A stretch of DNA of 64,000 nt, taken from Bacteroidota bacterium (lineage in GTDB: Bacteria > Bacteroidota > Bacteroidia > Bacteroidales > JAGONC01). The notes under the pieces were generated by a model. It was given only the letters and a program-made list of their open reading frames with translations. It searched no databases and was not told the origin of the DNA. The stretch is from assembly GCA_026391695.1 (NCBI GenBank), contig JAPLDP010000034.1, forward strand, positions 1-64,000. The letters are read 5' to 3'. Each line of letters starts with the position of its first letter. Within the stretch, counting starts at the first letter, position 1. The translations under genes and the position numbers were made by a program. Shown here piece by piece: positions 1 to 64,000 of the stretch.

Positions 1-1
1 G

Positions 2-949
2 ACTAAAGTGGTCAGCGTATATTTGCAAACGCAGACTACCATCGTTTTACAACCTGGCCCTGAAGATGGCAAGGATGTCCTGTTATCCACGCTGGATCCG
101 GATTTAAACTTGTATTATGATCCTGATTTCTGCGCGGTTTCCTGGACTTTCCAGGGAGAACCTTATATTTACAGAAGCCTGATTGAATTTGATCTTTCGG
201 CTATTCCGGCCGGTGCAGCCATAATCAATGCTTCGTTATATTTATCAAACAATCCAAATTCCACAACAAATAATGGGGAGCATTCCTCCTTATCAGGCTC
301 AAATGAATGCTGGTTATCTCGCGTTATTGAGGAATGGGGTAAATATTCAGTAACCTGGAATAACCAACCTTCTGTCACAGAGGAGAATAAGGTTTATTTG
401 CCATATACGCTTGATCCTCATCAGGACTTCGAGGTTGATGTCAGGCAGCTTATACAGGATATGATTGATAATCCTGCATCCGGTCATGGATTCATGTATA
501 AGCTGGCTAATGAAGATGGCAATTCAACATCTTTTCTGTGGGATTTTGGCGATGGTGAAACATCCGATATTCAGAATCCGTTACATTTTTATGAAGAAAT
601 TGGAGAATATCAGTTACAACTTATCGCATATAATGACCTTGGATCGGATACCATCGTGGAACTCCTCGATATCATCACATCCAGTGATCAGATAATGATG
701 GATCAGATAAGCATTTACCCAAATCCTGCACATGAGAAGATTTATCTGAAAATTGATTCCGACGATTTCAATTTACTTCACTATCAGTTGCTAAACATGC
801 AGGGCCAGCTAATCAGGGAAGATAAGCTTTATCTTGCAGGTAATGGTTGCTTTAATTCTATTGATATTTCGCACTTCGAAGGAGGTATCTATTACTTCCG
901 TTTTTTCAACCAGGAAATATCTTTGACTAAGAAGGTGGTGATATACTAA
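2..949 (+). CDS. Secreted DNRLRE/PKD protein with T9SS tail, 5' end outside window
   Basis: The reading frame is open to the window edge, so the protein is N-terminally incomplete here. It begins with a TKVVSVYLQ stretch that matches the linker ending a PKD module in the two downstream paralogues, then passes directly into a DNRLRE (CBM96-like) domain (QPGPEDGKD, IEFDLS, TWNNQPS). One shortened PKD module follows (FLWDFGDG), then a type A T9SS sorting domain (YPNPAHEKI ... GGIYYFRF ... KKVVIY). T9SS tails direct export across the outer membrane and surface attachment or release. Compared with the paralogues, the end of the DNRLRE domain and the start of the PKD module are missing, so two modules are spliced at about residues 168-178. 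No catalytic domain is visible; an adhesive or matrix role is an inference. Confidence 0.8.
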   Translation, partial: TKVVSVYLQTQTTIVLQPGPEDGKDVLLSTLDPDLNLYYDPDFCAVSWTFQGEPYIYRSLIEFDLSAIPAGAAIINASLYLSNNPNSTTNNGEHSSLSGSNECWLSRVIEEWGKYSVTWNNQPSVTEENKVYLPYTLDPHQDFEVDVRQLIQDMIDNPASGHGFMYKLANEDGNSTSFLWDFGDGETSDIQNPLHFYEEIGEYQLQLIAYNDLGSDTIVELLDIITSSDQIMMDQISIYPNPAHEKIYLKIDSDDFNLLHYQLLNMQGQLIREDKLYLAGNGCFNSIDISHFEGGIYYFRFFNQEISLTKKVVIY

Positions 950-957
950 TTGGAACT

Positions 958-1112
958 CAGGGATAGGGGTGGCTAAAAAGCCTTAGTGCGCCTTTGTCGC
1001 CTTTGTGGTTACATCTTAAGTTATTGAACCACAAGGATCACAAAGTACACGCAGAGGAGCACAAAGGAGGAAATCTAAAACATTTTAACTTATTAGTCAC
1101 CCCCATCCCTTT
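958..1112. repeat. Nested palindromic intergenic element
   Basis: The outer arms (GGGATAGGGGTGGCTAA near 959-976, matching TTAGTCACCCCCATCCC near 1093-1110) enclose a second inverted pair built on CTTTGTGGTT / AACCACAAG. It fills the gap between the first two paralogous genes. It could fold into a long hairpin and end transcription, or be a miniature mobile repeat. A related half (ACTTTGTGGTTTAATT) occurs near 21515. No protein is encoded. Confidence 0.5.
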
Positions 1113-1193
1113 AATACTGCCCTGAAATTTTTTTCAAACAGCTTTTATTAGATTGAATTATTTTGTATATTTAAAGGTTCTAAAATATATGAA

Positions 1194-3461
1194 ATGAATA
1201 GATACTTCCTGATCCTGATTGTAGCTCTCACTGTTGGATACATAGGTCCAACACAATCGCAGACTACTATCACTTTACAACCTGGCCCTGAAGATGGCAA
1301 GGATGCCTTTATTAGCACCTATTACCCTGACCAGAATTATTATTATCATATAGATTATATTGCTATGGCCTGGACTGCGGGAGGGATTCCGTTTGTAGTT
1401 AGATCTTTAATTGAATTTGATTTATCAGTGGTTCCATCAGGGGCATCTATAATCAACGCTTCTTTGTCATTATATAATAGTCCAGATCCTACCAATAATC
1501 ATGGTGAACACTCATCTTTATCCGGTCCAAATACCTGCTGGCTCCAACGGATAACTGACGAGTGGGATGAATATACAGTAACCTGGAACAATCAACCATC
1601 AACAACAACATTACATCAGGTTACTCTTAAACAATCAGTTGACCCTCACCAGGATTATGAAGATATAGATGTCACTCAACTTATAAAAGATATAATCGAT
1701 AATCCCGAAACGGGACATGGTTTTATGATACGGCTTATTACAGAAGAGTATTATAGGTGCATGATCTTTGCCTCAAGCGATCATCCGGATCCAAACCTTC
1801 ATCCTAAACTGGCCATCACATTTATTGCTCCTGTAGCTGATTTTTTATACATACTTGAAAATAAAACTGTATATTTCAACAATCTCTCGCAATGGGCTGA
1901 TACGTTTTTATGGAACTTCGGAGATGGTGTCCAATCTATTCTGGAAAATCCGGTACATGAATACCAGGATTTTGGAGATTATGAGGTGACCCTGATAGCC
2001 AGCAAGGAGGAAATGTCAGATACTGTGACGAAAGTGGTCAGAGTATGCTTGCAGCCTGTTGCTGAATTTGACTATCAGTTGGATGAATTTACATTGTCTG
2101 TCAGCAATACATCCCAAAATGCCCTTTCTTATTTCTGGGACTTCGGGGATGGCAGCTTCTCTTATATGGAAAATCCAACGCATGTTTATCCTGACGCAGG
2201 AGAGTACGAATTACGGCTGGTAGCCTATAATGATTGTGAGCCTGATACTGCAGTTGAATACATTACAGTATATCATCATTACGAGATTGATTTTGATTAT
2301 ACTTGTGGTGATCTCAGGGTTTCATTTGTTATGAATACCTCATCCGATTATGATTCATTTATTTGGGACTTCGGAGATGGAATCCAGTCTATACTTGAAA
2401 ATCCTGTGCATATTTATCAGGATTTTGGAGAATATGAAGTGACAGTGAAAGCCAGCAACGAGTTACAGTCAGATACTGTGGTGAAAATGATTAAAGTGTG
2501 CCAGCGGCCTGATGCTGAATTTGGCTATCAGTTGGATGGATATACATTGTCTGTGAACAATTTATCTCAAAATGCCAATTCTTACTTATGGGATTTTGGG
2601 GATGGCAACATCTCCTTTCTGGAGAACCCAACCTATGAATACCTGGTTGAGGGAGACTATGAAGTCAGTCTGATCGCATTTAATGAATGTGCACCTGACA
2701 CAGCGGTGGAAAATATTTCGATATGCAAATCCCCCGTTGCAGGTTTTGACTATATCTGTGAGGACTTCAGGGTTTCATTTATGAATACTACCATCAATTA
2801 TGATTCATGCATCTGGGATTATGGTGACGGTATTGGTTCTACATTGATTAATCCTGAACATATCTACCAGGAACCTGGAGATTATTCTGTAAATCTGGCA
2901 ATATGGCGTTTTTGCGGAGAAAATCTGTTGACACAGGAGCTGGTTCAGGTCATTACGGTTCCCTGTTCGCCACAGGCATCGTTTACATACGCCATAAGTG
3001 AATTTGAAATCTCATTCACAAATATGTCATTCAATGCCACATCATTTATATGGGATTTCGGCGACGGCGATACATCCGACATTCAGAATCCGGTGCATTC
3101 TTATGCTGAAATTGGGGATTATCAGGTACAACTGATCGCATATAATGACCATGGATCGGATACCATCGTGGAACTCATTAATATTACTTCTATTGATCAG
3201 ATATTGAAAAATAATATTATTAGCATTTTCCCCAATCCGGCACATGGGAGGATTTATCTGAAAATTGATTTTGGGGATTTTAGTTCACTTAACTATCAAT
3301 TACTAAACATGCAAGGCCAGATAATCAGGGAAGATAAATTATATCCTGCAGATAATGGTTGCCTTAATCCTATGGATATTTCATATCTAAAAGGAGGTAT
3401 CTATTATTTCCGGTTTTTCAACCAGGAAATATCTATGACTAAGAAAGTGGTGATATACTAA
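1194..3461 (+). CDS. Secreted DNRLRE protein with six PKD modules and T9SS sorting tail
   Basis: 755 residues. A signal peptide (residues 1-22, ending ...GPTQSQ) is followed by a DNRLRE/CBM96-like domain (about 23-215) with the usual IEFDLS and TWNNQPS motifs. Six PKD modules follow, each with a W-[DN]-[FY]-GDG signature, then a type A T9SS C-terminal domain (FPNPAHGRI ... GGIYYFRF). PKD modules 3-4 look like a duplicate of modules 1-2, which explains two extra modules relative to the next gene. The last ~110 residues are almost identical to the next gene. The protein is expected on the cell surface or secreted. No enzyme domain is seen; polysaccharide or cell-surface binding is only an inference from the modules. 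Confidence 0.85.
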   Translation: MNRYFLILIVALTVGYIGPTQSQTTITLQPGPEDGKDAFISTYYPDQNYYYHIDYIAMAWTAGGIPFVVRSLIEFDLSVVPSGASIINASLSLYNSPDPTNNHGEHSSLSGPNTCWLQRITDEWDEYTVTWNNQPSTTTLHQVTLKQSVDPHQDYEDIDVTQLIKDIIDNPETGHGFMIRLITEEYYRCMIFASSDHPDPNLHPKLAITFIAPVADFLYILENKTVYFNNLSQWADTFLWNFGDGVQSILENPVHEYQDFGDYEVTLIASKEEMSDTVTKVVRVCLQPVAEFDYQLDEFTLSVSNTSQNALSYFWDFGDGSFSYMENPTHVYPDAGEYELRLVAYNDCEPDTAVEYITVYHHYEIDFDYTCGDLRVSFVMNTSSDYDSFIWDFGDGIQSILENPVHIYQDFGEYEVTVKASNELQSDTVVKMIKVCQRPDAEFGYQLDGYTLSVNNLSQNANSYLWDFGDGNISFLENPTYEYLVEGDYEVSLIAFNECAPDTAVENISICKSPVAGFDYICEDFRVSFMNTTINYDSCIWDYGDGIGSTLINPEHIYQEPGDYSVNLAIWRFCGENLLTQELVQVITVPCSPQASFTYAISEFEISFTNMSFNATSFIWDFGDGDTSDIQNPVHSYAEIGDYQVQLIAYNDHGSDTIVELINITSIDQILKNNIISIFPNPAHGRIYLKIDFGDFSSLNYQLLNMQGQIIREDKLYPADNGCLNPMDISYLKGGIYYFRFFNQEISMTKKVVIY

Positions 3462-3466
3462 TAAAC

Positions 3467-3502
3467 AAAGGGATGACATCTCGCCAGAGATGTCATCCCT
3501 TT
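3467..3502 (+). terminator. Perfect 16-bp hairpin after the six-PKD gene
   Basis: AAAGGGATGACATCTC and its exact complement GAGATGTCATCCCTTT are separated by a GCCA loop, six bases after the stop codon. A short T-run follows. The same hairpin sequence recurs after the next gene and, diverged, at 50.7 kb. It is probably a terminator; its repetition suggests a mobile or homogenised repeat. Confidence 0.7.
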
Positions 3503-3542
3503 GACCAAAAATTTATAATTTATTGATTGTAAATAAAATTAC

Positions 3543-5363
3543 ATGAAACAGTCCCTTTACTTTTTACTGATTTTTCTCAGCATTATCCTTTATTGCAAAT
3601 GCACAATTTTTTCCCAGACAATTATTATTCTGCAGCCGGATGCGGAGGAAGGAAAGGATGCTCCCATATCCGATTATAACCCAAATACCAATGATGGTAG
3701 TAGGAATGAGTTAACTGCCCTGGCCTGGACACAACAAGGAATCCCGTTCCTTTGCAGAGGTGTGATTGAGTTTGACCTGACAATTATTCCGGAAGGTTCA
3801 ATTATTACTGATGCTTTACTTTCATTATTTAATAATCCGGAATCCTCATCTAACAATGGTGAACATTCTTCTCTTTCAGGTTCGAATGCCTGTCGGATTC
3901 TACGGATCACTGAAGAATGGGATGAATTTACAGTGACATGGAACAATCAGCCTTCTGTCACCACACTCCATCAGGTTACGCTTCCCCAATCAATCGATCC
4001 CCATCAGGATTATGAGGATATAGATGTCACGCAACTTGTTATAGATATGATCGATAACTCAGAGGTGAGTCATGGTTTTATGATTCGTCTCATCACTGAA
4101 GAGTATTACCGATGCATGACCTTTGCATCAAGCGATTATACGGATCCAGACCTTTATCCTAAACTGGCTATCACATTTACTGCCCCTGTAGCTGATTTTT
4201 TATACATACTTGAAAATAAAACTGTATATTTCAATAATCTCTCACAATGGGCTGATACGTATTTATGGGAATTTGGCGATGGCATTCAGTCAATACAGGA
4301 GAACCCTGTTCATGCCTATCAGCAATTTAGTGACTACGAAGTAACCCTGATTGCTAGTAATCAGTCATTTGCAGATACTGTAACCAAAGTGGTCAGAGTA
4401 TGCTTGCAGCCTGTTGCTGAATTTGACTATCATTTGGATGAATTTACATTGTCTGTCAACAATACTTCCCAAAATGCCCTTTCCTATTTCTGGGACTTCG
4501 GTGATGGCAGCTTCTCTTTTCTGGAGAACCCAACCTATAAATATCTTGATGAAGGAGATTATAAAGTCAGTCTGATCGCATATAATGACTGTGAACCTGA
4601 CACCACAATAAAATACATTTCGATCTGCACAAATCCTGAAGCCGGTTTTGATTATATCTGTGATGACCTCAGGATTTCATTTATGAATACTGCTATCAAT
4701 TATGATTCATGCATCTGGGATTATGGTGACGGAATTGGTTCAACTTTAATTAATCCTGAACACATCTACCTTGAACCTGGAGATTATTGTGTTGGGATAA
4801 CAGTATGGCGTTTTTGCGGGGAAAATCTGTTGACGCAGGAGCTGGTTCAGGTTATTACGGTTCCCTGTTCGCCACAGGCATCGTTTACATACGCCATAAG
4901 TGAATTTAAAGTCTCATTCACAAACATGTCATTCAATGCAACATCATTTATATGGGATTTCGGCGACGGCGATACATCCGACATTCAGAATCCGGTGCAT
5001 TCTTATGCTGAAATTGGTGATTATCAGGTACAACTGATCGCATATAATGACCATGGATCGGATACCATCGTGGAACTCATTAATATTACTTCTATTGATC
5101 AGATATTGAAAAATAATATTATTAGCATTTTCCCCAATCCGGCACATGGGAGGATATATCTGAAAATTGATTCTGAGGATTTTAGTTCACTTTACTATCA
5201 ATTACTAAACATGCAAGGCCAGATAATCAGGGAAGATAAATTATATCCTGCAGATAATGGTTGCCTTAATATTATGGATATTTCGTTTCTTAAAGGAGGC
5301 ATCTATTATTTCCGATTTTTCAACCAGGAAATATCTTTGACTAAGAAGGTGGTGATATACTGA
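3543..5363 (+). CDS. Secreted DNRLRE protein with four PKD modules and T9SS sorting tail
   Basis: 606 residues. Signal peptide (residues 1-25, MKQSLYFLLIFLSIILYCKC...), with Cys20/21 that could also suggest lipidation. Then a DNRLRE/CBM96-like domain (IEFDLT, TWNNQPS), four PKD modules (YLWEFGDG, YFWDFGDG, CIWDYGDG, FIWDFGDG) and a type A T9SS tail (FPNPAHGRI, KKVVIY). It is the third member of a tandem family and shares nearly identical stretches with the preceding gene, notably PKD1 and the last ~150 residues, which points to gene conversion. Surface export through T9SS is expected. The ligand is unknown. Confidence 0.85.
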   Translation: MKQSLYFLLIFLSIILYCKCTIFSQTIIILQPDAEEGKDAPISDYNPNTNDGSRNELTALAWTQQGIPFLCRGVIEFDLTIIPEGSIITDALLSLFNNPESSSNNGEHSSLSGSNACRILRITEEWDEFTVTWNNQPSVTTLHQVTLPQSIDPHQDYEDIDVTQLVIDMIDNSEVSHGFMIRLITEEYYRCMTFASSDYTDPDLYPKLAITFTAPVADFLYILENKTVYFNNLSQWADTYLWEFGDGIQSIQENPVHAYQQFSDYEVTLIASNQSFADTVTKVVRVCLQPVAEFDYHLDEFTLSVNNTSQNALSYFWDFGDGSFSFLENPTYKYLDEGDYKVSLIAYNDCEPDTTIKYISICTNPEAGFDYICDDLRISFMNTAINYDSCIWDYGDGIGSTLINPEHIYLEPGDYCVGITVWRFCGENLLTQELVQVITVPCSPQASFTYAISEFKVSFTNMSFNATSFIWDFGDGDTSDIQNPVHSYAEIGDYQVQLIAYNDHGSDTIVELINITSIDQILKNNIISIFPNPAHGRIYLKIDSEDFSSLYYQLLNMQGQIIREDKLYPADNGCLNIMDISFLKGGIYYFRFFNQEISLTKKVVIY

Positions 5364-5369
5364 TAAATT

Positions 5370-5403
5370 AAGGGATGACATCTCGCAAGAGATGTCATCC
5401 CTT
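5370..5403. terminator. Hairpin terminator between convergent genes
   Basis: AAGGGATGACATCTC and GAGATGTCATCCCTT form a perfect 15-bp stem with a GCAA loop, six bases after the stop of the plus-strand gene. Arms and adjoining A/T runs would serve both this gene and the convergent minus-strand gene ending at 5425. It is the same hairpin as at 3467-3502. Confidence 0.7.
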
Positions 5404-5424
5404 TAATACCTTGAATATCATCAG

Positions 5425-5886
5425 TTATTTCCCTTTCCAGTTTTGAATTTCTATGATGTTACCCTCAGGATCTAAAGCATATATCGTTTTTAAAATTCCT
5501 AAACCCGTAATCTCTTTTTCAATTAATTCTCCATATTTCTTTCCCCCCATAGCAATTAACTTATCAATCGTATCTTCCACGTCACTTACGTGAAATGCAA
5601 TATGACCAAATCCCAAATCATTAATTGATTGATCATTAGTTGTTCCCGATGCTTTATTATATTCAAAAATCTCAAGAGTCGGCCCATTATCATATCCTGG
5701 CAGTTTTAAATGAATCCCCTTGATTTTCACATCAGGAATCCTGGTCATTTTATCAATCCAATCTCCGGATAAATTTCTTTCCGGATATAACGGCTCACAC
5801 TCAAATACATCCATATAAAATTGCGCAAGTTTTTTCCAATCCTTTGCAATAATGTTGGTATGTACAAATTTTATCTCGTTTCTCAT
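5425..5886 (-). CDS. VOC-superfamily (glyoxalase/bleomycin-resistance fold) protein
   Basis: 153 residues with two beta-alpha-beta-beta-beta repeats typical of the vicinal oxygen chelate fold. Likely metal-binding positions are the early His (FVHTNI), Glu in LEIFE, His in FGHIAFHV and Glu in GNIIEIQ. Family members are dioxygenases, isomerases, glyoxalases or drug-binding proteins, so the substrate is not known. The start at 5886 was chosen because it gives the normal family N-terminus and lies just inside the boundary of the attC-like element. It is the most distal minus-strand gene of the cassette-like series, and a hairpin rather than an attC-like element follows it. Confidence 0.8.
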   Translation of the reverse strand: MRNEIKFVHTNIIAKDWKKLAQFYMDVFECEPLYPERNLSGDWIDKMTRIPDVKIKGIHLKLPGYDNGPTLEIFEYNKASGTTNDQSINDLGFGHIAFHVSDVEDTIDKLIAMGGKKYGELIEKEITGLGILKTIYALDPEGNIIEIQNWKGK

Positions 5887-5900
5887 GTTTTGGTCATTAT

Positions 5901-5960
5901 GCCCAACGTTGGCTATTAACATTCGCCGGCTTGTGTTTACATCATATTTTCGCTAGTAGT
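5901..5960 (-). repeat. attC-like element after the GNAT gene
   Basis: The 60-bp spacer between the GNAT stop codon and the VOC gene. Read on the minus strand it ends in AACGTTGGGC, a perfect GTTRRRY (integron R' core-site consensus), and contains GCCGGC. It is short for attC but within the known range. The next gene starts 15 bases past the core site, as in integron cassettes. Assignment is by pattern; no folding was computed. Confidence 0.4.
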
Positions 5961-6434
5961 TTATTTATTAATTTTCATTTCCATTGGTAAATATTTTATT
6001 CCATTTTCCTCCTGCATATTATCTGTTTCAATGAATCCCAATTTTTTATACACCGGTATTGAAAAAGGAGAAGCATGAACATAAAATTTATCCAGATTTG
6101 AATCTTTCTGAATACAATTTTTCAACGATTCCTGAAAAAGTTTCTTCGCTATACCTTGTCCCTGATACGCTTTATCTATAAATAGTAACGAAATTGTATT
6201 ATTGTCGCGTATCTCAATCATTCCGACAATTTTTGAATCCATCATTGCTGTTAAGATAGTTCTCTGGTTTTTTTGTCTTTCTGCAATTTTATGAGGTTTG
6301 ATCCAATCATAAAAAAACCGGTTGCCCTCTTTGGAATAATCCATCGAAACAAATTCATCATACACTTTTTTAATCAATTGTTGAATCATTATCTCTTGAC
6401 CATCACGGTATCTTTTAATCTTTATATTGTTCAT
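5961..6434 (-). CDS. GNAT-family N-acetyltransferase
   Basis: 157 residues. The acetyl-CoA pyrophosphate-binding motif A is visible as IDKAYQGQGIAKKLF (Q-x-G-x-G/A type), preceded by a beta-4 strand with ISLLFI. The C-terminal YKKLGFIETD motif is typical of the family. It probably transfers an acetyl group to a small molecule, peptide or protein; the acceptor cannot be told from sequence. It occupies one unit of the cassette-like array, where GNAT genes are common cargo. Shine-Dalgarno signal is weak. Confidence 0.85.
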   Translation of the reverse strand: MNNIKIKRYRDGQEIMIQQLIKKVYDEFVSMDYSKEGNRFFYDWIKPHKIAERQKNQRTILTAMMDSKIVGMIEIRDNNTISLLFIDKAYQGQGIAKKLFQESLKNCIQKDSNLDKFYVHASPFSIPVYKKLGFIETDNMQEENGIKYLPMEMKINK

Positions 6435-6482
6435 TTTTTGTCGTTAAAATCAAAATTTGCAGGATGTCTTTCGACTATTGGA

Positions 6483-6622
6483 CATAACGCCGAGCGGAGA
6501 TGCCGGCCAAGATTGTGTCGGTGTAAAGTTAAGAATTCATTATGCAGTATCCAAGCAGATACCCGCTTTCTCGGGGATTTAACATCGGGCTGGCATTTAC
6601 ACTTTCGTCGACTGTAGGTGAT
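6483..6622 (-). repeat. attC-like element after the HEPN gene
   Basis: A 140-bp imperfect palindrome that begins right at the HEPN stop codon. Inverted arms TGCCGGCC / GGCTGGCA and GTGTAAA / TTTACAC are visible. On the minus strand its far end reads CTCGGCGTTATGT, close to a GTTRRRY core site. The CGCCGAGC..AGATGCC end is shared with the elements at 7383, 10722 and 11290; the centre is different, as expected for attC sites. Confidence 0.5.
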
Positions 6623-7012
6623 TTATTGCTTGGTAAGAGTTTCTATTTCTTTTATGAATTGATCGACTTCAGGAATTAATGTTATCACATTTTCCTCTTC
6701 AAAATCGAAAAAGTCACCGTAATCCCCTTTCTGTCGGAAGTCAAACAGGTCAGAATATAGAATTCCCAGCGATTTATCTAGTTTCTCAGTTTTTATAAAA
6801 AGAAGCAGAAATTGAGTTTTAACTCCTGAGTGAGTATGGCTATTGATGTCATGTTTGGCAAATAGAGCTAAAACAGCATAAAAACAAGCATAATACAATC
6901 GGTTAATTGAAGAATTCCAACTTCTTGCCTCAGCAAGTGATTTCGCATCGTTGAAAGTTCTCCATGCCCTTTCAATACGATATGCAATATATTCTTCTTG
7001 AGTTTTTGGCAT
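6623..7012 (-). CDS. HEPN-domain protein (UPF0332-like), toxin-type partner
   Basis: 129 residues, all helical, with the HEPN signature around NRLYYACFYAVLALF and the RQKGDYGDFFDF segment common in UPF0332 proteins. HEPN proteins are RNases or nucleotide-binding partners of minimal nucleotidyltransferases. The gene begins four bases after the stop of the nucleotidyltransferase gene, so the two form an MNT-HEPN operon. In characterised systems the nucleotidyltransferase AMPylates and silences the HEPN RNase. That role is inferred here from family and context. An attC-like element follows directly. Confidence 0.82.
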   Translation of the reverse strand: MPKTQEEYIAYRIERAWRTFNDAKSLAEARSWNSSINRLYYACFYAVLALFAKHDINSHTHSGVKTQFLLLFIKTEKLDKSLGILYSDLFDFRQKGDYGDFFDFEEENVITLIPEVDQFIKEIETLTKQ

Positions 7013-7016
7013 TTAT

Positions 7017-7334
7017 TTATATGGCTATTCCTTCGTTCGAAATATTTTTGTATAGGGGAGTCATCCAATATTTAGATTCCCATTCCTGTTTGTTATATAC
7101 AAATGTTGAGAAAGCTTCTCCGAGTTCCAATTCTACATCAAATAATTTGTGCCTGAAGACTTTTTCAGTTTCTATATCTGCTTTTGTGTTGATTAGAATT
7201 AGGATGTCCCAATCAGAATCAGGTCGTTCATCTCCTCTCGCTCTTGAACCATACAGAATAATATCTGCAGTCGGGTCAATTTCCTTAACCCGCTTCTTAA
7301 TCATCGATAGTACTATTTGCTTTTGGTTCTTCAT
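7017..7334 (-). CDS. Minimal nucleotidyltransferase (MNT), antitoxin-type partner of HEPN
   Basis: 105 residues with the DNA polymerase beta-type active site: YGSRARGDERPDSDWD (GS-x-R followed by D-x-D), and a third acidic residue in DVELELGE. The start at 7334 gives the usual N-terminus (MKNQKQIVLSMIKKRV); a longer frame would run into the attC-like element and is not credible. With the HEPN gene four bases downstream it makes a two-gene toxin-antitoxin type module. Members of this fold can also be antibiotic nucleotidyltransferases, but the small size and HEPN partner favour MNT. Confidence 0.85.
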   Translation of the reverse strand: MKNQKQIVLSMIKKRVKEIDPTADIILYGSRARGDERPDSDWDILILINTKADIETEKVFRHKLFDVELELGEAFSTFVYNKQEWESKYWMTPLYKNISNEGIAI

Positions 7335-7382
7335 AAAGCAAAGGTAAGAAAAAAAAGATTGGTTAACGAAGTTCACTTGCAT

Positions 7383-7507
7383 CCAACGCCGAGCGCAGAT
7401 GCCGGCCCGGATTGTTGTCCACCTCAGGAGGATGGTGTGAGAAGTGTACTCCGTCAGTTTTGACTGGCGGAGCCGCCTATTCGATTGAGGCATCGTACTT
7501 ATTTTAA
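7383..7507 (-). repeat. attC-like element after the 368-residue gene
   Basis: Starts right at the stop codon of the gene ending at 7508. Read on the minus strand it ends GCTCGGCGTTGGATGC, which holds a perfect GTTRRRY site (GTTGGAT). It shares long stretches with the elements at 10722 and 11290 (GCCGGCCCGGATTGTTGTCC, ACTGGCGGAGCCGCC) and carries the stem CTCCGTCAG / CTGGCGGAG. Confidence 0.55.
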
Positions 7508-8614
7508 TTATATTTTTTTCCTATTATTATGGAACGTGCTAAGTCTTCCATTTGCTTCAATATGGAATGTGTAATAATCACCTTCAAAATATAGGCTCTG
7601 TTCTCCATACTTGCTAAATCGCTGGTCTGGTTTTTCCTTCCAGAACTCCTGTATCTCATCATCTACCGAACTGATTACTTTTTGCATGACCATAATAACG
7701 TCCTCCGGATTCCACAGGAAATTATCTTTATGCTTGAATTGCTCGATTGCTTCAAACTCCTGGACATGCCTAAGAAATACATGGAGAAATCCTTTGAAGT
7801 CAAGATAAATGGCCCGTGCTCCTGCTATATTCAAATGCCGGGGAATGTAGCGATAGGTGTCTTTCATAAGAAACCAAAACAGGGAGGGTTTTTCGCTGCT
7901 CAATTTTTTTAAGTTGATCCCTGCATTATTCAATTCCTGTTTTAAGATTTCAAAGTTGCTGTTCATGGAATCTGACCACAACCGCTCTAATCTCTTTTGT
8001 TCCTCCTCTGTAATTACCTCTTTGTCAAACTTAATCTCCAAGTACTTTTCCTCAATGGCCGGTTTGAGTGTCCCATTATCCCGTATTTCGGCAGATTCAT
8101 CTTCTGAAAGGTTTTTTTCTTCATGAAACAGCTTCATTGCCAAATACCATTCCCGGTCGTGGGGACAAAGCCCAACACCATCACTGACTAACTTCTTTGT
8201 GAAACCATACATCCAATCATAATCACCGCCCTTTGGTTCTTTTTTGATCGGGATTTCTATTTTCCTTATGGCTCTTTTTTCCTCTTTGTGGTAAAGGTTT
8301 TCATGAGGCCAGGGAGAAGGGAAGATTGATTTTATATCAGTGCTATTGATACCTTCTTTTCTGATGTACTCTGCTGCTTCCACCGGTATATCATAGCCCA
8401 GGTATTGTGCTTTAATCTTTCCGTGTGTACTTTCATCAGAATTGGCCCGAAACTTTTCTTCAAATTGTTCTCTTTCGTACTGATTGTACAAAAAGACCAC
8501 CGTTAAGTCCTTACCAAACATTTTGTACCCTTCAGAATCTTCATGGAAGGTTAGCACTGCTACTTTATCATCCCTGCCAATAAGGGCATATATTTCTTCA
8601 TGCGAATAGCTCAT
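7508..8614 (-). CDS. Unrecognised protein, second gene of a two-gene unit
   Basis: 368 residues, hydrophilic, without signal peptide or membrane helices. I do not recognise the family firmly. The C-terminal ~110 residues (YLDFKGFLHVFLRHV ... DDEIQEFW ... YYTFHIEANGRLSTFH) have the His-...-YY-x5-G-R-L-x-T-F layout seen in BECR-fold nucleases (colicin D/EndoU/RelE-like), a weak resemblance read by eye. The start at 8614 (MSYSHEEIY) lies four bases after the stop of the upstream gene, so the two are translated together. It sits in one cassette-like unit, followed at once by an attC-like element. A toxin or defence effector role is speculative. Confidence 0.7.
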   Translation of the reverse strand: MSYSHEEIYALIGRDDKVAVLTFHEDSEGYKMFGKDLTVVFLYNQYEREQFEEKFRANSDESTHGKIKAQYLGYDIPVEAAEYIRKEGINSTDIKSIFPSPWPHENLYHKEEKRAIRKIEIPIKKEPKGGDYDWMYGFTKKLVSDGVGLCPHDREWYLAMKLFHEEKNLSEDESAEIRDNGTLKPAIEEKYLEIKFDKEVITEEEQKRLERLWSDSMNSNFEILKQELNNAGINLKKLSSEKPSLFWFLMKDTYRYIPRHLNIAGARAIYLDFKGFLHVFLRHVQEFEAIEQFKHKDNFLWNPEDVIMVMQKVISSVDDEIQEFWKEKPDQRFSKYGEQSLYFEGDYYTFHIEANGRLSTFHNNRKKI

Positions 8615-8618
8615 ATTA

Positions 8619-10700
8619 TTACGCAGGCTTATCAGACCAGAACATTCCAATTGGAATATGCTTGCTTACTCTTTGGAAAACGCCATCATCTAAATAAGTT
8701 GAATACTGGCTATCTTTATAGTTTTTACCGTCTTTTTCACAGATAATTTCATCTGCGATAGCAGAAGAAACTGGAAAGACTTCTCCATTTTTAATGGCAT
8801 TTAACAACTCTGACTGGTCGGTTCTCAATTTCATTTTGAATTTCAATCCCTCTGAAGAGGGTTCGTAGTTGATATTAACGTCTGTGTCCACTGGTCGTCT
8901 TTTCAGGTAAAGAACTCCATCATACTTTATTATCTCTGATAATTCGGGTGATTTGTTGGCGGATTCAATGACGGATAGGTATTTAGCCTGGTCTTCTAAC
9001 CATTTTTTGAAATTATCCCTTTCAGTAGGTATTTCCGAAAATGTGTCCATCCATCCTACAATATCTGTGACATGGCCTAAAACACTAATCAGGACTTCCT
9101 TATCTTCCATGTTCCATGCAAGGGTGAAGGAGAATACTTTTTCATTGCCTTTCTGAACCAAAGCTGTAAATAAGTTTTTTAGTGCAGTTAGGGTATCATT
9201 TAACAAATCCTGTGTGGTCCTATCGGAATGAAATACACAGGGTATATTGCAATACATATCTTCAGGAATCAGGTAGATAAGGTTGTCAGGAATAAACAAG
9301 TCGGTATCCAGCCTATTGAGTGCTTTCTTTAACTCAAATACATCATATTCAACCGCATTGTGGATTTCACTTCCAATAGAAAGGCTATCGAATATTGAAA
9401 CTAACCTATCATGTTTAGGTTTTTCAGCCTGTTCATGATAAGAAACCAGCATTCTTATTCCTTCACCCTTGTTAATTGCATACGGTACTAACTTCTGAGT
9501 AACTGTTTGAGGAGCTTCTTCAATTACCCTGCGGACTTCCGGTTTTTCTAAACCGAAGTACTCAAATATCTGTGGATTTCCTTGCAAATAGTTAGTTACA
9601 AGACTTTTCCATTTAGCCAGAGGTAGTTTACCATCTACCCTAAAAATTTTGGTATATACGCTGCGTCTCCCAAAATCGGTCAATTTTGAATCAAGCCGTT
9701 CAAGCATCAAGTCTTTATTGTAAGATCTGATAGCTCCATCAAAATGGTTAAAACATTCTTGTTTCTTCTCATATATGGAATGAACGTATCTGCATCCATA
9801 GGTATCTACTAATTCCGGAGCAGGTTCATTTCTTACTTCTTCTAATTCGAATTCATAGTTGTTTCCGCTATGTTTCCAGTTGAAATCCGTGTTGACAATA
9901 CCATAATAAAGTTTTTCAAACTCATCACTTCTGTATTGAGTTGGACCAGAAGGGATATTGGCTATATCGTCAGAATATTTCGGTCCCCACCAATATTCAT
10001 ATTCATAAGATTTAAGAAAGGAGGGAGCATAACCTATCATATCCGTGTCCAGCGATATTCTTACAGTAACGTCTTTTACACAATGAAGGGCAACAAGCTC
10101 ATCTAAAAATTCAAAATGGAAATTATTCAAACGAGAAAGTGACCTACGAAAAAATGAGTTTGCAAAAACCGCTAAATCTGATTCTTTGTGTTTAAAAACT
10201 CCTTGGGACAAGTATTCAAATGACTGAAGCAAGTCACTCAGATATATCAATCCTGCTTTTTCCTTTTGGGCTAACTCTTTGAGGTCTGGGAAAACAGCAT
10301 ATAAAATTTCAGGGCTTATGTATGCAGCGCAAGAGGGATAATGAAATGTGCCGTTCTCAGAATAATTTGAGCCAAGCAAACCTATGAAAACCTCTTTATG
10401 TGGTTCAAATGCTTCACTGTATCTTTTGAGCAGTACTTTCCAACGAGCTGTATATATTTTTTCTGAATCTTCATTGTTGTCAGCAATTAAAATTCTCCCT
10501 ACCGTGTAAGTAATCCCAGGCTCGAAATAAAGTCCAAACGGAATAGCCCATCCAATTAAACGGTGCATGTCGTGGCTCATGTGTGTTGGCATTCCATAAA
10601 CGCCTGCTTGCCACATGCCATCTTCCAATGCTGACACGGTAAAACAGTGTCCGTACTTATTAACTTGATCAGTATTGAATACTCCGAAAAATGTTTTCAT
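8619..10700 (-). CDS. Large unrecognised protein, first gene of a two-gene unit
   Basis: 693 residues, soluble, no signal peptide or clear membrane segment. The N-terminal 110 residues contain a His-rich block (THMSHDMHRLIGWAIPFGL) followed by GRILIADNNED; the H-x3-H-x2-H and P/L-IG layout recalls HK97-type prohead protease motifs, but this is only a by-eye likeness. A second conserved-looking block at about 310-375 includes YGCRYVHSIYE, HFDGAIRSYN and the later YTKIFRVDG. It lies 24 bases inside the boundary of the attC-like element at 10722 and is followed after four bases by the 368-residue gene. Function unknown; context suggests a conflict or defence module. Confidence 0.72.
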   Translation of the reverse strand: MKTFFGVFNTDQVNKYGHCFTVSALEDGMWQAGVYGMPTHMSHDMHRLIGWAIPFGLYFEPGITYTVGRILIADNNEDSEKIYTARWKVLLKRYSEAFEPHKEVFIGLLGSNYSENGTFHYPSCAAYISPEILYAVFPDLKELAQKEKAGLIYLSDLLQSFEYLSQGVFKHKESDLAVFANSFFRRSLSRLNNFHFEFLDELVALHCVKDVTVRISLDTDMIGYAPSFLKSYEYEYWWGPKYSDDIANIPSGPTQYRSDEFEKLYYGIVNTDFNWKHSGNNYEFELEEVRNEPAPELVDTYGCRYVHSIYEKKQECFNHFDGAIRSYNKDLMLERLDSKLTDFGRRSVYTKIFRVDGKLPLAKWKSLVTNYLQGNPQIFEYFGLEKPEVRRVIEEAPQTVTQKLVPYAINKGEGIRMLVSYHEQAEKPKHDRLVSIFDSLSIGSEIHNAVEYDVFELKKALNRLDTDLFIPDNLIYLIPEDMYCNIPCVFHSDRTTQDLLNDTLTALKNLFTALVQKGNEKVFSFTLAWNMEDKEVLISVLGHVTDIVGWMDTFSEIPTERDNFKKWLEDQAKYLSVIESANKSPELSEIIKYDGVLYLKRRPVDTDVNINYEPSSEGLKFKMKLRTDQSELLNAIKNGEVFPVSSAIADEIICEKDGKNYKDSQYSTYLDDGVFQRVSKHIPIGMFWSDKPA

Positions 10701-10721
10701 TAGTCAAATAGTCTTTGTATG

Positions 10722-10843
10722 TGCCCTAACGTTGAGCTCAGATGCCGGTCCGGATTGTTGTCCGCCTCCGGCGGATAATGTGAGAGGTGCACTCCGTCAG
10801 CTATGACTGGCGGAGACACCTACTCGATTATGGTGCGTTATTT
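10722..10843 (-). repeat. attC-like element after the TonB-C gene
   Basis: On the minus strand it starts next to the stop codon with ATAACGCACC and ends CTCAACGTTAGGGC, so the ends are inverted repeats (ATAAC / GTTA) with core-site character. The stems TCCGCCTCCGGCGGA and CTCCGTCAG / CTGGCGGAG lie inside. It is closely similar to the elements at 7383 and 11290. Confidence 0.55.
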
Positions 10844-11266
10844 CTATTCCATTCTAAACTTTATAGGGATACAGTATTTAACAGGTACAACCTTTCCATT
10901 GCATTTCCCTGGTTTCCATTTTGGCATCTTATCTATTATTCTTAGAGCTTCTTTGTCTGCAAGATCATATATTCCTTTAAGAATGATTTTATTAGTTAGG
11001 TTCCCATCAGTCTCTACCATTACCGAAACATAAACAGTTCCTTGAAAGTCATCTTGACCATCATTTGGCCATATCAAATTGTTCAAAATGAATCTTTTCA
11101 ATGAGTTGGCACCTCCAGGAAATTCAGGCAATTGGTCAACCATCAAATACACTGTCCGGTTTGTAAGAGAGTCAAACAGAGACTTACACTCTGCTTTTGC
11201 ATTATCTGTCTGTGCAAAGAGCAAAACTGTCCAAAATATTATAGAAATAGTCAGAAGATATTTCAT
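10844..11266 (-). CDS. Periplasmic TonB C-terminal-domain protein
   Basis: 140 residues. Signal peptide MKYLLTISIIFWTVLLFAQ, then a TonB-C-like fold with PEFPGGANSLKRFI, WP, GTVYVSVMVETDGNL, DKEALRIIDKMPKWKPG and VKYCIPIKF. Bacteroidota often encode such short proteins outside ExbB-ExbD clusters; they are exported and their partner is unknown. The membrane anchor and proline-rich spacer of a true TonB are missing, so energising a receptor is unlikely. The start at 11266 was preferred because it opens with the signal peptide. It occupies one cassette-like unit. Confidence 0.75.
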   Translation of the reverse strand: MKYLLTISIIFWTVLLFAQTDNAKAECKSLFDSLTNRTVYLMVDQLPEFPGGANSLKRFILNNLIWPNDGQDDFQGTVYVSVMVETDGNLTNKIILKGIYDLADKEALRIIDKMPKWKPGKCNGKVVPVKYCIPIKFRME

Positions 11267-11289
11267 TGACTTGCTTGTTTTATAATGTA

Positions 11290-11414
11290 CCATAACGCCG
11301 AGCACAGATGCCTGCCCGGATTGTTGTCCGCCACCGGTGGACGATGTGAGTGGTGCACTCCGTTAGCTATGGCTGGCGGAGCCGCCTTTGAGATTGTCTG
11401 CTGTAGTTATTATA
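11290..11414 (-). repeat. attC-like element after the ParE toxin gene
   Basis: Begins at the toxin stop codon. Minus-strand ends are ATAACTACAG and GCTCGGCGTTATGG, inverted with respect to each other. Inside lie TCCGCCACCGGTGGA and CTCCGTTAG / CTGGCGGAG. It matches the elements at 7383 and 10722 along most of its length. Confidence 0.55.
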
Positions 11415-11726
11415 CTACTTTTTTCTTTTGTATAGTGTTGATTTTGTCAATAATCGTGTAGAATTATGCACCGTAAGTATATCAATTCTATAAATATCCA
11501 CAACTCGATAAACTATTCGGTAACTACCTCTTATTAACTCCCTTAAGTTTTTGTTATTAAATTCCGGGACAATTCTACCGGCTTTTGGGTGGGATTCCAA
11601 CAGATCTGTTGATTCAAATAAATTTTGAATTACAACTTTTGCATAACGTTCAGAATCTTTTGCAATATATTCACCAATATCATTAAGATCACGAATTGCA
11701 AAATCGGTCCAAACTACTTTAACCAT
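11415..11726 (-). CDS. RelE/ParE-family toxin
   Basis: 103 residues. The family pattern is clear: VWTDFAIRDLNDIGEYI, DSERYA, HPKAGRIVPE, RELIRGSYRIVYRV and the closing IDILTVHNSTRLL. ParE members poison DNA gyrase and RelE members cleave mRNA at the ribosome. The long first helix pair and the GR-x-VPE segment are more ParE-like, so gyrase is the likelier target, by inference. The gene overlaps the preceding antitoxin gene by 13 bases, the usual toxin-antitoxin arrangement. Confidence 0.88.
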   Translation of the reverse strand: MVKVVWTDFAIRDLNDIGEYIAKDSERYAKVVIQNLFESTDLLESHPKAGRIVPEFNNKNLRELIRGSYRIVYRVVDIYRIDILTVHNSTRLLTKSTLYKRKK

Positions 11727-11896
11727 TTGGAAAGCCTTTTTTTTGCTTCTTCCTTGGAATAAACTTTATCTGCTAATGATTCTTCTAATCCTTTTTGAAC
11801 TTTATCAATAAATATCAACTTATCTATGAGTTCATCAAGGCTGAAATTATCTGGAAGTTTTGAAACTGTTTTTATAACATTCTCTTTTGTCAACAT
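11714..11896 (-). CDS. Antitoxin of the ParE/RelE pair
   Basis: 60 residues, charged and helical (KLPDNFSLDELIDKLIFIDK ... YSKEEAKKRLSKWLK). Such short proteins pair with ParE/RelE toxins: the C-terminal amphipathic helix masks the toxin, and the N-terminus may be the DNA-binding or dimer part. Here no obvious ribbon-helix-helix or helix-turn-helix is visible. It is translated just before the toxin, with a 13-base overlap. Autoregulation of the pair is the family rule, not seen in the sequence. Confidence 0.8.
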   Translation of the reverse strand: MLTKENVIKTVSKLPDNFSLDELIDKLIFIDKVQKGLEESLADKVYSKEEAKKRLSKWLK

Positions 11897-12017
11897 ATCT
11901 ACATGGGGTGTTTTTACAAAGATAGCCGAAAATTCTATTCCCTGGATTATCAGTGAAAATTTTTATACTGGTATCCAATAAATAAGACTTCATGTTTGGT
12001 TGACGCCACACAAAGCC

Positions 12018-12986
12018 TTATTTATTGGTGGTAGTTATTGCTTTAATAAGTTCATTTTCAGTTATTTCAATTACTCGGATTATCCCAGCTTCACTAGCTG
12101 AACATTGATTTGCTGTATTTATTACAACGAAATAAAATACTTTGTTATTGAAATAGATAGCAGGAGGGAAAGTTTTTTCTGTTTCAGTAAAATTCATTTT
12201 AAGTTCAGCTTTGTCCATATTAAATATTATAAGGTATCCGACATCCTTATTATATTCATTAGTGTATCTGTAAATTTGCGTAAAACCATCTATAATTCTA
12301 TCTTTTCCGTATCCTTTAGCTCTATCAAATATTTTTATTTCAACAACTAAAGGGTTTTCTGTATCTATTTCCCCTACAATATCGGCTCTACCGGAAGATG
12401 ACATTGGAGTCGAAAATGGGTAATCAACTCCTTGGTCAAGGAGGAACAACCTTAAATCATCTTCAAAGATTTGTTCATAGTTCTTTTTTGCAGTGTCATA
12501 CTGTTCAAATAATTTCTTCTTTGTAAACCATTCTGTCCTTCTCTTATACTTTTCAAGTAAGTAGATTGTTGAATTGGATTTGTCAAGCCTATCATCTAAG
12601 TAATAAAGTATTGGATAAACAAAATTTTTAATAAAAACTGTTTTTTTATCTTGATCACCCCGCGGAAGAACTTCAACATATAGAATCTGATCAGGTTCAT
12701 TTCTCGAAAAAAGGTATTTTATCAACTTATAGCTGCATGTTGCTTCTTCTTCTTGGCTTTCATAACTGTAGCTACCAAAATTTCTATTATTTAACATGTT
12801 CTCAATTTTTAAATCATCATAATGATATTTAACACACGCTTCATTTATAATATTATTGGTAACTCTTTCCTTTTCAATATTGGTAATAAAAAATTCAAGT
12901 TGATTTCCAAAATGGCGAAAATCTGCCCGCTCTAATCTGGACAGCCACTCTTGAAGTTTTTCTTTTAGATTGTAGATATAATACAT
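12018..12986 (-). CDS. PD-(D/E)XK nuclease-fold protein
   Basis: 322 residues. The N-terminal part is helical. The C-terminal half carries a restriction-endonuclease-like core: SGRADIVGEI (catalytic Asp), PLVVEIKIFDRA (E-x-K) and then GFTQIYRY with conserved Gln and Tyr, followed by a strand VGYLIIFNM. This is the pattern of PD-(D/E)XK nucleases, many of which act in defence or mobile-element biology. The substrate is unknown. No attC-like element is evident in the 120 bases downstream, unlike most neighbours. Immediately upstream lies a decayed tyrosine recombinase. Confidence 0.75.
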   Translation of the reverse strand: MYYIYNLKEKLQEWLSRLERADFRHFGNQLEFFITNIEKERVTNNIINEACVKYHYDDLKIENMLNNRNFGSYSYESQEEEATCSYKLIKYLFSRNEPDQILYVEVLPRGDQDKKTVFIKNFVYPILYYLDDRLDKSNSTIYLLEKYKRRTEWFTKKKLFEQYDTAKKNYEQIFEDDLRLFLLDQGVDYPFSTPMSSSGRADIVGEIDTENPLVVEIKIFDRAKGYGKDRIIDGFTQIYRYTNEYNKDVGYLIIFNMDKAELKMNFTETEKTFPPAIYFNNKVFYFVVINTANQCSASEAGIIRVIEITENELIKAITTTNK

Positions 12987-13061
12987 AATTTTTGGCTTTT
13001 GTAGTGTGTATTAAATGTTATTTTTTGATTCTCTAACGAAGTTAATAAAATCAAATTTTTC

Positions 13062-13310
13062 TTATAATTCTTGCACTAAAAAATATTTATTGAAAATCTT
13101 ATAGATTATCCATTTCTTTATTTCCTGAATCTTTATTTCATCCAAGTATCTTAAATAAATCTCGGTCGTCTTAATATCCTTATGGCTTAGTATTTTACTG
13201 ATAATGTTTACATGGATCATTATTTCCAGGGCAATAGTCGTAAAAATTGTGCCGTGAACAAGGTAAGTATGGATTTTTAATTCCGGCTATCTTTATAATC
13301 TTCGTGGCAT
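13062..13310 (-). pseudogene. Tyrosine recombinase (integrase) C-terminal remnant
   Basis: Translating the minus strand in two frames rebuilds the end of a tyrosine recombinase. One frame reads IIKIAGIKNPYLPCSRH (the R-H of the catalytic box). The other continues FTTIALE, then IISKILSHKDIKTTEIYLRY (second catalytic H region and the nucleophile Tyr), and closes DEIKIQEIKK before a stop at 13062. A single-base frameshift near 13250 joins the two. The N-terminal two thirds are absent. It abuts the ccsA-like fragment with no spacer. It is not demonstrably an integron-type integrase; it looks like the phage/transposon class. Confidence 0.75.
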
Positions 13311-13470
13311 CTATTCTTCAGACATTTCGTCTTTATTCATCTTCCGGTATCGCCGGTATGCCACTATTGTGACAATTATTATTATGGCGATGGCAAAATA
13401 CACGAATGTCGGCACAAGCATCGGATCACCGCTGGCATAGGAATGAAGTCACAAAAGATAATAATTCACC
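13311..13470 (-). pseudogene. Displaced 3' end of a ccsA-type gene
   Basis: The minus strand encodes a C-terminus closely similar to the real cytochrome c biogenesis gene 4.8 kb away: NYY, then an in-frame TGA, LHSYASGDP, PTFVYFA, IIIIVTIVAYRRYRKMNK, ending EMSEE. By eye it is roughly 80% identical at DNA level to 18162-18310. Homology stops sharply after the NYY codons. It is an orphaned gene end, best explained by insertion of foreign DNA into the 3' end of ccsA or by an old tandem duplication. Confidence 0.8.
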
Positions 13471-13910
13471 CCCAGCTGATGCGCGTCCCGCTTTTGCAGG
13501 ACAGGTCTTCCGAACACGTGTCCGGGTCCAGCGTCCTGCTTTTACGGGAACGCTTGCTTGAAAAAGTGATTTTAATGATAATGCTGTAAATCGATTAAAC
13601 ATGACCTACAGCGGAATAATAAAATGAGCCGTGGTTCACCCTGATCGATTGATCTCTACTTTCTTGTTTGTTTTTCAATTTCTACCGGCCTGGACGAGCC
13701 GGCTTTTTTATTGTGATATGCAGAGCGAATATTCTTACCAGCAATTCCTGTCAGATAGTCAAGATTTTGATCGGATCAGGGAGGGTAATACCTTTAAATA
13801 GAAAAGATTGTGAATTGTAGGACTTTATTTTAAGGGGTGGGAAAGATTATGACAATTTATATGAAGGTACAGTGATAAATCCTATCATTGTAAAAGATAT
13901 TATTTTAATA
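13471..13910. other. Non-coding stretch with short direct repeats and a hairpin
   Basis: No credible gene. It opens with CAGCTGATGCGCGTCCCGC, which resembles 18020-18040 beside the real ccsA end. It holds two near-copies of GTCCCGCTTTTGCAGGA about 55 bases apart, and a weak hairpin at 13685-13702 (CCGGC / GCCGG) followed by six T. The latter looks like a plus-strand terminator although no plus-strand gene precedes it. Confidence 0.5.
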
Positions 13911-14054
13911 CGTTGCCGTACTAGTTACTCAGCCTCAAGCGGATGGTATGAGAAGCATACCTCGTCCGATAAATCTGGGGGGGCTGTCTACTTGATTATG
14001 CTCAGTTGAATAAACTTTTATCTTAATTTGTACGTTAGTTGTTTGTAATACAAA
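13911..14054 (-). repeat. Diverged attC-like element after a membrane-protein gene
   Basis: Directly follows the stop codon at 14055. It retains the order of blocks of the better copies: CCTCAAGCGGATGGTATGAG, CATACCTCGTCCG, GGGGCTGTCTACTTGATTA, but the terminal core sites are unclear. Probably a decayed member of the family. Confidence 0.35.
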
Positions 14055-14588
14055 TCATTTAATTTCGAAACACATTGATGCAAGAATAAACAATGAAAGT
14101 ATCTCAATGAGAACAGTAATTAGAATTGAGTTCCAGTAAAGCATCATTTTTTTCTTTCGTTTTTGATAATATTCATTTTCTTCTTTTTTACTGCCCCAAT
14201 CTTTTGGATCTAGATTTGACCATTCAGGCCGTTCTGGTTTTTCTTTAAAATCAGCGTTATTAATTTCCCAAGCCATTTTATTAAGAAAATAATTTATAAA
14301 ATCTAAATCACGTTCGCTGGATATAAAAATGGCTTTCAAGTGCCTATGCTGGATCCATAATATTCCAATATAAACAATAAGAATTGTAATTAGAAAAATC
14401 CAATTGTATGGATGCGGAATCGGTCGATGCGCAGAATAATAAATATATCCTGAGAAAGTCGCAATAGCTGTCCACAACGCAAATGAAGTTTTCCATTCAA
14501 TTTGTCGCCTTTTCCAAAGATTTTCTTGATTTATTTTGGCAGCTTCTAAATATTTATCTATTATTTTATTTTTGTTTTTTTTGGTCAT
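14055..14588 (-). CDS. Small membrane protein, unknown function
   Basis: 177 residues from a start at 14588, chosen because GGAGG lies seven bases upstream. A lysine-rich helical N-terminus (MTKKNKNKIIDKYLEAAKI) precedes two membrane spans (about residues 38-56 and 63-82), a cytosolic stretch rich in charged residues (PERPEWSNLDPKDWG) and a third span near the C-terminus (about 153-173). I do not recognise the family. It occupies its own cassette-like unit, with a diverged attC-like element after the stop. Confidence 0.65.
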   Translation of the reverse strand: MTKKNKNKIIDKYLEAAKINQENLWKRRQIEWKTSFALWTAIATFSGYIYYSAHRPIPHPYNWIFLITILIVYIGILWIQHRHLKAIFISSERDLDFINYFLNKMAWEINNADFKEKPERPEWSNLDPKDWGSKKEENEYYQKRKKKMMLYWNSILITVLIEILSLFILASMCFEIK

Positions 14589-14721
14589 TTTGAGATCCTC
14601 CATTTCATTTAAATTTAATATTTGATAATTCACTATATTCCCCGCATAATGCGTAATTCCCTTCATGAGTAAATTTATCCTTCATTCCTTCAATTAACTG
14701 AAAATCAACAATTTTTTATTA

Positions 14722-14822
14722 ATCACCAACTTATTTGTGATCTGAATGTACTATGGTGAATGAGGCGCACTTCATTAGATAAATCGGGCGGGGCTGTCTA
14801 TACGATTAGCAGTATTAATTTA
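14722..14822 (-). repeat. Diverged attC-like element after the proline-rich small gene
   Basis: Shares GGTGAATGAGGCGCACTTC, AGATAAATCGGGCGGGGCTG and TCTATACGATTA with the element at 13911 and, more distantly, with those at 7383-11290. A CACCAAC near 14722 could be the core-site remnant. It ends just before the stop codon of the small proline-rich reading frame at 14823. Confidence 0.35.
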
Positions 14823-14963
14823 TTACTTTTCCTCTATTGGGGGGAGAGGTGGTGGAATAGGTTCTTGACCTTCCCTAATTATCCTGTCTGCTGGAGGTGG
14901 TGGAGGAGGAGGTAGTGGTGTCTCCTCTGGCGGTAATGTTTGATTTGTCGGTTCGTCTATCAT
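14823..14963 (-). CDS. Small proline-rich reading frame overlapping the upstream membrane-protein gene
   Basis: 46 codons from ATG at 14963: MIDEPTNQTLPPEETPLPPP, a run of prolines, ADRIIREGQEPIPPPLPP, ending IEEK. It overlaps the end of the preceding gene in another frame. It deserves notice because it ends at the attC-like element exactly as other cassette genes do. Either it is a small partner gene, or the preceding protein really continues into this frame through a frameshift; both readings fit. No start-specific Shine-Dalgarno site is obvious. Confidence 0.4.
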   Translation of the reverse strand: MIDEPTNQTLPPEETPLPPPPPPPADRIIREGQEPIPPPLPPIEEK

Positions 14964-15483
14964 AATTCTCAAAGTTTAAAAGGTGTTTATTTAATGCTTC
15001 AATGTTCTTTATCTCAATTTGATATGATTTATCAGGCTTATTGAATAAATTGAATAAAAATGGAATAAAGGAAAGAACTAATGAGACAATCGCAATGAAC
15101 AAATATCTTTTTGAAATATATAAAAATTTAGATTTTAAATCATTATTAAAAGTATTTCTATCTGTGTATTCGGCAAGTTTATTTATAAGGTATTTTTCGA
15201 ATTCAGAATCGCCATTAACTCCTGAATAACTAGCCTGATATTGCGAATAATACTCTTCAAGAGCTTTTTTATATTTTATAAGCTCTGATGCGAATGGAAG
15301 TCCACGGTATTCATAACCTTTAAATAGGTTGTTATATGATTTGAACAAATAATAACATGATAAAATTGAAAAAAAAGATGAAAGCAAAACGAATATTAGC
15401 AGAAAAAGTTTTTCTAAAAGCACAGAATTAGTGAAATCATATTCCGAAATGACATAAAATAGAACAGCAAAAATAACAGTCAA
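14875..15483 (-). CDS. Two-helix membrane protein with coiled region (SLATT-like layout), 5' end interrupted
   Basis: About 202 residues in this frame: hydrophobic pair at residues 1-20 and 26-48, a charged helical middle (LIKYKKALEEYYSQYQ), and a further span near 125-145. This layout resembles SLATT-type membrane effectors of nucleotide-signalling systems, but I cannot assign it. No ATG fits: the frame can be opened only at TTG 15483, while an in-frame ATG at 15573 (MDLLNFFI) is cut off by TAA after eight codons. The sequence between the two is coding-like (KNKNEEERKTSLESS). So the gene may be inactivated by a nonsense change. The C-terminus also shifts frame relative to the proline-rich ORF. 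Confidence 0.55.
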   Translation of the reverse strand: MTVIFAVLFYVISEYDFTNSVLLEKLFLLIFVLLSSFFSILSCYYLFKSYNNLFKGYEYRGLPFASELIKYKKALEEYYSQYQASYSGVNGDSEFEKYLINKLAEYTDRNTFNNDLKSKFLYISKRYLFIAIVSLVLSFIPFLFNLFNKPDKSYQIEIKNIEALNKHLLNFENYDRRTDKSNITARGDTTTSSSTTSSRQDN

Positions 15484-15593
15484 AATACCTATTGGTATAT
15501 TCAGGGAACTTTCAAGCGAAGTTTTCCTTTCTTCTTCATTTTTATTCTTTTATATAAAGAAATTTAATAGATCCATATTTAATAAAGTATTTT

Positions 15594-15732
15594 TACTAAC
15601 ACCCTGCCGACAGCAGCAGTGTGGATTTTTGACAGTATTAATATTTATCTATAGTTTTCATTTTTAATATACCATTAACGTTTCTTTGCTAACCTGCATC
15701 GCATTGATTGACTGCCGGCTTGTTAGAGCATG
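15594..15732 (-). repeat. attC-like imperfect palindrome after the PD-(D/E)XK-like gene
   Basis: The clearest palindromic ends of the set: on the minus strand CTCTAACAAGCCGGCAGTC near the gene and CTGTCGGCAGGGTGTTAGT at the far end are inverted copies. Both termini carry core-like sequence (TCTAAC and GTTAGT). The middle is A/T-rich and unlike the other copies, as expected of attC sites with variable centres. Confidence 0.5.
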
Positions 15733-16476
15733 TCATATTATTTCATCAATAACGTCATTATTGGGAACATTTTCATGAAATTTCTCATTAATAAGTTGCG
15801 CAATTGTGTGAATTGCTATATCTGGCTGATAATTTGCATTCCAGCGATAATATTTGCGGTTCATCCATTCAATTATGGCAGGCCGAGTCATTATAAACCT
15901 TCCGACAGCATTTCCTCGGCCTTTTGCATCCATATCGGCAATTCTTTGGAACCTATTTACAAGATGGATAATTAAACGTTCTGAGTTAAAATTATTTGGA
16001 TACATTTTAGCAATTAAGTAGGCAGAATAGGCTGCATCAAAATCTCGAATTTGAAGAAATTCTATTAACTTCTGAATATTTAAAAAATTGACGTTTTGAG
16101 GAATTATATAGTCAGGCAATGAGTCAAACTTTCTCATTTCCCTTAGAACAATAACTTCTTGACAACCATTCTGAACACGTAATTGTTGCAATAAGTTTTC
16201 TTTTGTTAAATTATGCGGTAGATCCCACACAATTGCAACATCAAACCTCCCGTTGTCTCGGTAGTCTAATGAATTTGTTGGGATAAATTTGAACTCACAA
16301 CGCCTCAGATTATATGGAATTCTTCTTTTGTCGAGTACAAGACAATCCGGACTGGACTCAATTCCATCTACCTCATTTAGTACGGGTCCAAAATATTCTA
16401 TTTTCAAAATTTCGGAGGTATAACTTGAGGAAAAAAAATGTCTAAGAGATATCTCGTTACGGGGTTTGAATTGCAT
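15733..16476 (-). CDS. Putative PD-(D/E)XK-type restriction-fold protein
   Basis: 247 residues, soluble. The N-terminal half holds SSPDCLVLDKRR followed by RRCEFKF, a P-D-x(n)-E-x-K layout typical of restriction-like nucleases, then GRFDVAIVWDL. The C-terminal half is helical and unremarkable. I do not recognise a named family, and the assignment rests on the motif only. It is the most upstream unit of the cassette-like series and ends beside the attC-like palindrome. No gene lies within 700 bases upstream. Confidence 0.6.
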   Translation of the reverse strand: MQFKPRNEISLRHFFSSSYTSEILKIEYFGPVLNEVDGIESSPDCLVLDKRRIPYNLRRCEFKFIPTNSLDYRDNGRFDVAIVWDLPHNLTKENLLQQLRVQNGCQEVIVLREMRKFDSLPDYIIPQNVNFLNIQKLIEFLQIRDFDAAYSAYLIAKMYPNNFNSERLIIHLVNRFQRIADMDAKGRGNAVGRFIMTRPAIIEWMNRKYYRWNANYQPDIAIHTIAQLINEKFHENVPNNDVIDEII

Positions 16477-17184
16477 AATTTTAGTATTTAAGATGTGACT
16501 TAAAAGGATTGTTATAATTTAATGCATTCTAATAATTGCATAAACGCATAGAGCTTATTTCACCAATAAATGAATACTTTCTATACTTCCATAAAAGTAC
16601 AAAATTTATGTACGTTTTCCAAATGCATGACGAAAGACTTATCATTCTCTCTTCTGATCTATGAACAGAAATACTCATATAGAGTGTTTTTCTGGAAGTT
16701 TTTGAATTGGGAATTTAAAAATATTTGCTAACAATGATAGTAGTTGTCGATATGATCAGGGCTTGATTCCGGAACGGTCCAGCGTAAAATGCTATCACTC
16801 TTTGCCTGGCCCAGTATCTCTGTAGTTGGTGAAAGGCCATCACTTGACTATGTGTCGAAGGCTCACCATGACGAAAAATGGATAGTATAATATTATTTTG
16901 TATTAATCATTTATTTAATATTGCATTAAATTTTTTTCATTCATAAAGGCTGTTATTGATTTCTTGGATAAAATGTTTTAACTTTAAGCGAATTTTTCTC
17001 CTCAAACCGGGTCACATTTTTTAAAACTATGGATTAACAGTAAATAGGTTGATGATGTTAAAATAGTAACATTCAAACCATTTATCAGTATAATACTGTA
17101 AACATTAATTCGTTTTAGCTGTTACATTATGGTTTGTGATTCTTTATAAACAGTTGTTTGTGGACAAATAAATAGTTATCGTGT
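16477..17184. other. Long non-coding gap between divergent accessory genes
   Basis: About 700 bases, A/T-rich. I see no gene, no attC-like element and no convincing RNA. It must contain the promoters for the minus-strand gene starting at 16476 and the plus-strand gene starting at 17185. A short G/C-richer patch at 16760-16870 has no readable product. Confidence 0.5.
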
Positions 17185-17442
17185 ATGTATAAGAAAGAGA
17201 GATTTAGAACAGACTTCTTATTTCCAGCTCCATCATTTTTTAAAGGATTGGCAAGCATTTTTAATGTACCGGGTAATTATTATGACTTTAATTATTCCCA
17301 ATCTAATGAAGAAGCCGATTATAAGGCATTAAAGACAGATTGGTCTATTATTGGTCAAGATATCAGGAACGCCGTTGATAATATGGGCCAGCAAACAACC
17401 TTAAAAAAAGATAAGCAGTTAGAACTTAATTTTAATGAATAG
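17185..17442 (+). CDS. Small protein paired with a DUF2335 membrane protein
   Basis: 85 residues, soluble. PAPSFFKGLASIFNVPGNYY, then NEEADYKALKTDWSIIGQDI. Similar short proteins often sit just before DUF2335 genes, a recollection that I could not check. It overlaps the next gene by eight bases (ATGAATAG), so they are translationally coupled. Function unknown. It is the only plus-strand pair in the accessory region. Confidence 0.7.
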   Translation: MYKKERFRTDFLFPAPSFFKGLASIFNVPGNYYDFNYSQSNEEADYKALKTDWSIIGQDIRNAVDNMGQQTTLKKDKQLELNFNE

Positions 17443-17971
17443 TAATATCGAAGCAGATAAAGACGACAATAAAAAGAAAATACAAAAGAAAGCCGTCCAT
17501 AAACAACCATCATCTAAGGCGATCCCCGAGGAAATAAGAGATTTTTTGGAGAAATTACCAGAAGAGAAACGCTTTGAAATTATGCAAGCCTATGCTGCAA
17601 AGCTTTCTATTATTGAAAAATCTATAATTTTTAGTGGCCCTTTACCGCCTGCTGCAATTTTAAAGGAATATAATGAAATCATTCCTAATGGAGCAGAAAG
17701 AATAATGAAAATGGCTGAAAAACAGTCTGATCATAGAATCGATATTGAAAAACATGCAATAAAAGAGCAATTTAAACAAAGCGGCATAGGACAGAAATTT
17801 GGATTTATTATAAGTATCTTAGGACTCGTACTTGCCTCTCTTTTAGCTTATTTTGGACATGATATAATTGCAGGTATATTCGGAACCACAACAATCCTTG
17901 GGCTGGTGACAGTATTCGTAATCGGGAAAAAACGACAAAAAAGCGAGCTAAAAGAAAAAGATGTTGATTAA
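17435..17971 (+). CDS. DUF2335 membrane protein
   Basis: 178 residues. A lysine-rich N-terminus precedes the family block SGPLPPAAILKEYNEIIPNG and AERIMKMAEKQSDHR, then two C-terminal membrane helices (about 128-145 and 148-166). DUF2335 proteins are small membrane proteins, frequent in accessory and prophage-like DNA, with no established role. Overlapping translation with the upstream gene suggests they act together. Immediately downstream lies a decayed recombinase tail. Confidence 0.8.
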   Translation: MNSNIEADKDDNKKKIQKKAVHKQPSSKAIPEEIRDFLEKLPEEKRFEIMQAYAAKLSIIEKSIIFSGPLPPAAILKEYNEIIPNGAERIMKMAEKQSDHRIDIEKHAIKEQFKQSGIGQKFGFIISILGLVLASLLAYFGHDIIAGIFGTTTILGLVTVFVIGKKRQKSELKEKDVD

Positions 17972-17977
17972 AAATAT

Positions 17978-18016
17978 TACAGATCATTCTATTTCTTTAT
18001 CTCTTGAATCTTTATT
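17978..18016 (-). pseudogene. Second tyrosine-recombinase tail remnant
   Basis: The 17976-18016 stretch is about 85% identical by eye to 13098-13140, the end of the recombinase remnant. On the minus strand it reads KIKIQEIKK followed by TAG. Only this C-terminal scrap survives. It lies ~115 bases beyond the true ccsA stop codon, the same order as the pair at 13.1-13.5 kb. Confidence 0.55.
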
Positions 18017-18120
18017 TTCCCCAGCTAGTGCGAGTCCCGCTTTTGCGGGAAAGCGTGTTTGATATCAACATATTGGAAACGTAGCAAGCGTCACAGACTC
18101 GCTAGCATTGGTGACAAGCG
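18017..18120. repeat. Short-repeat patch beyond the ccsBA stop codon
   Basis: CCCAGCTAGTGCGAGTCCCG matches the sequence next to the displaced ccsA end (13473 onward). TAGCAAGCGTCACAGACTCG, GCTAGCATTGGTGACAAGCG and CGCTGGCATTGG form overlapping direct and inverted short repeats of a kind common between Bacteroidota genes. No product. Confidence 0.45.
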
Positions 18121-18130
18121 CTGGCATTGG

Positions 18131-21100
18131 TCAGGAAGAAATTTCTTCCTCTTCAGTAATTTCTCCTTTATTCAACCTTCGGTATTGCCGGTATGCCATT
18201 AGTGTGACAATTATAATTATGGCGGCGGCATAATACACAAATGCCGGTACAGGCACAGGATCACCGCTGGCATATGAATGAAGTCCAGACAGATAATAAT
18301 TTACTCCGAAATAGGTCATCAGCACAGAGCTGAAGCTGATAAGGGCGGCAAAATTAAAGGTGAAGGTGCCCCTGAGTCCCGGTATAAGCCTCATGTGTGT
18401 GACGAATGAATAGACTAGCATGGTGATCAGCGCCCATGTCTCCTTGGGATCCCATCCCCAGTAACGGCCCCACGATTCATTGGCCCATACGGCGCCAAGG
18501 AACGTGCCTATGCTTACCAGCACCAGGCCGATCATCAGGTTTATCTCATTTATGTTCGACAACTCTTCGATGGTCAGCTTTATCCTCTTATAGTTCTTTT
18601 CATTCTGAAAGATCATCAGCAGAAGGTTTGTGAAACCAAGGATGGCACCTATAGCCAGAAAGCTGTAGCTGGCCGTTATAACGGCAACATGTATCACCAG
18701 CCAGTAGGATTTGAGAACAGGCACAAGGTTGGTAATTTCAGGATCCATCCAGCTCATGTTGGCGACCATCAGCGTGAGAGAAGCCAATATAGCAGTCACG
18801 GCCAGCGTGATTTTCGACCTTTTGGCAAATATCAATCCCGATAGTACGATACCCCAGCCAATATAGATCATAGTCTCAAATCCATTGCTCCATGGCGCAT
18901 GGCCGGCAACATACCAACGCAATATCAGTCCCAGTGTGTGAAGAATAAAGGCAATGACAATCAGGGCTATCAATATCCGTATGACTGTTTTAAAACGATC
19001 TGCATGACTTAGCATGCTGATGAAAACAAATATCAGCAGTATAAAACCAAGCAGGCTGTAAACAGGAAACAGACGTTTGAAGATATTCAGGTCATTATAA
19101 AGTACTTCACCTTTGACTTTCGATGGTGAAGGGAAGACGGCTTTACCGTACTTTTCCTGATATGACCGGATATCGCTGAGGTTTTGGTTTGGGATATTCC
19201 AGTCACCCGTTTTAATGGCTTCCGTGATAGAGGCGTAATAGCGGGGAAGGAAAGTCTTAATAAGTATCCGTTCTGTCGAATCGAAATCTTTTTCCGCATT
19301 AATATCTGAGTACCAGGTATTATTTAAATCGCCGGGTTTAGGAAATAGCTTCATCATGGAACCGCTGTAGATCATATAACAGATATTAAGCCTTTCGTCC
19401 ACCTTGATGACGTCCTTGTCGAAAGCGTTGCGTAGGGCAGGTTTCTTGTTATAGGCAGCATCCACATACCCTCCAATGAGATATTTACCCATATTTTCCA
19501 TATCAAAGAGATCACTGAAAGTTGCGTACTTCCCGTTAATATCAAGGATGTTTTTTAGCGTGGGGTCAGATATTTTAATCATGGGGACTTTTTGCCACGT
19601 CTCCGGATCGGTGAGCATGCCGAGCATGACCTGGTCGGGATTGAGCCCGTTAATGTCATTTAAGCGACTCACCTTACGGAGGATTTCAGATGCCATCGTA
19701 TTCAACGGTTTAATGCGTCCCTGCTGATCCTGAATCAACAGTTTACCAAAAGCATCTGCATGTTTTTTGGTTACCCCTTTCGTTGGGATTATCCGTTCAT
19801 CCTGTCCGGCAATAGCTTGAACCGACAAACCTGATAGGATAGCTATCAATATGACTGCCGTGATGCCTTTACTTTTTTGCCTGATAGCTGTGCTAAGATT
19901 TATGAGCTGACGAAAGCGGCTTTTTTTACTGAACAGGTTAAGAATGAGCCCTGCTGTCATGAGAAAATAACCTGCATAACTTATATAAGTTCCCCAGAAA
20001 TCATGGTTGACCGACAAAATGGTGCCTTTCTCATCATTATCATACGACGACTGATAAAACCGGTAGCCGCTGTAATTAAGGACGTTATTCATGAATATTC
20101 GTCTCTGTTCTTCCAGGTTTTTACGCTGGTCGATGAGAGTGACCTCGCTCATGAAGGATGAAGGGCTTATGGAGCCGGGGTAACGCTCCAGCTTAAAGTC
20201 ATTGAGTTTGATAGAGAATGGAATGGTGACGGTCTTCTGACCATAAGCTATGGTGAAATCCGCACCATTTATGCTGGTCGTGACCGGCTCGCCAAATGTA
20301 TTCTCGGATGTGTATAGCACAACCTCTTTTGAAAGCCCTTCAAATTCAAGGTTGAATGTGATGGCATCTTTCAGGTTATGCGACTGATCGGCCGGAGCAG
20401 AAATGAGCTTGACTTTCCCTTTTTCCATAAACGACCGGATGACAAAATTCCTGTCATCGAAAGAGTATAGCCTTCTTATGCCAAGAGGATAGGATGCATG
20501 TGCTTCGAGCGTGTCGGTGGTGCTTAGTTCCATGGCCATCTCAACAACAGGTAAAGGGGCCTCAAATGTCAGCGCTCCGTCTTTAAACCTGAATTGAAAG
20601 GCATTTGTATCGCTAGATGGACTATTGAAGAAAAATTTCCGGTCACCAAAAGTGATGCTGTCACCCTGTTTTAAATAAAAGTATTTACGGCCTTGCTGAT
20701 CAATGGTGATAAGCGTGATGATAGGCTCCCCGTTAGGATCTTCTTCAACCGTTTGACCCACGTTGGGAAGATAGTTGACATATTTTACCGTACAGTTTTT
20801 ATCTCCGAACCTGATATTCTCCTTAAAATGGTTGCGTGCCTTTGTGTAAAAAAAGGCTTGTTTATCATGTGATAATACCTGTTCACCATCACGTATGGTG
20901 ACCTGTACATAATGGTCGGAAGTGATGATCTGGTTGGAAGTGGCACCCTCCCTGATTATCATGGTCCCCTCAAAGCTAAAAAATCGTGTGATGGCTCCAC
21001 CGAGAAGGATGATCACAAATGCAAGATGGAAGATCAGAACCAGCCACTTTTTCTTTTGAATAAGCCTGTATTTTAAAATGGTTCCTATCAGGCTGAGCGA

Positions 21101-21271
21101 CAGGATCAAAAGAAGTATTTCCATCCATGTTGCACCGTAAACAAGGCCTTTGGCTACCGTTGTTCCGAAATCATTTTCAATGAAGGTGGCCATGGCAATG
21201 GCCACGACGAAGACCAGGAGAAGTGTCAGGGCAAACTGCATGGAAACGAAGTAGTCGACTATTTTTTTCAT
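18131..21271 (-). CDS. ccsBA: Fused cytochrome c biogenesis protein CcsB-CcsA (System II)
   Basis: 1046 residues. The N-terminal ResB/CcsB part has membrane helices near residues 8-28, 45-65 and 77-97, a large periplasmic domain to about 430, and a helix near 435-455. After a second periplasmic stretch comes the CcsA part with about eight helices and the haem-binding tryptophan-rich motif WGRYWGWDPKETW at about 934-946; conserved His residues occur in APWSNGFETMIY-adjacent and VIHVAVITASYS segments. The protein exports haem and ligates it to apocytochrome c. Fusion is usual in this phylum. Its 3' end was the site of an integration event, as an orphan copy lies at 13311-13470. Confidence 0.95.
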   Translation of the reverse strand: MKKIVDYFVSMQFALTLLLVFVVAIAMATFIENDFGTTVAKGLVYGATWMEILLLILSLSLIGTILKYRLIQKKKWLVLIFHLAFVIILLGGAITRFFSFEGTMIIREGATSNQIITSDHYVQVTIRDGEQVLSHDKQAFFYTKARNHFKENIRFGDKNCTVKYVNYLPNVGQTVEEDPNGEPIITLITIDQQGRKYFYLKQGDSITFGDRKFFFNSPSSDTNAFQFRFKDGALTFEAPLPVVEMAMELSTTDTLEAHASYPLGIRRLYSFDDRNFVIRSFMEKGKVKLISAPADQSHNLKDAITFNLEFEGLSKEVVLYTSENTFGEPVTTSINGADFTIAYGQKTVTIPFSIKLNDFKLERYPGSISPSSFMSEVTLIDQRKNLEEQRRIFMNNVLNYSGYRFYQSSYDNDEKGTILSVNHDFWGTYISYAGYFLMTAGLILNLFSKKSRFRQLINLSTAIRQKSKGITAVILIAILSGLSVQAIAGQDERIIPTKGVTKKHADAFGKLLIQDQQGRIKPLNTMASEILRKVSRLNDINGLNPDQVMLGMLTDPETWQKVPMIKISDPTLKNILDINGKYATFSDLFDMENMGKYLIGGYVDAAYNKKPALRNAFDKDVIKVDERLNICYMIYSGSMMKLFPKPGDLNNTWYSDINAEKDFDSTERILIKTFLPRYYASITEAIKTGDWNIPNQNLSDIRSYQEKYGKAVFPSPSKVKGEVLYNDLNIFKRLFPVYSLLGFILLIFVFISMLSHADRFKTVIRILIALIVIAFILHTLGLILRWYVAGHAPWSNGFETMIYIGWGIVLSGLIFAKRSKITLAVTAILASLTLMVANMSWMDPEITNLVPVLKSYWLVIHVAVITASYSFLAIGAILGFTNLLLMIFQNEKNYKRIKLTIEELSNINEINLMIGLVLVSIGTFLGAVWANESWGRYWGWDPKETWALITMLVYSFVTHMRLIPGLRGTFTFNFAALISFSSVLMTYFGVNYYLSGLHSYASGDPVPVPAFVYYAAAIIIIVTLMAYRQYRRLNKGEITEEEEISS

Positions 21272-21297
21272 TTTATCAGGTTGTTAGTTTTACTCAG

Positions 21298-21348
21298 CCT
21301 CACCCCCCGTCCCCCTCTCCTCCAGGAGAGGGGGTGAAGAGGGTGAGG
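21298..21348. repeat. CCTCACCCCC hairpin repeat, copy 1
   Basis: CCTCACCCCC followed by CCCCCTCTCCTCCAGGAGAG and GGGTGAGG makes a long G/C-rich stem. Copies at 34560 and 62985 share the hairpin; here the tail is reduced to TTCATATCAATTTA. It lies just upstream of the ccsBA start. Confidence 0.7.
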
Positions 21349-21573
21349 TGGTTTAGTTCATATCAATTTAGTGAAAAACCGGAGCGCAAAGATACAAATA
21401 TTTAGCGCTGGTGATATATGATTTACGATATATGTAAAAATGGGATGAGGCTGTCTCAAAAGTGTTTGAAATTTGCTTTCCTGACTTTGTGTTACTTTGA
21501 GTATCTTTTGTGACACTTTGTGGTTTAATTAAATTGTGTTGTTAAGGATCAACTATTTAATTAGATAAATTTA

Positions 21574-21581
21574 TATATTTG
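21574..21581 (+). promoter_or_regulatory. Bacteroidota -7 type promoter box
   Basis: TATATTTG fits the TAnnTTTG -7 consensus of the Bacteroidota primary sigma factor, 51 bases upstream of the ATG at 21632. A -33 TTTG/TTG box is not clear, so confidence is moderate. Confidence 0.4.
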
Positions 21582-21631
21582 TATTTCAGCTTATTGTATT
21601 GTATATTTGTCTAGATATAAATTCAATTCCT

Positions 21632-22753
21632 ATGAAAACAATTTGGATTATCATCACAGGTTTAGTCACTAATTTCTTATTATTAGGATCATTTTACACT
21701 CTCTTTGCGCAAAACCAAGAACAAAACAAACCATCGGATTGCTTAAACGCAGTTAAGCAATTAATTGAACAACTTGAAATTGTTAAAAGAGGACTTGAAA
21801 ATGGCTTCGATTCTCAAGGCTCAGGTAAAAATTCAAAAGATGCGAAAGAATTGGATAAAATCATAAAACAATTACAAGACTTCATAGCTGTAAAGAACTA
21901 TACGAAAAATTGGGGTGGAAGCGCACCCAGAGATCATAAGAAATTTAATGAATGGATGGATAAAATATTAAAAAAACTTGACGGAATTTTAAAAAAGTTT
22001 GACGATGGCTCTGGAAGAGACGGAAAAAAATCACCGGGCGTAGATGAAATTTCTGAGCTAATAAAGAGGATACTTGCTGCTAAGGAGCTGAATAAAGATA
22101 CGATTCATGAGGATGTTGGCGGATTATATAACCGTGAAAAAGTTAAAGAAGAAAAATCAAAAAATGAACGAAAAGTATCAGATAAAAAAGGTAATGATAA
22201 TGTGCAAAAAATTTTCATTGACGGAAGTTTTGGTTATTTTTTCCCAACCTTATCAGAAATCAATGATAGTTACGGAGGAAATATAACAGGTTTGATTGGA
22301 GTCTTTTATTGCCTACCGTACAATTTCTCTTTAGGTTTAGACGGAAGATTTTGGGGATCGAATTATGAAGAATGGATATACTCCGAAATAAAAGCTATAA
22401 GTAAAATCATTGTAATACCGCTAAATGTTAACTGCAACTATAATATCAGTTTGTATAATGAACACTGGTCACCTTATTTTGGAATCGGAACTGGAATTTC
22501 TCTGATAAATTCCACAACCGAATTATCTTACACTGATCCTGCAGGTGGCCATCCAATTATGGACAAAACATCCGAAAACAGAACAAGTTGGGATTTAGAT
22601 GTAATGGCAGGTTTAGATTTTTATTTGAATTCTAAATTGGGAATTACCTTAAACGGAAATTATTTATATATTCCAAATGGAGACAAGGATGATCTCAGTG
22701 GACTTGGCGTGCAGATAGGTATGAAATTCTTTATGCCATGTAAATCAAAATAA
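21632..22753 (+). CDS. Exported protein with charged helical domain and outer-membrane beta-barrel tail
   Basis: 373 residues. The start at 21632 opens a signal peptide (MKTIWIIITGLVTNFLLLG..., cut after LFAQ). Residues 30-195 are strongly charged and helical with many Lys and Glu. From about 200 onward alternate-residue strands (FIDGSFGYFFPTL, NFSLGLDGRFWG, SPYFGIGTGISLI, WDLDVMAGLDFYL, GVQIGMKFFMP) look like an eight-stranded OmpA/OmpW-type barrel. It is probably an outer-membrane protein with a periplasmic helical part. Function unknown. A TAnnTTTG promoter box lies upstream and a terminator hairpin downstream. Confidence 0.75.
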   Translation: MKTIWIIITGLVTNFLLLGSFYTLFAQNQEQNKPSDCLNAVKQLIEQLEIVKRGLENGFDSQGSGKNSKDAKELDKIIKQLQDFIAVKNYTKNWGGSAPRDHKKFNEWMDKILKKLDGILKKFDDGSGRDGKKSPGVDEISELIKRILAAKELNKDTIHEDVGGLYNREKVKEEKSKNERKVSDKKGNDNVQKIFIDGSFGYFFPTLSEINDSYGGNITGLIGVFYCLPYNFSLGLDGRFWGSNYEEWIYSEIKAISKIIVIPLNVNCNYNISLYNEHWSPYFGIGTGISLINSTTELSYTDPAGGHPIMDKTSENRTSWDLDVMAGLDFYLNSKLGITLNGNYLYIPNGDKDDLSGLGVQIGMKFFMPCKSK

Positions 22754-22992
22754 ATTTTTGACACTTATCCATTATTAACAATCACTATGTTAATAGTTGT
22801 TAAGAAAAAAAGGGATGAGCTGTCTACCGATGGTGGTTCAGGCATTCATCGAGATAGGGATAATTTTTCGGCACCAGTGGCACCCTGCTGAGAAACCAGG
22901 TTACCAACAATATGAACAGGCCTGTAAATCCTGCAAGGGAACCTATTCCGATAGAACCGATATTACAATGATGCACAACACTAAGGAATAAA

Positions 22993-23026
22993 AAAGAGGG
23001 TGCCTCACTTTTGAAACACCCTCTTT
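22993..23026. terminator. Bidirectional hairpin between convergent genes
   Basis: AAAGAGGGTG and CACCCTCTTT form a 10-bp stem with flanking A and T runs, 12 bases from the stop codon of the minus-strand TPM gene. It can terminate both that gene and the plus-strand barrel gene. Confidence 0.7.
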
Positions 23027-23038
23027 CCTGGAAAAAGG

Positions 23039-23860
23039 TTACCAGCTTCCGCCGGCGCCACCACCGCCAAAAGAGCCGCCGCCAAAGCCACCGAAACCTC
23101 CACCTCCGCCGAAGCCACCAAAGCCTCCACCTCCTGATGTGAAGTTGTCCCAGCTTCCGTCATGCTGACGACCTTGTCCCATGCTTCCAAGCATGAACAT
23201 GGTAGCCCAGAAAGGCAGGCTGCTTTTACCGACATGATAAGATGACCGCGCACTGCTTCCCCGCATCAATAAAAATACAATGACGATGATAATAATCGGA
23301 ATTAATGCACCTATTGGATATCCTCCGGTTTTTTTCCTGTACTTGGCCTTAGAAAATTCCTTTGCAGCCAGTGACATCAGAACAGAGGTAGCTTTATCCA
23401 GACCCTGGTAGTAATTGTTATTCTTGAATTCCGGGATCATCTCATTTTCTATGATGCGCTTGCTGATAGCATCACCGATGACCGGTTCAAGACCGTAACC
23501 TGTGGCAATAAATACATCTCCCCGGGTGTTGCCCTTTTTAGGCTTAAGCAGTACGACGACACCGTTATTAAAACCTTTTTGCCCGACACCCCATTTTTCA
23601 CCGATCTGATAAGCCAGTGACTGAGGATCATAACCGTATAGGGAGTCCACGATGACAATAGCAATCTGGTTGGATGTGCTGTCACTGAAGCTGACAAGTT
23701 TGTTTTCAAGAGCGTTTATTTCTCCCGGCTGAAGCAATCCTGTATAATCGTTTACCAATCGGGGTGGCTGCGGACGTTTAGGTATATCCTGTGAATGGGA
23801 AACCCCCGGCGATAATAAAAACAAGATGGTAGTGAGAAAAAAGACCAGCGATATTTTCAT
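23039..23860 (-). CDS. TPM-domain protein with Gly-rich tail (YgcG type)
   Basis: 273 residues. Signal peptide to about residue 23 (VSHSQ), TPM domain at about 35-165 (VNDYTGLL, SNQIAIVIVDSL, GKWGVGQKGFNNGVVV-like segment, ATGYGLEPVIGD), a membrane helix at 182-200, and a C-terminal tail made almost only of Gly, Phe and Ser. TPM domains are periplasmic alpha/beta folds; some show phosphatase activity, and in bacteria they accompany LemA. Last gene of a LemA-TPM-TPM operon, 23 bases after the previous one. Probably envelope maintenance; exact role unknown. Confidence 0.85.
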   Translation of the reverse strand: MKISLVFFLTTILFLLSPGVSHSQDIPKRPQPPRLVNDYTGLLQPGEINALENKLVSFSDSTSNQIAIVIVDSLYGYDPQSLAYQIGEKWGVGQKGFNNGVVVLLKPKKGNTRGDVFIATGYGLEPVIGDAISKRIIENEMIPEFKNNNYYQGLDKATSVLMSLAAKEFSKAKYRKKTGGYPIGALIPIIIIVIVFLLMRGSSARSSYHVGKSSLPFWATMFMLGSMGQGRQHDGSWDNFTSGGGGFGGFGGGGGFGGFGGGSFGGGGAGGSW

Positions 23861-23883
23861 GTTACAAAGCGTATGTTATAACC

Positions 23884-24336
23884 TCATTTATTTCCTTTTC
23901 CAAAAGATATATCATCCGACAATTCATTCACATCCTCCTTTTGATACGGGAAATGGCTTTTAAGCTGCTCACCTGCCATGGTGATGCCTTTTATCAGCCC
24001 TTCAGCGAATGCACCAGTGCTGAAATGTTCGAGCATAATCTTTTTGGTACTATCCCAGAAGTCGGCAGGTACCAGAACATTGATCCCAACATCGCCGATG
24101 ATGGCAAATTTATGGGCGGCAATAGCCAGATAAAACAGCACACCATTTCTCTGCTGTGTCTTATGCATACCTATAATCCCAAACAAGTATGAAGCCCGGT
24201 TCAGGACATCACCTTTACAGCGGTTTTCGACGTGTACCCGTATTTCTCCTGATGTTTTTAATTCGGCCTGCCTGATGGCATTTTTAATACTCTCTTTTTC
24301 TGTTGCCGAGAAGAAGTTACGTGCAGTTGTTGCCAT
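23884..24336 (-). CDS. Second TPM-domain protein
   Basis: 150 residues, no signal peptide. The TPM fold is recognisable: IKNAIRQAELKTSGEIRVHV, RNGVLFYLAIAAHKFAIIGD, and GLIKGITMAGEQL. The start at 24336 follows the LemA stop codon by one base, so the genes are co-translated; a longer frame overlapping LemA is not plausible. It is the cytosolic-side or membrane-associated partner commonly found with LemA and an exported TPM protein. Confidence 0.85.
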   Translation of the reverse strand: MATTARNFFSATEKESIKNAIRQAELKTSGEIRVHVENRCKGDVLNRASYLFGIIGMHKTQQRNGVLFYLAIAAHKFAIIGDVGINVLVPADFWDSTKKIMLEHFSTGAFAEGLIKGITMAGEQLKSHFPYQKEDVNELSDDISFGKGNK

Positions 24337-24337
24337 T

Positions 24338-24955
24338 TTAAAACTCGACTTTTGGAGGTTCTTCTGCTCCGGCTTTGGCTTCAAAGTAAGCTTTCTTCTC
24401 AAAACCGAACATGGAAGCAAACATATTTCTGGGGAATCGCCGGACTGACGTGTTGTATTGCTGTGCAACGGTATTGAATTTTTGCCGTTCTACGGTGATC
24501 CGGTTTTCAGTGCCTTCGAGCTGAGCCTGTAACTCTAGAAAATTCTGGTTTGCTTTCAGATCGGGATATTGTTCAACCACAACCATCAGCCTGGATAATG
24601 CCGAACTCAGGTTATCCTGCGCTTGCTGGAACTGTTGCAGCGAGTTGGCATCGAGATTTTCAGGATTTATATTGATGGATGTAGCCTTGGCACGGGCTTC
24701 AATAACCTTGGTGAAGGTTTCCTGCTCATGCTCAGCATATCCTTTAACTGTGCTCACCAGATTCGGTATCAGATCGGCACGCCGCTGGTATACATTTTCC
24801 ACCTGCGCCCACTGCGAATTAACAGCCTCTTCCTGTTTTACAAGATTATTGTAAATACCGGCAATGTACGTGATGAGAAGAAAAATGAATAAGATTAATA
24901 CCCCAATGATACCCCATTTACGATATGAACGGGTTCTGTTTGTGCTTTCTTCCAT
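24338..24955 (-). CDS. lemA: LemA-family membrane protein
   Basis: 205 residues. One N-terminal membrane helix (about 14-33, GIIGVLILFIFLLITYIAG), then a long helical bundle with family signatures YNNLVKQEEAVNSQWAQVEN, QRRADLIPNLV, VKGYAEHE and RFPRNMFA. LemA proteins have a helical periplasmic or cytosolic domain with unsettled function. First gene of an operon with two TPM proteins, a widespread arrangement. Confidence 0.92.
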   Translation of the reverse strand: MEESTNRTRSYRKWGIIGVLILFIFLLITYIAGIYNNLVKQEEAVNSQWAQVENVYQRRADLIPNLVSTVKGYAEHEQETFTKVIEARAKATSININPENLDANSLQQFQQAQDNLSSALSRLMVVVEQYPDLKANQNFLELQAQLEGTENRITVERQKFNTVAQQYNTSVRRFPRNMFASMFGFEKKAYFEAKAGAEEPPKVEF

Positions 24956-25030
24956 TTTCAGATGATTTAATGTTTAACAAATATAGTGTATATATAAGGA
25001 ATGAAGTTATTAAAATGAAATATAAACGAT

Positions 25031-26935
25031 TTATTTGATGATTTCCACGCTGCGTTTGATAAATTTAGTTAGATCTTCACCTTTTAAAAGGTTTTGCGAC
25101 AGGAGAGCCAGGTCGGTGAGTTGCCTGATCAGCTCAGCTTGCCTGGTTTCATCCGCTTCTTCCAGTATCTTGCCTATCAGCCGGTGGTTCGTGTTAACGA
25201 TCAGGTTGTACGTGTCGGGGAAATCCGACATAAACGGTGCTAAACCTCCCAGCCTTGACATATCTTTCATTCTTCTCATGAATTCGGGCTGTGTAATGAA
25301 GACCGGAAGATCATCTTCACCAAGACTTTCGGGCACAATGTTATATTTCTCCTTGACAACGTTTTTTTCAAAAATATTCTTCAGGTCATCCTTTTCTTTA
25401 TCCGACAATTTCGAAGGTAATGTATCTTCTTTGTTAACCAGTTTATCGATAATATCGGCGTCGACACGTGAAAACCGCGTGTTTTCAAGTTTTACTTCCA
25501 GCGTATTGATAAGATGGTTATCGATCGGGCCGTCCATCACCAGCACATCATATCCCCTTGCTTTTGCCGTTTCGATATAGCTGTGCTGCTCCTCGGCGTT
25601 TGTTGTATACAGGTAAACCAGTTTTTTATCCTTATCTGCCTGAGCCTCCTTAATATGCTCATGATATTCATCGAATGTGAAATACCTGCGGGCTTCATTT
25701 TTCAGCAGTGCGAATTTCTGCGCTCTTTCATAAAATTTATCATCCGATATCATCCCGTAAGCAATGAAAAGTTTAATATCTCCCCATTTTTTCTCGAATT
25801 CCTCACGGTTATTTTTGAATATTTCCTCCAGCCTGTCAGCTACTTTTTTTGTGATGTGATTGGATATCTTCTTCACATTTGTATCACTCTGAAGGAAACT
25901 CCGCGACACATTAAGAGGGATATCGGGGGAGTCGATGACACCATGGAGTAGCATAAGGAAATCAGGAACGATTCCTTCCACCGAGTCGGTCACAAATACC
26001 TGGTTGCAGTAAAGCTGGATTTTATCTTTCCGGATATCCAGGTAGTTTTTAACCTTTGGAAAATACAATACACCTGTCAGGTTGAATGGATAGTCAACAT
26101 TTAAATGAATATTAAACAGGGGATCTTCAAACATGAACGGATAAAGTTCACGGTAAAAGCTCAGATAATCCTCATCTTTAAGTTCCGAAGGTTTACGTTT
26201 CCATGCCGGGTTGGTATTATTAATAATTCGCGGTTTTTCAACCTGAATGGTTTTATCACTGCCATCTTTTTCCTTTTCCCCTTCAGCTTTTTCGAATACT
26301 TTCTCCAAGCCGAACTGGATAGGAACAGGTAAGAATTTGCAGTACTTTTTAAGTATCTCAAGAATACGGTATTCTTCCAGAAACTCCTTTGAATCATCAG
26401 CAATGTGAAGTATCACTTCAGTTCCGCGGTCATTTTTTTCAGTATCGGTCATGGTATATTCAGGGCTGCCATCACATTCCCACTTGATAGCCTTTGTGGA
26501 TCCGCCTTTTTTGAAAGTCTTGGTGAGAATCTCAACTTTGTCGGAAACCATAAATGTGGAAAAAAAGCCCAGGCCAAAGTGACCAATGAGCGACTTGGCT
26601 TCTTCTTCACTTTTACCTTTGTATTTTTTCAGGAACTCTTCAGCACTTGAGAAAGCAATCTGGCTGATATATTTTTCAACCTCTTCAGCAGTCATACCAA
26701 TGCCCTTGTCCTTCACAGTGAGTGTTTTTGCATCCTTATCCAATGTCACCACAATGGTCATATCTCCCAGCTCATCCTTGAATTTTCCAAGAGACGCAAT
26801 TGTTCTGAGCTTTGTCGTTGCATCAACAGCATTGGAGATCAGCTCACGCAAAAAAATCTCATGATCCGAATACAAAAACTTCTTAATAATAGGGAAGATG
26901 TTTTCGGTTTTGACGTCAATTCGGCCTTTTTGCAT
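25031..26935 (-). CDS. htpG: Chaperone HtpG (Hsp90)
   Basis: 634 residues, full length. The GHKL ATPase domain shows FLRELISNAVDA, DKGIGMTAEE and GHFGLGFFSTFM; the middle domain follows (LNVSRSFLQSD), then the dimerisation domain. It binds and remodels client proteins with ATP in the cytoplasm. The ATG at 26935 is preferred over an in-frame TTG two codons earlier. Stand-alone transcription unit; a sigma-54-like sequence lies 30-50 bases upstream. Confidence 0.97.
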   Translation of the reverse strand: MQKGRIDVKTENIFPIIKKFLYSDHEIFLRELISNAVDATTKLRTIASLGKFKDELGDMTIVVTLDKDAKTLTVKDKGIGMTAEEVEKYISQIAFSSAEEFLKKYKGKSEEEAKSLIGHFGLGFFSTFMVSDKVEILTKTFKKGGSTKAIKWECDGSPEYTMTDTEKNDRGTEVILHIADDSKEFLEEYRILEILKKYCKFLPVPIQFGLEKVFEKAEGEKEKDGSDKTIQVEKPRIINNTNPAWKRKPSELKDEDYLSFYRELYPFMFEDPLFNIHLNVDYPFNLTGVLYFPKVKNYLDIRKDKIQLYCNQVFVTDSVEGIVPDFLMLLHGVIDSPDIPLNVSRSFLQSDTNVKKISNHITKKVADRLEEIFKNNREEFEKKWGDIKLFIAYGMISDDKFYERAQKFALLKNEARRYFTFDEYHEHIKEAQADKDKKLVYLYTTNAEEQHSYIETAKARGYDVLVMDGPIDNHLINTLEVKLENTRFSRVDADIIDKLVNKEDTLPSKLSDKEKDDLKNIFEKNVVKEKYNIVPESLGEDDLPVFITQPEFMRRMKDMSRLGGLAPFMSDFPDTYNLIVNTNHRLIGKILEEADETRQAELIRQLTDLALLSQNLLKGEDLTKFIKRSVEIIK

Positions 26936-26966
26936 AGTCAATAATTTTTATGGGTGCATTCTTTCT

Positions 26967-26986
26967 GTCAAAGCTTGTGCCATTGG
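26967..26986 (-). promoter_or_regulatory. Possible sigma-54-like promoter of htpG
   Basis: On the minus strand: TGGCAC, five bases, TTGAC, close to the -24/-12 consensus TGGCAC-N5-TTGCW. Spacing fits a start about 20 bases before htpG. One mismatch in the -12 box; unproven. Confidence 0.3.
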
Positions 26987-27018
26987 ATAATATCTGACAA
27001 AATGTCGGAATGATATCT

Positions 27019-27176
27019 GATTAACGATATTTGATATTTGATTTTAGATTTGGAGGGGATTGAGTAAATTGGTAAGGAGTTTTGGACTACAATCCCGGTA
27101 TTCGTTACGCCTCACTTTCCCATTCCTAATGACTTGTGTAAAACTTCAAAAATCAAATATCGTTAATCATAAATCG
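27019..27176. repeat. Long inverted repeat around the htpG / RuvC-fold intergenic region
   Basis: GATTAACGATATTTGAT near 27019 and ATCAAATATCGTTAATC near 27152 are exact complements, about 100 bases apart, flanked by more of the same A/T-rich ATTTACGATTTA-type sequence. A palindromic intergenic repeat or a snap-back terminator shared by two minus-strand genes. Confidence 0.5.
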
Positions 27177-27180
27177 TAAA

Positions 27181-27642
27181 TCATCCCAGTTCCGGCAGTT
27201 TTTCGATCCATCCCAGGTGATATAATCCCCACACTCCGATAAGTATTGCTTCAGCTACATCGTGGGACAATGAAGTAGGATTTTTGCCTCCCGACCATTT
27301 GATAGCCTTCTGGGCCATGTCAATGGCAGTGCTCTTGGCCTGGCGGGCATTTCTCATCTCTTTTTTATCAAAAAGGTCTTTACGCCACTCTTCCGCATAT
27401 ATCTGGATAAAACCGATATTTTTCCGTGCGGCTTCCTTTTCCCATATAGCGGCCATTTCACCGCCTCCTTCAAGGATTAAATATCCCGGTCCGGGCAGAT
27501 CGCCAAGGATATTAGCAACATCCTGCTTCAGCCTCTGCCTGCTACCATAATTATGCGACCTGTACCAGATGAGCCGGGCTTGATCACTGAATAACGCCAG
27601 GCCTGTCCTTACACCTGAATCAATTGAAAGCAGGAAAGCCAT
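27181..27642 (-). CDS. RuvC/RNase H-fold protein, unassigned
   Basis: 153 residues. The first strand LSIDSGVRTGLALF has the Asp-x-G arrangement of RuvC-like nucleases. LILEGGGEMAAIW supplies a central Glu, and the end motif SLSHDVAEAILIGVWG the H-D-x2-E/D pattern of the last acidic pair. It resembles phage or resolvase-type Holliday junction nucleases but is not the housekeeping RuvC. DNA or RNA cleavage is an inference. Its start overlaps the far upstream end of the divergent ilvE region. Confidence 0.7.
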   Translation of the reverse strand: MAFLLSIDSGVRTGLALFSDQARLIWYRSHNYGSRQRLKQDVANILGDLPGPGYLILEGGGEMAAIWEKEAARKNIGFIQIYAEEWRKDLFDKKEMRNARQAKSTAIDMAQKAIKWSGGKNPTSLSHDVAEAILIGVWGLYHLGWIEKLPELG

Positions 27643-27761
27643 ATACTTATTGTTATTTCTGCCATGACAAGTTTAAAATTATTTCCGGCAACCCTGACGA
27701 AATGATAAAAAATTTTAATTTTGCAAGAGAACCTATATGTCATTATAAAAATTACCTGCTT

Positions 27762-28781
27762 ATGAATATAGATTGGATTAGCTTGCCTTTCGGTTATTAT
27801 AAGACTGATTATAATGTGCGCTGTTATTACCGGGATGGTGCCTGGGGAGAGATGGAAATATCATCTTCCGAAATTATTCCTATCCATATGGCTGCAACAT
27901 GCCTGCATTACGGGCAGGAAGCCTTTGAGGGCATGAAGGTCTTCAGGGGAAAAGACGGTAAGCTGAGGTTGTTCAGGTGGGAGGAGAATGCCAAGCGTAT
28001 GCAGCGCTCAGGCAATGGTATCATGATGCCCGGTGTTCCCCTGGAGCTGTTTAAAAAAGCCATCGTTACCGCTACGCTTCTGAATAAGAAATATATTCCA
28101 CCCTATGGTACAGGGGCTGCGCTATACGTGCGTCCGGTGCTCATCGGCACAGGTGCGCAGGTGGGCGTAAAACCATCCAGAGAGTATTTGTTTATGGTTT
28201 TTGTCGGTCCTGTTGGCCCCTATTTCAGGGAGGGATTTAAACCTGTCAATATTCAACTGGTCAGGGATTTCGATCGTGCAGCACCTCTTGGCACCGGCCA
28301 TATTAAAGTGGGAGGCAACTATGCCGCCAGCCTTAAACCGGCAGAACGGGCTCACCAGGAAGGTTATGCCTCAGTGCTGTTCCTCGATTCCAAAGAAAAA
28401 AAGTATATCGATGAAGCCGGACCTGCCAACTTTTTTGGCATCAAAGGCAATACCTATGTTACTCCTGATTCCGGCACTATTCTCCCGTCCATCATTAATA
28501 TGAGCGTTCGACAACTTGCACGGGATATGGGGATGACTGTCGAACAGCGTCATGTCCCCGTTGAAGAACTCGAGGAATTCGATGAAGCAGGTGCATGTGG
28601 TACCGCTGCCGTGATAACACCGATCGGAAAGATTTTTGACAGGGAAAGTGGAAAGGTTTATGAGTATTGCCATAATGATAGCGTGGGTTGTATATCACAG
28701 AAATTATACAATAAGCTATTGGCTATTCAATATGGTGAAGAACCTGATCCATATGGATGGACTACGGTAATTGAAGAATAA
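27762..28781 (+). CDS. ilvE: Branched-chain amino acid aminotransferase
   Basis: 339 residues, PLP fold type IV. The Schiff-base Lys is in GTGHIKVGGNYAAS; YIDEAGPANFFG carries the conserved Glu; the phosphate-binding Thr residues are in the GTAAVITPIG region. It moves amino groups between glutamate and the 2-oxo acids of Val, Leu and Ile in the cytoplasm. The start ATG 27762 (MNIDWISLPFGYY) gives a standard length; upstream in-frame Met codons would add unrelated residues. It stands alone on the plus strand amid minus-strand genes. Confidence 0.93.
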   Translation: MNIDWISLPFGYYKTDYNVRCYYRDGAWGEMEISSSEIIPIHMAATCLHYGQEAFEGMKVFRGKDGKLRLFRWEENAKRMQRSGNGIMMPGVPLELFKKAIVTATLLNKKYIPPYGTGAALYVRPVLIGTGAQVGVKPSREYLFMVFVGPVGPYFREGFKPVNIQLVRDFDRAAPLGTGHIKVGGNYAASLKPAERAHQEGYASVLFLDSKEKKYIDEAGPANFFGIKGNTYVTPDSGTILPSIINMSVRQLARDMGMTVEQRHVPVEELEEFDEAGACGTAAVITPIGKIFDRESGKVYEYCHNDSVGCISQKLYNKLLAIQYGEEPDPYGWTTVIEE

Positions 28782-28828
28782 TATTTCCTGCCAAATCTTA
28801 CCGGATTAAATAGGGGAGGGAGAGAAGT

Positions 28829-29659
28829 TTAGATTATCTTACTTTTCTTTAAGATCGCCTTCATTTGACCTTGCACCGCCAATGCCTGTTCGCGGGCTTT
28901 CACGGCAAAATCTTTACCTGACGAAGCGTAGATGATATTACGTGAGGAGTTCACGATCAACCCGCAATTTTCATTAAGGCCGAATTTTGCTACATCCTCA
29001 AGACTCCCACCCTGCGCTCCAACGCCAGGCACAAGCAGAAAATGATCGGGCACGATCTCACGGATATCGGCAAGCATTTCAGCCTGCGTGGCTCCCACAA
29101 CATACATCATGTTTTCCTTGCTTCCCCATTGCCGTGATCTGAACAGAACCTCCTCAAAAAATTTTTGTCTGGAGATGGTTTCCAGCATCTGGAAATCCTT
29201 GGCGCCCTTATTGGATGTCAAAGCCAGCAGAATAATCCATTTATTTTTATGGGTCAGAAAGGGGCTTACCGAATCCTCACCCATATATGGTGCCACAGTG
29301 ATGGCATCAAAATCGAAATGCTCAAAGAATGCCCTGGCATATTGTGCTGAAGTGTTGCCAATATCACCGCGTTTTGCATCGGCAATTGCGAAAATATTCC
29401 TGCTGCGCGACCGTATATGTTCCAGTGTCCTTTCAAGGCTTATCCATCCTTTGGGGCCCAGCGCTTCATAAAAAGCCAGATTCGGCTTGTAGGCAACGGC
29501 AAGGTCAATAGTGGCATCAATGATTTGCCGGTTAAATGCGAAAACAGGATCATCGTCGCCTAAAAGGTGCTCAGGTATCTTAGTAACTTCAGTATCAAGA
29601 CCAATACATAAGAAAGAACCCTTTAACCTGATCTGTTCCGTAATTTCGTTATAGGTCAT
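28829..29659 (-). CDS. pyrF: Orotidine 5'-phosphate decarboxylase
   Basis: 276 residues, the long (type 2) form found in Bacteroidota. The catalytic Asp-Lys-Asp array is visible as [15 protein letters not shown], with the substrate-phosphate loop near [11 protein letters not shown]. It makes UMP from OMP, the last step of pyrimidine synthesis; carA/carB in the same window supply the first. Likely expressed with prfA, which ends 13 bases upstream. Confidence 0.95.
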
Positions 29660-29672
29660 ATATCATAAGTAT

Positions 29673-30749
29673 TTATTCAATGCTGACAGCCTCCTGGAGA
29701 CGCTCAGCATTTTCAGCTATTTGCAGTTTATCGATTAATTCCTGGATGTTACCATCCATTATTGCCTGTAGATTATATAATGTAAAGTTGATGCGGTGAT
29801 CAGTCACACGTCCCTGCGGATAATTATATGTTCTGATCTTTGCCGACCTGTCACCTGTCGACACCATGGTTTTGCGTCTTGACGCTATCTCGGCGAGGTA
29901 TTTTTGATAATGCCTCTCGTATATTCTTGTCCGAAGCACATTCATGGCCTTTTCGAGGTTTTTGAGCTGTGATTTCTGATCCTGGCATGTAACGACAATG
30001 CCTGTGGGGATATGGGTCAGCCGGACAGCAGAATAGGTGGTATTCACCGATTGTCCGCCAGGGCCTGATGAACAGAATGTATCTTTACGGATATCCTCCG
30101 GCAGGATTTCCACATCGAATTCCTCAGCTTCGGGAAGAACTGCAACCGTTGCAGCCGAAGTATGCAGCCGCCCCTGTGTTTCAGTTTGAGGTACACGCTG
30201 AACACGATGCACTCCGGACTCGTACTTTAACAGTCCATAAACATTTTCACCGGTTACATTGAAAATGATTTCCTTATATCCCCCTACAGTCCCTTCGGCT
30301 GAGTCAACATATTCCACCTTCCAGTTTTTGCTTTCACAGTATTTTACATACATCCTGTAAAGATCACCGGCAAAGATACTGGCTTCGTCGCCACCTGTAC
30401 CGGCACGTATCTCCACAATGGCGTTTTTGCTGTCCTGCGGTTCTTTAGGTATCAGCAACATTTTGATCCTTTCCTCAAGTCTATCCTTTTGTGCGGTCAG
30501 ATCTGTCAGTTCCTCCTTCGCTAGCAATTTGAATTCTTCATCCTTCTCATTGTATAGGACGTCCTTAGCCGATGCTGTATTGTCAAGGATGTTTTTGTAT
30601 TCAATGTATGCCTCCACGATAGGTTTCAGATCCTTATAGTCTTTGCTGAGCTTTATGAATTTCTTCATGTCACCCATCGCTTCCGGATCGTTCATTTTTT
30701 CTTCTATCTGCTTCCAGCGCTTATATATTGCCTCTAACTTCTGAATCAT
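29673..30749 (-). CDS. prfA: Peptide chain release factor 1
   Basis: 358 residues. The GGQ motif ([12 protein letters not shown]) inserts into the peptidyl-transferase centre and releases the peptide. The stop-codon recognition segment [19 protein letters not shown] shows the P-x-T tripeptide of RF1 (UAA/UAG). The N-terminal helical domain and the C-terminal [11 protein letters not shown] are standard. A downstream neighbour is pyrF. Confidence 0.97.
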
Positions 30750-30838
30750 GTTTCATCACCTTGTTATTCTGGTTGCAAAGTTAAAAGAAAATTGATTACA
30801 CAATTTCGCTCAGTAGCGCTTCGCTTCACCTGTAAAAT

Positions 30839-32008
30839 TTAATATTCAAAAGTGCCCAACTCTGATTTGATAGTCAGTTTCAGTTTGTCGGACGGGAGGC
30901 AATGTCCGATGATCTGGGCTTCGATATGAAATTCGCCGGCAATATCAACGATCTTCTCCGCATACTTTTCGTTGACATAGAGCTCCATCCTGTGTCCCAT
31001 GTTGAAGACCTTATACATCTCGTGCCAGGGCGTGTGCGATTGTTCATGGATCATCATGAAAAGCGGCGGAACGGGGAACAGATGATCTTTCACAATGTGC
31101 AGGTTATCAATGAAATTCAGTACCTTAGTCTGAGCTCCGCCACTGCAGTGAATCATCCCATGAATTTTCGGACGGTAATGTTCCAAAATTTTTTTTATTA
31201 CCGGAGCATATGTCCTTGTGGGCGAAAGAACGAGTCTGCCAGCATTTACTCCAGTGATGCCTGTTTCTGATTGGATCGTCATTTTACCGCTGTATACAAG
31301 TTCTTCAGGAATATGGTGATCGAAGCTTTCGGGATATTTTTTTTCATATTGTTTTGAGAACATGTCATGCCGCGCAGAGGTCAGGCCGTTGCTGCCTATG
31401 CCGCTGTTGTATTCATTTTCATAGATGGCCTTGCCATAGGAGGTCAGCCCGACAATGACATCGCCGGCCGCAATCCTGTCAGTGGTCACGACATCCGATC
31501 TTTTCATTCTCGCAGCAACAGTTGAATCCACAACCACAGTTCTGACCAGGTCGCCTATATCGGCAGTTTCTCCGCCCGTTGACCAGATGCCGATACCCAG
31601 ATCCCTCAGTTTTTTTAGGTATTCCTCAACGCCGGTGATGATGGCCGATATGACCTCACCCGGGATATTTTTCTTGTTGCGTCCGATAGTCGTTGAAAGA
31701 AGGATGTTATCATAACAGCCAACACAAAGCAGGTCATCAAGGTTCATGACAATAGCGTCCTGGGCGATCCCTTTCCATACCGACAGGTCACCTGTCTCTT
31801 TCCAATAGATATATGCCAGCGAGGATTTGGTGCCGGCTCCGTCGGCATGCATGATGTTACACCACCTTTCGTCGCACCCGAGGATATCCGGAATGATTTT
31901 ACAAAAAGCTTTAGGGAAGAGACCTTTGTCAAGATGCCTGATGGCATTGTGGACATCTGTTTTGGATGCCGAAACGCCTCTTCTGTGATATGTTGATTCA
32001 GATGGCAT
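30839..32008 (-). CDS. purM: Phosphoribosylformylglycinamidine cyclo-ligase (PurM)
   Basis: 389 residues, the longer Bacteroidota version. HADGAGTKSSLAYIYWKETG is the phosphate/substrate loop; GGETADIGDLVRT and NSGIGSNGLTSAR follow the PurM pattern, and the C-terminal half carries the nucleotide-binding beta-sheet. It closes the imidazole ring to form AIR in purine synthesis. Other purine genes are not in the window. 30 bases separate it from the OmpA/PD40 gene. Confidence 0.9.
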   Translation of the reverse strand: MPSESTYHRRGVSASKTDVHNAIRHLDKGLFPKAFCKIIPDILGCDERWCNIMHADGAGTKSSLAYIYWKETGDLSVWKGIAQDAIVMNLDDLLCVGCYDNILLSTTIGRNKKNIPGEVISAIITGVEEYLKKLRDLGIGIWSTGGETADIGDLVRTVVVDSTVAARMKRSDVVTTDRIAAGDVIVGLTSYGKAIYENEYNSGIGSNGLTSARHDMFSKQYEKKYPESFDHHIPEELVYSGKMTIQSETGITGVNAGRLVLSPTRTYAPVIKKILEHYRPKIHGMIHCSGGAQTKVLNFIDNLHIVKDHLFPVPPLFMMIHEQSHTPWHEMYKVFNMGHRMELYVNEKYAEKIVDIAGEFHIEAQIIGHCLPSDKLKLTIKSELGTFEY

Positions 32009-32049
32009 TAAACTGTCAGGGTATTCTGAAATTGTCAGAACTGTCGATA

Positions 32050-34506
32050 TTATTCAAAAACAATCTCCGATTTTTCTTTGTCAATTTTAAATTTGCCGAA
32101 CATTTTAAGTGTGTTCTCGCCAAATAATAGAGGTGTCTCCTGATTATAGATGACTGTAGCAGCAAGATCATTGACAGTTTTGTTACCTATGCGAATCTCC
32201 TTGATATAGAAGGCAGCTCTGTCGACGATGGTACCTCCGGCAAGGATTTTTGTGACATCACCCTCAAAATCATTCTTTGTGATATTGCCATCTTTCAGCA
32301 TTTTCAATGCGAAGGTGAGTGATACATTTAATCCTTTCGTCGATGGGATATAAGTGAAATCCATTGAGTACCCATTGATGATGCATGATGCGATGATGGC
32401 TTCCCCCGTGCCGGCATGATACTTGACGACATCCTCCTGGGGATTGACCACCACATCCACTTTGGCTGTCGGTGCGATCTCCTCGATTGTTGTTTTGGGA
32501 ATAAAATCATTTCTAAGCACGCGGAATTCTGTGCGCCTGTTCAGTGAGTGGGCTGCTTCTCTTTCATCTACAGTGGGAAGCGAATCGATATAGGTTTCAG
32601 TCAGGATTGTTCCTGCTTTGAATGTGTATCCATTAACAGTAATATCCTTTACCAGTAACCGTGGTACACGCTCACCATAACCTCTGGCAACGAGCCGGTC
32701 AGGGTCAATACCACGTTCAATCAAGTAATTGACAACCGATTCAGCCCTCTTTTGCGAGAGGACATCATTGTATTCGTATGTGTTACGTGTATCCGTGTGT
32801 GCAGCCAGCTCAATGACAATAGTCGGATTCAGGTCGAGTGTTTTGATAAGGCCCTGAAGTGAATCCTGGTATTGCGGCTTTAAATCCCATTTGGCTAAGT
32901 CATACCGGATCTCGGGAAGAATAATGGGTTCGGAGGGTATATGCTGTAACATAAAATCCTGTGTAAAGTCTTTGCTGCCTTCCAGTCCCACAGTGGTTAT
33001 TTTTCCGCTGGTATTAAAATATCCCTCCTTCGAGACGAAAATCTCATAAGTGGTATTTTGTTTAATTTGTGTTTCACTGAAGTTGTAAAATCCTTTCGGG
33101 TCGGTTTTGGCCTCTACCGAGCTGCCATCTGTGCCGACCATTTTAACTTTTACTCCTTCAATATACAGCAGGCTAAGTTCATCTTTGACGACACCGGAGA
33201 TTTTGAAAATGACAGGGGGTACCTCAAAAGCATAGATATCGTCGCCACCGCGGCCACCTTTTCTGTTGGATGAAAAAAAGCCGCTTTCCTGATCAGGTCT
33301 GAAAACCATGCCGAAGTCATCAGAATTTGAGTTGATAGGGGATTTCAGATTCTCGGGAGTGCTCCATTCATCATCCTTATACGAGGATTTGAAAATATCC
33401 AGGCCGCCCATGCCCATCAGCCTGTTGGAAGCGAAATAGAGTACCGTATCACTCCGCAGAAAGGGGAACATCTCATCACCTGATGTGTTTATTTTCGGCC
33501 CCAGGTTCACCGGCCTGTCAAAGTCATCTTCCGCTTTTTCACGCGTTGCCATCCACAGGTCTTTGCCACCAAGTCCACCCTCACGGTCCGATGCAAAGAT
33601 GATCATGAGTTCATCGTTACTCAGGGTTGGATGGCCTACAGTGATGGTTGTGTCCAGTCCGATATTCAGCCATTTTGGAGTTGCGTATGACTTTCCTTTG
33701 CTGGCTGAGATAAATATCTGGCACTCCTTATTTAACCCTTCAACATACTCGCAGCGCGTAAAATACATCTGTGAGAAGGTGCTGTTGAATGTCGCCACTC
33801 CTTCATTGGCCCTGCTGTTGATTTTCCCTTCTTTTTCGATCAGTACAGGTGCACTCCATGTGTTCTTTTTATCCACTTTGGTATACCAGAGATCACTGAA
33901 TTTCTGGCCGGTCCATTCATCAAATTCTTTACCCGTAGAGCCATCACGCGTTGAAGTGAAAATAATCGACGAGTAGAATTTATCAGCAAAACAGGGCGAA
34001 AAATCGTCGGCTTTTGTATTGATCTTAGGTATCGGTTCCACTTTGTATTTGGATGGAATGGTATCCCATGACATGGCCAGACGGCAGGATGTAGCGCCCT
34101 GCTGCCCCCTGGGATCTTCCGGAACTTTTTCAGTATAGTTATTATATTCCACAATGGCATCTTCATATTTACCATTGGCTTTCATAGCATCCGCCAGATA
34201 GAGATACGTCAAGGGCTCCTTACGCTGGTATTTCAACCGGATGGCACGCTGATAGGCTGCTTCAGCTTTCTTGCTGTCGTTGATGAACCGGTAACATTCG
34301 GCAATCTGAAAGGCGATACGGCTTTTTTCTGATTTATCTTTCTTGACTTTGGAGAATGCTTTTTTATACCGGTCAAGGGCGGTAAAGTAATGCTGGTCGG
34401 TGAAGGCCTGGTCGGCTATCTGTGTGCGCTTCTTTTGCGCAAAGGCTTCTGATGGCACCACCATGCCTATAATCAAACAAGCACATATGATTTTAAACAA
34501 CTTCAT
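32050..34506 (-). CDS. OmpA-family outer-membrane protein with TPR, PD40 repeats and a degenerate retropepsin-like tail
   Basis: 818 residues. Signal peptide (MKLFKIICACLIIGMVVPS..., residues 1-24), TPR-like repeats (25-140), WD40-like PD40 repeats (about 165-420; FASDREGGLGGKDLWM, YFASNRLMGMGGLDIF), a CarboxypepD-reg domain (440-530), an OmpA peptidoglycan-binding domain (560-680; IELAAHTDTRNTYEYN, LSQKRAESVVNYL). The order is like PorE-type T9SS accessory proteins. The last ~125 residues look like a clan AA aspartic protease: INGYSMDF, YIKEIRIGNKTVND, PLLFGENTLKMFG. The DTG catalytic triplet is replaced (YIPS). Probably periplasmic/outer-membrane, holding peptidoglycan. Confidence 0.88.
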   Translation of the reverse strand: MKLFKIICACLIIGMVVPSEAFAQKKRTQIADQAFTDQHYFTALDRYKKAFSKVKKDKSEKSRIAFQIAECYRFINDSKKAEAAYQRAIRLKYQRKEPLTYLYLADAMKANGKYEDAIVEYNNYTEKVPEDPRGQQGATSCRLAMSWDTIPSKYKVEPIPKINTKADDFSPCFADKFYSSIIFTSTRDGSTGKEFDEWTGQKFSDLWYTKVDKKNTWSAPVLIEKEGKINSRANEGVATFNSTFSQMYFTRCEYVEGLNKECQIFISASKGKSYATPKWLNIGLDTTITVGHPTLSNDELMIIFASDREGGLGGKDLWMATREKAEDDFDRPVNLGPKINTSGDEMFPFLRSDTVLYFASNRLMGMGGLDIFKSSYKDDEWSTPENLKSPINSNSDDFGMVFRPDQESGFFSSNRKGGRGGDDIYAFEVPPVIFKISGVVKDELSLLYIEGVKVKMVGTDGSSVEAKTDPKGFYNFSETQIKQNTTYEIFVSKEGYFNTSGKITTVGLEGSKDFTQDFMLQHIPSEPIILPEIRYDLAKWDLKPQYQDSLQGLIKTLDLNPTIVIELAAHTDTRNTYEYNDVLSQKRAESVVNYLIERGIDPDRLVARGYGERVPRLLVKDITVNGYTFKAGTILTETYIDSLPTVDEREAAHSLNRRTEFRVLRNDFIPKTTIEEIAPTAKVDVVVNPQEDVVKYHAGTGEAIIASCIINGYSMDFTYIPSTKGLNVSLTFALKMLKDGNITKNDFEGDVTKILAGGTIVDRAAFYIKEIRIGNKTVNDLAATVIYNQETPLLFGENTLKMFGKFKIDKEKSEIVFE

Positions 34507-34559
34507 GGTAACAATCAATCGGACTTTATTTTTGATATAATGAAATGTCTTCTAATTAA

Positions 34560-34680
34560 CCTCACCCCCGTCCCCCTCTCCTCCAGGAGAGGGGGACGGG
34601 GGTGAGGTGGTTTGGTTAGATTCCACACAGCTCGCTACTGAATTTGAGTCCAAAACTTGCTCTGGGATTCATACCAATTG
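34560..34680. repeat. CCTCACCCCC hairpin repeat with conserved tail, copy 2
   Basis: A near-perfect inverted repeat (CCTCACCCCCGTCCCCCTCT ... GGGGGTGAGG, 34560-34608) followed by a ~70-base tail ending TTCATACCAATT. The tail is shared with the copy at 62985, so the unit is larger than the hairpin. Confidence 0.75.
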
Positions 34681-34735
34681 TTTTAAACTTAAAATACACT
34701 GTTAATTTTACAAATAACGTCATTTCTGTTAAATT

Positions 34736-35080
34736 CTATATAGAATCAGCATTATTTTGTTTTGCCTGCCCGATTTCGGGATCATCAGGTACCTGCTGCC
34801 GGATTGGATCTGCCTCTTTTCTAATATCATTCACAATCTTTCCGGCTTCATCCTTGAGATCCTGCTGAACTTTGTCAAACTCTTGCTTTACTGAGCGGGT
34901 TTCGTTGGTGATCTCTCTGGTGACGTCGCTTGATGCTTTTTTCAGGTCATAGACTACTTTGCCGATTTTTTTTGCCATTTCAGGCAGTTTACTGGGACCG
35001 AAAAGAATAAAAACAGCAAGCAGAATGACCAGAAGTTCACCGCCGCCTATGTCGAGAAACAACAGAATGCCGTGTGTCAT
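34736..35080 (-). CDS. tatA: Twin-arginine translocase TatA-type subunit
   Basis: 114 residues. Short periplasmic N-terminus, one membrane helix (GGGELLVILLAVFILFGPSK), the hinge FGPSKLPEMAKKIGK, then an amphipathic helix and a charged tail. TatA oligomers form the Tat export pore for folded proteins. TatC is not in this window. It lies downstream of the OmpA gene and upstream of secDF, each as an independent minus-strand gene. Confidence 0.93.
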   Translation of the reverse strand: MTHGILLFLDIGGGELLVILLAVFILFGPSKLPEMAKKIGKVVYDLKKASSDVTREITNETRSVKQEFDKVQQDLKDEAGKIVNDIRKEADPIRQQVPDDPEIGQAKQNNADSI

Positions 35081-35117
35081 AAAACAGCTTTAACTGCCAG
35101 AGCAAAGGTAATACAAA

Positions 35118-35153
35118 AAGTCCCGATCAAAGATATGACTTTAACCGGGACTT
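35118..35153 (-). terminator. Rho-independent terminator of secDF
   Basis: AAGTCCCG / CGGGACTT form an 8-bp stem 27 bases past the secDF stop codon. On the minus strand it is followed by five T residues. Confidence 0.75.
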
Positions 35154-35179
35154 ATCAGAATTTAATTAATCGGTCAGGC

Positions 35180-38100
35180 TTATACCTTTTTTTTGCGTTC
35201 CAGTTTTTTCTGTTTCATCTTCTCAAATTCATAGGCTATTGGAGTAGAAATAGCGATAGATGAATACGAACCGAGAGCAACACCGAGAAGCATGGCAAAG
35301 GAGAATCCCCTGATGATCTCACCACCGAGAATAAAGATGATGAGAAGAACGACGATAACAGTTCCGGATGTGTTGATGGTTCGGCTCAATGTACTGTTGA
35401 TGGCGCCGTTTATATTATCTTTCAGGTCCCTTTTGGGGTATAATTTGTTATACTCCCTCACCCTGTCGAAGACGATCACACTATCGTTAATCGAATAACC
35501 TATAATGGTCAGAATTGCAGCAATTGTTGATTGATCGACATCCAGGTTGAAGGGCATGATGCCGTAAAAAAGTGAATAAAGAGATATGGTAATCAACGAG
35601 TCGTGCAGCAGACATATAACACCTCCCAGACCATACGACCATCTTTTGAATCGGAGCGAAATATAAATGAAGATGCCTACCAATGCAAAGATGACGGCAA
35701 GATACGCTTGCCTTCTGATATCGGATGCCACGGCAGGACCGACCTTCTGAGAACTTAATCTTCCGACATATTTGTTCTCAGCATCAGTCGTAAAAGTTTC
35801 GTAATCAATCTTTTTGACAAAAAAACTTTTTAATCCTTCATATAGCTTAGTCTCAACAATTGAATCGGCAGAAGGTGAATTATCATCGATCAGATATTTT
35901 GTCATGACCTTAACCTGCGAATTAGCTCCGAATGTCTTGACTTCAGTGGCATCTGCAAATTCCCTTGTCAATGCTGCCCTGATATCATCGGTTCTCACAT
36001 CCTGGTCAAACCTGACCACATAAGTTCTTCCCCCGACAAAGTCTACACCAGGATTCAATCCTCTGAAAACCAATGATGTAATACCAATGAGGCTGAGTAC
36101 GATGGAGAGGATATAAAGTTTTTTCCGGATGTTGATCCAGTTGACATGAATATTTGTCAAAGCATAAAGGGTGAACTTATTACCAAATATGATGGTTTTG
36201 TTTCTATCCAGCATATTGGTGAAGATGATCCTTGAAATGAAGATGGCTGTGAACAGGGATGTCAGAATACCAATGACGAGAGTGGTAGCAAAACCCTGGA
36301 CAGGGCCTGAGCCGAAGATATACAGTATGACCCCTGTAAGCAGCGTGGTAAGGTTACTATCGATGATAGCCGAGTAGGCATGCTTATACCCGTCGCTGAT
36401 AGCCAGCCTTAATCCCTTTCCCGCTCGAATCTCTTCCTTTATACGTTCATTGATAAGCACGTTGGCATCAACAGCCATACCCAACGTTAGTACGATACCG
36501 GCTAAGCCGGGAAGTGTAAGTGTGGCCCCGAGAGATGCCATGATACCCAACAGAAGGAAAATATTAGTCAGCAGAGCAATATTGGCAACTACGCCTGCTA
36601 TATTATAATAGATCAGCATATATAATACCACACCAAGTAGAGCAAAAAGTATGGAAGTGAGCCCTGCCCTTATAGCTTCTTTTCCGAGTGATGGCCCAAC
36701 TACCTCTTCCTGGATGATATGGGCAGGAGCAGGCAGTTTACCTGCTTTAAGAATGTTGGCCATATCCTGAGCCTCTTCAACGGTCATGCCGCCGCCGGAA
36801 ATAGAGGATTGTCCGTTTGGTATTTCCCCCTTGACATTGGGAGCGGAACGGACATAACCATCGAGGACTATGGCGATCTGTTTTCCGATGTTCTCGCCTG
36901 TCATGCGTTTCCATGTCCGTGCACCTTCATTGTTCATCGACATGGAAACTTCTGGCTGGCCATTCTGGTCATAATCCTGGAATGCATTCACTATGGCATC
37001 GCCGCCTAACGGTGCTATACCTTCACGGGTGGTGACTTTCAATGCATAAAGTGTAAGAATATCCTCCTTTTGATAACGTTCCGGCTTGGCTGTCCATAAT
37101 AACCTCAGGTCCATGGGAAGAATATCCTGGACTTTTCTTAACAATGCGTTGACCTGTGCCGTATCCTTAATAGGTGCATACCCCACAGCGGAGCCTTCGG
37201 ATGCGTAAAACTTACCGTCTTTCTGGTAGTAGGCCGGCGATAAAACACTGAATAACGGATTCTCCTCAGCCCATTTTTCGCGGTTCTGATCCATCTTTGC
37301 ACTGTCAGCTTTCGTGGAATCGGCTGATATCAGTTTTTCAAGAGATGCTGTAGCGGTCGTATCGACTTTTGCAGTGGATACCTTTTGTGTTGTTCCGGTT
37401 GCTGTTTGCGGGGTTGTGCCGGCAATGGAATCTCGCACCGACTTTTCCTGTGCCAGAACTGCCTTCAGCCTCTGGTTAGTGGCATTGAAAACAGGAGCAA
37501 GAGCGTTAAACTGATAGGTTTCCCAGAATTCAAGATTGGCTGTCCCCTGTAATAGCTTTCTCACACGTTCCGGATCTTTTATACCGGGTAATTCAATTAA
37601 TATCCTGCCGCTGGCTGGCAATCTCTGTATATTCGGCTGGGTGACGCCAAAACGGTCAATACGCGTTCTGAGTATATCGAACGTACGGTCGATGGAGCCA
37701 TTGGTTTCCTCACGAATCACCTTCATCACATCCTGATTCGATGACGTGGCGTTGATATTCTTCCCTTTGAATTCAAAGGCAAAAATAGCGGCAAGCCTCG
37801 CATTTGGGTCTACTTCGGTAAAGGATTCTTCAAAAAGGTTCAGGAAATCCCTGCCGGTGTTCCTTTCTTTTTCCTTGGCCCGGCGTATCGCTTCATTAAA
37901 GGTCGCATCGGTGCTGTTACCTGACAGGCTCTTCAGAATGTCAGCTTCCGAAACCTCCATCATCACGTTCATACCGCCCTTGAGGTCCAGACCAAGATTC
38001 AGTTCACGTTCTTTACAGTCCTTATAGGTGTATTTTTTTAACAGGACATTAAAAACCGTTACGTTCGACATGGAATCCAGGTAGTACCTGTTCATTGCCT

Positions 38101-38302
38101 GCGAAATGGAGTCATATAGATAAGCTTCCTTAGGAGAATTGCCTCCCGCCAATCGTTTTGCCAAATTAACAACCTGTTCATTAGTGGAATATGTCTTCGC
38201 CTTATTTTCAACATGACGGGTGAAAAAAGTGAATGAGAGCTGGAACAAACTCACCAAAGCAAGAATAACAGCAAACGTCAATATTGCTCCTCTGTTCTGC
38301 AT
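35180..38302 (-). CDS. secDF: Fused protein translocase subunit SecDF
   Basis: 1040 residues. SecD half: N-terminal helix, LDLKGGMNVMMEV at about 105-117, large periplasmic domain interrupted by a Thr/Ala/Ser/Lys-rich insert (about 285-340), then membrane helices with LPGLAGIVLTLGMAVDANVL. SecF half from ~695: GVDFVGGRTYVVRF and IGYSINDSVIVFDRVREYNK. SecDF uses the proton gradient to pull proteins out of SecYEG. The fusion is the usual form in this phylum. Terminator hairpin at 35118. Confidence 0.96.
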   Translation of the reverse strand: MQNRGAILTFAVILALVSLFQLSFTFFTRHVENKAKTYSTNEQVVNLAKRLAGGNSPKEAYLYDSISQAMNRYYLDSMSNVTVFNVLLKKYTYKDCKERELNLGLDLKGGMNVMMEVSEADILKSLSGNSTDATFNEAIRRAKEKERNTGRDFLNLFEESFTEVDPNARLAAIFAFEFKGKNINATSSNQDVMKVIREETNGSIDRTFDILRTRIDRFGVTQPNIQRLPASGRILIELPGIKDPERVRKLLQGTANLEFWETYQFNALAPVFNATNQRLKAVLAQEKSVRDSIAGTTPQTATGTTQKVSTAKVDTTATASLEKLISADSTKADSAKMDQNREKWAEENPLFSVLSPAYYQKDGKFYASEGSAVGYAPIKDTAQVNALLRKVQDILPMDLRLLWTAKPERYQKEDILTLYALKVTTREGIAPLGGDAIVNAFQDYDQNGQPEVSMSMNNEGARTWKRMTGENIGKQIAIVLDGYVRSAPNVKGEIPNGQSSISGGGMTVEEAQDMANILKAGKLPAPAHIIQEEVVGPSLGKEAIRAGLTSILFALLGVVLYMLIYYNIAGVVANIALLTNIFLLLGIMASLGATLTLPGLAGIVLTLGMAVDANVLINERIKEEIRAGKGLRLAISDGYKHAYSAIIDSNLTTLLTGVILYIFGSGPVQGFATTLVIGILTSLFTAIFISRIIFTNMLDRNKTIIFGNKFTLYALTNIHVNWINIRKKLYILSIVLSLIGITSLVFRGLNPGVDFVGGRTYVVRFDQDVRTDDIRAALTREFADATEVKTFGANSQVKVMTKYLIDDNSPSADSIVETKLYEGLKSFFVKKIDYETFTTDAENKYVGRLSSQKVGPAVASDIRRQAYLAVIFALVGIFIYISLRFKRWSYGLGGVICLLHDSLITISLYSLFYGIMPFNLDVDQSTIAAILTIIGYSINDSVIVFDRVREYNKLYPKRDLKDNINGAINSTLSRTINTSGTVIVVLLIIFILGGEIIRGFSFAMLLGVALGSYSSIAISTPIAYEFEKMKQKKLERKKKV

Positions 38303-38977
38303 GTGTTTAAAATTTAATCGTTTAGATTCAGACTACCTATTTTTAAGAGCCTGCAAATATAGAAATACATTTGGAATTTAACAACCCTGACTGTTAAAAG
38401 ATTTTAAGACTAAATAATATTTTGATGAGTCGGTATCCTTTTAAATGCCTTAGGGTTTGCAGGCTGGGCACCGCACCAGTCAAGGTCGCTTATGCGATGG
38501 TTGAAATTTTTTGAAATGATGCTGCTTCCACCTTCATCAGAAGAAATGATTAATAAGCATCATTGAGGCTGGTTTATTGGCAACCGCATCCAAAAATGGC
38601 TTAAATGATGAATTACCCGGAGAAGGGTAAAAAATCTTTTTTATTACCAGTTATGGTGGAGCAACCTAGGGAAGCGGACTGAGGAGCGCAGCGACGAGGG
38701 AGCCTCCCAGTTGCGAAACCATAACGAGGCCTTGCGGCCCGAGCATAAAAAAAAGAAGCTTTCTTGGGGTATGAATCAGACTCATCATTTCTCCTGTCTT
38801 TGGATTGGAATCAATCCCATAGTGGATAGCAGAAAAACCAGGCTGTTCTTTTCTTTCGTACTTTCTGGAGTTTATCCCGTTGAAAGACTGGAGACACGCA
38901 AAAGTACATCAATAGGGCTGATGGTGTAAAACGCTATTATTCATAACTTCGTCGTATCGTTTAAATACTGAGATAAT
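38303..38977. other. Intergenic region with a nested palindrome
   Basis: No convincing gene; reading frames here have no recognisable product. A nested palindrome sits at 38650-38730: outer arms GTTATGGT / ACCATAAC, inner GCAACCTAGGGA / TCCCAGTTGC, around a GAGCGCAGCGACGAG core. It must hold the promoters of the divergent secDF and FG-GAP genes, but no clear box was found. Confidence 0.5.
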
Positions 38978-41323
38978 ATGAAGGATATTTTGCTTTGCCT
39001 ATTACTGTGGATTCCTTTTCTATCTCAAAGTCAAATAAATCACACTGCCCCTTTGAGCCGGGAAGACCTGAATGACTTTGGATTCATCAGGGATTTTACG
39101 ATTCCTGTTTATGACAGCCTTGGTGATCTGTTCACCCAGCCCTGGGTAGGAGGAATGAACTCCTGCCAGTTTTCAGAAATCGATTTAGACCGTGACGGCA
39201 TTAAAGACCTTCTCGTTTTTGACCGCCACGGGAACAGGATCATGCCCTTTATTAATAACACCAAATGCTTGGGTAGCCAATATACCTATGCTCCGGAATA
39301 CATCATTAAATTCCCTTACCTTCATGACTGGGTCAACCTCGTCGACTATAACTGCGATGGCCTTGAGGATATCTTTACTTATACAACAGGCGGAATAAGA
39401 GTCTACAAGAATGTATCGGATTGCTGTGATTTAAAGTTTGAGATGGTGGAATCTATCTTATACAGCTTTTATTACAACGGATATGTGAACCTTTTTGCCC
39501 TGGTGGATGATTACCCTGCCTTTACAGATATTGATGGTGACGGCGACATGGATATCCTGAATTTCTGGACACTGGGCAAATATGTCAATTATCATAAAAA
39601 TCTCTCTATGGAGAAATACGGCAATTGCGATAGCCTGGATTTCATCTTGACTGCGGAGTGCTGGGGCTACTTTGAGGAGAGTGAAGCTTCCAATGTACTG
39701 ACTCTGAATATTTCCTGCGGCCAGGATGAGGATTCTTATATTCCACCTGATGGTGGCAACCGGCATTCCGGCTCATCACTTCTGGCCATTGATCTGGATG
39801 GCGATGCAGATAAAGATGTCATCATTGGTGATGTGGATTACCCAAATCTGGTCGGGCTGATCAATGGAGGCACGGCAGATTCGGCGTACATGATTAGTCA
39901 GGATACACTTTTTCCGTCAAATACCAAATTCCAAATACCAAATTCCAAACAAATTCCAAATACTAAATACAAGATCTCAAACACGCGTACACGCCCTGTT
40001 GACCTGATGTCATTGCCGGCAACGCAGTATCTTGATCTTGATAATGACGGTATAAAAGACCTTATTGTATCACCATCGGATCCATCATACGACAGGGCAG
40101 AAAATTACCAGAGTGTATGGTTATATAAAAATACCGGCACCGACACATCGCCGATTTTTGAATATTATCAGAATGATTTTCTCCAGGGCGAAATGATTGA
40201 TGTGGGCGGCGGCGCATATCCGGTAGTGTATGATGTCGACGGTGATGGTTTGGAGGACCTCCTCATCGGTAATTTCGGTTATCTCGATTCAACATACTAT
40301 TCTTTTGGATACCTCTATTTTATTTATCGTTCGCAGATAGCATATTTTAAAAATACCGGCACCGCAGGTGCTCCAGCGTATAAGCTGATCAACAGTGACT
40401 TTGCCGAAATTGCCTCACTGAGTATACAGGGTGCCTGTCCGGCTATGGCCGACCTGGACGGTGACAATGATGCCGATATGCTGGTTGGCAATGCTGATGG
40501 AACTCTGTATTATTTCGAAAATCTGGCAGGGCAGGGGAATACTCCTGTTTTTGCACGACTTGTTCAAAATTACCAGAACATCGATGTTGGTCACTACAGC
40601 ACACCGCAGCTCATCGACCTGAACAGGGATGGATTGGTCGACCTGGTGATCGGTAACAAGGAGGGCACATTAAGTTTCTATGCCAACACAGGCACAGCCC
40701 AGGATCCACTGTTTACTTTCATCACCGGCAAGCTCGGTGGTGTCGATGTGAACAATCCCAACCTCTCTCTTGCTGGTTACAGTGTACCCTGTTTCTTTGA
40801 TATGAATGGAGAATACCGCCTCTTTGTCGGATCTGAATTCGGTGGCATCTTTTATTACAAAGACATTGACGGGAACCTTGATGGTCAGTTCACACTTGTC
40901 GATCCCCATCTGTTATACATCAGCGAAGGTTACCGGACAGGTGTAACTATATTTAATTATAATAGCGATCAATACCCCGACATGATCATCGGCAACTGGG
41001 CAGGTGGTGTGGCCTTGTATAAAGGAGTTACGCCATCACCGGCTGATATGGAGGAGAAAACGGGAACTGCTGCAATCACGATGAAAGTGTTTCCAAATCC
41101 TGCCGGAAATATCATTACCGTCATCCTCGATGGTATGTCTCAGGCTAAAAGCAGTGAACTGCATGTCAGTGATGTTTTTGGACGTGAGGTGAAAGTCATT
41201 GACGTCGGCAGGGATCAGGGCGAGATGCAAATAGATGCGTCCGGATTGAAGCCGGGAGTTTACTTTATTTATTTAGTGATGGACGGAGTGAAGGCAGGTG
41301 GGGGAAAAATTATCATGAAATAG
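38978..41323 (+). CDS. Secreted FG-GAP/VCBS repeat protein with T9SS tail
   Basis: 781 residues. A short signal peptide (residues 1-19) precedes at least seven FG-GAP/VCBS calcium-loop motifs (DLDRDGIKDLLVF, DIDGDGDMDIL, DLDGDADKDVIIG, DLDNDGIKDLI, DVDGDGLEDLLIG, DLDGDNDADMLVG, DLNRDGLVDLVIG), the sign of a seven-bladed propeller. A type A T9SS tail ends the protein (FPNPAGNIITV ... GLKPGVYFIYLV ... GGGKIIMK). It is expected at the cell surface; adhesion or carbohydrate interaction is an inference. A low-complexity insertion interrupts it at 39915-39990. Confidence 0.9.
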   Translation: MKDILLCLLLWIPFLSQSQINHTAPLSREDLNDFGFIRDFTIPVYDSLGDLFTQPWVGGMNSCQFSEIDLDRDGIKDLLVFDRHGNRIMPFINNTKCLGSQYTYAPEYIIKFPYLHDWVNLVDYNCDGLEDIFTYTTGGIRVYKNVSDCCDLKFEMVESILYSFYYNGYVNLFALVDDYPAFTDIDGDGDMDILNFWTLGKYVNYHKNLSMEKYGNCDSLDFILTAECWGYFEESEASNVLTLNISCGQDEDSYIPPDGGNRHSGSSLLAIDLDGDADKDVIIGDVDYPNLVGLINGGTADSAYMISQDTLFPSNTKFQIPNSKQIPNTKYKISNTRTRPVDLMSLPATQYLDLDNDGIKDLIVSPSDPSYDRAENYQSVWLYKNTGTDTSPIFEYYQNDFLQGEMIDVGGGAYPVVYDVDGDGLEDLLIGNFGYLDSTYYSFGYLYFIYRSQIAYFKNTGTAGAPAYKLINSDFAEIASLSIQGACPAMADLDGDNDADMLVGNADGTLYYFENLAGQGNTPVFARLVQNYQNIDVGHYSTPQLIDLNRDGLVDLVIGNKEGTLSFYANTGTAQDPLFTFITGKLGGVDVNNPNLSLAGYSVPCFFDMNGEYRLFVGSEFGGIFYYKDIDGNLDGQFTLVDPHLLYISEGYRTGVTIFNYNSDQYPDMIIGNWAGGVALYKGVTPSPADMEEKTGTAAITMKVFPNPAGNIITVILDGMSQAKSSELHVSDVFGREVKVIDVGRDQGEMQIDASGLKPGVYFIYLVMDGVKAGGGKIIMK
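39915..39990. repeat. In-frame A/T-rich repeat inside the FG-GAP gene
   Basis: CCAAATTCCAAA-type units repeat about five times in the coding sequence, giving KFQIPNSKQIPNTKYKISNT. The flanking sequence returns to FG-GAP repeats. Units of this type are typical of Bacteroidota intergenic repeats, so this looks like a repeat expansion tolerated in a loop. Confidence 0.7.
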
Positions 41324-41339
41324 AGAAGGGAGAGGGTCT

Positions 41340-41640
41340 GATGGAACCAATATTTCGTCCCTACGGGACTCAAAAATGATTCTGCATATCCATTGTTTCT
41401 GCCGATATTACGTCCCTAACGGGACGGTGTTGTTGCATAAATAAACAATGGGCAATCGATTTTTTATTTTTTTAGAGGAATTATTGGAGAAATAGACATT
41501 TTGCATTTTCCTGCAAATAAAAAATTCCAATAGTTGTCAATTACAATTCGCATTTGTCCCGTAGGGACAATATATCGGTAGAAAAAAGGGATCCCCCCCA
41601 ATATTTAAAGTCCCGTGGGGACAGGATATAAACGATAAAT
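41340..41640. repeat. REP-like palindromes, left of the transposase remnant
   Basis: Short palindromes built on CGTCCCTACGGGACT, CGTCCCTAACGGGACG and GTCCCGTAGGGAC are scattered between the FG-GAP gene and the transposase. The block 41411-41627 is repeated, diverged, at 42316-42572, including ATTCGCATTTGTCCCGTAGG and AATATATCGGTAGAAA. These are hairpin repeats of the sort mobilised by RAYT transposases. Confidence 0.7.
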
Positions 41641-41684
41641 CCTCGGGAAAATATCCTGTCAAATTCCAACGGTATATGATTCAA

Positions 41685-42143
41685 TCAAATTGATTTAAAC
41701 AAATACCGTTCATCGAATTCAATATTGAATTTTTTCAAAAGCTCACGATATTCTTCGAGAAAGGTCTTTTTGAGGTGATGCCTCTCCTGCTCATGAATAT
41801 ATTTTATCACGGCCGGAATATGTGATTTACTGTATGAAAATGCGCCATAACCTTCCTGCCATGTAAACTTACCTTTGACAAACCCTTGCTCATTAATCCA
41901 TCGAGATGAGCTCCCTTTAACATCCTTCATGAGATCGGATAATGACTGATGTGGCCGGAACCCAACAAGAATGTGAATATGGTCAGGCATGCCATTGATA
42001 GCTAATAGTTTATGATCGTTGTTCTGAATAATGCCAGTAATATATTTGAACAATTCATCCTTCCATCCTGGTTAAATACATGAGATTTTATTTTGGACCG
42101 TAAAAACCACATGTATGTGAATTTGTGTGTATGTGTTCGTCAT
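41685..42143 (-). pseudogene. IS200-like / RAYT transposase with one premature stop
   Basis: The family reading starts at 42143: MTNTYTQIHIHVVFTVQNKI, SCI, TAA at 42072-42074, then PGWKDELFKYITGIIQ onward in the same frame. The rest is intact: HUH motif DHIHIL, the SSRWINEQGFVKGKFTWQEG segment and the catalytic-Tyr region (SYSKSHIPAVIKYI). In relatives the stop position is a Gln codon (CAA), so one C-to-T change is enough. Without the first 24 residues the protein lacks a core strand, so it is probably inactive. Palindromic repeats flank both sides. Confidence 0.85.
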
Positions 42144-42224
42144 GATTGAAATATTATGATTGCGATATTGATTGAAATGGTTTGTGAAAATATAAATAAT
42201 TTCGTAAATATTTATGTCCCATAC

Positions 42225-42640
42225 GAAACAAAAATGATTGGGGCGAAAACATTTCCGATATTGCGTCCCTAAAGGGACTACTATTATTCGGGGTATATTG
42301 TTTTCTACCAATATTACGTCCCTAACGGGACGGCGCTAATCGAGGGTGTGGCGATTTCTGACGATATCATGTCCCTGACGGGACTGCGGTTTTGGAATTG
42401 CCAATAAAGTCCAATCGATTTTAATCCTTTCGGAATTATTGGAGGATGAAATATTTAACGTTTTCTCGTAAATAATAAATTCAAAGGTTTGTCAATTGCA
42501 ATTCGCATCTGTCCCGTAGGGACAATATATCGGTAGAAACAGGATCCCCCATAATTTATAGTCCCGTTGGGACGGGATATAATTTATGAGAGAACATATT
42601 GTTGCCTAAATGAAATTTTATATTTCGTCCCTAGGGGACG
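42225..42640. repeat. REP-like palindromes, right of the transposase remnant
   Basis: Contains TGCGTCCCTAAAGGGACTAC, ATTACGTCCCTAACGGGACG, ATGTCCCTGACGGGACTGC, ATCTGTCCCGTAGGGACAAT and AGTCCCGTTGGGACGG. It duplicates the left block in the same order, so the transposase sits between direct copies of a ~200-bp composite repeat. Confidence 0.7.
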
Positions 42641-42717
42641 TGCATGATCATGGGGGAGAATCGTTTTTGATTCTCATCTTTAATTCATGTTATTAATACC
42701 AGTTGTATTAATCATTA

Positions 42718-43173
42718 TCAATCTATTGTATCTGCAATTTTCTTGCAGGCTTTGTCGATGAGATTAAATGTTGCATCAAAATCTTCTTGATTTCGTCCGT
42801 GTGGGTATGGCACAGCTTTATTATGTCCAGGTAATAATACATTCATGAGATAGTCGACTTTCTTTTTGTCATTTTCATTTCTCGCATAAAATTTAACATC
42901 TTTTAATGTCCGATAATCTGTGACATAAATCTTATCAAAGTTGTCGAAATCCTGAGCTGAGAAAAGTCGGATTACATGTCCGGAAATATCGATGCCCTTT
43001 TCACTGGCATATTTAATTATATCCTGTCCCGCACCGTCACCGATGAGATGAGGCTCGAATCCGGCTGAATCAATGATGGCAGTTTTATGGGTTTGCCTGA
43101 GTTTTTCTTTAAGGATTCCAACGGCGAGTGGTGATGTACAATCGTTATTATGGCTGACAAAAAGAATTTTCAT
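42718..43173 (-). CDS. LMW protein-tyrosine-phosphatase homologue without catalytic residues
   Basis: 151 residues with the LMW-PTP fold outline: MKILFVSHNNDCTSPLA ... IDSAGFEPH ... KGIDISGH ... FDKIYVTD ... AVPYPHG. In active members the P-loop reads V-C-x5-R-S and the general acid is in a D-P-Y motif. Here the nucleophile Cys is Ser, the Arg is Thr, and the D-P is Y-P, so all three catalytic residues are missing. It is therefore probably a binding or regulatory pseudophosphatase. Alternatively it is a decaying gene, though the frame is intact. The neighbour upstream is a KamA-family gene. Confidence 0.8.
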   Translation of the reverse strand: MKILFVSHNNDCTSPLAVGILKEKLRQTHKTAIIDSAGFEPHLIGDGAGQDIIKYASEKGIDISGHVIRLFSAQDFDNFDKIYVTDYRTLKDVKFYARNENDKKKVDYLMNVLLPGHNKAVPYPHGRNQEDFDATFNLIDKACKKIADTID

Positions 43174-43326
43174 AGAGAATTGAATTAATGTGAAGATAAA
43201 ATTAAAGATAATTTATCGAGTTCGATGGCTACAACGATTATTTTATTCAGATAGTATGAGTCGCACACCTGTCTTTGATAAAATGATTTATTATCTTACT
43301 TTAAGTTCCTTGCTTATAACAACATG

Positions 43327-45591
43327 TTAATTGATACTATCTTGTGATAAACAAAGATTAGTATAATGGGGTGTAACTTCAAAATCATAGAATGGGTAAT
43401 CATATATCGGTAGTCTGATCTCAGTTTCACCAAGAGAATAACCATAGATGTTCTCGTACTCGTTTAAGTTTTCACCCATTTCATCAAGCTGTTGGAGGTA
43501 GTCACTTATTGATTTGGATTCAATGATAATGACCTTTCCCATTTGTTCAATAATAGGGCTATGGTTTCTGGTATGATCATAGTCAAATTTTAGTATTCTC
43601 CTGCCATCATGTGTTATCCCTATAACACGGAAGGTCATGCTTTTTCCAACGCCTGGAAGATTCAGAACATTTCTGTCAGTAGCAATAAAGGGTAAATCGA
43701 ATGATGTTCTTATTTCGTTCAGGCTTTTATGAATCCCTGCAGGATCATTTAAAAATTCCCCCAACGATTTGACAATGTCATCGGGGAGTTTACCATATAC
43801 CTTTTCTTCCTGTTGTTCCTGTACAATCCTGGCATTATTGACGAAATTGCTGTAATTTTCTGCATATCCTTTAACAGTGAAAGTATAGTAGGGCAGTACA
43901 CCAATATCATTAAGGATTTTTCTTAACTTAATGGTATGTCCTCTTCGTGAAGTACTTGCAGTATATACCTGTTGGTTTGTGACATGCCATCCTGCTGATA
44001 TCAGCTTTCTTATCGCCTCCTTCGACTCTGGAGTGACTTCCATTGGTGATTCAAAATGGGTTTGAATAAAGAACTGGCGTATTCCTATTGAAGAGGCTTT
44101 GTTACGAAAATCAGAAAGAATTTTGATCAACTTAGGCGTTATGCGTTGAGGCAGGTAAACAGGCAAACGGGTTCCAAGCCTAATCCTAAGTATTTCAGCA
44201 TATTTCTCTCCATTTTTCCGATTCTTATTTGCTTTCTTTTTTTGCTCTGCCATTTCATAAATTGCATCAAAAATAAGCTTCAATGACATATCGCGGCTCA
44301 TCAACGCATCACCTCCTGTGATCAGGATATCACGAATCTGAGAATCTGTTTCAAAATACTTCAGCAATCGTTTTAATTTTATAGGCCATGTTTCTTTAGG
44401 CCGAAGTTCATCCATTTCAAAGTTGAGGTGTCCACTCTGGAAATCATACATACGTTGGCATGAGGCACACAAACCGCCGCAGGCCCTGCCAATTGTGTCA
44501 GGGATCAGGATAGCAACTTCAGGATAACGACGATGTACATTATGATAATCAGGTAGAAGCCATCCTGCAGCATTAGGTTGATCAGGTCTGACGGTATCCT
44601 CCTTCTCCCATGCCACAATCTTTCCGAATTCATTGATTAATTGACGTGTATAAAATACATAACTGCGTATGGCCATGTCTGCTCCAACGGCAAAGTCAGG
44701 AGCTTTGACATTTAATAATGAAAGATAATAAGGATTTACAAAGATAGGAATACCTTTTAGCTCTGCATCCCTGAGGATTGACATAGTTGAGCTATCAAGC
44801 GAGTTGTCAAGCATTTCGTTAAGAAGATTTGATGAGCGTATCGCAAAGGATAAATGAAACTGCCAGTCATTCCACCAATCTAAAACCTTTTCGAACTTTG
44901 CCTGGTACGACATTCCATTTTCAAAGATGTACTTCGGGTGAAAAGATAACCCTTTGTCAACCCTGTCGATAATGATGTTGATTATCCGCTCCCGGTTTTT
45001 TAGCCGCATCCTGACAATAGCCGGATGCATACCGGAGGGATAACGTTCCATCCAATCCATGACCCGCTTTTTAGAGGGCATGACCCGTATTTTTGTGCCC
45101 ATAAATTGATGAAACAGCTCGATCATATCTTTAAAAAACGCCGGGGAAGCACCTCCTGTGCCATCTTTGTAAGCCAGGTAGATGAACTTAAACGGTGTAT
45201 TTTTTACCTTTAATCCATGAAGATTCAGGTCAACATAAGAATTCCCTGCATGGTCGAGGTAGTCAAGCAGACGGATAGCCGCTATATCCTGCCAGCCCAG
45301 TTTATGATATACGCCAGATAGATTAGCTTTATCTTTATAAATCTGATGAACTATTCTATTATTTTCGACAGATGATAATACCCATTTTCTTATCCGGTTC
45401 CTGAAATCCTCCACATTATCTGTTTCCTCTAAAAATCGTTCTATCAGCGGATTCTCCTCCAACAATTGTTTCAACAGCCGATGTGCTTTAATACTGATGG
45501 AAATCCGGTCTAAGGAATCACTCTCTTCAAATGAATCCCTTACATGGGTGATTCTCTCTTTCATGTCATTTCTAAAGTTTTCAGGGATCAT
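43327..45591 (-). CDS. KamA-family radical SAM protein (lysine 2,3-aminomutase-like), long form
   Basis: 754 residues, against ~420 in classical lysine 2,3-aminomutase. The first ~360 residues are an extra helical domain of unknown role. The [4Fe-4S]/SAM cysteines are in ACGGLCASCQRM (C-x3-C-x2-C, about residues 369-376). Further on, ILITGGDALM, VYLPQRITPKL and a C-terminal LPGVGKS segment resemble the KamA active site; the PLP-binding Lys may be in PGVGK, shorter than the canonical P-G-G-G-G-K. Aminomutase activity is likely but the substrate is uncertain. Alone in its transcription unit. Confidence 0.8.
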   Translation of the reverse strand: MIPENFRNDMKERITHVRDSFEESDSLDRISISIKAHRLLKQLLEENPLIERFLEETDNVEDFRNRIRKWVLSSVENNRIVHQIYKDKANLSGVYHKLGWQDIAAIRLLDYLDHAGNSYVDLNLHGLKVKNTPFKFIYLAYKDGTGGASPAFFKDMIELFHQFMGTKIRVMPSKKRVMDWMERYPSGMHPAIVRMRLKNRERIINIIIDRVDKGLSFHPKYIFENGMSYQAKFEKVLDWWNDWQFHLSFAIRSSNLLNEMLDNSLDSSTMSILRDAELKGIPIFVNPYYLSLLNVKAPDFAVGADMAIRSYVFYTRQLINEFGKIVAWEKEDTVRPDQPNAAGWLLPDYHNVHRRYPEVAILIPDTIGRACGGLCASCQRMYDFQSGHLNFEMDELRPKETWPIKLKRLLKYFETDSQIRDILITGGDALMSRDMSLKLIFDAIYEMAEQKKKANKNRKNGEKYAEILRIRLGTRLPVYLPQRITPKLIKILSDFRNKASSIGIRQFFIQTHFESPMEVTPESKEAIRKLISAGWHVTNQQVYTASTSRRGHTIKLRKILNDIGVLPYYTFTVKGYAENYSNFVNNARIVQEQQEEKVYGKLPDDIVKSLGEFLNDPAGIHKSLNEIRTSFDLPFIATDRNVLNLPGVGKSMTFRVIGITHDGRRILKFDYDHTRNHSPIIEQMGKVIIIESKSISDYLQQLDEMGENLNEYENIYGYSLGETEIRLPIYDYPFYDFEVTPHYTNLCLSQDSIN

Positions 45592-46010
45592 AGTGATTTC
45601 ATTATTGTCTCTGTTTAATAAAACGTTTTTTACGTTTTCTGTTGTTGGTAAAATACAATTTTTTTAACAATTTCCCAAATTTTATACTAAACAAAATATA
45701 TTGAATATTCTGTTAAGTGTCTTGACGTGACGGTGTGAAAATCAGGAATCTTTTTCAGTTTAGTAAACAGAATTGATTTATCAGATTAGTATCTATTGTT
45801 CTGTTTTTTTTAATTTTACAAATCATGATTTATCAGTTGCTTTTCACGATCCCATGTGTTAAATTTACAGCGAAGAAGTTTGAGATATCATAATAAAAAG
45901 ATTACCAGGAATTTAAATATTCAGAGTAATTGGGGCATAATTGAGATTGGGATATTAAAAATTATGATCATTCTGGCTTGACTTTATCAGATAAAGGATG
46001 GTAAAACCAC
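45592..46010. other. A/T-rich gap left of the IS element
   Basis: No gene found. It ends at the IS1380 insertion site, so it probably held the original promoter region of the permease gene now right of the element. TTGACT near 45977 might be a -35-like box; unproven. Confidence 0.45.
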
Positions 46011-46014
46011 TTAA

Positions 46015-47717
46015 CCTGATTAATTCACAAACTATAGTTCATGACCAAAGTTAGGATTAAATCTGGCAATAATGCATATTCTATACGCATTTCATTTTGG
46101 TTTTTCCTGATTAGTAGGGATTTTCGGAGGTGTAATCAAGTGAGCGTGCATACTTTTCCCGGTCAGTTTCTGGCTTATAAACTTAGTTTGTGAATATTGC
46201 ATTGTGGGTCAGCATGTTAAAGAACGACAATCTGTGTTCAATATTTAAACCCGTATTACCTCAAACAGCCTGAAACATCTCTCGAATGCCCATTTACTAT
46301 AAAACTCTGCAGGTAATTCGATTTGTACTTTGGTTTTCAGTATTTTAACCCGGGCTGCTGCTTTTATCAGTTTGAGCTGTATGGTTTTCATTGTTGCCTT
46401 GCAATACTCTGTACCTGTAAGCACCTCTTTTTGAAGGGTGTGGATAAGCACATATGCGGCAGAGTGCATAAACAAGCGGAATTGGTTGGCCAAAAAACTG
46501 CTACATGACATGCGATCGGAAAGTAGGTATGTTTTGTGATCTTTAATACGCAACTCGGCTGCTCCCCTGGCACAATAGGCATTTTCGTACAGCGCTTTCG
46601 TCCTGATACATCGCATGCTACTTGTAATATAGCGGATATTGGTTCCCATACTGTTCACTTCAACCTTGACAACTACCCGTTGTGGGTGTTCCCATGTGTT
46701 GGCTTGATATTCAAAAGAATGATACCTCTTTATAGGCTTGCCGCAAGAGTTGTATTCGCGTTGCGCACTTTCAATGGTTATCATAGCGTTTTGGTTCAGC
46801 ACCGCATTGCCGGCAAGGCCGGTAATAAACTCAACGTTGTTTTCACCCTCTGCCCAATCCATAAATTCTTTTGAGCAAAAATGACTGTCGCCACGCAGGA
46901 TAATGATTGTCTTAGGCCAGTATTGCCGCAGATAATCAATCAGCCTTCGCGTAATAGCGAACACATTTACACTTTTGCTCCTGCGCCCGGGCTTAAGGAT
47001 GGTGGTGATCAACTTGCCGGATAATCCCTCGTATATGTGCAGTGGCATATAGCAATTGTCGCCATAATATGTGTTGAACAAGGCCAGTTCCTGCTGTCCG
47101 TATGTTAATGCGCTTGTGTCATCGCAGTCTAAGATAATTGCTTCGGGTTGGCTTGTGTAAGAAGCAATAAACTGATCAACAAATGCTTTGGCCATATTGT
47201 ATAGTTCTTTCCCGCCCAACTGATTCTCAAACCGACTCATCGTGGGTTGGGTTGCAAGTGATTGCTCCTGCTTTGAACATATTTTCAGAATGCCATCATT
47301 TCGCAGGGTGTTACAATCGTTGCCGTCTTCATATCCGGCGGCTATCTGCATGATGCGTTGTCTGAGCATAGCTTCTATACTATGCTTCACGTATCCCTGG
47401 TGACGCTTATCGTTGATACATGCCGCCAGATTGCCAATAAGTCCAATCTGGTTATCAACCTCATTGAGTAACAACAAGCCTCCATCATTTGAGACCTGCT
47501 CAAAATTGAAGCGGACTTCAACTTTCTTCCTGTTAAATTTCGATAGATTAAAAAGGGAGGGAAGCAAAAAATCTACCGATTTTTGCTTGCCGATTGCTTT
47601 TATTGAAGTAATTTTATGCATAGGGGATAGTTGATTGTTTTGCGACTCAAAGATATTCATTATCAATGAGATAACAAAAATTATCCCCACTTTTTTTAAT
47701 TTTGTGAATTATCCAGG
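46015..47717. mobile_element. IS1380-family insertion sequence, complete
   Basis: 1703 bp. Terminal inverted repeats: left CCTGATTAATTCACAAA, right (complement) CCTGGATAATTCACAAA, 15 of 17 identical. The 4-bp direct repeat TTAA flanks both ends (46011-46014 and 47718-47721), matching a 4-bp target duplication. One transposase gene on the minus strand, intact. The element ends 19 bp before the start of the permease gene, close to its ribosome binding site. Confidence 0.88.
46245..47660 (-). CDS. IS1380-family DDE transposase
   Basis: 471 residues from the ATG at 47660. The DDE triad fits IS1380: first Asp in IILDCDDTSALTYGQQ, second in ILRGDSHFCS, Glu in CARGAAELRIKDHK. NTYYGDNCYMPLHIYEG and FLANQFRLFMHSAAYVL are typical family segments. 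It cuts and joins DNA at the element ends. The frame is complete, so the element may still be active. An in-frame GTG 30 bases upstream is a less likely start. Confidence 0.93.
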   Translation of the reverse strand: MNIFESQNNQLSPMHKITSIKAIGKQKSVDFLLPSLFNLSKFNRKKVEVRFNFEQVSNDGGLLLLNEVDNQIGLIGNLAACINDKRHQGYVKHSIEAMLRQRIMQIAAGYEDGNDCNTLRNDGILKICSKQEQSLATQPTMSRFENQLGGKELYNMAKAFVDQFIASYTSQPEAIILDCDDTSALTYGQQELALFNTYYGDNCYMPLHIYEGLSGKLITTILKPGRRSKSVNVFAITRRLIDYLRQYWPKTIIILRGDSHFCSKEFMDWAEGENNVEFITGLAGNAVLNQNAMITIESAQREYNSCGKPIKRYHSFEYQANTWEHPQRVVVKVEVNSMGTNIRYITSSMRCIRTKALYENAYCARGAAELRIKDHKTYLLSDRMSCSSFLANQFRLFMHSAAYVLIHTLQKEVLTGTEYCKATMKTIQLKLIKAAARVKILKTKVQIELPAEFYSKWAFERCFRLFEVIRV

Positions 47718-47736
47718 TTAAAACTGGAGGTTGGTT

Positions 47737-50001
47737 TTGAAACATTTTGAGACAGAGGTACGACTGGCCCAAAATATGAGCTTAATGGATGCCACCATGA
47801 TAGGTGTTGGGGCAATGATTGGAGCAGGTATCTTTGTACTGATCGGTATAGCTGCCGGGGTTGCCGGGCCAGGATTATTACTCACTTTTATCTTAAATGG
47901 GATAGTTGCATTACTCACTGCGATGTCTTATGCTGAACTCGGATCTTGCTATCATGACGCCGGTGGTGGATATCTATGGGTAAAAGAAGGATTACCCAAA
48001 TGGAATGGTTTTATTTCTGGATGGATGAGCTGGTTCGCACATGCTGTAGCATGCAGTCTTTATGCCATCGGTTTTGGAGCTTACTTTGAACATGTTTTAC
48101 ATGAACTTTCTGTAACGCTTCCGCAATGGGGTTTTCTTTCCCCTCAGAAGATTTTAGCCATGAGTGCGGCATTACTTTTTGGATATATTAATTTCCGCGG
48201 TGCGTCAGAAACAGGAAAAATTGGTAATCTGGTGACTATAACCAAAATCATAATCCTTCTCATTTTTGTAGGATTTGGATTAGAATTGATTCTGCGACAA
48301 GGTGACTGGCAGGCGATATTTCACCCTTTTTTGCCACAAGGTGTTGGTGGTGTTTTTAAGGCTATGGGGCTGACATTCATTGCCTTTCAGGGATTTGAAG
48401 TGATTGCCCAGAGTTCGGAGGAGATTAAAAATCCAAAAAAGAATATCCCCAGGGCAGTCTTTCTTTCATTATTGATCGTGATACCAATTTATTTACTTGT
48501 AGCTTTTGTTGCACTGGGCGCAGTTTCTCCCCAGGGCATGGCACCATGGGATTACCTGGCAAAACAGAAAGAGATTGCCTTGGTTAATGTTGCCCGGAAT
48601 TTCTTTATTGGTGGAGGTGTGATGATCCTTGTTGGTGGTCTGATCTCCACAATGTCGGCCCTGAATGCCACCATATACTCCTCATCGCGTGTGGCATTTG
48701 CCATGGGCCGTGACCGTAATTTTCCTTCGTTTTTCAGTAAAGTTCATGCTAAAAATTTTACGCCTCACTGGAGTATTCTTGTGTCATTGGTAATAATTGT
48801 CTTTATGGCAATTTCTTTGCCTATTGAAGTTGTGGCAAGCGCCGCTGATATTATGTTCCTGTTATTGTTCCTGCAGGTTAACCTGGCTATGATACGTCTG
48901 CGTAAACAACGCCCTGACCTGGACAGGGGTTTCAAAGTGCCTTTATTCCCGGTATTATCTATAGCAGGTATTCTGATGCTGCTGTTCCTGGCTGTTTATA
49001 TGTTCAATTATAGTCTGATAGCCTGGATCGTTGCGGGAATATGGATAACCATTGGATTTGTTGTATATCGCTTTTACGCTGCACACAGGGAGGTAGAACA
49101 TATCCGTAAAGTGAATATCCTCGATAGGATACTCAAAAAAGAATACAGCATCCTGGTCTGTCTGTCGAGTCAGAAAACTTTAAATAGTCTGACAACCATT
49201 GCATTTGCATTTGCCAAAAAGTATGATGCCAAAATTATTTTTTTGTATGTGATTGAATTGCCTGAGGGAGTGAGGCTTAGTCCTGATCAGACAGAATTGG
49301 AACCTGCTAAAAAACTCCTTAATGAAGCAGAACGTATGGCTGAAGAAGCAGGCATATTTGCAAAATCCGTCATCAAGATTTCGCACAGGATCTCGCAGGG
49401 AATTTTGGATACGGCAGTGGAAGAAAATTGCAATTTCATTTTGACCGGCCGGAAGAAAAAAACAAGTGTCCCTGAACAGATCTTTTCATTGGTCCTCGAC
49501 ACTGTACTGCAAAAGTCTACAAACGAAGTAGCGGTTATTCATGGAAGTATCATTCCCGGAAATATCCGCAACATTTTGATCCCTTTTAACGATGACGCAC
49601 ATACTCGACTGGCTCTGGAAATGGCACCTGCATTGGTTGACTATTTCAATGCAAGATTAACCATCGCCATTGTTTTTAGTCCTAAAACAACTGCTGCTGA
49701 ACGTCAGAAGAAAATTGACAGAATTAATGAACTGATAAGGGAGAATAAACTTCAGGCACAGATTGATGTGATAACGGATGAAGACATTCTGAATGGCATT
49801 CTGATAGCAGCCCAGCATACTGATTTGTTGGTAATGGGTGGCAGGACTGGGGTTTTTATCGAGTTATTTTTTGTCAACTCGCTGATACGGGATATCACTG
49901 AACAGGTGCCTTGTCCGGTTCTGTGGCTTAAAGAATATGAGAAAAAAAGATCATTTATGAGTTCTCTTTTTATACAACATAAAACAATAGGAGAAACCTG
50001 A
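47737..50001 (+). CDS. APC-family amino-acid permease with universal-stress domains
   Basis: 754 residues from TTG 47737, selected because GGAGG (47726-47730) lies six bases upstream. The first Met codon comes 14 residues later, so TTG use is likely. About 12 membrane helices (residues 15-450) with the APC motif GVGAMIGAGIFVLIGIAAG. After DLDRGFKVPLFP, two UspA-like domains follow (about 460-590 and 605-735). It probably imports amino acids or polyamines, with the Usp part regulating. The IS1380 element lies just upstream and has probably removed or replaced its promoter. Confidence 0.85.
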   Translation: MKHFETEVRLAQNMSLMDATMIGVGAMIGAGIFVLIGIAAGVAGPGLLLTFILNGIVALLTAMSYAELGSCYHDAGGGYLWVKEGLPKWNGFISGWMSWFAHAVACSLYAIGFGAYFEHVLHELSVTLPQWGFLSPQKILAMSAALLFGYINFRGASETGKIGNLVTITKIIILLIFVGFGLELILRQGDWQAIFHPFLPQGVGGVFKAMGLTFIAFQGFEVIAQSSEEIKNPKKNIPRAVFLSLLIVIPIYLLVAFVALGAVSPQGMAPWDYLAKQKEIALVNVARNFFIGGGVMILVGGLISTMSALNATIYSSSRVAFAMGRDRNFPSFFSKVHAKNFTPHWSILVSLVIIVFMAISLPIEVVASAADIMFLLLFLQVNLAMIRLRKQRPDLDRGFKVPLFPVLSIAGILMLLFLAVYMFNYSLIAWIVAGIWITIGFVVYRFYAAHREVEHIRKVNILDRILKKEYSILVCLSSQKTLNSLTTIAFAFAKKYDAKIIFLYVIELPEGVRLSPDQTELEPAKKLLNEAERMAEEAGIFAKSVIKISHRISQGILDTAVEENCNFILTGRKKKTSVPEQIFSLVLDTVLQKSTNEVAVIHGSIIPGNIRNILIPFNDDAHTRLALEMAPALVDYFNARLTIAIVFSPKTTAAERQKKIDRINELIRENKLQAQIDVITDEDILNGILIAAQHTDLLVMGGRTGVFIELFFVNSLIRDITEQVPCPVLWLKEYEKKRSFMSSLFIQHKTIGET

Positions 50002-50002
50002 T

Positions 50003-50674
50003 ATGAAAGACAGTTTACGTGATCAGTTTTTAGGTTTGACCAATACCTTTATTGAGTACATGCCGAATTTACTTGGCGGGATTTTATTGGTGATAATAGG
50101 TTGGATTCTGGGTTGGATCGTCAAGCGTTTGCTTATACAGCTGGCCATCATATTAAAGCTGGAGCGTCTATTTATGCGATATCGCTGGGGTAGTGATTTT
50201 GTTAAAGCCGATATACGTTATACATTTAATAATTTAATTGGCAATTTTGGTTTTCTGATTATTTTTTTAATTTTCGTCGATAATGCCATAATTGTTTGGA
50301 AGCTGACCATATTGGCAGATCTTCTGAGTAAGGGTATACTTTTTCTACCGAAGATATTAATAGCCTTGTTCGTCTTCGGAATCGGCTGGTTTATCGCATC
50401 CTGGGCTGCAAGATCAGTTCTTAAGACTTTGCACCGTGAAGCTATCCCACGTTCATCTCTTATCTCACGTTTCGTCAAGAGTGTGCTGATTGTGTTTTTT
50501 GCTGCGATGGCACTGGTTGTTCTTGATGTGGCTAAAGAAATCGTCATCATTGGATTCGCCACGATCATCATTACCCTTGGCTGTATAACCATCATTATTG
50601 TTACTATTGGTGGTAAAAAATTCATTAAAAATTTTGAAAAGTTTTTGGATGAGGAAAAGTCCGACAATGTATAA
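50003..50674 (+). CDS. Membrane protein with MscS-type N-terminal helices
   Basis: 223 residues. Two helices at about residues 20-45 (GGILLVIIGWILGWIVKRLL), then more at 75-95, 110-135, 155-172 and 175-197. The first part fits the conserved TM_helix module found before MscS channels, but the MscS pore and soluble beta domain are absent. It starts one base after the permease stop codon, so it is co-translated. Role unknown, perhaps an osmotic or transport accessory. Confidence 0.75.
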   Translation: MKDSLRDQFLGLTNTFIEYMPNLLGGILLVIIGWILGWIVKRLLIQLAIILKLERLFMRYRWGSDFVKADIRYTFNNLIGNFGFLIIFLIFVDNAIIVWKLTILADLLSKGILFLPKILIALFVFGIGWFIASWAARSVLKTLHREAIPRSSLISRFVKSVLIVFFAAMALVVLDVAKEIVIIGFATIIITLGCITIIIVTIGGKKFIKNFEKFLDEEKSDNV

Positions 50675-50721
50675 ATTATCAATTTCTCTTTCTAATATGA
50701 AACATCAGTCTCTTATAGCTC

Positions 50722-50791
50722 ACGGATGTCATCTCTGGGAGAGATGCCATCCGTTCCATTCAGGATGACATCTTTCAAAAAGATGGCATCC
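50722..50791. terminator. Pair of hairpins between convergent genes
   Basis: ACGGATGTCATCTC / GAGATGCCATCCGT (50722-50754) and GGATGACATCTT / AAGATGGCATCC (50763-50791). Both are variants of the hairpin found after the PKD genes at 3467 and 5370. They separate the convergent membrane-protein and ABC-permease genes. Confidence 0.65.
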
Positions 50792-50817
50792 GTGAAAATG
50801 ATAGTCAGAAGTGTTTC

Positions 50818-53190
50818 TTATTCATATTTAATCACCTCAGCCGGATTTGTCCGCGCCAGCTTGCTGGTCAGATAGATGACAGTCAACCAGGAAATTAACA
50901 GTGTCAATAGTAATGTAACAATGAATATCCAAGGCTGGAATCCTATTCTGAAAGCGAAGTTCTGCAGCCATTTATTCATTATGATCCACGCCAAAGGCCA
51001 GGCTATGATGTTGGCGATAATGACCAGTATGGCAAATTCAACAGAAATTTTCAGTACGATAGTGGTGATGCCGGCACCGAAGATTTTTCTCAATCCGATC
51101 TCACGGCGGCGGCGCCCTGCCGCAAAAGCCACCAGACCCAGTAATCCCAGACAAGCGATGAACACAGCCAGCACAGCAAACCAGAATATGGTCTTCCCGA
51201 AAAAGTCTTCATTTGAATACCCTTCGCGGATGTAGTCTTCAAGGAGCTGATAATTAAAGGGTTCAAATGGTGCAACCGACTTCCATTCCTGCTCAAGTGC
51301 GCCAATCATTTTTTCTATATCGGTCCCACCGGTCTTGACTACCAGATATTCATAGCCTGACCAGGGCTCCATGGTGATGATAAGAGGCCCTATAGGTGAG
51401 TGTAGTGAGGAGAAGTGAAAATCCCTCACCATGCCAATCACTTTATGAATACCGTCCCGCATGATATTCTTACCTGTGGGATCATCCCAGTTCAGTTGCC
51501 GGGCAAGGGTTTCATTAATGAGGAAGGCCTTTTTATCAGCTTCAGATTCCCTTGAAAATCCCCTGCCTTTGACAACAGGTATTTCCAGAACATCCAGTAG
51601 ATTCGCATCCACATCCATCACATGAATCATAATCGGTTCTTTCATTCCTTCAGGGAGATATCCGTTCATCGTGAGCCCATGTCCCGGCACGCCGGTCGTG
51701 GCACCCACATCTATCGCACCGGGTACGGTTCGAAAGGCGTTTTTAACGACCTCATATTTTTCCCTGACCTTTTCACTGTATAAAGGGATCAGGATTATAT
51801 TCTGTTTCTGGAAACCCAAAGGCTTGGTTTTCAGAAACCTGGTCTGGGTGAAGATGACTAAAGTGGAAAGGATCAATGCTGATGAAATAATGAACTGGAA
51901 AATAACCAACAGGTTCCTTATGACAAGCTTTCCTTTGGCAGAAGTAAAAACACCTTTTATGATTCTTGTCGGCTGGAACCGGGTCATGTAAAAGGCAGGA
52001 TAACTGCCGGCAATGACCCCCGTGATCACAATCAGGGCGGCAAGAGAGGGGATGAGGAATATATTTGATGAATGGAAAAGATCTAATCGGGTATTAGTGA
52101 GCATATTGAACCATGGCATTGCGAGATTTACCATGGCCAATGCCAGAATGAATGACAGGAAACTGATGACCAATGATTCGCCAAGAAATTGTTTGATGAT
52201 CTCTGACTTGGTCGCACCAACAACTTTCCGCATCCCCACCTCTTTGGCCCTGTACACAGATTGTGCTGTAGACAGATTCATAAAGTTAATGCAGGCTATC
52301 AGCAGGATGAACACAGCGATGACGGAAAAAATGATGATAGTCGGCAGATCGCCTTTGGTGTCGCTGTCATAATCGGCAATTGAAAAAAGGTGCACCTTCG
52401 TCAAGGGTTCCAGCATCAGGCTGAGAATAACACCATATTGCTTGTATTTGACATTTATATGCCTCTCCATGAAATCCGGAAACCTTGTTGCCAACTGCTC
52501 GGTGTTGGCCTGATTATTCAGAGCCACAAACGTATAATAATTCCAACCACCATCCCAGTCGAGAAACATATCAGGCATTTTATACAGTGTGCTGAAGGCT
52601 ATCAATGCTTCAAACTGCAGCTGTGAATTGGCAGGTGGATTCTCGATGATGCCGGTTATCCTGAGCGGATTTTTCCCGTCAAGGGTTACCATTTCATTCA
52701 GTGCACCTTTATCTCCAAATATCCTGTGTGCGGTTTCTTGTGTGATAACCAGTGAATATGGCTCGGTCAGCGCTGTTTTGGGATTACCTGAGATAAGGTG
52801 AAAAGAAAAAACATCAAAAAATGATGAATCGGCATATACAATTCGGGCAATGTCATAATTGGTATTCTGTGAAGTAAGATAACCACCTGAAGGACTGGAG
52901 AGTCTCACCACATCTTCTACTTCAGGAAGTTCTTCTTTCATCGACGGTCCAATACCAGCCGTGGCAATGGCGGTTATGTCACTGCTTTCAGCCCTGTCCT
53001 GTTTGACCAGGACACGGTATATCCGGTCCTTGTTCTCATGAAAGCGATCATAGGAGAATTCATTGAAGATATATAAAAGGATAAGGATAGCCGCGGCAAT
53101 GCCAATGGATAGACCAACAATGTTGATGACTGAGAATAATTTATTTCTCAATAAATGGCGAAGGGCAACCTTAAAATAATGGAAAAACAT
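50818..53190 (-). CDS. FtsX/MacB-type ABC transporter permease
   Basis: 790 residues. Membrane helices at 20-42 and near 285-305, 335-360, 385-405, 430-450, then 680-700, 725-750 and 765-785. Two MacB-type periplasmic domains sit after the first and fifth helices; FtsX-domain signatures STAQSVYRAKEVGMRKVVGA and GRRRREIGLRKIFGA are clear. Such permeases work with a separate ATPase in macrolide, lipoprotein or peptide export; no ATPase gene is next to it. The substrate is unknown. Confidence 0.92.
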   Translation of the reverse strand: MFFHYFKVALRHLLRNKLFSVINIVGLSIGIAAAILILLYIFNEFSYDRFHENKDRIYRVLVKQDRAESSDITAIATAGIGPSMKEELPEVEDVVRLSSPSGGYLTSQNTNYDIARIVYADSSFFDVFSFHLISGNPKTALTEPYSLVITQETAHRIFGDKGALNEMVTLDGKNPLRITGIIENPPANSQLQFEALIAFSTLYKMPDMFLDWDGGWNYYTFVALNNQANTEQLATRFPDFMERHINVKYKQYGVILSLMLEPLTKVHLFSIADYDSDTKGDLPTIIIFSVIAVFILLIACINFMNLSTAQSVYRAKEVGMRKVVGATKSEIIKQFLGESLVISFLSFILALAMVNLAMPWFNMLTNTRLDLFHSSNIFLIPSLAALIVITGVIAGSYPAFYMTRFQPTRIIKGVFTSAKGKLVIRNLLVIFQFIISSALILSTLVIFTQTRFLKTKPLGFQKQNIILIPLYSEKVREKYEVVKNAFRTVPGAIDVGATTGVPGHGLTMNGYLPEGMKEPIMIHVMDVDANLLDVLEIPVVKGRGFSRESEADKKAFLINETLARQLNWDDPTGKNIMRDGIHKVIGMVRDFHFSSLHSPIGPLIITMEPWSGYEYLVVKTGGTDIEKMIGALEQEWKSVAPFEPFNYQLLEDYIREGYSNEDFFGKTIFWFAVLAVFIACLGLLGLVAFAAGRRRREIGLRKIFGAGITTIVLKISVEFAILVIIANIIAWPLAWIIMNKWLQNFAFRIGFQPWIFIVTLLLTLLISWLTVIYLTSKLARTNPAEVIKYE

Positions 53191-53228
53191 TATAATTTTT
53201 CATTTTTCATTCTTCATTTCCCTCCCTC

Positions 53229-53963
53229 TCAGAAATTTGGCTTCAGTGCATATTTATTATAGAATTCCTCAATGCATTTGACTGCCTCATCGGCTGTATC
53301 CACAAGCTGGAATATCTCCAGATCTTCAGGGGAAATCTTGTTGTCAGCCAGCAGTTTTTCTTTAAGCCAGCTGATGAGGCCGCTCCAGTATTCCCTGCCA
53401 ACCATGACGATGGGGAATTTGACCAGCTTATGGGTTTGTATCAGTGTGATGGCTTCAAACATCTCATCCAGAGTGCCATATCCTCCCGGCATAACGATAT
53501 ACCCCTGTGCATATTTCATGAACATGACTTTACGGACAAAGAAATAATGGAACGAAAGGTATTTATCCGGGTCGATAAAAGGATTGGGTACCTGCTCATA
53601 AGGCAGTTCAATATTTAATCCGACCGATTTACCTCCCGCAAAATGAGCGCCCTTGTTGGCAGCCTCCATGATGCCGGGGCCTCCGCCGGTGATGACGCCA
53701 AAGCCTTTCTTAACCAGCAGGTAAGCCATTTCCTCGGCCATGCGGTAATATTTGTTGGTGGGTTTTGCCCTTGCTGAACCAAAAATCGAAACACAGGGGC
53801 CGATTTTAGCCAGATTCTCAAATCCGTCGACAAGCTCAGCCATGACTTTAAACACCGACCACGCATCGGTAGTTTTGATCTCATTCCAGTTCTTTGGCGT
53901 GATAGCTTCCCTGATGTGATCCTCACTGGTCAAATAAATATCATCACTATTCTTGTCAATCAT
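53229..53963 (-). CDS. LOG-family (TIGR00730) nucleotide monophosphate-type hydrolase
   Basis: 244 residues. Rossmann fold with GGGPGIMEAANKGA and the family motif PGGYGTLDEMFEA. The first strand is CVSIFGSARA. LOG proteins remove ribose 5-phosphate from nucleotides (cytokinin riboside 5'-monophosphate or purine nucleotides); the natural substrate in this organism is not known. It lies upstream of the ABC permease and downstream of carB, spacing of 38 and 110 bases. Confidence 0.9.
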   Translation of the reverse strand: MIDKNSDDIYLTSEDHIREAITPKNWNEIKTTDAWSVFKVMAELVDGFENLAKIGPCVSIFGSARAKPTNKYYRMAEEMAYLLVKKGFGVITGGGPGIMEAANKGAHFAGGKSVGLNIELPYEQVPNPFIDPDKYLSFHYFFVRKVMFMKYAQGYIVMPGGYGTLDEMFEAITLIQTHKLVKFPIVMVGREYWSGLISWLKEKLLADNKISPEDLEIFQLVDTADEAVKCIEEFYNKYALKPNF

Positions 53964-54073
53964 AATGCAAGGTATTTATAATGCAAATGTATTCAATATT
54001 TTTATCGAAGCTGACCAGGCGAGGGATGGTTTTGTATTTTATCGCAGAGGGCGCAGAGGAATCACAGAACTGT

Positions 54074-57000
54074 TCAATATTCATCCCAGCTTGAGATGGA
54101 TAAATCTTTCAAATCCACCTTGCAGAAGGAATAAATAAATGCCCCGGCCAGCCGCGCATTGGTGATGAGCGGAATATTGAAATCGACCGCTGCACGACGA
54201 ATCCGATAGTCATTGTCGAGTTCTGTCTTGCTGAGGTTTTTCGGAATGTTGATTACCAGGTCGATCTTCCTTGCCTTCAGATAATCCAAAGTGTTGGGTT
54301 TTTTATCTTCATCAGGCCAGTGAAGAAGTGTTGAGGCTAAATGGTTTTTTGTGAAGAAATCATGGGTGCCGCCGGTGGCAAAGATATGATAACCCTTTTC
54401 AGCCAGCATGCGGGCGCTGTCCAGCAGTTCGATCTTTGACCGGGTTGGGCCACTGGAGAAAAGAACAGCCTGCTGCGGAATCGTATATCCTACCGAAAGC
54501 ATCGACTTCAGGATGGCTTCATAATAATTGTCGCCGATGCATCCCACTTCGCCTGTTGATACCATATCAACTCCGAGCACAGGGTCAGCTTTCTGGAGAC
54601 GTGCAAAAGAGAACTGGGACGCTTTGACACCGACATAATCAAGGTCAAACAGCGATTTATCGGGTTTTTCAACAGGTCTGCCGAGCATGATCCGTGTGGC
54701 TATATCAATGAAGTTGGTCTTCAACACTTTCGATATAAACGGGAAGCTCCTGGAAGCCCTCAGATTACATTCAATGACCATGACATCATTGTCTTTGGCG
54801 AGGAACTGAATATTGAAAGGACCCGATATCTGAAGGGTTTCTGCTATCTGACGTGATATTTTTTTAATTCTTCTTACGGTTTCGACATAGATTTTTTGTG
54901 GCGGGAAGAGCATCGTTGCATCACCGGAGTGGACACCTGCAAACTCTACATGCTCCGAAATGGCATAGCAGATGATCTCTCCATCCTTGGCGACGGCATC
55001 CATTTCGATCTCCTTGGCCTCTTCAATAAATTGCGAAACGACTACCGGATATTGCTTCGACACTTCAGTGGCCAGTTCAAGATAATGATCGAGCTCATTC
55101 TTATTTGACACCACATTCATTGCAGCACCTGACAGGACATAGGACGGTCGCACAATGACCGGGAATCCCACTTCCCTGGCGAATGTATGCACATCATCGA
55201 TGACCGACAGCTCTTTCCAGCGGGGCTGGTCGATCGACAGCTCATCCAGCATGGCTGAAAACTTATGACGGTTCTCAGCCCTGTCAATGGAAAATGGCGA
55301 AGTGCCGAGTATTGTCACCTCCTGCTCCAGGAGCCGCATAGCCAGGTTATTGGGTATCTGTCCCCCGGTCGAAACAATCACACCTTCGGGCATTTCGAAA
55401 TCAATGATGTCCATGACACGTTCAAATGTCAGCTCTTCAAAGTATAACCTGTCACAGATATCATAATCTGTGCTGACGGTTTCAGGATTATAATTGATCA
55501 TCACCGACTGGTAACCTTCCTTTTTAAGGGTATTCAATGCATTTACCCCACACCAGTCGAACTCCACGCTGCTGCCAATACGGTATGCGCCTGATCCCAA
55601 TACGATAACCGATCTCTTCGTCTTGTCAACTTCAACATCATGCTCGCTGCCGTTATAGGTGAGGTAGAGGTAATTAGTCTGTGCAGGATATTCTGCCGCC
55701 ATGGTGTCGATCTGTTTGACAAATGGAAGTATCTTTTTCTTCTTTCGGTGTTGCCTGATCTTCAACAGGTCATCAGTGATATGATCTTTGTCACTTCTGA
55801 AAATAAATCTGGCGATCTGAAAATCCGAGAATCCCATTTTTTTTGCCGTCAGAAGCAGGTCATCCGGAAGAGCACTGAGCGAATGGAATGCAAGTAGTTC
55901 ATTTCTGATATCAAAAATGTTCCTGAGTTTTTCGAGGAACCAGCGGTCGATTTTGGTCAGTTCATATATCCGGTCGATGCTGTATTGTTTATGAAGCGCC
56001 ATGGCGATGACAAAGATGCGCATGTCGGTGGGTATAGCCAGCTCTCTGTCGATGAAGATATCTTCAATATCTTTATTGCCGACAAATCCATGCATACCCT
56101 GGCCTATCATTCGCAGACCTTTCTGGATAGCTTCTTCAAAAGTCCTGCCGATAGCCATCACCTCGCCGACGCTTTTCATGCTGGAGCCTATTTCACGTGA
56201 TACACCACGGAACTTATCAAGATCCCATCTGGGTATCTTAACAACAACATAGTCGAGTGCCGGCTCAAAGAAAGCTGAAGTCTCTTTTGTGATCGAATTT
56301 TTCAATTCAAATAATCCATAACCAAGTGCCAGTTTAGCCGCGACAAAAGCCAGGGGATAGCCTGTGGCCTTTGATGCCAGGGCACTCGACCTGGAGAGGC
56401 GTGCGTTGACTTCAATAACCCTGTAGTCTTCCGACTCCGGGTCTACAGCAAACTGCACATTGCATTCGCCCACAATGCCAATATGCCGTATGATGCGGAT
56501 TGAGAGCTCACGTAGCTTATGGTATTCGCGGTTCGTAAGCGTTTGTGATGGAGCCACAACAATGCTTTCACCGGTGTGTATACCCAGAGGATCGAAGTTC
56601 TCCATGTTGCACACTGTGATACAATTATTATAACAGTCGCGGACGACCTCATATTCCACCTCCTTCCATCCTTTGAGCGATTCTTCCACTAGCACCTGAT
56701 TTGAGAATGAGAATGCCTTTTCAGCCAGGGCAAAAAGTTCCTTTTCATCGGAACAGAAACCGCTTCCAAGGCCTCCCAGGGCATAAGCTGACCTGATGAT
56801 CAGCGGGTAGCCGAGGTGGTTGGCAGCAGTGAGAGCCCCCTGCACACTTTTTACGGCGACACTCTTTGGCGTTTTGACGTCAATCTCACCAAGCTTCCGG
56901 GCAAAGAGTTCACGGTCTTCGGTGTTAATTATAGCTTGTACCGATGTGCCCAGGACTTTCATTTTATACTTTTCGAAAATGCCGTTTTTGAATAGTTCAA

Positions 57001-57292
57001 TGCCGCAGTTCAGTGCTGTCTGTCCGCCAAAGGAGAGAAGGATGCTGTCGGGCTTTTCCTTAGCGATGACTTTTTCCACAAAAAAAGGTGTGACCGGAAG
57101 GAAATAGATCTTATCGGCCAGCCCCTCGGATGTCTGGACAGTGGCGATGTTTGGATTTATCAGGACTGTGCGAATGCCTTCCTCGCGCAGCGCCTTGAGA
57201 GCCTGGGTGCCGGAATAATCAAATTCCCCCGCTTCGCCGATTTTCAGTGCGCCGGAACCCAGCACTATGACATTATTTATTCCTTCATCCAT
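54074..57292 (-). CDS. carB: Carbamoyl-phosphate synthase, large subunit
   Basis: 1072 residues. Two ATP-grasp halves (each with GSGA...IG start and E-x-NARLSRSSA or E-x-NLRASRSF), an oligomerisation domain between them, and an allosteric MGS-type domain at the C-terminus (IFATGGTHDFF). The ATG at 57292 gives the family start DEGINNVIVLGSGALKIG and overlaps the carA stop by eight bases. It forms carbamoyl phosphate for pyrimidines and arginine. Confidence 0.97.
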   Translation of the reverse strand: MDEGINNVIVLGSGALKIGEAGEFDYSGTQALKALREEGIRTVLINPNIATVQTSEGLADKIYFLPVTPFFVEKVIAKEKPDSILLSFGGQTALNCGIELFKNGIFEKYKMKVLGTSVQAIINTEDRELFARKLGEIDVKTPKSVAVKSVQGALTAANHLGYPLIIRSAYALGGLGSGFCSDEKELFALAEKAFSFSNQVLVEESLKGWKEVEYEVVRDCYNNCITVCNMENFDPLGIHTGESIVVAPSQTLTNREYHKLRELSIRIIRHIGIVGECNVQFAVDPESEDYRVIEVNARLSRSSALASKATGYPLAFVAAKLALGYGLFELKNSITKETSAFFEPALDYVVVKIPRWDLDKFRGVSREIGSSMKSVGEVMAIGRTFEEAIQKGLRMIGQGMHGFVGNKDIEDIFIDRELAIPTDMRIFVIAMALHKQYSIDRIYELTKIDRWFLEKLRNIFDIRNELLAFHSLSALPDDLLLTAKKMGFSDFQIARFIFRSDKDHITDDLLKIRQHRKKKKILPFVKQIDTMAAEYPAQTNYLYLTYNGSEHDVEVDKTKRSVIVLGSGAYRIGSSVEFDWCGVNALNTLKKEGYQSVMINYNPETVSTDYDICDRLYFEELTFERVMDIIDFEMPEGVIVSTGGQIPNNLAMRLLEQEVTILGTSPFSIDRAENRHKFSAMLDELSIDQPRWKELSVIDDVHTFAREVGFPVIVRPSYVLSGAAMNVVSNKNELDHYLELATEVSKQYPVVVSQFIEEAKEIEMDAVAKDGEIICYAISEHVEFAGVHSGDATMLFPPQKIYVETVRRIKKISRQIAETLQISGPFNIQFLAKDNDVMVIECNLRASRSFPFISKVLKTNFIDIATRIMLGRPVEKPDKSLFDLDYVGVKASQFSFARLQKADPVLGVDMVSTGEVGCIGDNYYEAILKSMLSVGYTIPQQAVLFSSGPTRSKIELLDSARMLAEKGYHIFATGGTHDFFTKNHLASTLLHWPDEDKKPNTLDYLKARKIDLVINIPKNLSKTELDNDYRIRRAAVDFNIPLITNARLAGAFIYSFCKVDLKDLSISSWDEY

Positions 57293-58367
57293 TTTTCCTT
57301 TGTTTAACCAGCCTGATAAAATCATCAAAAAGAAATTCAGTATCTACCGGTCCGGCGGAAGCCTCAGGATGAAACTGCACCGCCATCCAAGGCATGCTGC
57401 GATGTATAATACCTTCGCATGTGCCGTCGTTCAGGTTGGTAAAAGAAGATTCCCATTCCTCCGGAAGAGATGATGTTTCAACAGCATAACCATGGTTCTG
57501 TGATGTGATATAGCACAGTTTTGTCCCATTCCGGATCACCGGCTGGTTATGGCTTCTGTGCCCATACTTCAGCTTATAGGTCCTTGCCCCTGCGGCCAGG
57601 GCCATTAGCTGCGATCCGAGGCATATACCGAAAATTGGATAGCCGGCAGCATACAACTTCCTGATGTGTTCGATGGTTTTGGTGCACTGGGCCGGATCAC
57701 CCGGACCATTCGACAGTAAAACGCCATCAAAATCCTCTCCCGCCGGATCATAATCCCAGGGAACCCTTATCACCGTGACGTCACGCTTCAGTAAACAGCG
57801 GATGATATTATTCTTGGTGCCGCAATCGACCAGCAATATCCTTATTGATCCTTGTCCATACACAGTTTTTATGGAAGCAGATACCTGGGCAACAAGATTA
57901 TCCTTGTTGGGATCATAAAAGTCAATATCCCTGTCGATAATTATCTTTCCGGGCATGGCTCCTTTCTCTCTGATCTTCCTGGTCAGAGCCCGTGTGTCAA
58001 TGCCTGCGATAGCTGGCACACCCTGGCGGGTCAGCCACTCCGAAAGGCTTGCAGAAGCATTCCAATGGCTGTATTTATCAGAATAATCGGCAATGATGAG
58101 ACCGGTGACCTGTACTTTATCCGACTCAAAATTTTCAGCCAGCCCGTTTCGTAATACGTATTCAGGAACACCATAATTTCCGATCAACGGATAGGTGGCG
58201 ACAAGTATCTGTCCCTTATAGGATGGATCTGTGAGGCTCTCAGGATACCCTGTCATGGCGGTGCTAAAAACTACTTCACCCGCTGCAGAGTATAACGCAC
58301 CAAAGGAGCGTCCGTGATATACCGTTCCATCTTCCAGGATAAGCCGGGCTGGTAATGTTTGGTTCAT
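57285..58367 (-). CDS. carA: Carbamoyl-phosphate synthase, small subunit (glutaminase)
   Basis: 360 residues. The class I amidotransferase site shows the nucleophile Cys in FGICLGSQLMALA, and His-Glu in QFHPEAS. The N-terminal half has the CPSase-small fold (ALILEDGTVYHG-like start and the FSTAMTGYPESLTDPSY segment). It supplies ammonia from glutamine to CarB. The end overlaps carB by eight bases (ATGGATGA), so the two are co-translated. Confidence 0.97.
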   Translation of the reverse strand: MNQTLPARLILEDGTVYHGRSFGALYSAAGEVVFSTAMTGYPESLTDPSYKGQILVATYPLIGNYGVPEYVLRNGLAENFESDKVQVTGLIIADYSDKYSHWNASASLSEWLTRQGVPAIAGIDTRALTRKIREKGAMPGKIIIDRDIDFYDPNKDNLVAQVSASIKTVYGQGSIRILLVDCGTKNNIIRCLLKRDVTVIRVPWDYDPAGEDFDGVLLSNGPGDPAQCTKTIEHIRKLYAAGYPIFGICLGSQLMALAAGARTYKLKYGHRSHNQPVIRNGTKLCYITSQNHGYAVETSSLPEEWESSFTNLNDGTCEGIIHRSMPWMAVQFHPEASAGPVDTEFLFDDFIRLVKQRKNG

Positions 58368-58400
58368 GAATTGAAAGATAAAATTATTCTGAAAAACAGA

Positions 58401-61226
58401 TCAGTTCAAGATTTTCCTGATATATCTGGCTGTATAGCTGGTTGGATGATCTTTCATTTCTTCGGGTGTTCCCTCGGCAATGATAAATCCACCCCGTTCG
58501 CCGCCTTCAGGTCCCATGTCAATGATATAATCAGCCATTTTGATGACCTCCATATTATGTTCGATGATCAGGATGGTGTTGCCCTTATCGGCCAGACGGA
58601 AAAGAACATCCATCAGTACCTTGACATCTTCAAAGTGCAGTCCTGTAGTGGGTTCATCCAGAATATACATTGTGCGGCCGGTATCTTTTTTTGACAGCTC
58701 GGCAGCCAGCTTGACCCGCTGTGCTTCGCCCCCAGAAAGTGTTGTAGAGGGCTGTCCAAGGGATATATAGCCAAGACCGACATCGTGGAGGGTTTTTATT
58801 TTTTGAATGATCGAAGGGATATTACTGAAGAATTCCACTGACTGGTCAATGGTCATGTCGAGCACGTCGTTGATGGATTTTCCCTTGTACCTTACTTCCA
58901 GGGTCTCGCGGTTGTAACGTTTGCCATTACATGTTTCGCACACCACCTGCACATCGGGCAGGAAATTCATTTCAATGACCCTGACCCCCGCGCCTTTACA
59001 GGTTTCGCAACGGCCTCCCTTCACATTGAATGAGAACCTCCCGGGTGTATAACCCCTTATTTTTGACTCAGGAAGCTGGTGAAAGAGTTTCCGGATATCA
59101 TCAAATACTCCGGTATATGTTGCAGGATTTGATCGCGGTGTGCGGCCAATAGGCGACTGATCGATCTCGATCACCTTGTCGAGGTATTCCATACCCGAAA
59201 TGGAACCATAGGGTAAAGGCTTCAGATCCGACCTGTAAAACTTCTTGCTCAGGATGGGGTACAACGTTTCGTTGATCAGCGAGGATTTACCGCTGCCTGA
59301 GACGCCGGTGACACAGGAAAGTATTCCAAGTGGCAAACGCAGAGTGACGTCCTTGAGGTTGTTGCCCCTGGCACCTTTTAAGATGAGATAATGACCATTG
59401 CTTTCTCTTCTTTTCGTCGGTATAGCTATTTCTTTTTTCCCGCTGAGGTAGTGGCATGTGATTGAGTCACAATCTTTCATTTCGGAAGGATTCCCCGTTG
59501 CTACAATACGTCCGCCATGTTTGCCTGCACCCGGACCTATGTCAACGACATAATCAGCCGAAAGAATGGTTTCTTTATCATGTTCCACCACGAGTATAGA
59601 GTTGCCCAGGTCCCTCAGATCCCTGAGAGCGCTGATGAGCCGCTGATTGTCTCTCTGGTGCAGGCCGATGCTGGGCTCATCAAGGATATAGAGAACGCCG
59701 ACAAGCTGCGACCCGATTTGTGTGGCCAGTCGTATCCTCTGCGATTCCCCTCCCGACAAACTCCTTGCAGAACGGTTCAGGGTGAGGTAATCCAGCCCGA
59801 CGTCCAGCAGGAATTGGATCCTCGTCCTGAGTTCCCTCACAAGCTCCCTCGCTATGCTGGATTTACGTTCATCCAAATGATCAAAGATGTGATCAAACCA
59901 GTGATAGAGGTTGATGATATCCATATTGGCCAGGTCAGCGATGTTTTTTTCACCGATTTTGAAATGCAGGGATTCTTTTTTCAGCCTGTGACCATTACAT
60001 TCAGGGCAGGGTATCTTGTTCATGAAGCCGGTGACCCACTTCCTTAATCCTTCTGTTTCCAGATGGGCGTATTGGTTTGCGATAAAATTGGCTATACCTT
60101 CAAAGCTAAGCGAATAGGTTGATGTGATGCCCAGATATTCATTTTTCACTTTGAAGACTTCATCAGAGCCATAAAGCACAATATTCATAGAGTGCTGCGG
60201 GATGTCCTGTATCGGTGTATCAAGGGTGAATCCATACTTTTCGCCGATGGATTCCATCTGTTTATAGATCCAGTTATTTTTATATTCTCCAAGAGGTGCC
60301 AGACCTCCTTTTTTAATGCTTTTAGAAGGATCGGGAATTATTTTTTCAATGTCTATTTCGGTAATGACGCCCAGTCCATTGCAGTTAGGGCAAGCGCCAT
60401 AAGGCGAATTGAATGAAAAGGTATTGGGTTCCGGTTCGCTGTAGGATATGCCTGATTCGGGGCACATGAGCTGCCGGCTGTAAGGTTGTGTGACCTGCGT
60501 ATCGGAATCCATGACCAGTACGCTGTCTTTACCATATTTTAGACCCAAGTGTATAGCCTCAATGATCCTCTTTTTGTTGCTGTCGCTGACCATTATCCTG
60601 TCAATGACCACTTCAATGTCATGGATCTTGTACCTGTCGAGCTGCATTCCGAAGGTGATTTCCTTGATTTCGCCATCAATGCGGACTTTCAGGAATCCCT
60701 GCCGCCGCACCTGTTCGAATAACTCGCGGTAATGTCCCTTCCGGCCTTTCACCAAGGGGCTGAGAATGATGACATGACGGTCATTGTAATGTTCCAGAAT
60801 GAGATTGACGATCTGGTCAGACGTATACCGGACCATCTTCAGCCCGGTAACATAGGAATAAGCGTCGGCAATGCGGGCGTAAAGCAACCTGAGGAAATCA
60901 TAAATTTCAGTTATCGTTCCTACAGTGGAGCGGGGATTTTTATTGGTCGATTTTTGTTCAATGGATATCACAGGGCTTAATCCTGTAATCATATCCACAT
61001 CGGGCCTTTCCAGAGCACCAATGAACTGCCTCGCATAGGCTGAGAAGGTTTCCATGTATCGGCGCTGTCCCTCGGCATAAATGGTGTCAAATGCCAGTGA
61101 TGATTTTCCGCTGCCACTTAATCCGGTGATCACCACCAGCTTATTGCGCGGTATCTTCAGGTCAATGTTCTGAAGATTATGCACACGGGCACCGTATATT
61201 TCCAAATATGGTTCGCTTGGTAGCAT
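58401..61226 (-). CDS. uvrA: Excinuclease ABC subunit A
   Basis: 941 residues, full length. Two ABC ATPase domains: Walker A GLSGSGKSSLAFD and GVSGSGKSSLINE; signatures SLSGGESQRIRLA and TLSGGEAQRVKLA. Zinc-finger cysteines in CPNCNGLG and CETCKGAG...CETCNGKRY. It finds DNA lesions in nucleotide excision repair with UvrB. It is a single gene, 33 bases upstream of the start of carA in minus-strand order. Confidence 0.98.
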   Translation of the reverse strand: MLPSEPYLEIYGARVHNLQNIDLKIPRNKLVVITGLSGSGKSSLAFDTIYAEGQRRYMETFSAYARQFIGALERPDVDMITGLSPVISIEQKSTNKNPRSTVGTITEIYDFLRLLYARIADAYSYVTGLKMVRYTSDQIVNLILEHYNDRHVIILSPLVKGRKGHYRELFEQVRRQGFLKVRIDGEIKEITFGMQLDRYKIHDIEVVIDRIMVSDSNKKRIIEAIHLGLKYGKDSVLVMDSDTQVTQPYSRQLMCPESGISYSEPEPNTFSFNSPYGACPNCNGLGVITEIDIEKIIPDPSKSIKKGGLAPLGEYKNNWIYKQMESIGEKYGFTLDTPIQDIPQHSMNIVLYGSDEVFKVKNEYLGITSTYSLSFEGIANFIANQYAHLETEGLRKWVTGFMNKIPCPECNGHRLKKESLHFKIGEKNIADLANMDIINLYHWFDHIFDHLDERKSSIARELVRELRTRIQFLLDVGLDYLTLNRSARSLSGGESQRIRLATQIGSQLVGVLYILDEPSIGLHQRDNQRLISALRDLRDLGNSILVVEHDKETILSADYVVDIGPGAGKHGGRIVATGNPSEMKDCDSITCHYLSGKKEIAIPTKRRESNGHYLILKGARGNNLKDVTLRLPLGILSCVTGVSGSGKSSLINETLYPILSKKFYRSDLKPLPYGSISGMEYLDKVIEIDQSPIGRTPRSNPATYTGVFDDIRKLFHQLPESKIRGYTPGRFSFNVKGGRCETCKGAGVRVIEMNFLPDVQVVCETCNGKRYNRETLEVRYKGKSINDVLDMTIDQSVEFFSNIPSIIQKIKTLHDVGLGYISLGQPSTTLSGGEAQRVKLAAELSKKDTGRTMYILDEPTTGLHFEDVKVLMDVLFRLADKGNTILIIEHNMEVIKMADYIIDMGPEGGERGGFIIAEGTPEEMKDHPTSYTARYIRKILN

Positions 61227-61257
61227 AAATTTTTATATTCCCGGAACGTGAGGTGCA

Positions 61258-62274
61258 CTATATCAAATCAATCACCTTCAGTGTATCTCCAAATATCGCA
61301 TCCTCTTCAAAATCATTATTCTCCAGTAATTTGCTGTAGTTCAGAAATCCATCTTTCGGTAAATGAATGATATAAGTTTTATTCTGCCTGTTCTTTAAAT
61401 AATTCTGCCTAAGCCAGGGATTTAATTCTTTTAATGCCAGGTAACTGATATTCTGTTTTTTCGCAAATTGAGCCAAATCGTCAACCGGTTTATTGATAGC
61501 CATAGTATCAGTCGGAATAGCCGGATAAAAATCTTTTACGCGGAGGAAATATCCATAATGAGTGGGATAGGAATAAATGTTTTTTATGGCGAGAATTCTG
61601 TAAATGTACCTGCTGGTTTCTTCGCTTAAAAGTAAATCGTAATATGACGTCGCCTTTTGTTTGTCCAATATTTCACTGATTTGTTGTATTCCGGCATTAT
61701 AGGAAGCTGCAGCAAGAGTCCAGTTTTGAAATATACTGTAAGCATCACGGAAATACCTGCACGCAGCTTCTGTCGATTTCTCAATATGATAACGTTCATC
61801 TACTTCAGTGTTGATTTCAAGACCATACTCATTGCCTGTGGTGCTGAGAAACTGCCAGAATCCTGTTGCCCCGGTTGGTGATATCACATTACGCAGGCCG
61901 CTTTCGATCATGGCAACATACTTAAAATCATCAGGTATACCATACTTTTTAAGGATTGGTTCGATGACAGGTAGATAGCGGTGTGCACGCTTGAACATGA
62001 ATAGGGTGGAGGAATGCCAGTAGGTGTTGACTATCAGTTCTCGATCGAGTGCTTCACGCACATAAAAAAGATCAAGAGGAACCGGTTCACCGGCAAAAAC
62101 CAGTGAATCAGGAACAGGAGGCGATAAAATCCTGTTATTCCTTGTAAAAGCATTCCAGTAAGCCACGTCCGATGTGCCATCATGATGTGAGAAAATAAAA
62201 ATTAATCCAGCAGCCAGCAGGATCATAACCGGGAAGCCGAAATAAAGTATTTTTTTTATTATCGTTTTAGTCAT
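61258..62274 (-). CDS. Membrane-anchored lytic transglycosylase (SLT domain)
   Basis: 338 residues. An N-terminal membrane helix (residues 11-29) anchors it. The SLT domain at about 100-240 has the catalytic Glu in VAMIESGLRN, then SPTGATGFWQFLSTTGNEYG and LAAASYNAGI. The C-terminal part, PAIPTDTMAIN ... NISYLALKELNPWL, resembles a LysM module. It cleaves peptidoglycan glycan strands, probably MltD-like. Next to uvrA and rfbC without obvious operon link. Confidence 0.9.
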   Translation of the reverse strand: MTKTIIKKILYFGFPVMILLAAGLIFIFSHHDGTSDVAYWNAFTRNNRILSPPVPDSLVFAGEPVPLDLFYVREALDRELIVNTYWHSSTLFMFKRAHRYLPVIEPILKKYGIPDDFKYVAMIESGLRNVISPTGATGFWQFLSTTGNEYGLEINTEVDERYHIEKSTEAACRYFRDAYSIFQNWTLAAASYNAGIQQISEILDKQKATSYYDLLLSEETSRYIYRILAIKNIYSYPTHYGYFLRVKDFYPAIPTDTMAINKPVDDLAQFAKKQNISYLALKELNPWLRQNYLKNRQNKTYIIHLPKDGFLNYSKLLENNDFEEDAIFGDTLKVIDLI

Positions 62275-62354
62275 AGGAAAATCTGATCATAAATTGTAAC
62301 GAACTGCCTGCATCATTATTAAATTAATTTCCCATATTGATCCCTGATCATTGA

Positions 62355-62906
62355 TCATTGCATAATAAACGGGCTTTGAATATCTTTGAATAGCGGTGCG
62401 TTGTTATCTTTTTCTGCCAGGACCGGATTCTGAAAATTCCAGTTGATATTGAGGTCTGGATCATCCCATCGGATACTTCTTTCCGCATCCCGGTTGTATA
62501 CAGTGGTGCATTTATATGAAAAAATGGAATCATCTTCCAGTGTCAGGAATCCGTGAGCAAATCCCGGCGGTATCCAGTACAGGAATTTATTTTCTCCGGT
62601 GAGAACCGCCGAACACCATTTACCATAAAATGGCGAATGCCGCCTGATATCAACAGCAACATCCAGCACAGCTCCTTTAATCACTCTGACCAGTTTGCCC
62701 TGCTCAAAGGGCGGGATCTGATAATGTAATCCCCGCAGCACCCCTTTCTTTGACATGGATTCATTATCCTGCACAAACATATAATCCATGCCGGCTTCTG
62801 CAAACCGCTCAAAATGGTAGGATTCATAAAAATAGCCCCTGTTGTCACGATACACATCAGGTTTAATGAGCCATACATCCGGGATATCTGATTTAATGAT
62901 CTCCAT
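62355..62906 (-). CDS. rfbC: dTDP-4-dehydrorhamnose 3,5-epimerase
   Basis: 183 residues. Cupin fold with the catalytic His in RGLHYQ and Asp in VAVDIRRHSP, plus PPGFAHGFLTL and CTTVYNRDAERSIRWDDP. It makes dTDP-4-keto-L-rhamnose for surface polysaccharides. The ATG at 62906 is taken over one codon upstream (62909). No other rfb gene is in view. Confidence 0.95.
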   Translation of the reverse strand: MEIIKSDIPDVWLIKPDVYRDNRGYFYESYHFERFAEAGMDYMFVQDNESMSKKGVLRGLHYQIPPFEQGKLVRVIKGAVLDVAVDIRRHSPFYGKWCSAVLTGENKFLYWIPPGFAHGFLTLEDDSIFSYKCTTVYNRDAERSIRWDDPDLNINWNFQNPVLAEKDNNAPLFKDIQSPFIMQ

Positions 62907-62984
62907 CAAATTTCAAATTACAAGTATTCTATTGTTCTTTGCTATCCAGATATTCAATAATCTTTCAAATTCATTGTTAATTAG

Positions 62985-63107
62985 CCTCACCCCCTGTCCC
63001 CCTCTCCTCCAAGAGAGGGGGTGAAGGGGGTGAGGTATTTTGGTCAAATTCCCCGCAGTTCGCTGCGGAATTTGTGTTTAAAGCTTACTCTATGGTTCAT
63101 ACCAATT
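62985..63107. repeat. CCTCACCCCC hairpin repeat with conserved tail, copy 3
   Basis: The hairpin CCTCACCCCCTGTCCCCCTC ... GGGGGTGAGG (62985-63035) is followed by the tail AATTCCCCGCAGTTCGCTGC ... TTCATACCAATT (to 63107), matching 34613-34680. It sits between rfbC and lpdA. Confidence 0.75.
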
Positions 63108-63142
63108 TAATTTTCAAATTGACAAATTAACACATTGTCACA

Positions 63143-64000
63143 TTATATGTGTATCGGTTGTCCGTAAGCAGCTGCCACCGCTTCCATTATTGCCTCCGAG
63201 ATTGTAGGGTGAGGGTGGATAGATGTAATGATCTCATACCCGGTTGTTTCAAGCTTGCGTGCAACTACAACCTCGGCAATCATCTCAGTGACGTTTTCTC
63301 CGATAAGATGGGCACCAAGCCATTCACCATATTTGGCATCAAGGATGACTTTCACAAATCCTTCTTTGGCTCCGGAAGCGCTGGCCTTGCCGGAGGCTGT
63401 CAATGGGAACTTGCCGACTTTAATATCATAGCCCGCATCCTTTGCAGCTTTTTCGGTCATGCCGACCGAAGCAATCTCGGGCTGGGTGTAAGTGCATGCC
63501 GGTACGTTGCCGTAATCCAAGGGTTCTGGATTCATGCCGGCAATTTTTTCCACGCAGATGATTCCTTCATGTGATGCCACATGGGCAAACGCCGGCCCAG
63601 GCACAACATCACCGATAGCATAATAACCTTCTATCGGTGTACGGTAGTATTCATCAACAACGATCTTGTCTTTTTCCGTTTTTATTCCGGTTTCTTCCAG
63701 ACCAATGCCTTCGATATTAGTTTTAATGCCAACCGCTGACAGGACGATGTCGGCTTCGATGATCTCTTCACCATTTTTTGTCTTTACGGTGGCCTTGCAG
63801 GTTTTACCTGTGGTATCAACCGACTCGACCGATGAGGAGGTCATTACCTTTATACCGGCTTTCTTAAATGACCGTGATAGCTGTTTTGAGACCTCTTCAT
63901 CTTCAAGGGGTACTATCTCAGGAAGAAATTCCACCAATGTCACTTGTGTTCCTATGGCATTATAGAAATAGGCGAACTCGGAGCCAATAGCACCGGAACC
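63143..64000 (-). CDS. lpdA: Dihydrolipoamide dehydrogenase, truncated by window edge
   Basis: The frame is open to the right edge, giving the last ~285 residues. It begins GSGAIGSEFAYFYNAIG (the NAD-binding Rossmann motif), followed by VTLVEFLPEI, GYYAIGDVVPGPAFAHVASH (second FAD contact) and the dimerisation domain with GKASASGAKEGFVKV and HPHPTISEAI, in which His-Pro and Glu form the active-site base of the partner subunit. The N-terminal FAD domain with the redox-active Cys pair is outside the window. E3 subunit of 2-oxo acid dehydrogenase complexes. Confidence 0.93.
   Translation of the reverse strand, partial: GSGAIGSEFAYFYNAIGTQVTLVEFLPEIVPLEDEEVSKQLSRSFKKAGIKVMTSSSVESVDTTGKTCKATVKTKNGEEIIEADIVLSAVGIKTNIEGIGLEETGIKTEKDKIVVDEYYRTPIEGYYAIGDVVPGPAFAHVASHEGIICVEKIAGMNPEPLDYGNVPACTYTQPEIASVGMTEKAAKDAGYDIKVGKFPLTASGKASASGAKEGFVKVILDAKYGEWLGAHLIGENVTEMIAEVVVARKLETTGYEIITSIHPHPTISEAIMEAVAAAYGQPIHI

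What the first reader, a model, noticed from the sequence alone, without database searches (positions are those of the whole stretch)
7508..10700. Unknown two-gene system carried as a cassette
A 693-residue and a 368-residue protein with a four-base gap, both soluble and unassignable by eye, occupy one cassette-like unit with an attC-like element at the far end. The large one has an unusual THMSHDMHR block; the small one ends with a His-YY-G-R-L-x-T-F pattern reminiscent of BECR-fold toxic nucleases. Large multi-gene cassettes are rare, and the neighbours are conflict modules, so a defence or toxin system is a reasonable guess. The family resemblance is weak and by eye.
Basis: inference. Interest (0 to 1): 0.6.

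Follow-up and report, generated by a model that had tools for sequence, protein, structure and literature searches.

The report
Undescribed two-gene defence-like cassette
Two unnamed neighbouring genes form one mobile cassette: the larger belongs to an undescribed protein family that, in other bacteria, often sits beside genes that kill virus-infected cells, so the pair is probably an anti-virus system with its own exchangeable toxin, although nothing has been tested in the laboratory.

Summary
The two ORFs (693 and 368 aa, 4-nt gap, minus strand) are real genes. Neither matches Pfam, NCBIfam, PADLOC, PHROGs or PDB sequences. The large protein belongs to an undescribed family. Its core (about residues 100-400) is shared with stand-alone ~350-aa proteins in Bacteroidota and Proteobacteria, on plasmids and in phage-like contigs. 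Eight more full-length homologues, all in Bacteroidota, form one clade with it. Five of those eight lie next to effector-type genes: a type II CBASS operon, a patatin, a TIR protein, a STAND ATPase and a nuclease-like protein. None has the small gene. The small gene's only full-length relative lies in a genome without the large gene. So the pairing is local. The best reading is a candidate abortive-infection module: a shared sensor or regulator plus an exchangeable effector, here the 368-aa protein. A BECR toxin fold was not shown. The 'attC-like' element is really two flanking repeats, one on each side. Each joins an attC-like stub ending in TTGT/T to the 3' end of a group II intron. A defence-enrichment test was inconclusive, and many short forms stand alone beside housekeeping genes. 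The core model is confident but has no clear structural match.

The parts
8619..10700 (-). Large gene (P0002), 693 aa: long form of an undescribed family
   Evidence: no library match; eight full-length homologues; one clade 100/100
9501..10403 (-). Core domain (about residues 100-400 of P0002) shared with stand-alone ~350-aa proteins; includes the RYxHSxY and FxHFDGA motifs (H307, H319, D321)
   Evidence: alignments A2, A6; AF2 pLDDT mostly 75-98 over residues 91-380, with a dip to 47 in block 231-240
10403..10700 (-). N-terminal extension (residues 1-100) found only in long forms; motif D11...P38...H43D44..R47..G50; weak in-register similarity to phage S78 head-maturation proteases
   Evidence: hhalign 23.7 against 200 column-shuffles (best 23.2), 88 columns, probability 10%
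8619..9500 (-). C-terminal extension (residues 401-693) found only in long forms, low-confidence model
7508..8614 (-). Small gene (P0001), 368 aa, candidate effector
   Evidence: full-length relative L060, 21% identity, E 2.7e-16
7511..7837 (-). C-terminal ~110 residues of P0001 with conserved H278-x3-RH and DYYTFHIEANGRLSTFH, toxin-like by eye
   Evidence: no library profile match
10719..10830 (+). Flanking repeat upstream of the large gene: attC-like stub ending GGATTGT/T, then group II intron 3' end
7385..7487 (+). Flanking repeat downstream of the small gene, same structure
11285..11396 (+). Third copy, bounding the next cassette (TonB-like gene)
6483..6516 (+). Partial copy (stub half only), bounding the HEPN/nucleotidyltransferase cassette

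Best explanation
The unit is a candidate anti-phage module carried as one cassette. Shown: the large protein belongs to a family whose core also exists as stand-alone proteins and whose long forms are found next to different effector-type genes. Inferred: the large protein is the conserved sensor or regulator. On infection it would license the locus's own effector, here the 368-aa protein, which damages the cell or phage nucleic acid, probably through its C-terminal H-x3-RH / YY..H.GRL..H domain, and infection aborts. The effector is exchangeable, as in other modular defence systems. Neither the trigger nor the enzymatic activity is shown.
For: Core family is rare and scattered: 6 of 395 sampled phylum genomes besides the window's own; 32 loci across Bacteroidota and Pseudomonadota; P. 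aeruginosa plasmids; phage-like contigs. Long-form neighbours: type II CBASS operon 39 bp upstream (Patatin 5.4e-32, DncV-like 2.4e-22, E2/E1, JAB); patatin 61 bp upstream (1.7e-15); TIR protein 182 bp upstream (PF10137 4.1e-6); STAND NB-ARC/TPR protein 52 bp downstream; 633-aa NERD/PD-(D/E)XK-like protein 85 bp upstream (weak profile hits, ELDIL..IIEVKAG motif). A 77%-identical copy of that 633-aa protein sits 38 bp upstream of a short form in another Flavobacterium, so short and long forms share a partner. Short forms also abut PDC-S39 (9 bp) and PDC-S06 (7 bp) candidate defence genes. Here the two genes are 4 bp apart inside one repeat-bounded cassette beside HEPN/MNT and ParE cassettes.
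Against: Immediate neighbours did not clearly carry more PADLOC-matching genes than genes over 4.5 kb away in the same loci, so linkage could be general island membership. Many short forms are solitary beside housekeeping genes: parC/parE, gyrA and tmRNA, secA/queA. Three of eight other long forms have no recognised effector neighbour (L053, L054, L055). No fold, active site or toxicity is demonstrated.
Confidence: 0.45

Rival explanations
1. The two genes are functionally independent passengers caught in one cassette. The large one acts alone, as the ~350-aa relatives seem to; the small one is an unrelated gene.
For: Neither gene is ever found with the other elsewhere. Many short forms are single genes in variable or housekeeping spots. 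L055 long form has no effector neighbour.
Against: Same strand, 4-bp gap, one cassette; long forms elsewhere are often close to an effector-type gene on the same strand.
Confidence: 0.27
2. A toxin-antitoxin-like pair: the small protein is a toxin kept in check by the large protein, with plasmid- or cassette-stabilising function.
For: Cassette arrays are rich in TA modules, and here ParE and HEPN/MNT modules sit in the same array. The small protein ends with a toxin-like pattern.
Against: A 693-aa antitoxin would be unusually large. Family members exist without any toxin partner. The P0001 relative lacks the large gene.
Confidence: 0.13
3. An ordinary metabolic or regulatory pair unrelated to conflict.
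For: No defence profile matches either protein; some relatives sit beside housekeeping genes.
Against: No metabolic family matches; rare, scattered distribution on mobile DNA; effector-type neighbours.
Confidence: 0.08

Closest known systems
CBASS type II (patatin CapV, CD-NTase, Cap2, Cap3)
   Same: A long-form relative lies 39 bp downstream of a complete type II CBASS operon in Xanthomarina.
   Different: No CD-NTase, E1/E2 or JAB gene is next to the window's pair; the relative in that locus is frame-broken; other long forms lack CBASS.
Modular abortive-infection systems with exchangeable effectors (e.g. CBASS or Pycsar with patatin or TIR effectors; general knowledge)
   Same: A conserved gene recurs beside different killer-type genes (patatin, TIR, nuclease-like, STAND).
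   Different: The conserved gene is not a known synthase, ATPase or receptor, and has no library profile.
Integron cassettes carrying phage defence (reviewed in PMC12409362)
   Same: Small same-strand gene units bounded by repeats, mixed with TA-like modules.
   Different: Unit is 3.2 kb with two genes; boundary repeats carry group II intron 3' ends; no integron integrase over the cut-off in this genome.
Group IIC-attC introns (PMC7923331)
   Same: Intron 3' ends antisense to the cassette genes, next to GGATTGT/T, as reported for IIC-attC insertion at TTGT/T.
   Different: Only the 3' terminus remains in the window; no Rfam intron match there.

Membership tests
   No Pfam match up to E 10 for the P0001 C-terminal domain; best PHROG is an unnamed family at E 0.0094
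   Single-sequence AF2 model failed, pLDDT 38.9
   H278-x3-RH and Y348/G356/R357/L358/H362 conserved, but in only two or three sequences
Known defence system in PADLOC-DB 2.0 | Profile match of either protein | tested here: not met
   0 families for P0001, P0002 and short-form relatives
CBASS type II | CD-NTase with Cap2/Cap3 in the operon | tested here: not met
   Genes flanking the pair are a TonB-like gene, ParE, HEPN and nucleotidyltransferase; CBASS only beside the Xanthomarina relative
Integron cassette | attC with RYYYAAC/GTTRRRY boxes forming one long hairpin | tested here: inconclusive
   Stub matches boxes only partly; folds do not give one long hairpin; TTGT/T target present
Integron cassette | Integron integrase in the genome | tested here: not met
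   Best TIGR02249 match 114.6 bits against cut-off 265; array could still be an integrase-less cluster, and the genome is a 95-contig draft
Group II intron 3' end in the flanking repeats | Terminal sequence shared with intact introns of the same genome | tested here: met
   79% over 54-58 nt to the C38 copy, which overlaps an RF00029 match (37.6 bits, below gathering) with RF02001 D1-D4 nearby (107 bits, above); intact introns end GGTGTGAGAGG..CCTACTCGATTAT
Phage S78 head-maturation protease (N-terminus of long forms) | Profile-profile similarity | tested here: inconclusive
   Score 23.7, 88 columns, none of 200 shuffles reached it, but best shuffle 23.2 and probability 10%
Phage S78 head-maturation protease (N-terminus of long forms) | Catalytic Ser of the SIGF motif | tested here: not met
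   No conserved Ser at the aligned place in long forms

The most novel reading that the evidence does not exclude
The long form carries, at its N-terminus, a catalytically dead relative of the phage head-maturation protease. It acts as a decoy or docking part that senses phage head assembly, and the conserved core then passes the signal to whichever killer protein is encoded next door. This would be a new family of defence sensors built on a captured phage assembly fold.
Probability: 0.1. Interest if true: 0.85.

Novelty: new variant of a known kind. Interest (0 to 1): 0.5.

Why it matters
If true, it adds an undescribed sensor or regulator family, found in Bacteroidota and Proteobacteria, that recurs beside patatin, TIR, nuclease-like and STAND genes and the CBASS operon. 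That would give a marker gene for finding further uncharacterised defence loci. It would also show a larger-than-usual two-gene defence unit inside a repeat-bounded cassette array.

Tried and rejected
Sequence libraries (Pfam, NCBIfam, PADLOC, PHROGs, PDB) gave nothing for either protein. Structure: P0001 alone gave pLDDT 38.9, unusable. P0002 gave a confident core but no Foldseek match below E 0.001 in PDB or BFVD and no VIA-align Z over 4.8; the 693-aa model may hide single-domain matches, so this is no proof of a new fold. PDB hits of the P0001-relative C-terminus were propeller-repeat chance matches. tblastn of C-terminal and N-terminal pieces against phages and plasmids gave only chance hits. 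The defence-enrichment comparison (near against far genes) was inconclusive: both sets hit PADLOC. tRNA-site insertion as a general rule was rejected: only L020 lies just after a tmRNA. Rfam found no family in the window repeats. A fixed two-gene operon was rejected. Candidate P0001 hits other than G377 and G516 looked like chance.

Full report
1. What is there. Two minus-strand ORFs, 693 aa (10700-8619) and 368 aa (8614-7508), are separated by four bases. No match was found in Pfam, NCBIfam, PADLOC or the PDB, and only chance-level PHROG matches for the small protein. Homology shows both are real genes.

2. The large protein. tblastn found partial relatives in P. aeruginosa plasmids (E 2e-18) and in an unannotated phage-labelled record (E 1e-14). 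These are complete ~350-aa proteins that match only residues about 110-395. A profile of this core found 6 further carriers in 395 phylum genomes and 32 loci in the species collection. Two architectures exist: short (~350 aa) and long (~690-750 aa). Counting a later genus-wide search, there are eight long forms besides the window's, all in Bacteroidota. A tree of the core puts all nine on one branch (100/100); the window's nearest row is L106 at 47% identity. Invariant core residues include D218, W237, W275, H307, H319, D321, G322 and A323. AlphaFold2 modelled most of the core (about residues 91-380) well, but no clear structural match was found. The whole-protein query may have hidden single-domain matches.

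3. Neighbours of the long forms. Xanthomarina L016: directly after a type II CBASS operon (39 bp; Pfam-confirmed patatin, DncV-like, E2/E1 and JAB); the relative there is frame-broken. L056: patatin 61 bp upstream. L107: TIR protein 182 bp upstream, with a DUF4062-like gene nearby, by eye; DUF4062 proteins were recently reported as anti-phage NADases (PMC13174449). L106: STAND NB-ARC/TPR protein 52 bp downstream. L105: 633-aa protein 85 bp upstream with a PD-(D/E)XK-type motif and weak NERD/CARF-PDDEXK hits. L105 and L054 share two small downstream genes (58% and 70% identity). L053 and L055 have no recognised effector. The 633-aa protein also precedes a short form in L028 (77% identity between the two copies), so short and long forms share a partner. 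Other short forms abut PDC-S39 and PDC-S06 genes. Many, however, are single genes beside housekeeping genes.

4. The small protein. One full-length relative was found (L060, 21% identity, E 2.7e-16), plus a C-terminal fragment at a contig start, HYHIRINPQGRLTQFHTV. The full-length relative's genome has no large-gene relative, and no long-form locus has the small gene. The H-x3-RH and GRL..H positions are conserved, which fits a catalytic C-terminal domain, but there is no profile or fold support for BECR.

5. The cassette. A ~110-nt repeat lies on both sides of the pair (7385-7487, 10719-10830) and around neighbouring units. Its last ~58 nt match the 3' ends of group II introns in the same genome. 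The C38 copy overlaps an RF00029 match (37.6 bits, below gathering), with an RF02001 D1-D4 match of 107 bits nearby. The first ~40 nt end in GGATTGT/T. Group IIC-attC introns insert in attC sites at TTGT/T, antisense to the cassette genes (PMC7923331), which is the arrangement here. So the element is probably an attC stub with an intron remnant. No integron integrase passed the cut-off. Integron cassettes are known reservoirs of phage defence, though systems of more than two genes were absent there (PMC12409362).

6. Mechanism. Inferred: the large protein is the conserved sensor or regulator and the small one the local effector, in an abortive-infection module with exchangeable effectors. Limits: a near/far comparison of PADLOC matches did not separate immediate neighbours from genes over 4.5 kb away, and there is no functional evidence.

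7. A speculative lead. The first ~100 residues of long forms align in register over 88 columns with phage S78 head-maturation proteases, including the S-D..N.YG and His motifs, without the catalytic Ser. The score exceeded all 200 shuffles, but narrowly (23.7 against 23.2), with probability 10%. This is a lead, not a finding.

Noticed in passing
window 7385-7487, 10719-10830, 11285-11396, 6483-6516, weak 13933-13997; also G000 contigs C15, C53, C21, C41, C38, C67, C17: Repeat family made of an attC-like stub (TAACGCCGAGC..GGATTGT/T) and a group II intron 3' terminus with a shortened domain V; bounds small gene cassettes and recurs across the genome.
   Followed up: partly
window 6623-7493: HEPN (E 6e-15) and nucleotidyltransferase (E 5e-11) pair, a MNT/HEPN-type module, in the adjacent cassette.
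   Followed up: no
window 11415-11896: ParE toxin (E 1.5e-15) with a 60-aa probable antitoxin in another cassette.
   Followed up: no
window 12018-12986: 322-aa unassigned protein with a weak PADLOC PDC-M14B match (E 4e-4) and a nuclease-like VVEIKIFD motif by eye.
   Followed up: no
L016 7701-9772: Long-form relative beside Xanthomarina CBASS is broken into two overlapping frames (534 and 161 aa).
   Followed up: partly
L107 9164-11792: Two TIR-like genes (PF10137 TIR and a DUF4062-like protein, the latter by eye) upstream of a long-form gene.
   Followed up: partly
L054 9210-10177 and L105 9149-10572: Two small genes conserved directly downstream of long forms (58% and 70% identity), the second ending in a probable membrane segment; unnamed.
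   Followed up: partly
L099 355-1355: Repeat copy next to a tyrosine-recombinase fragment and an IS91-like remnant (by eye).
   Followed up: no
window 1-5363: Long repeated stretches (75-85% identical, up to 300 nt) between neighbouring large PKD-like surface-protein genes.
   Followed up: no
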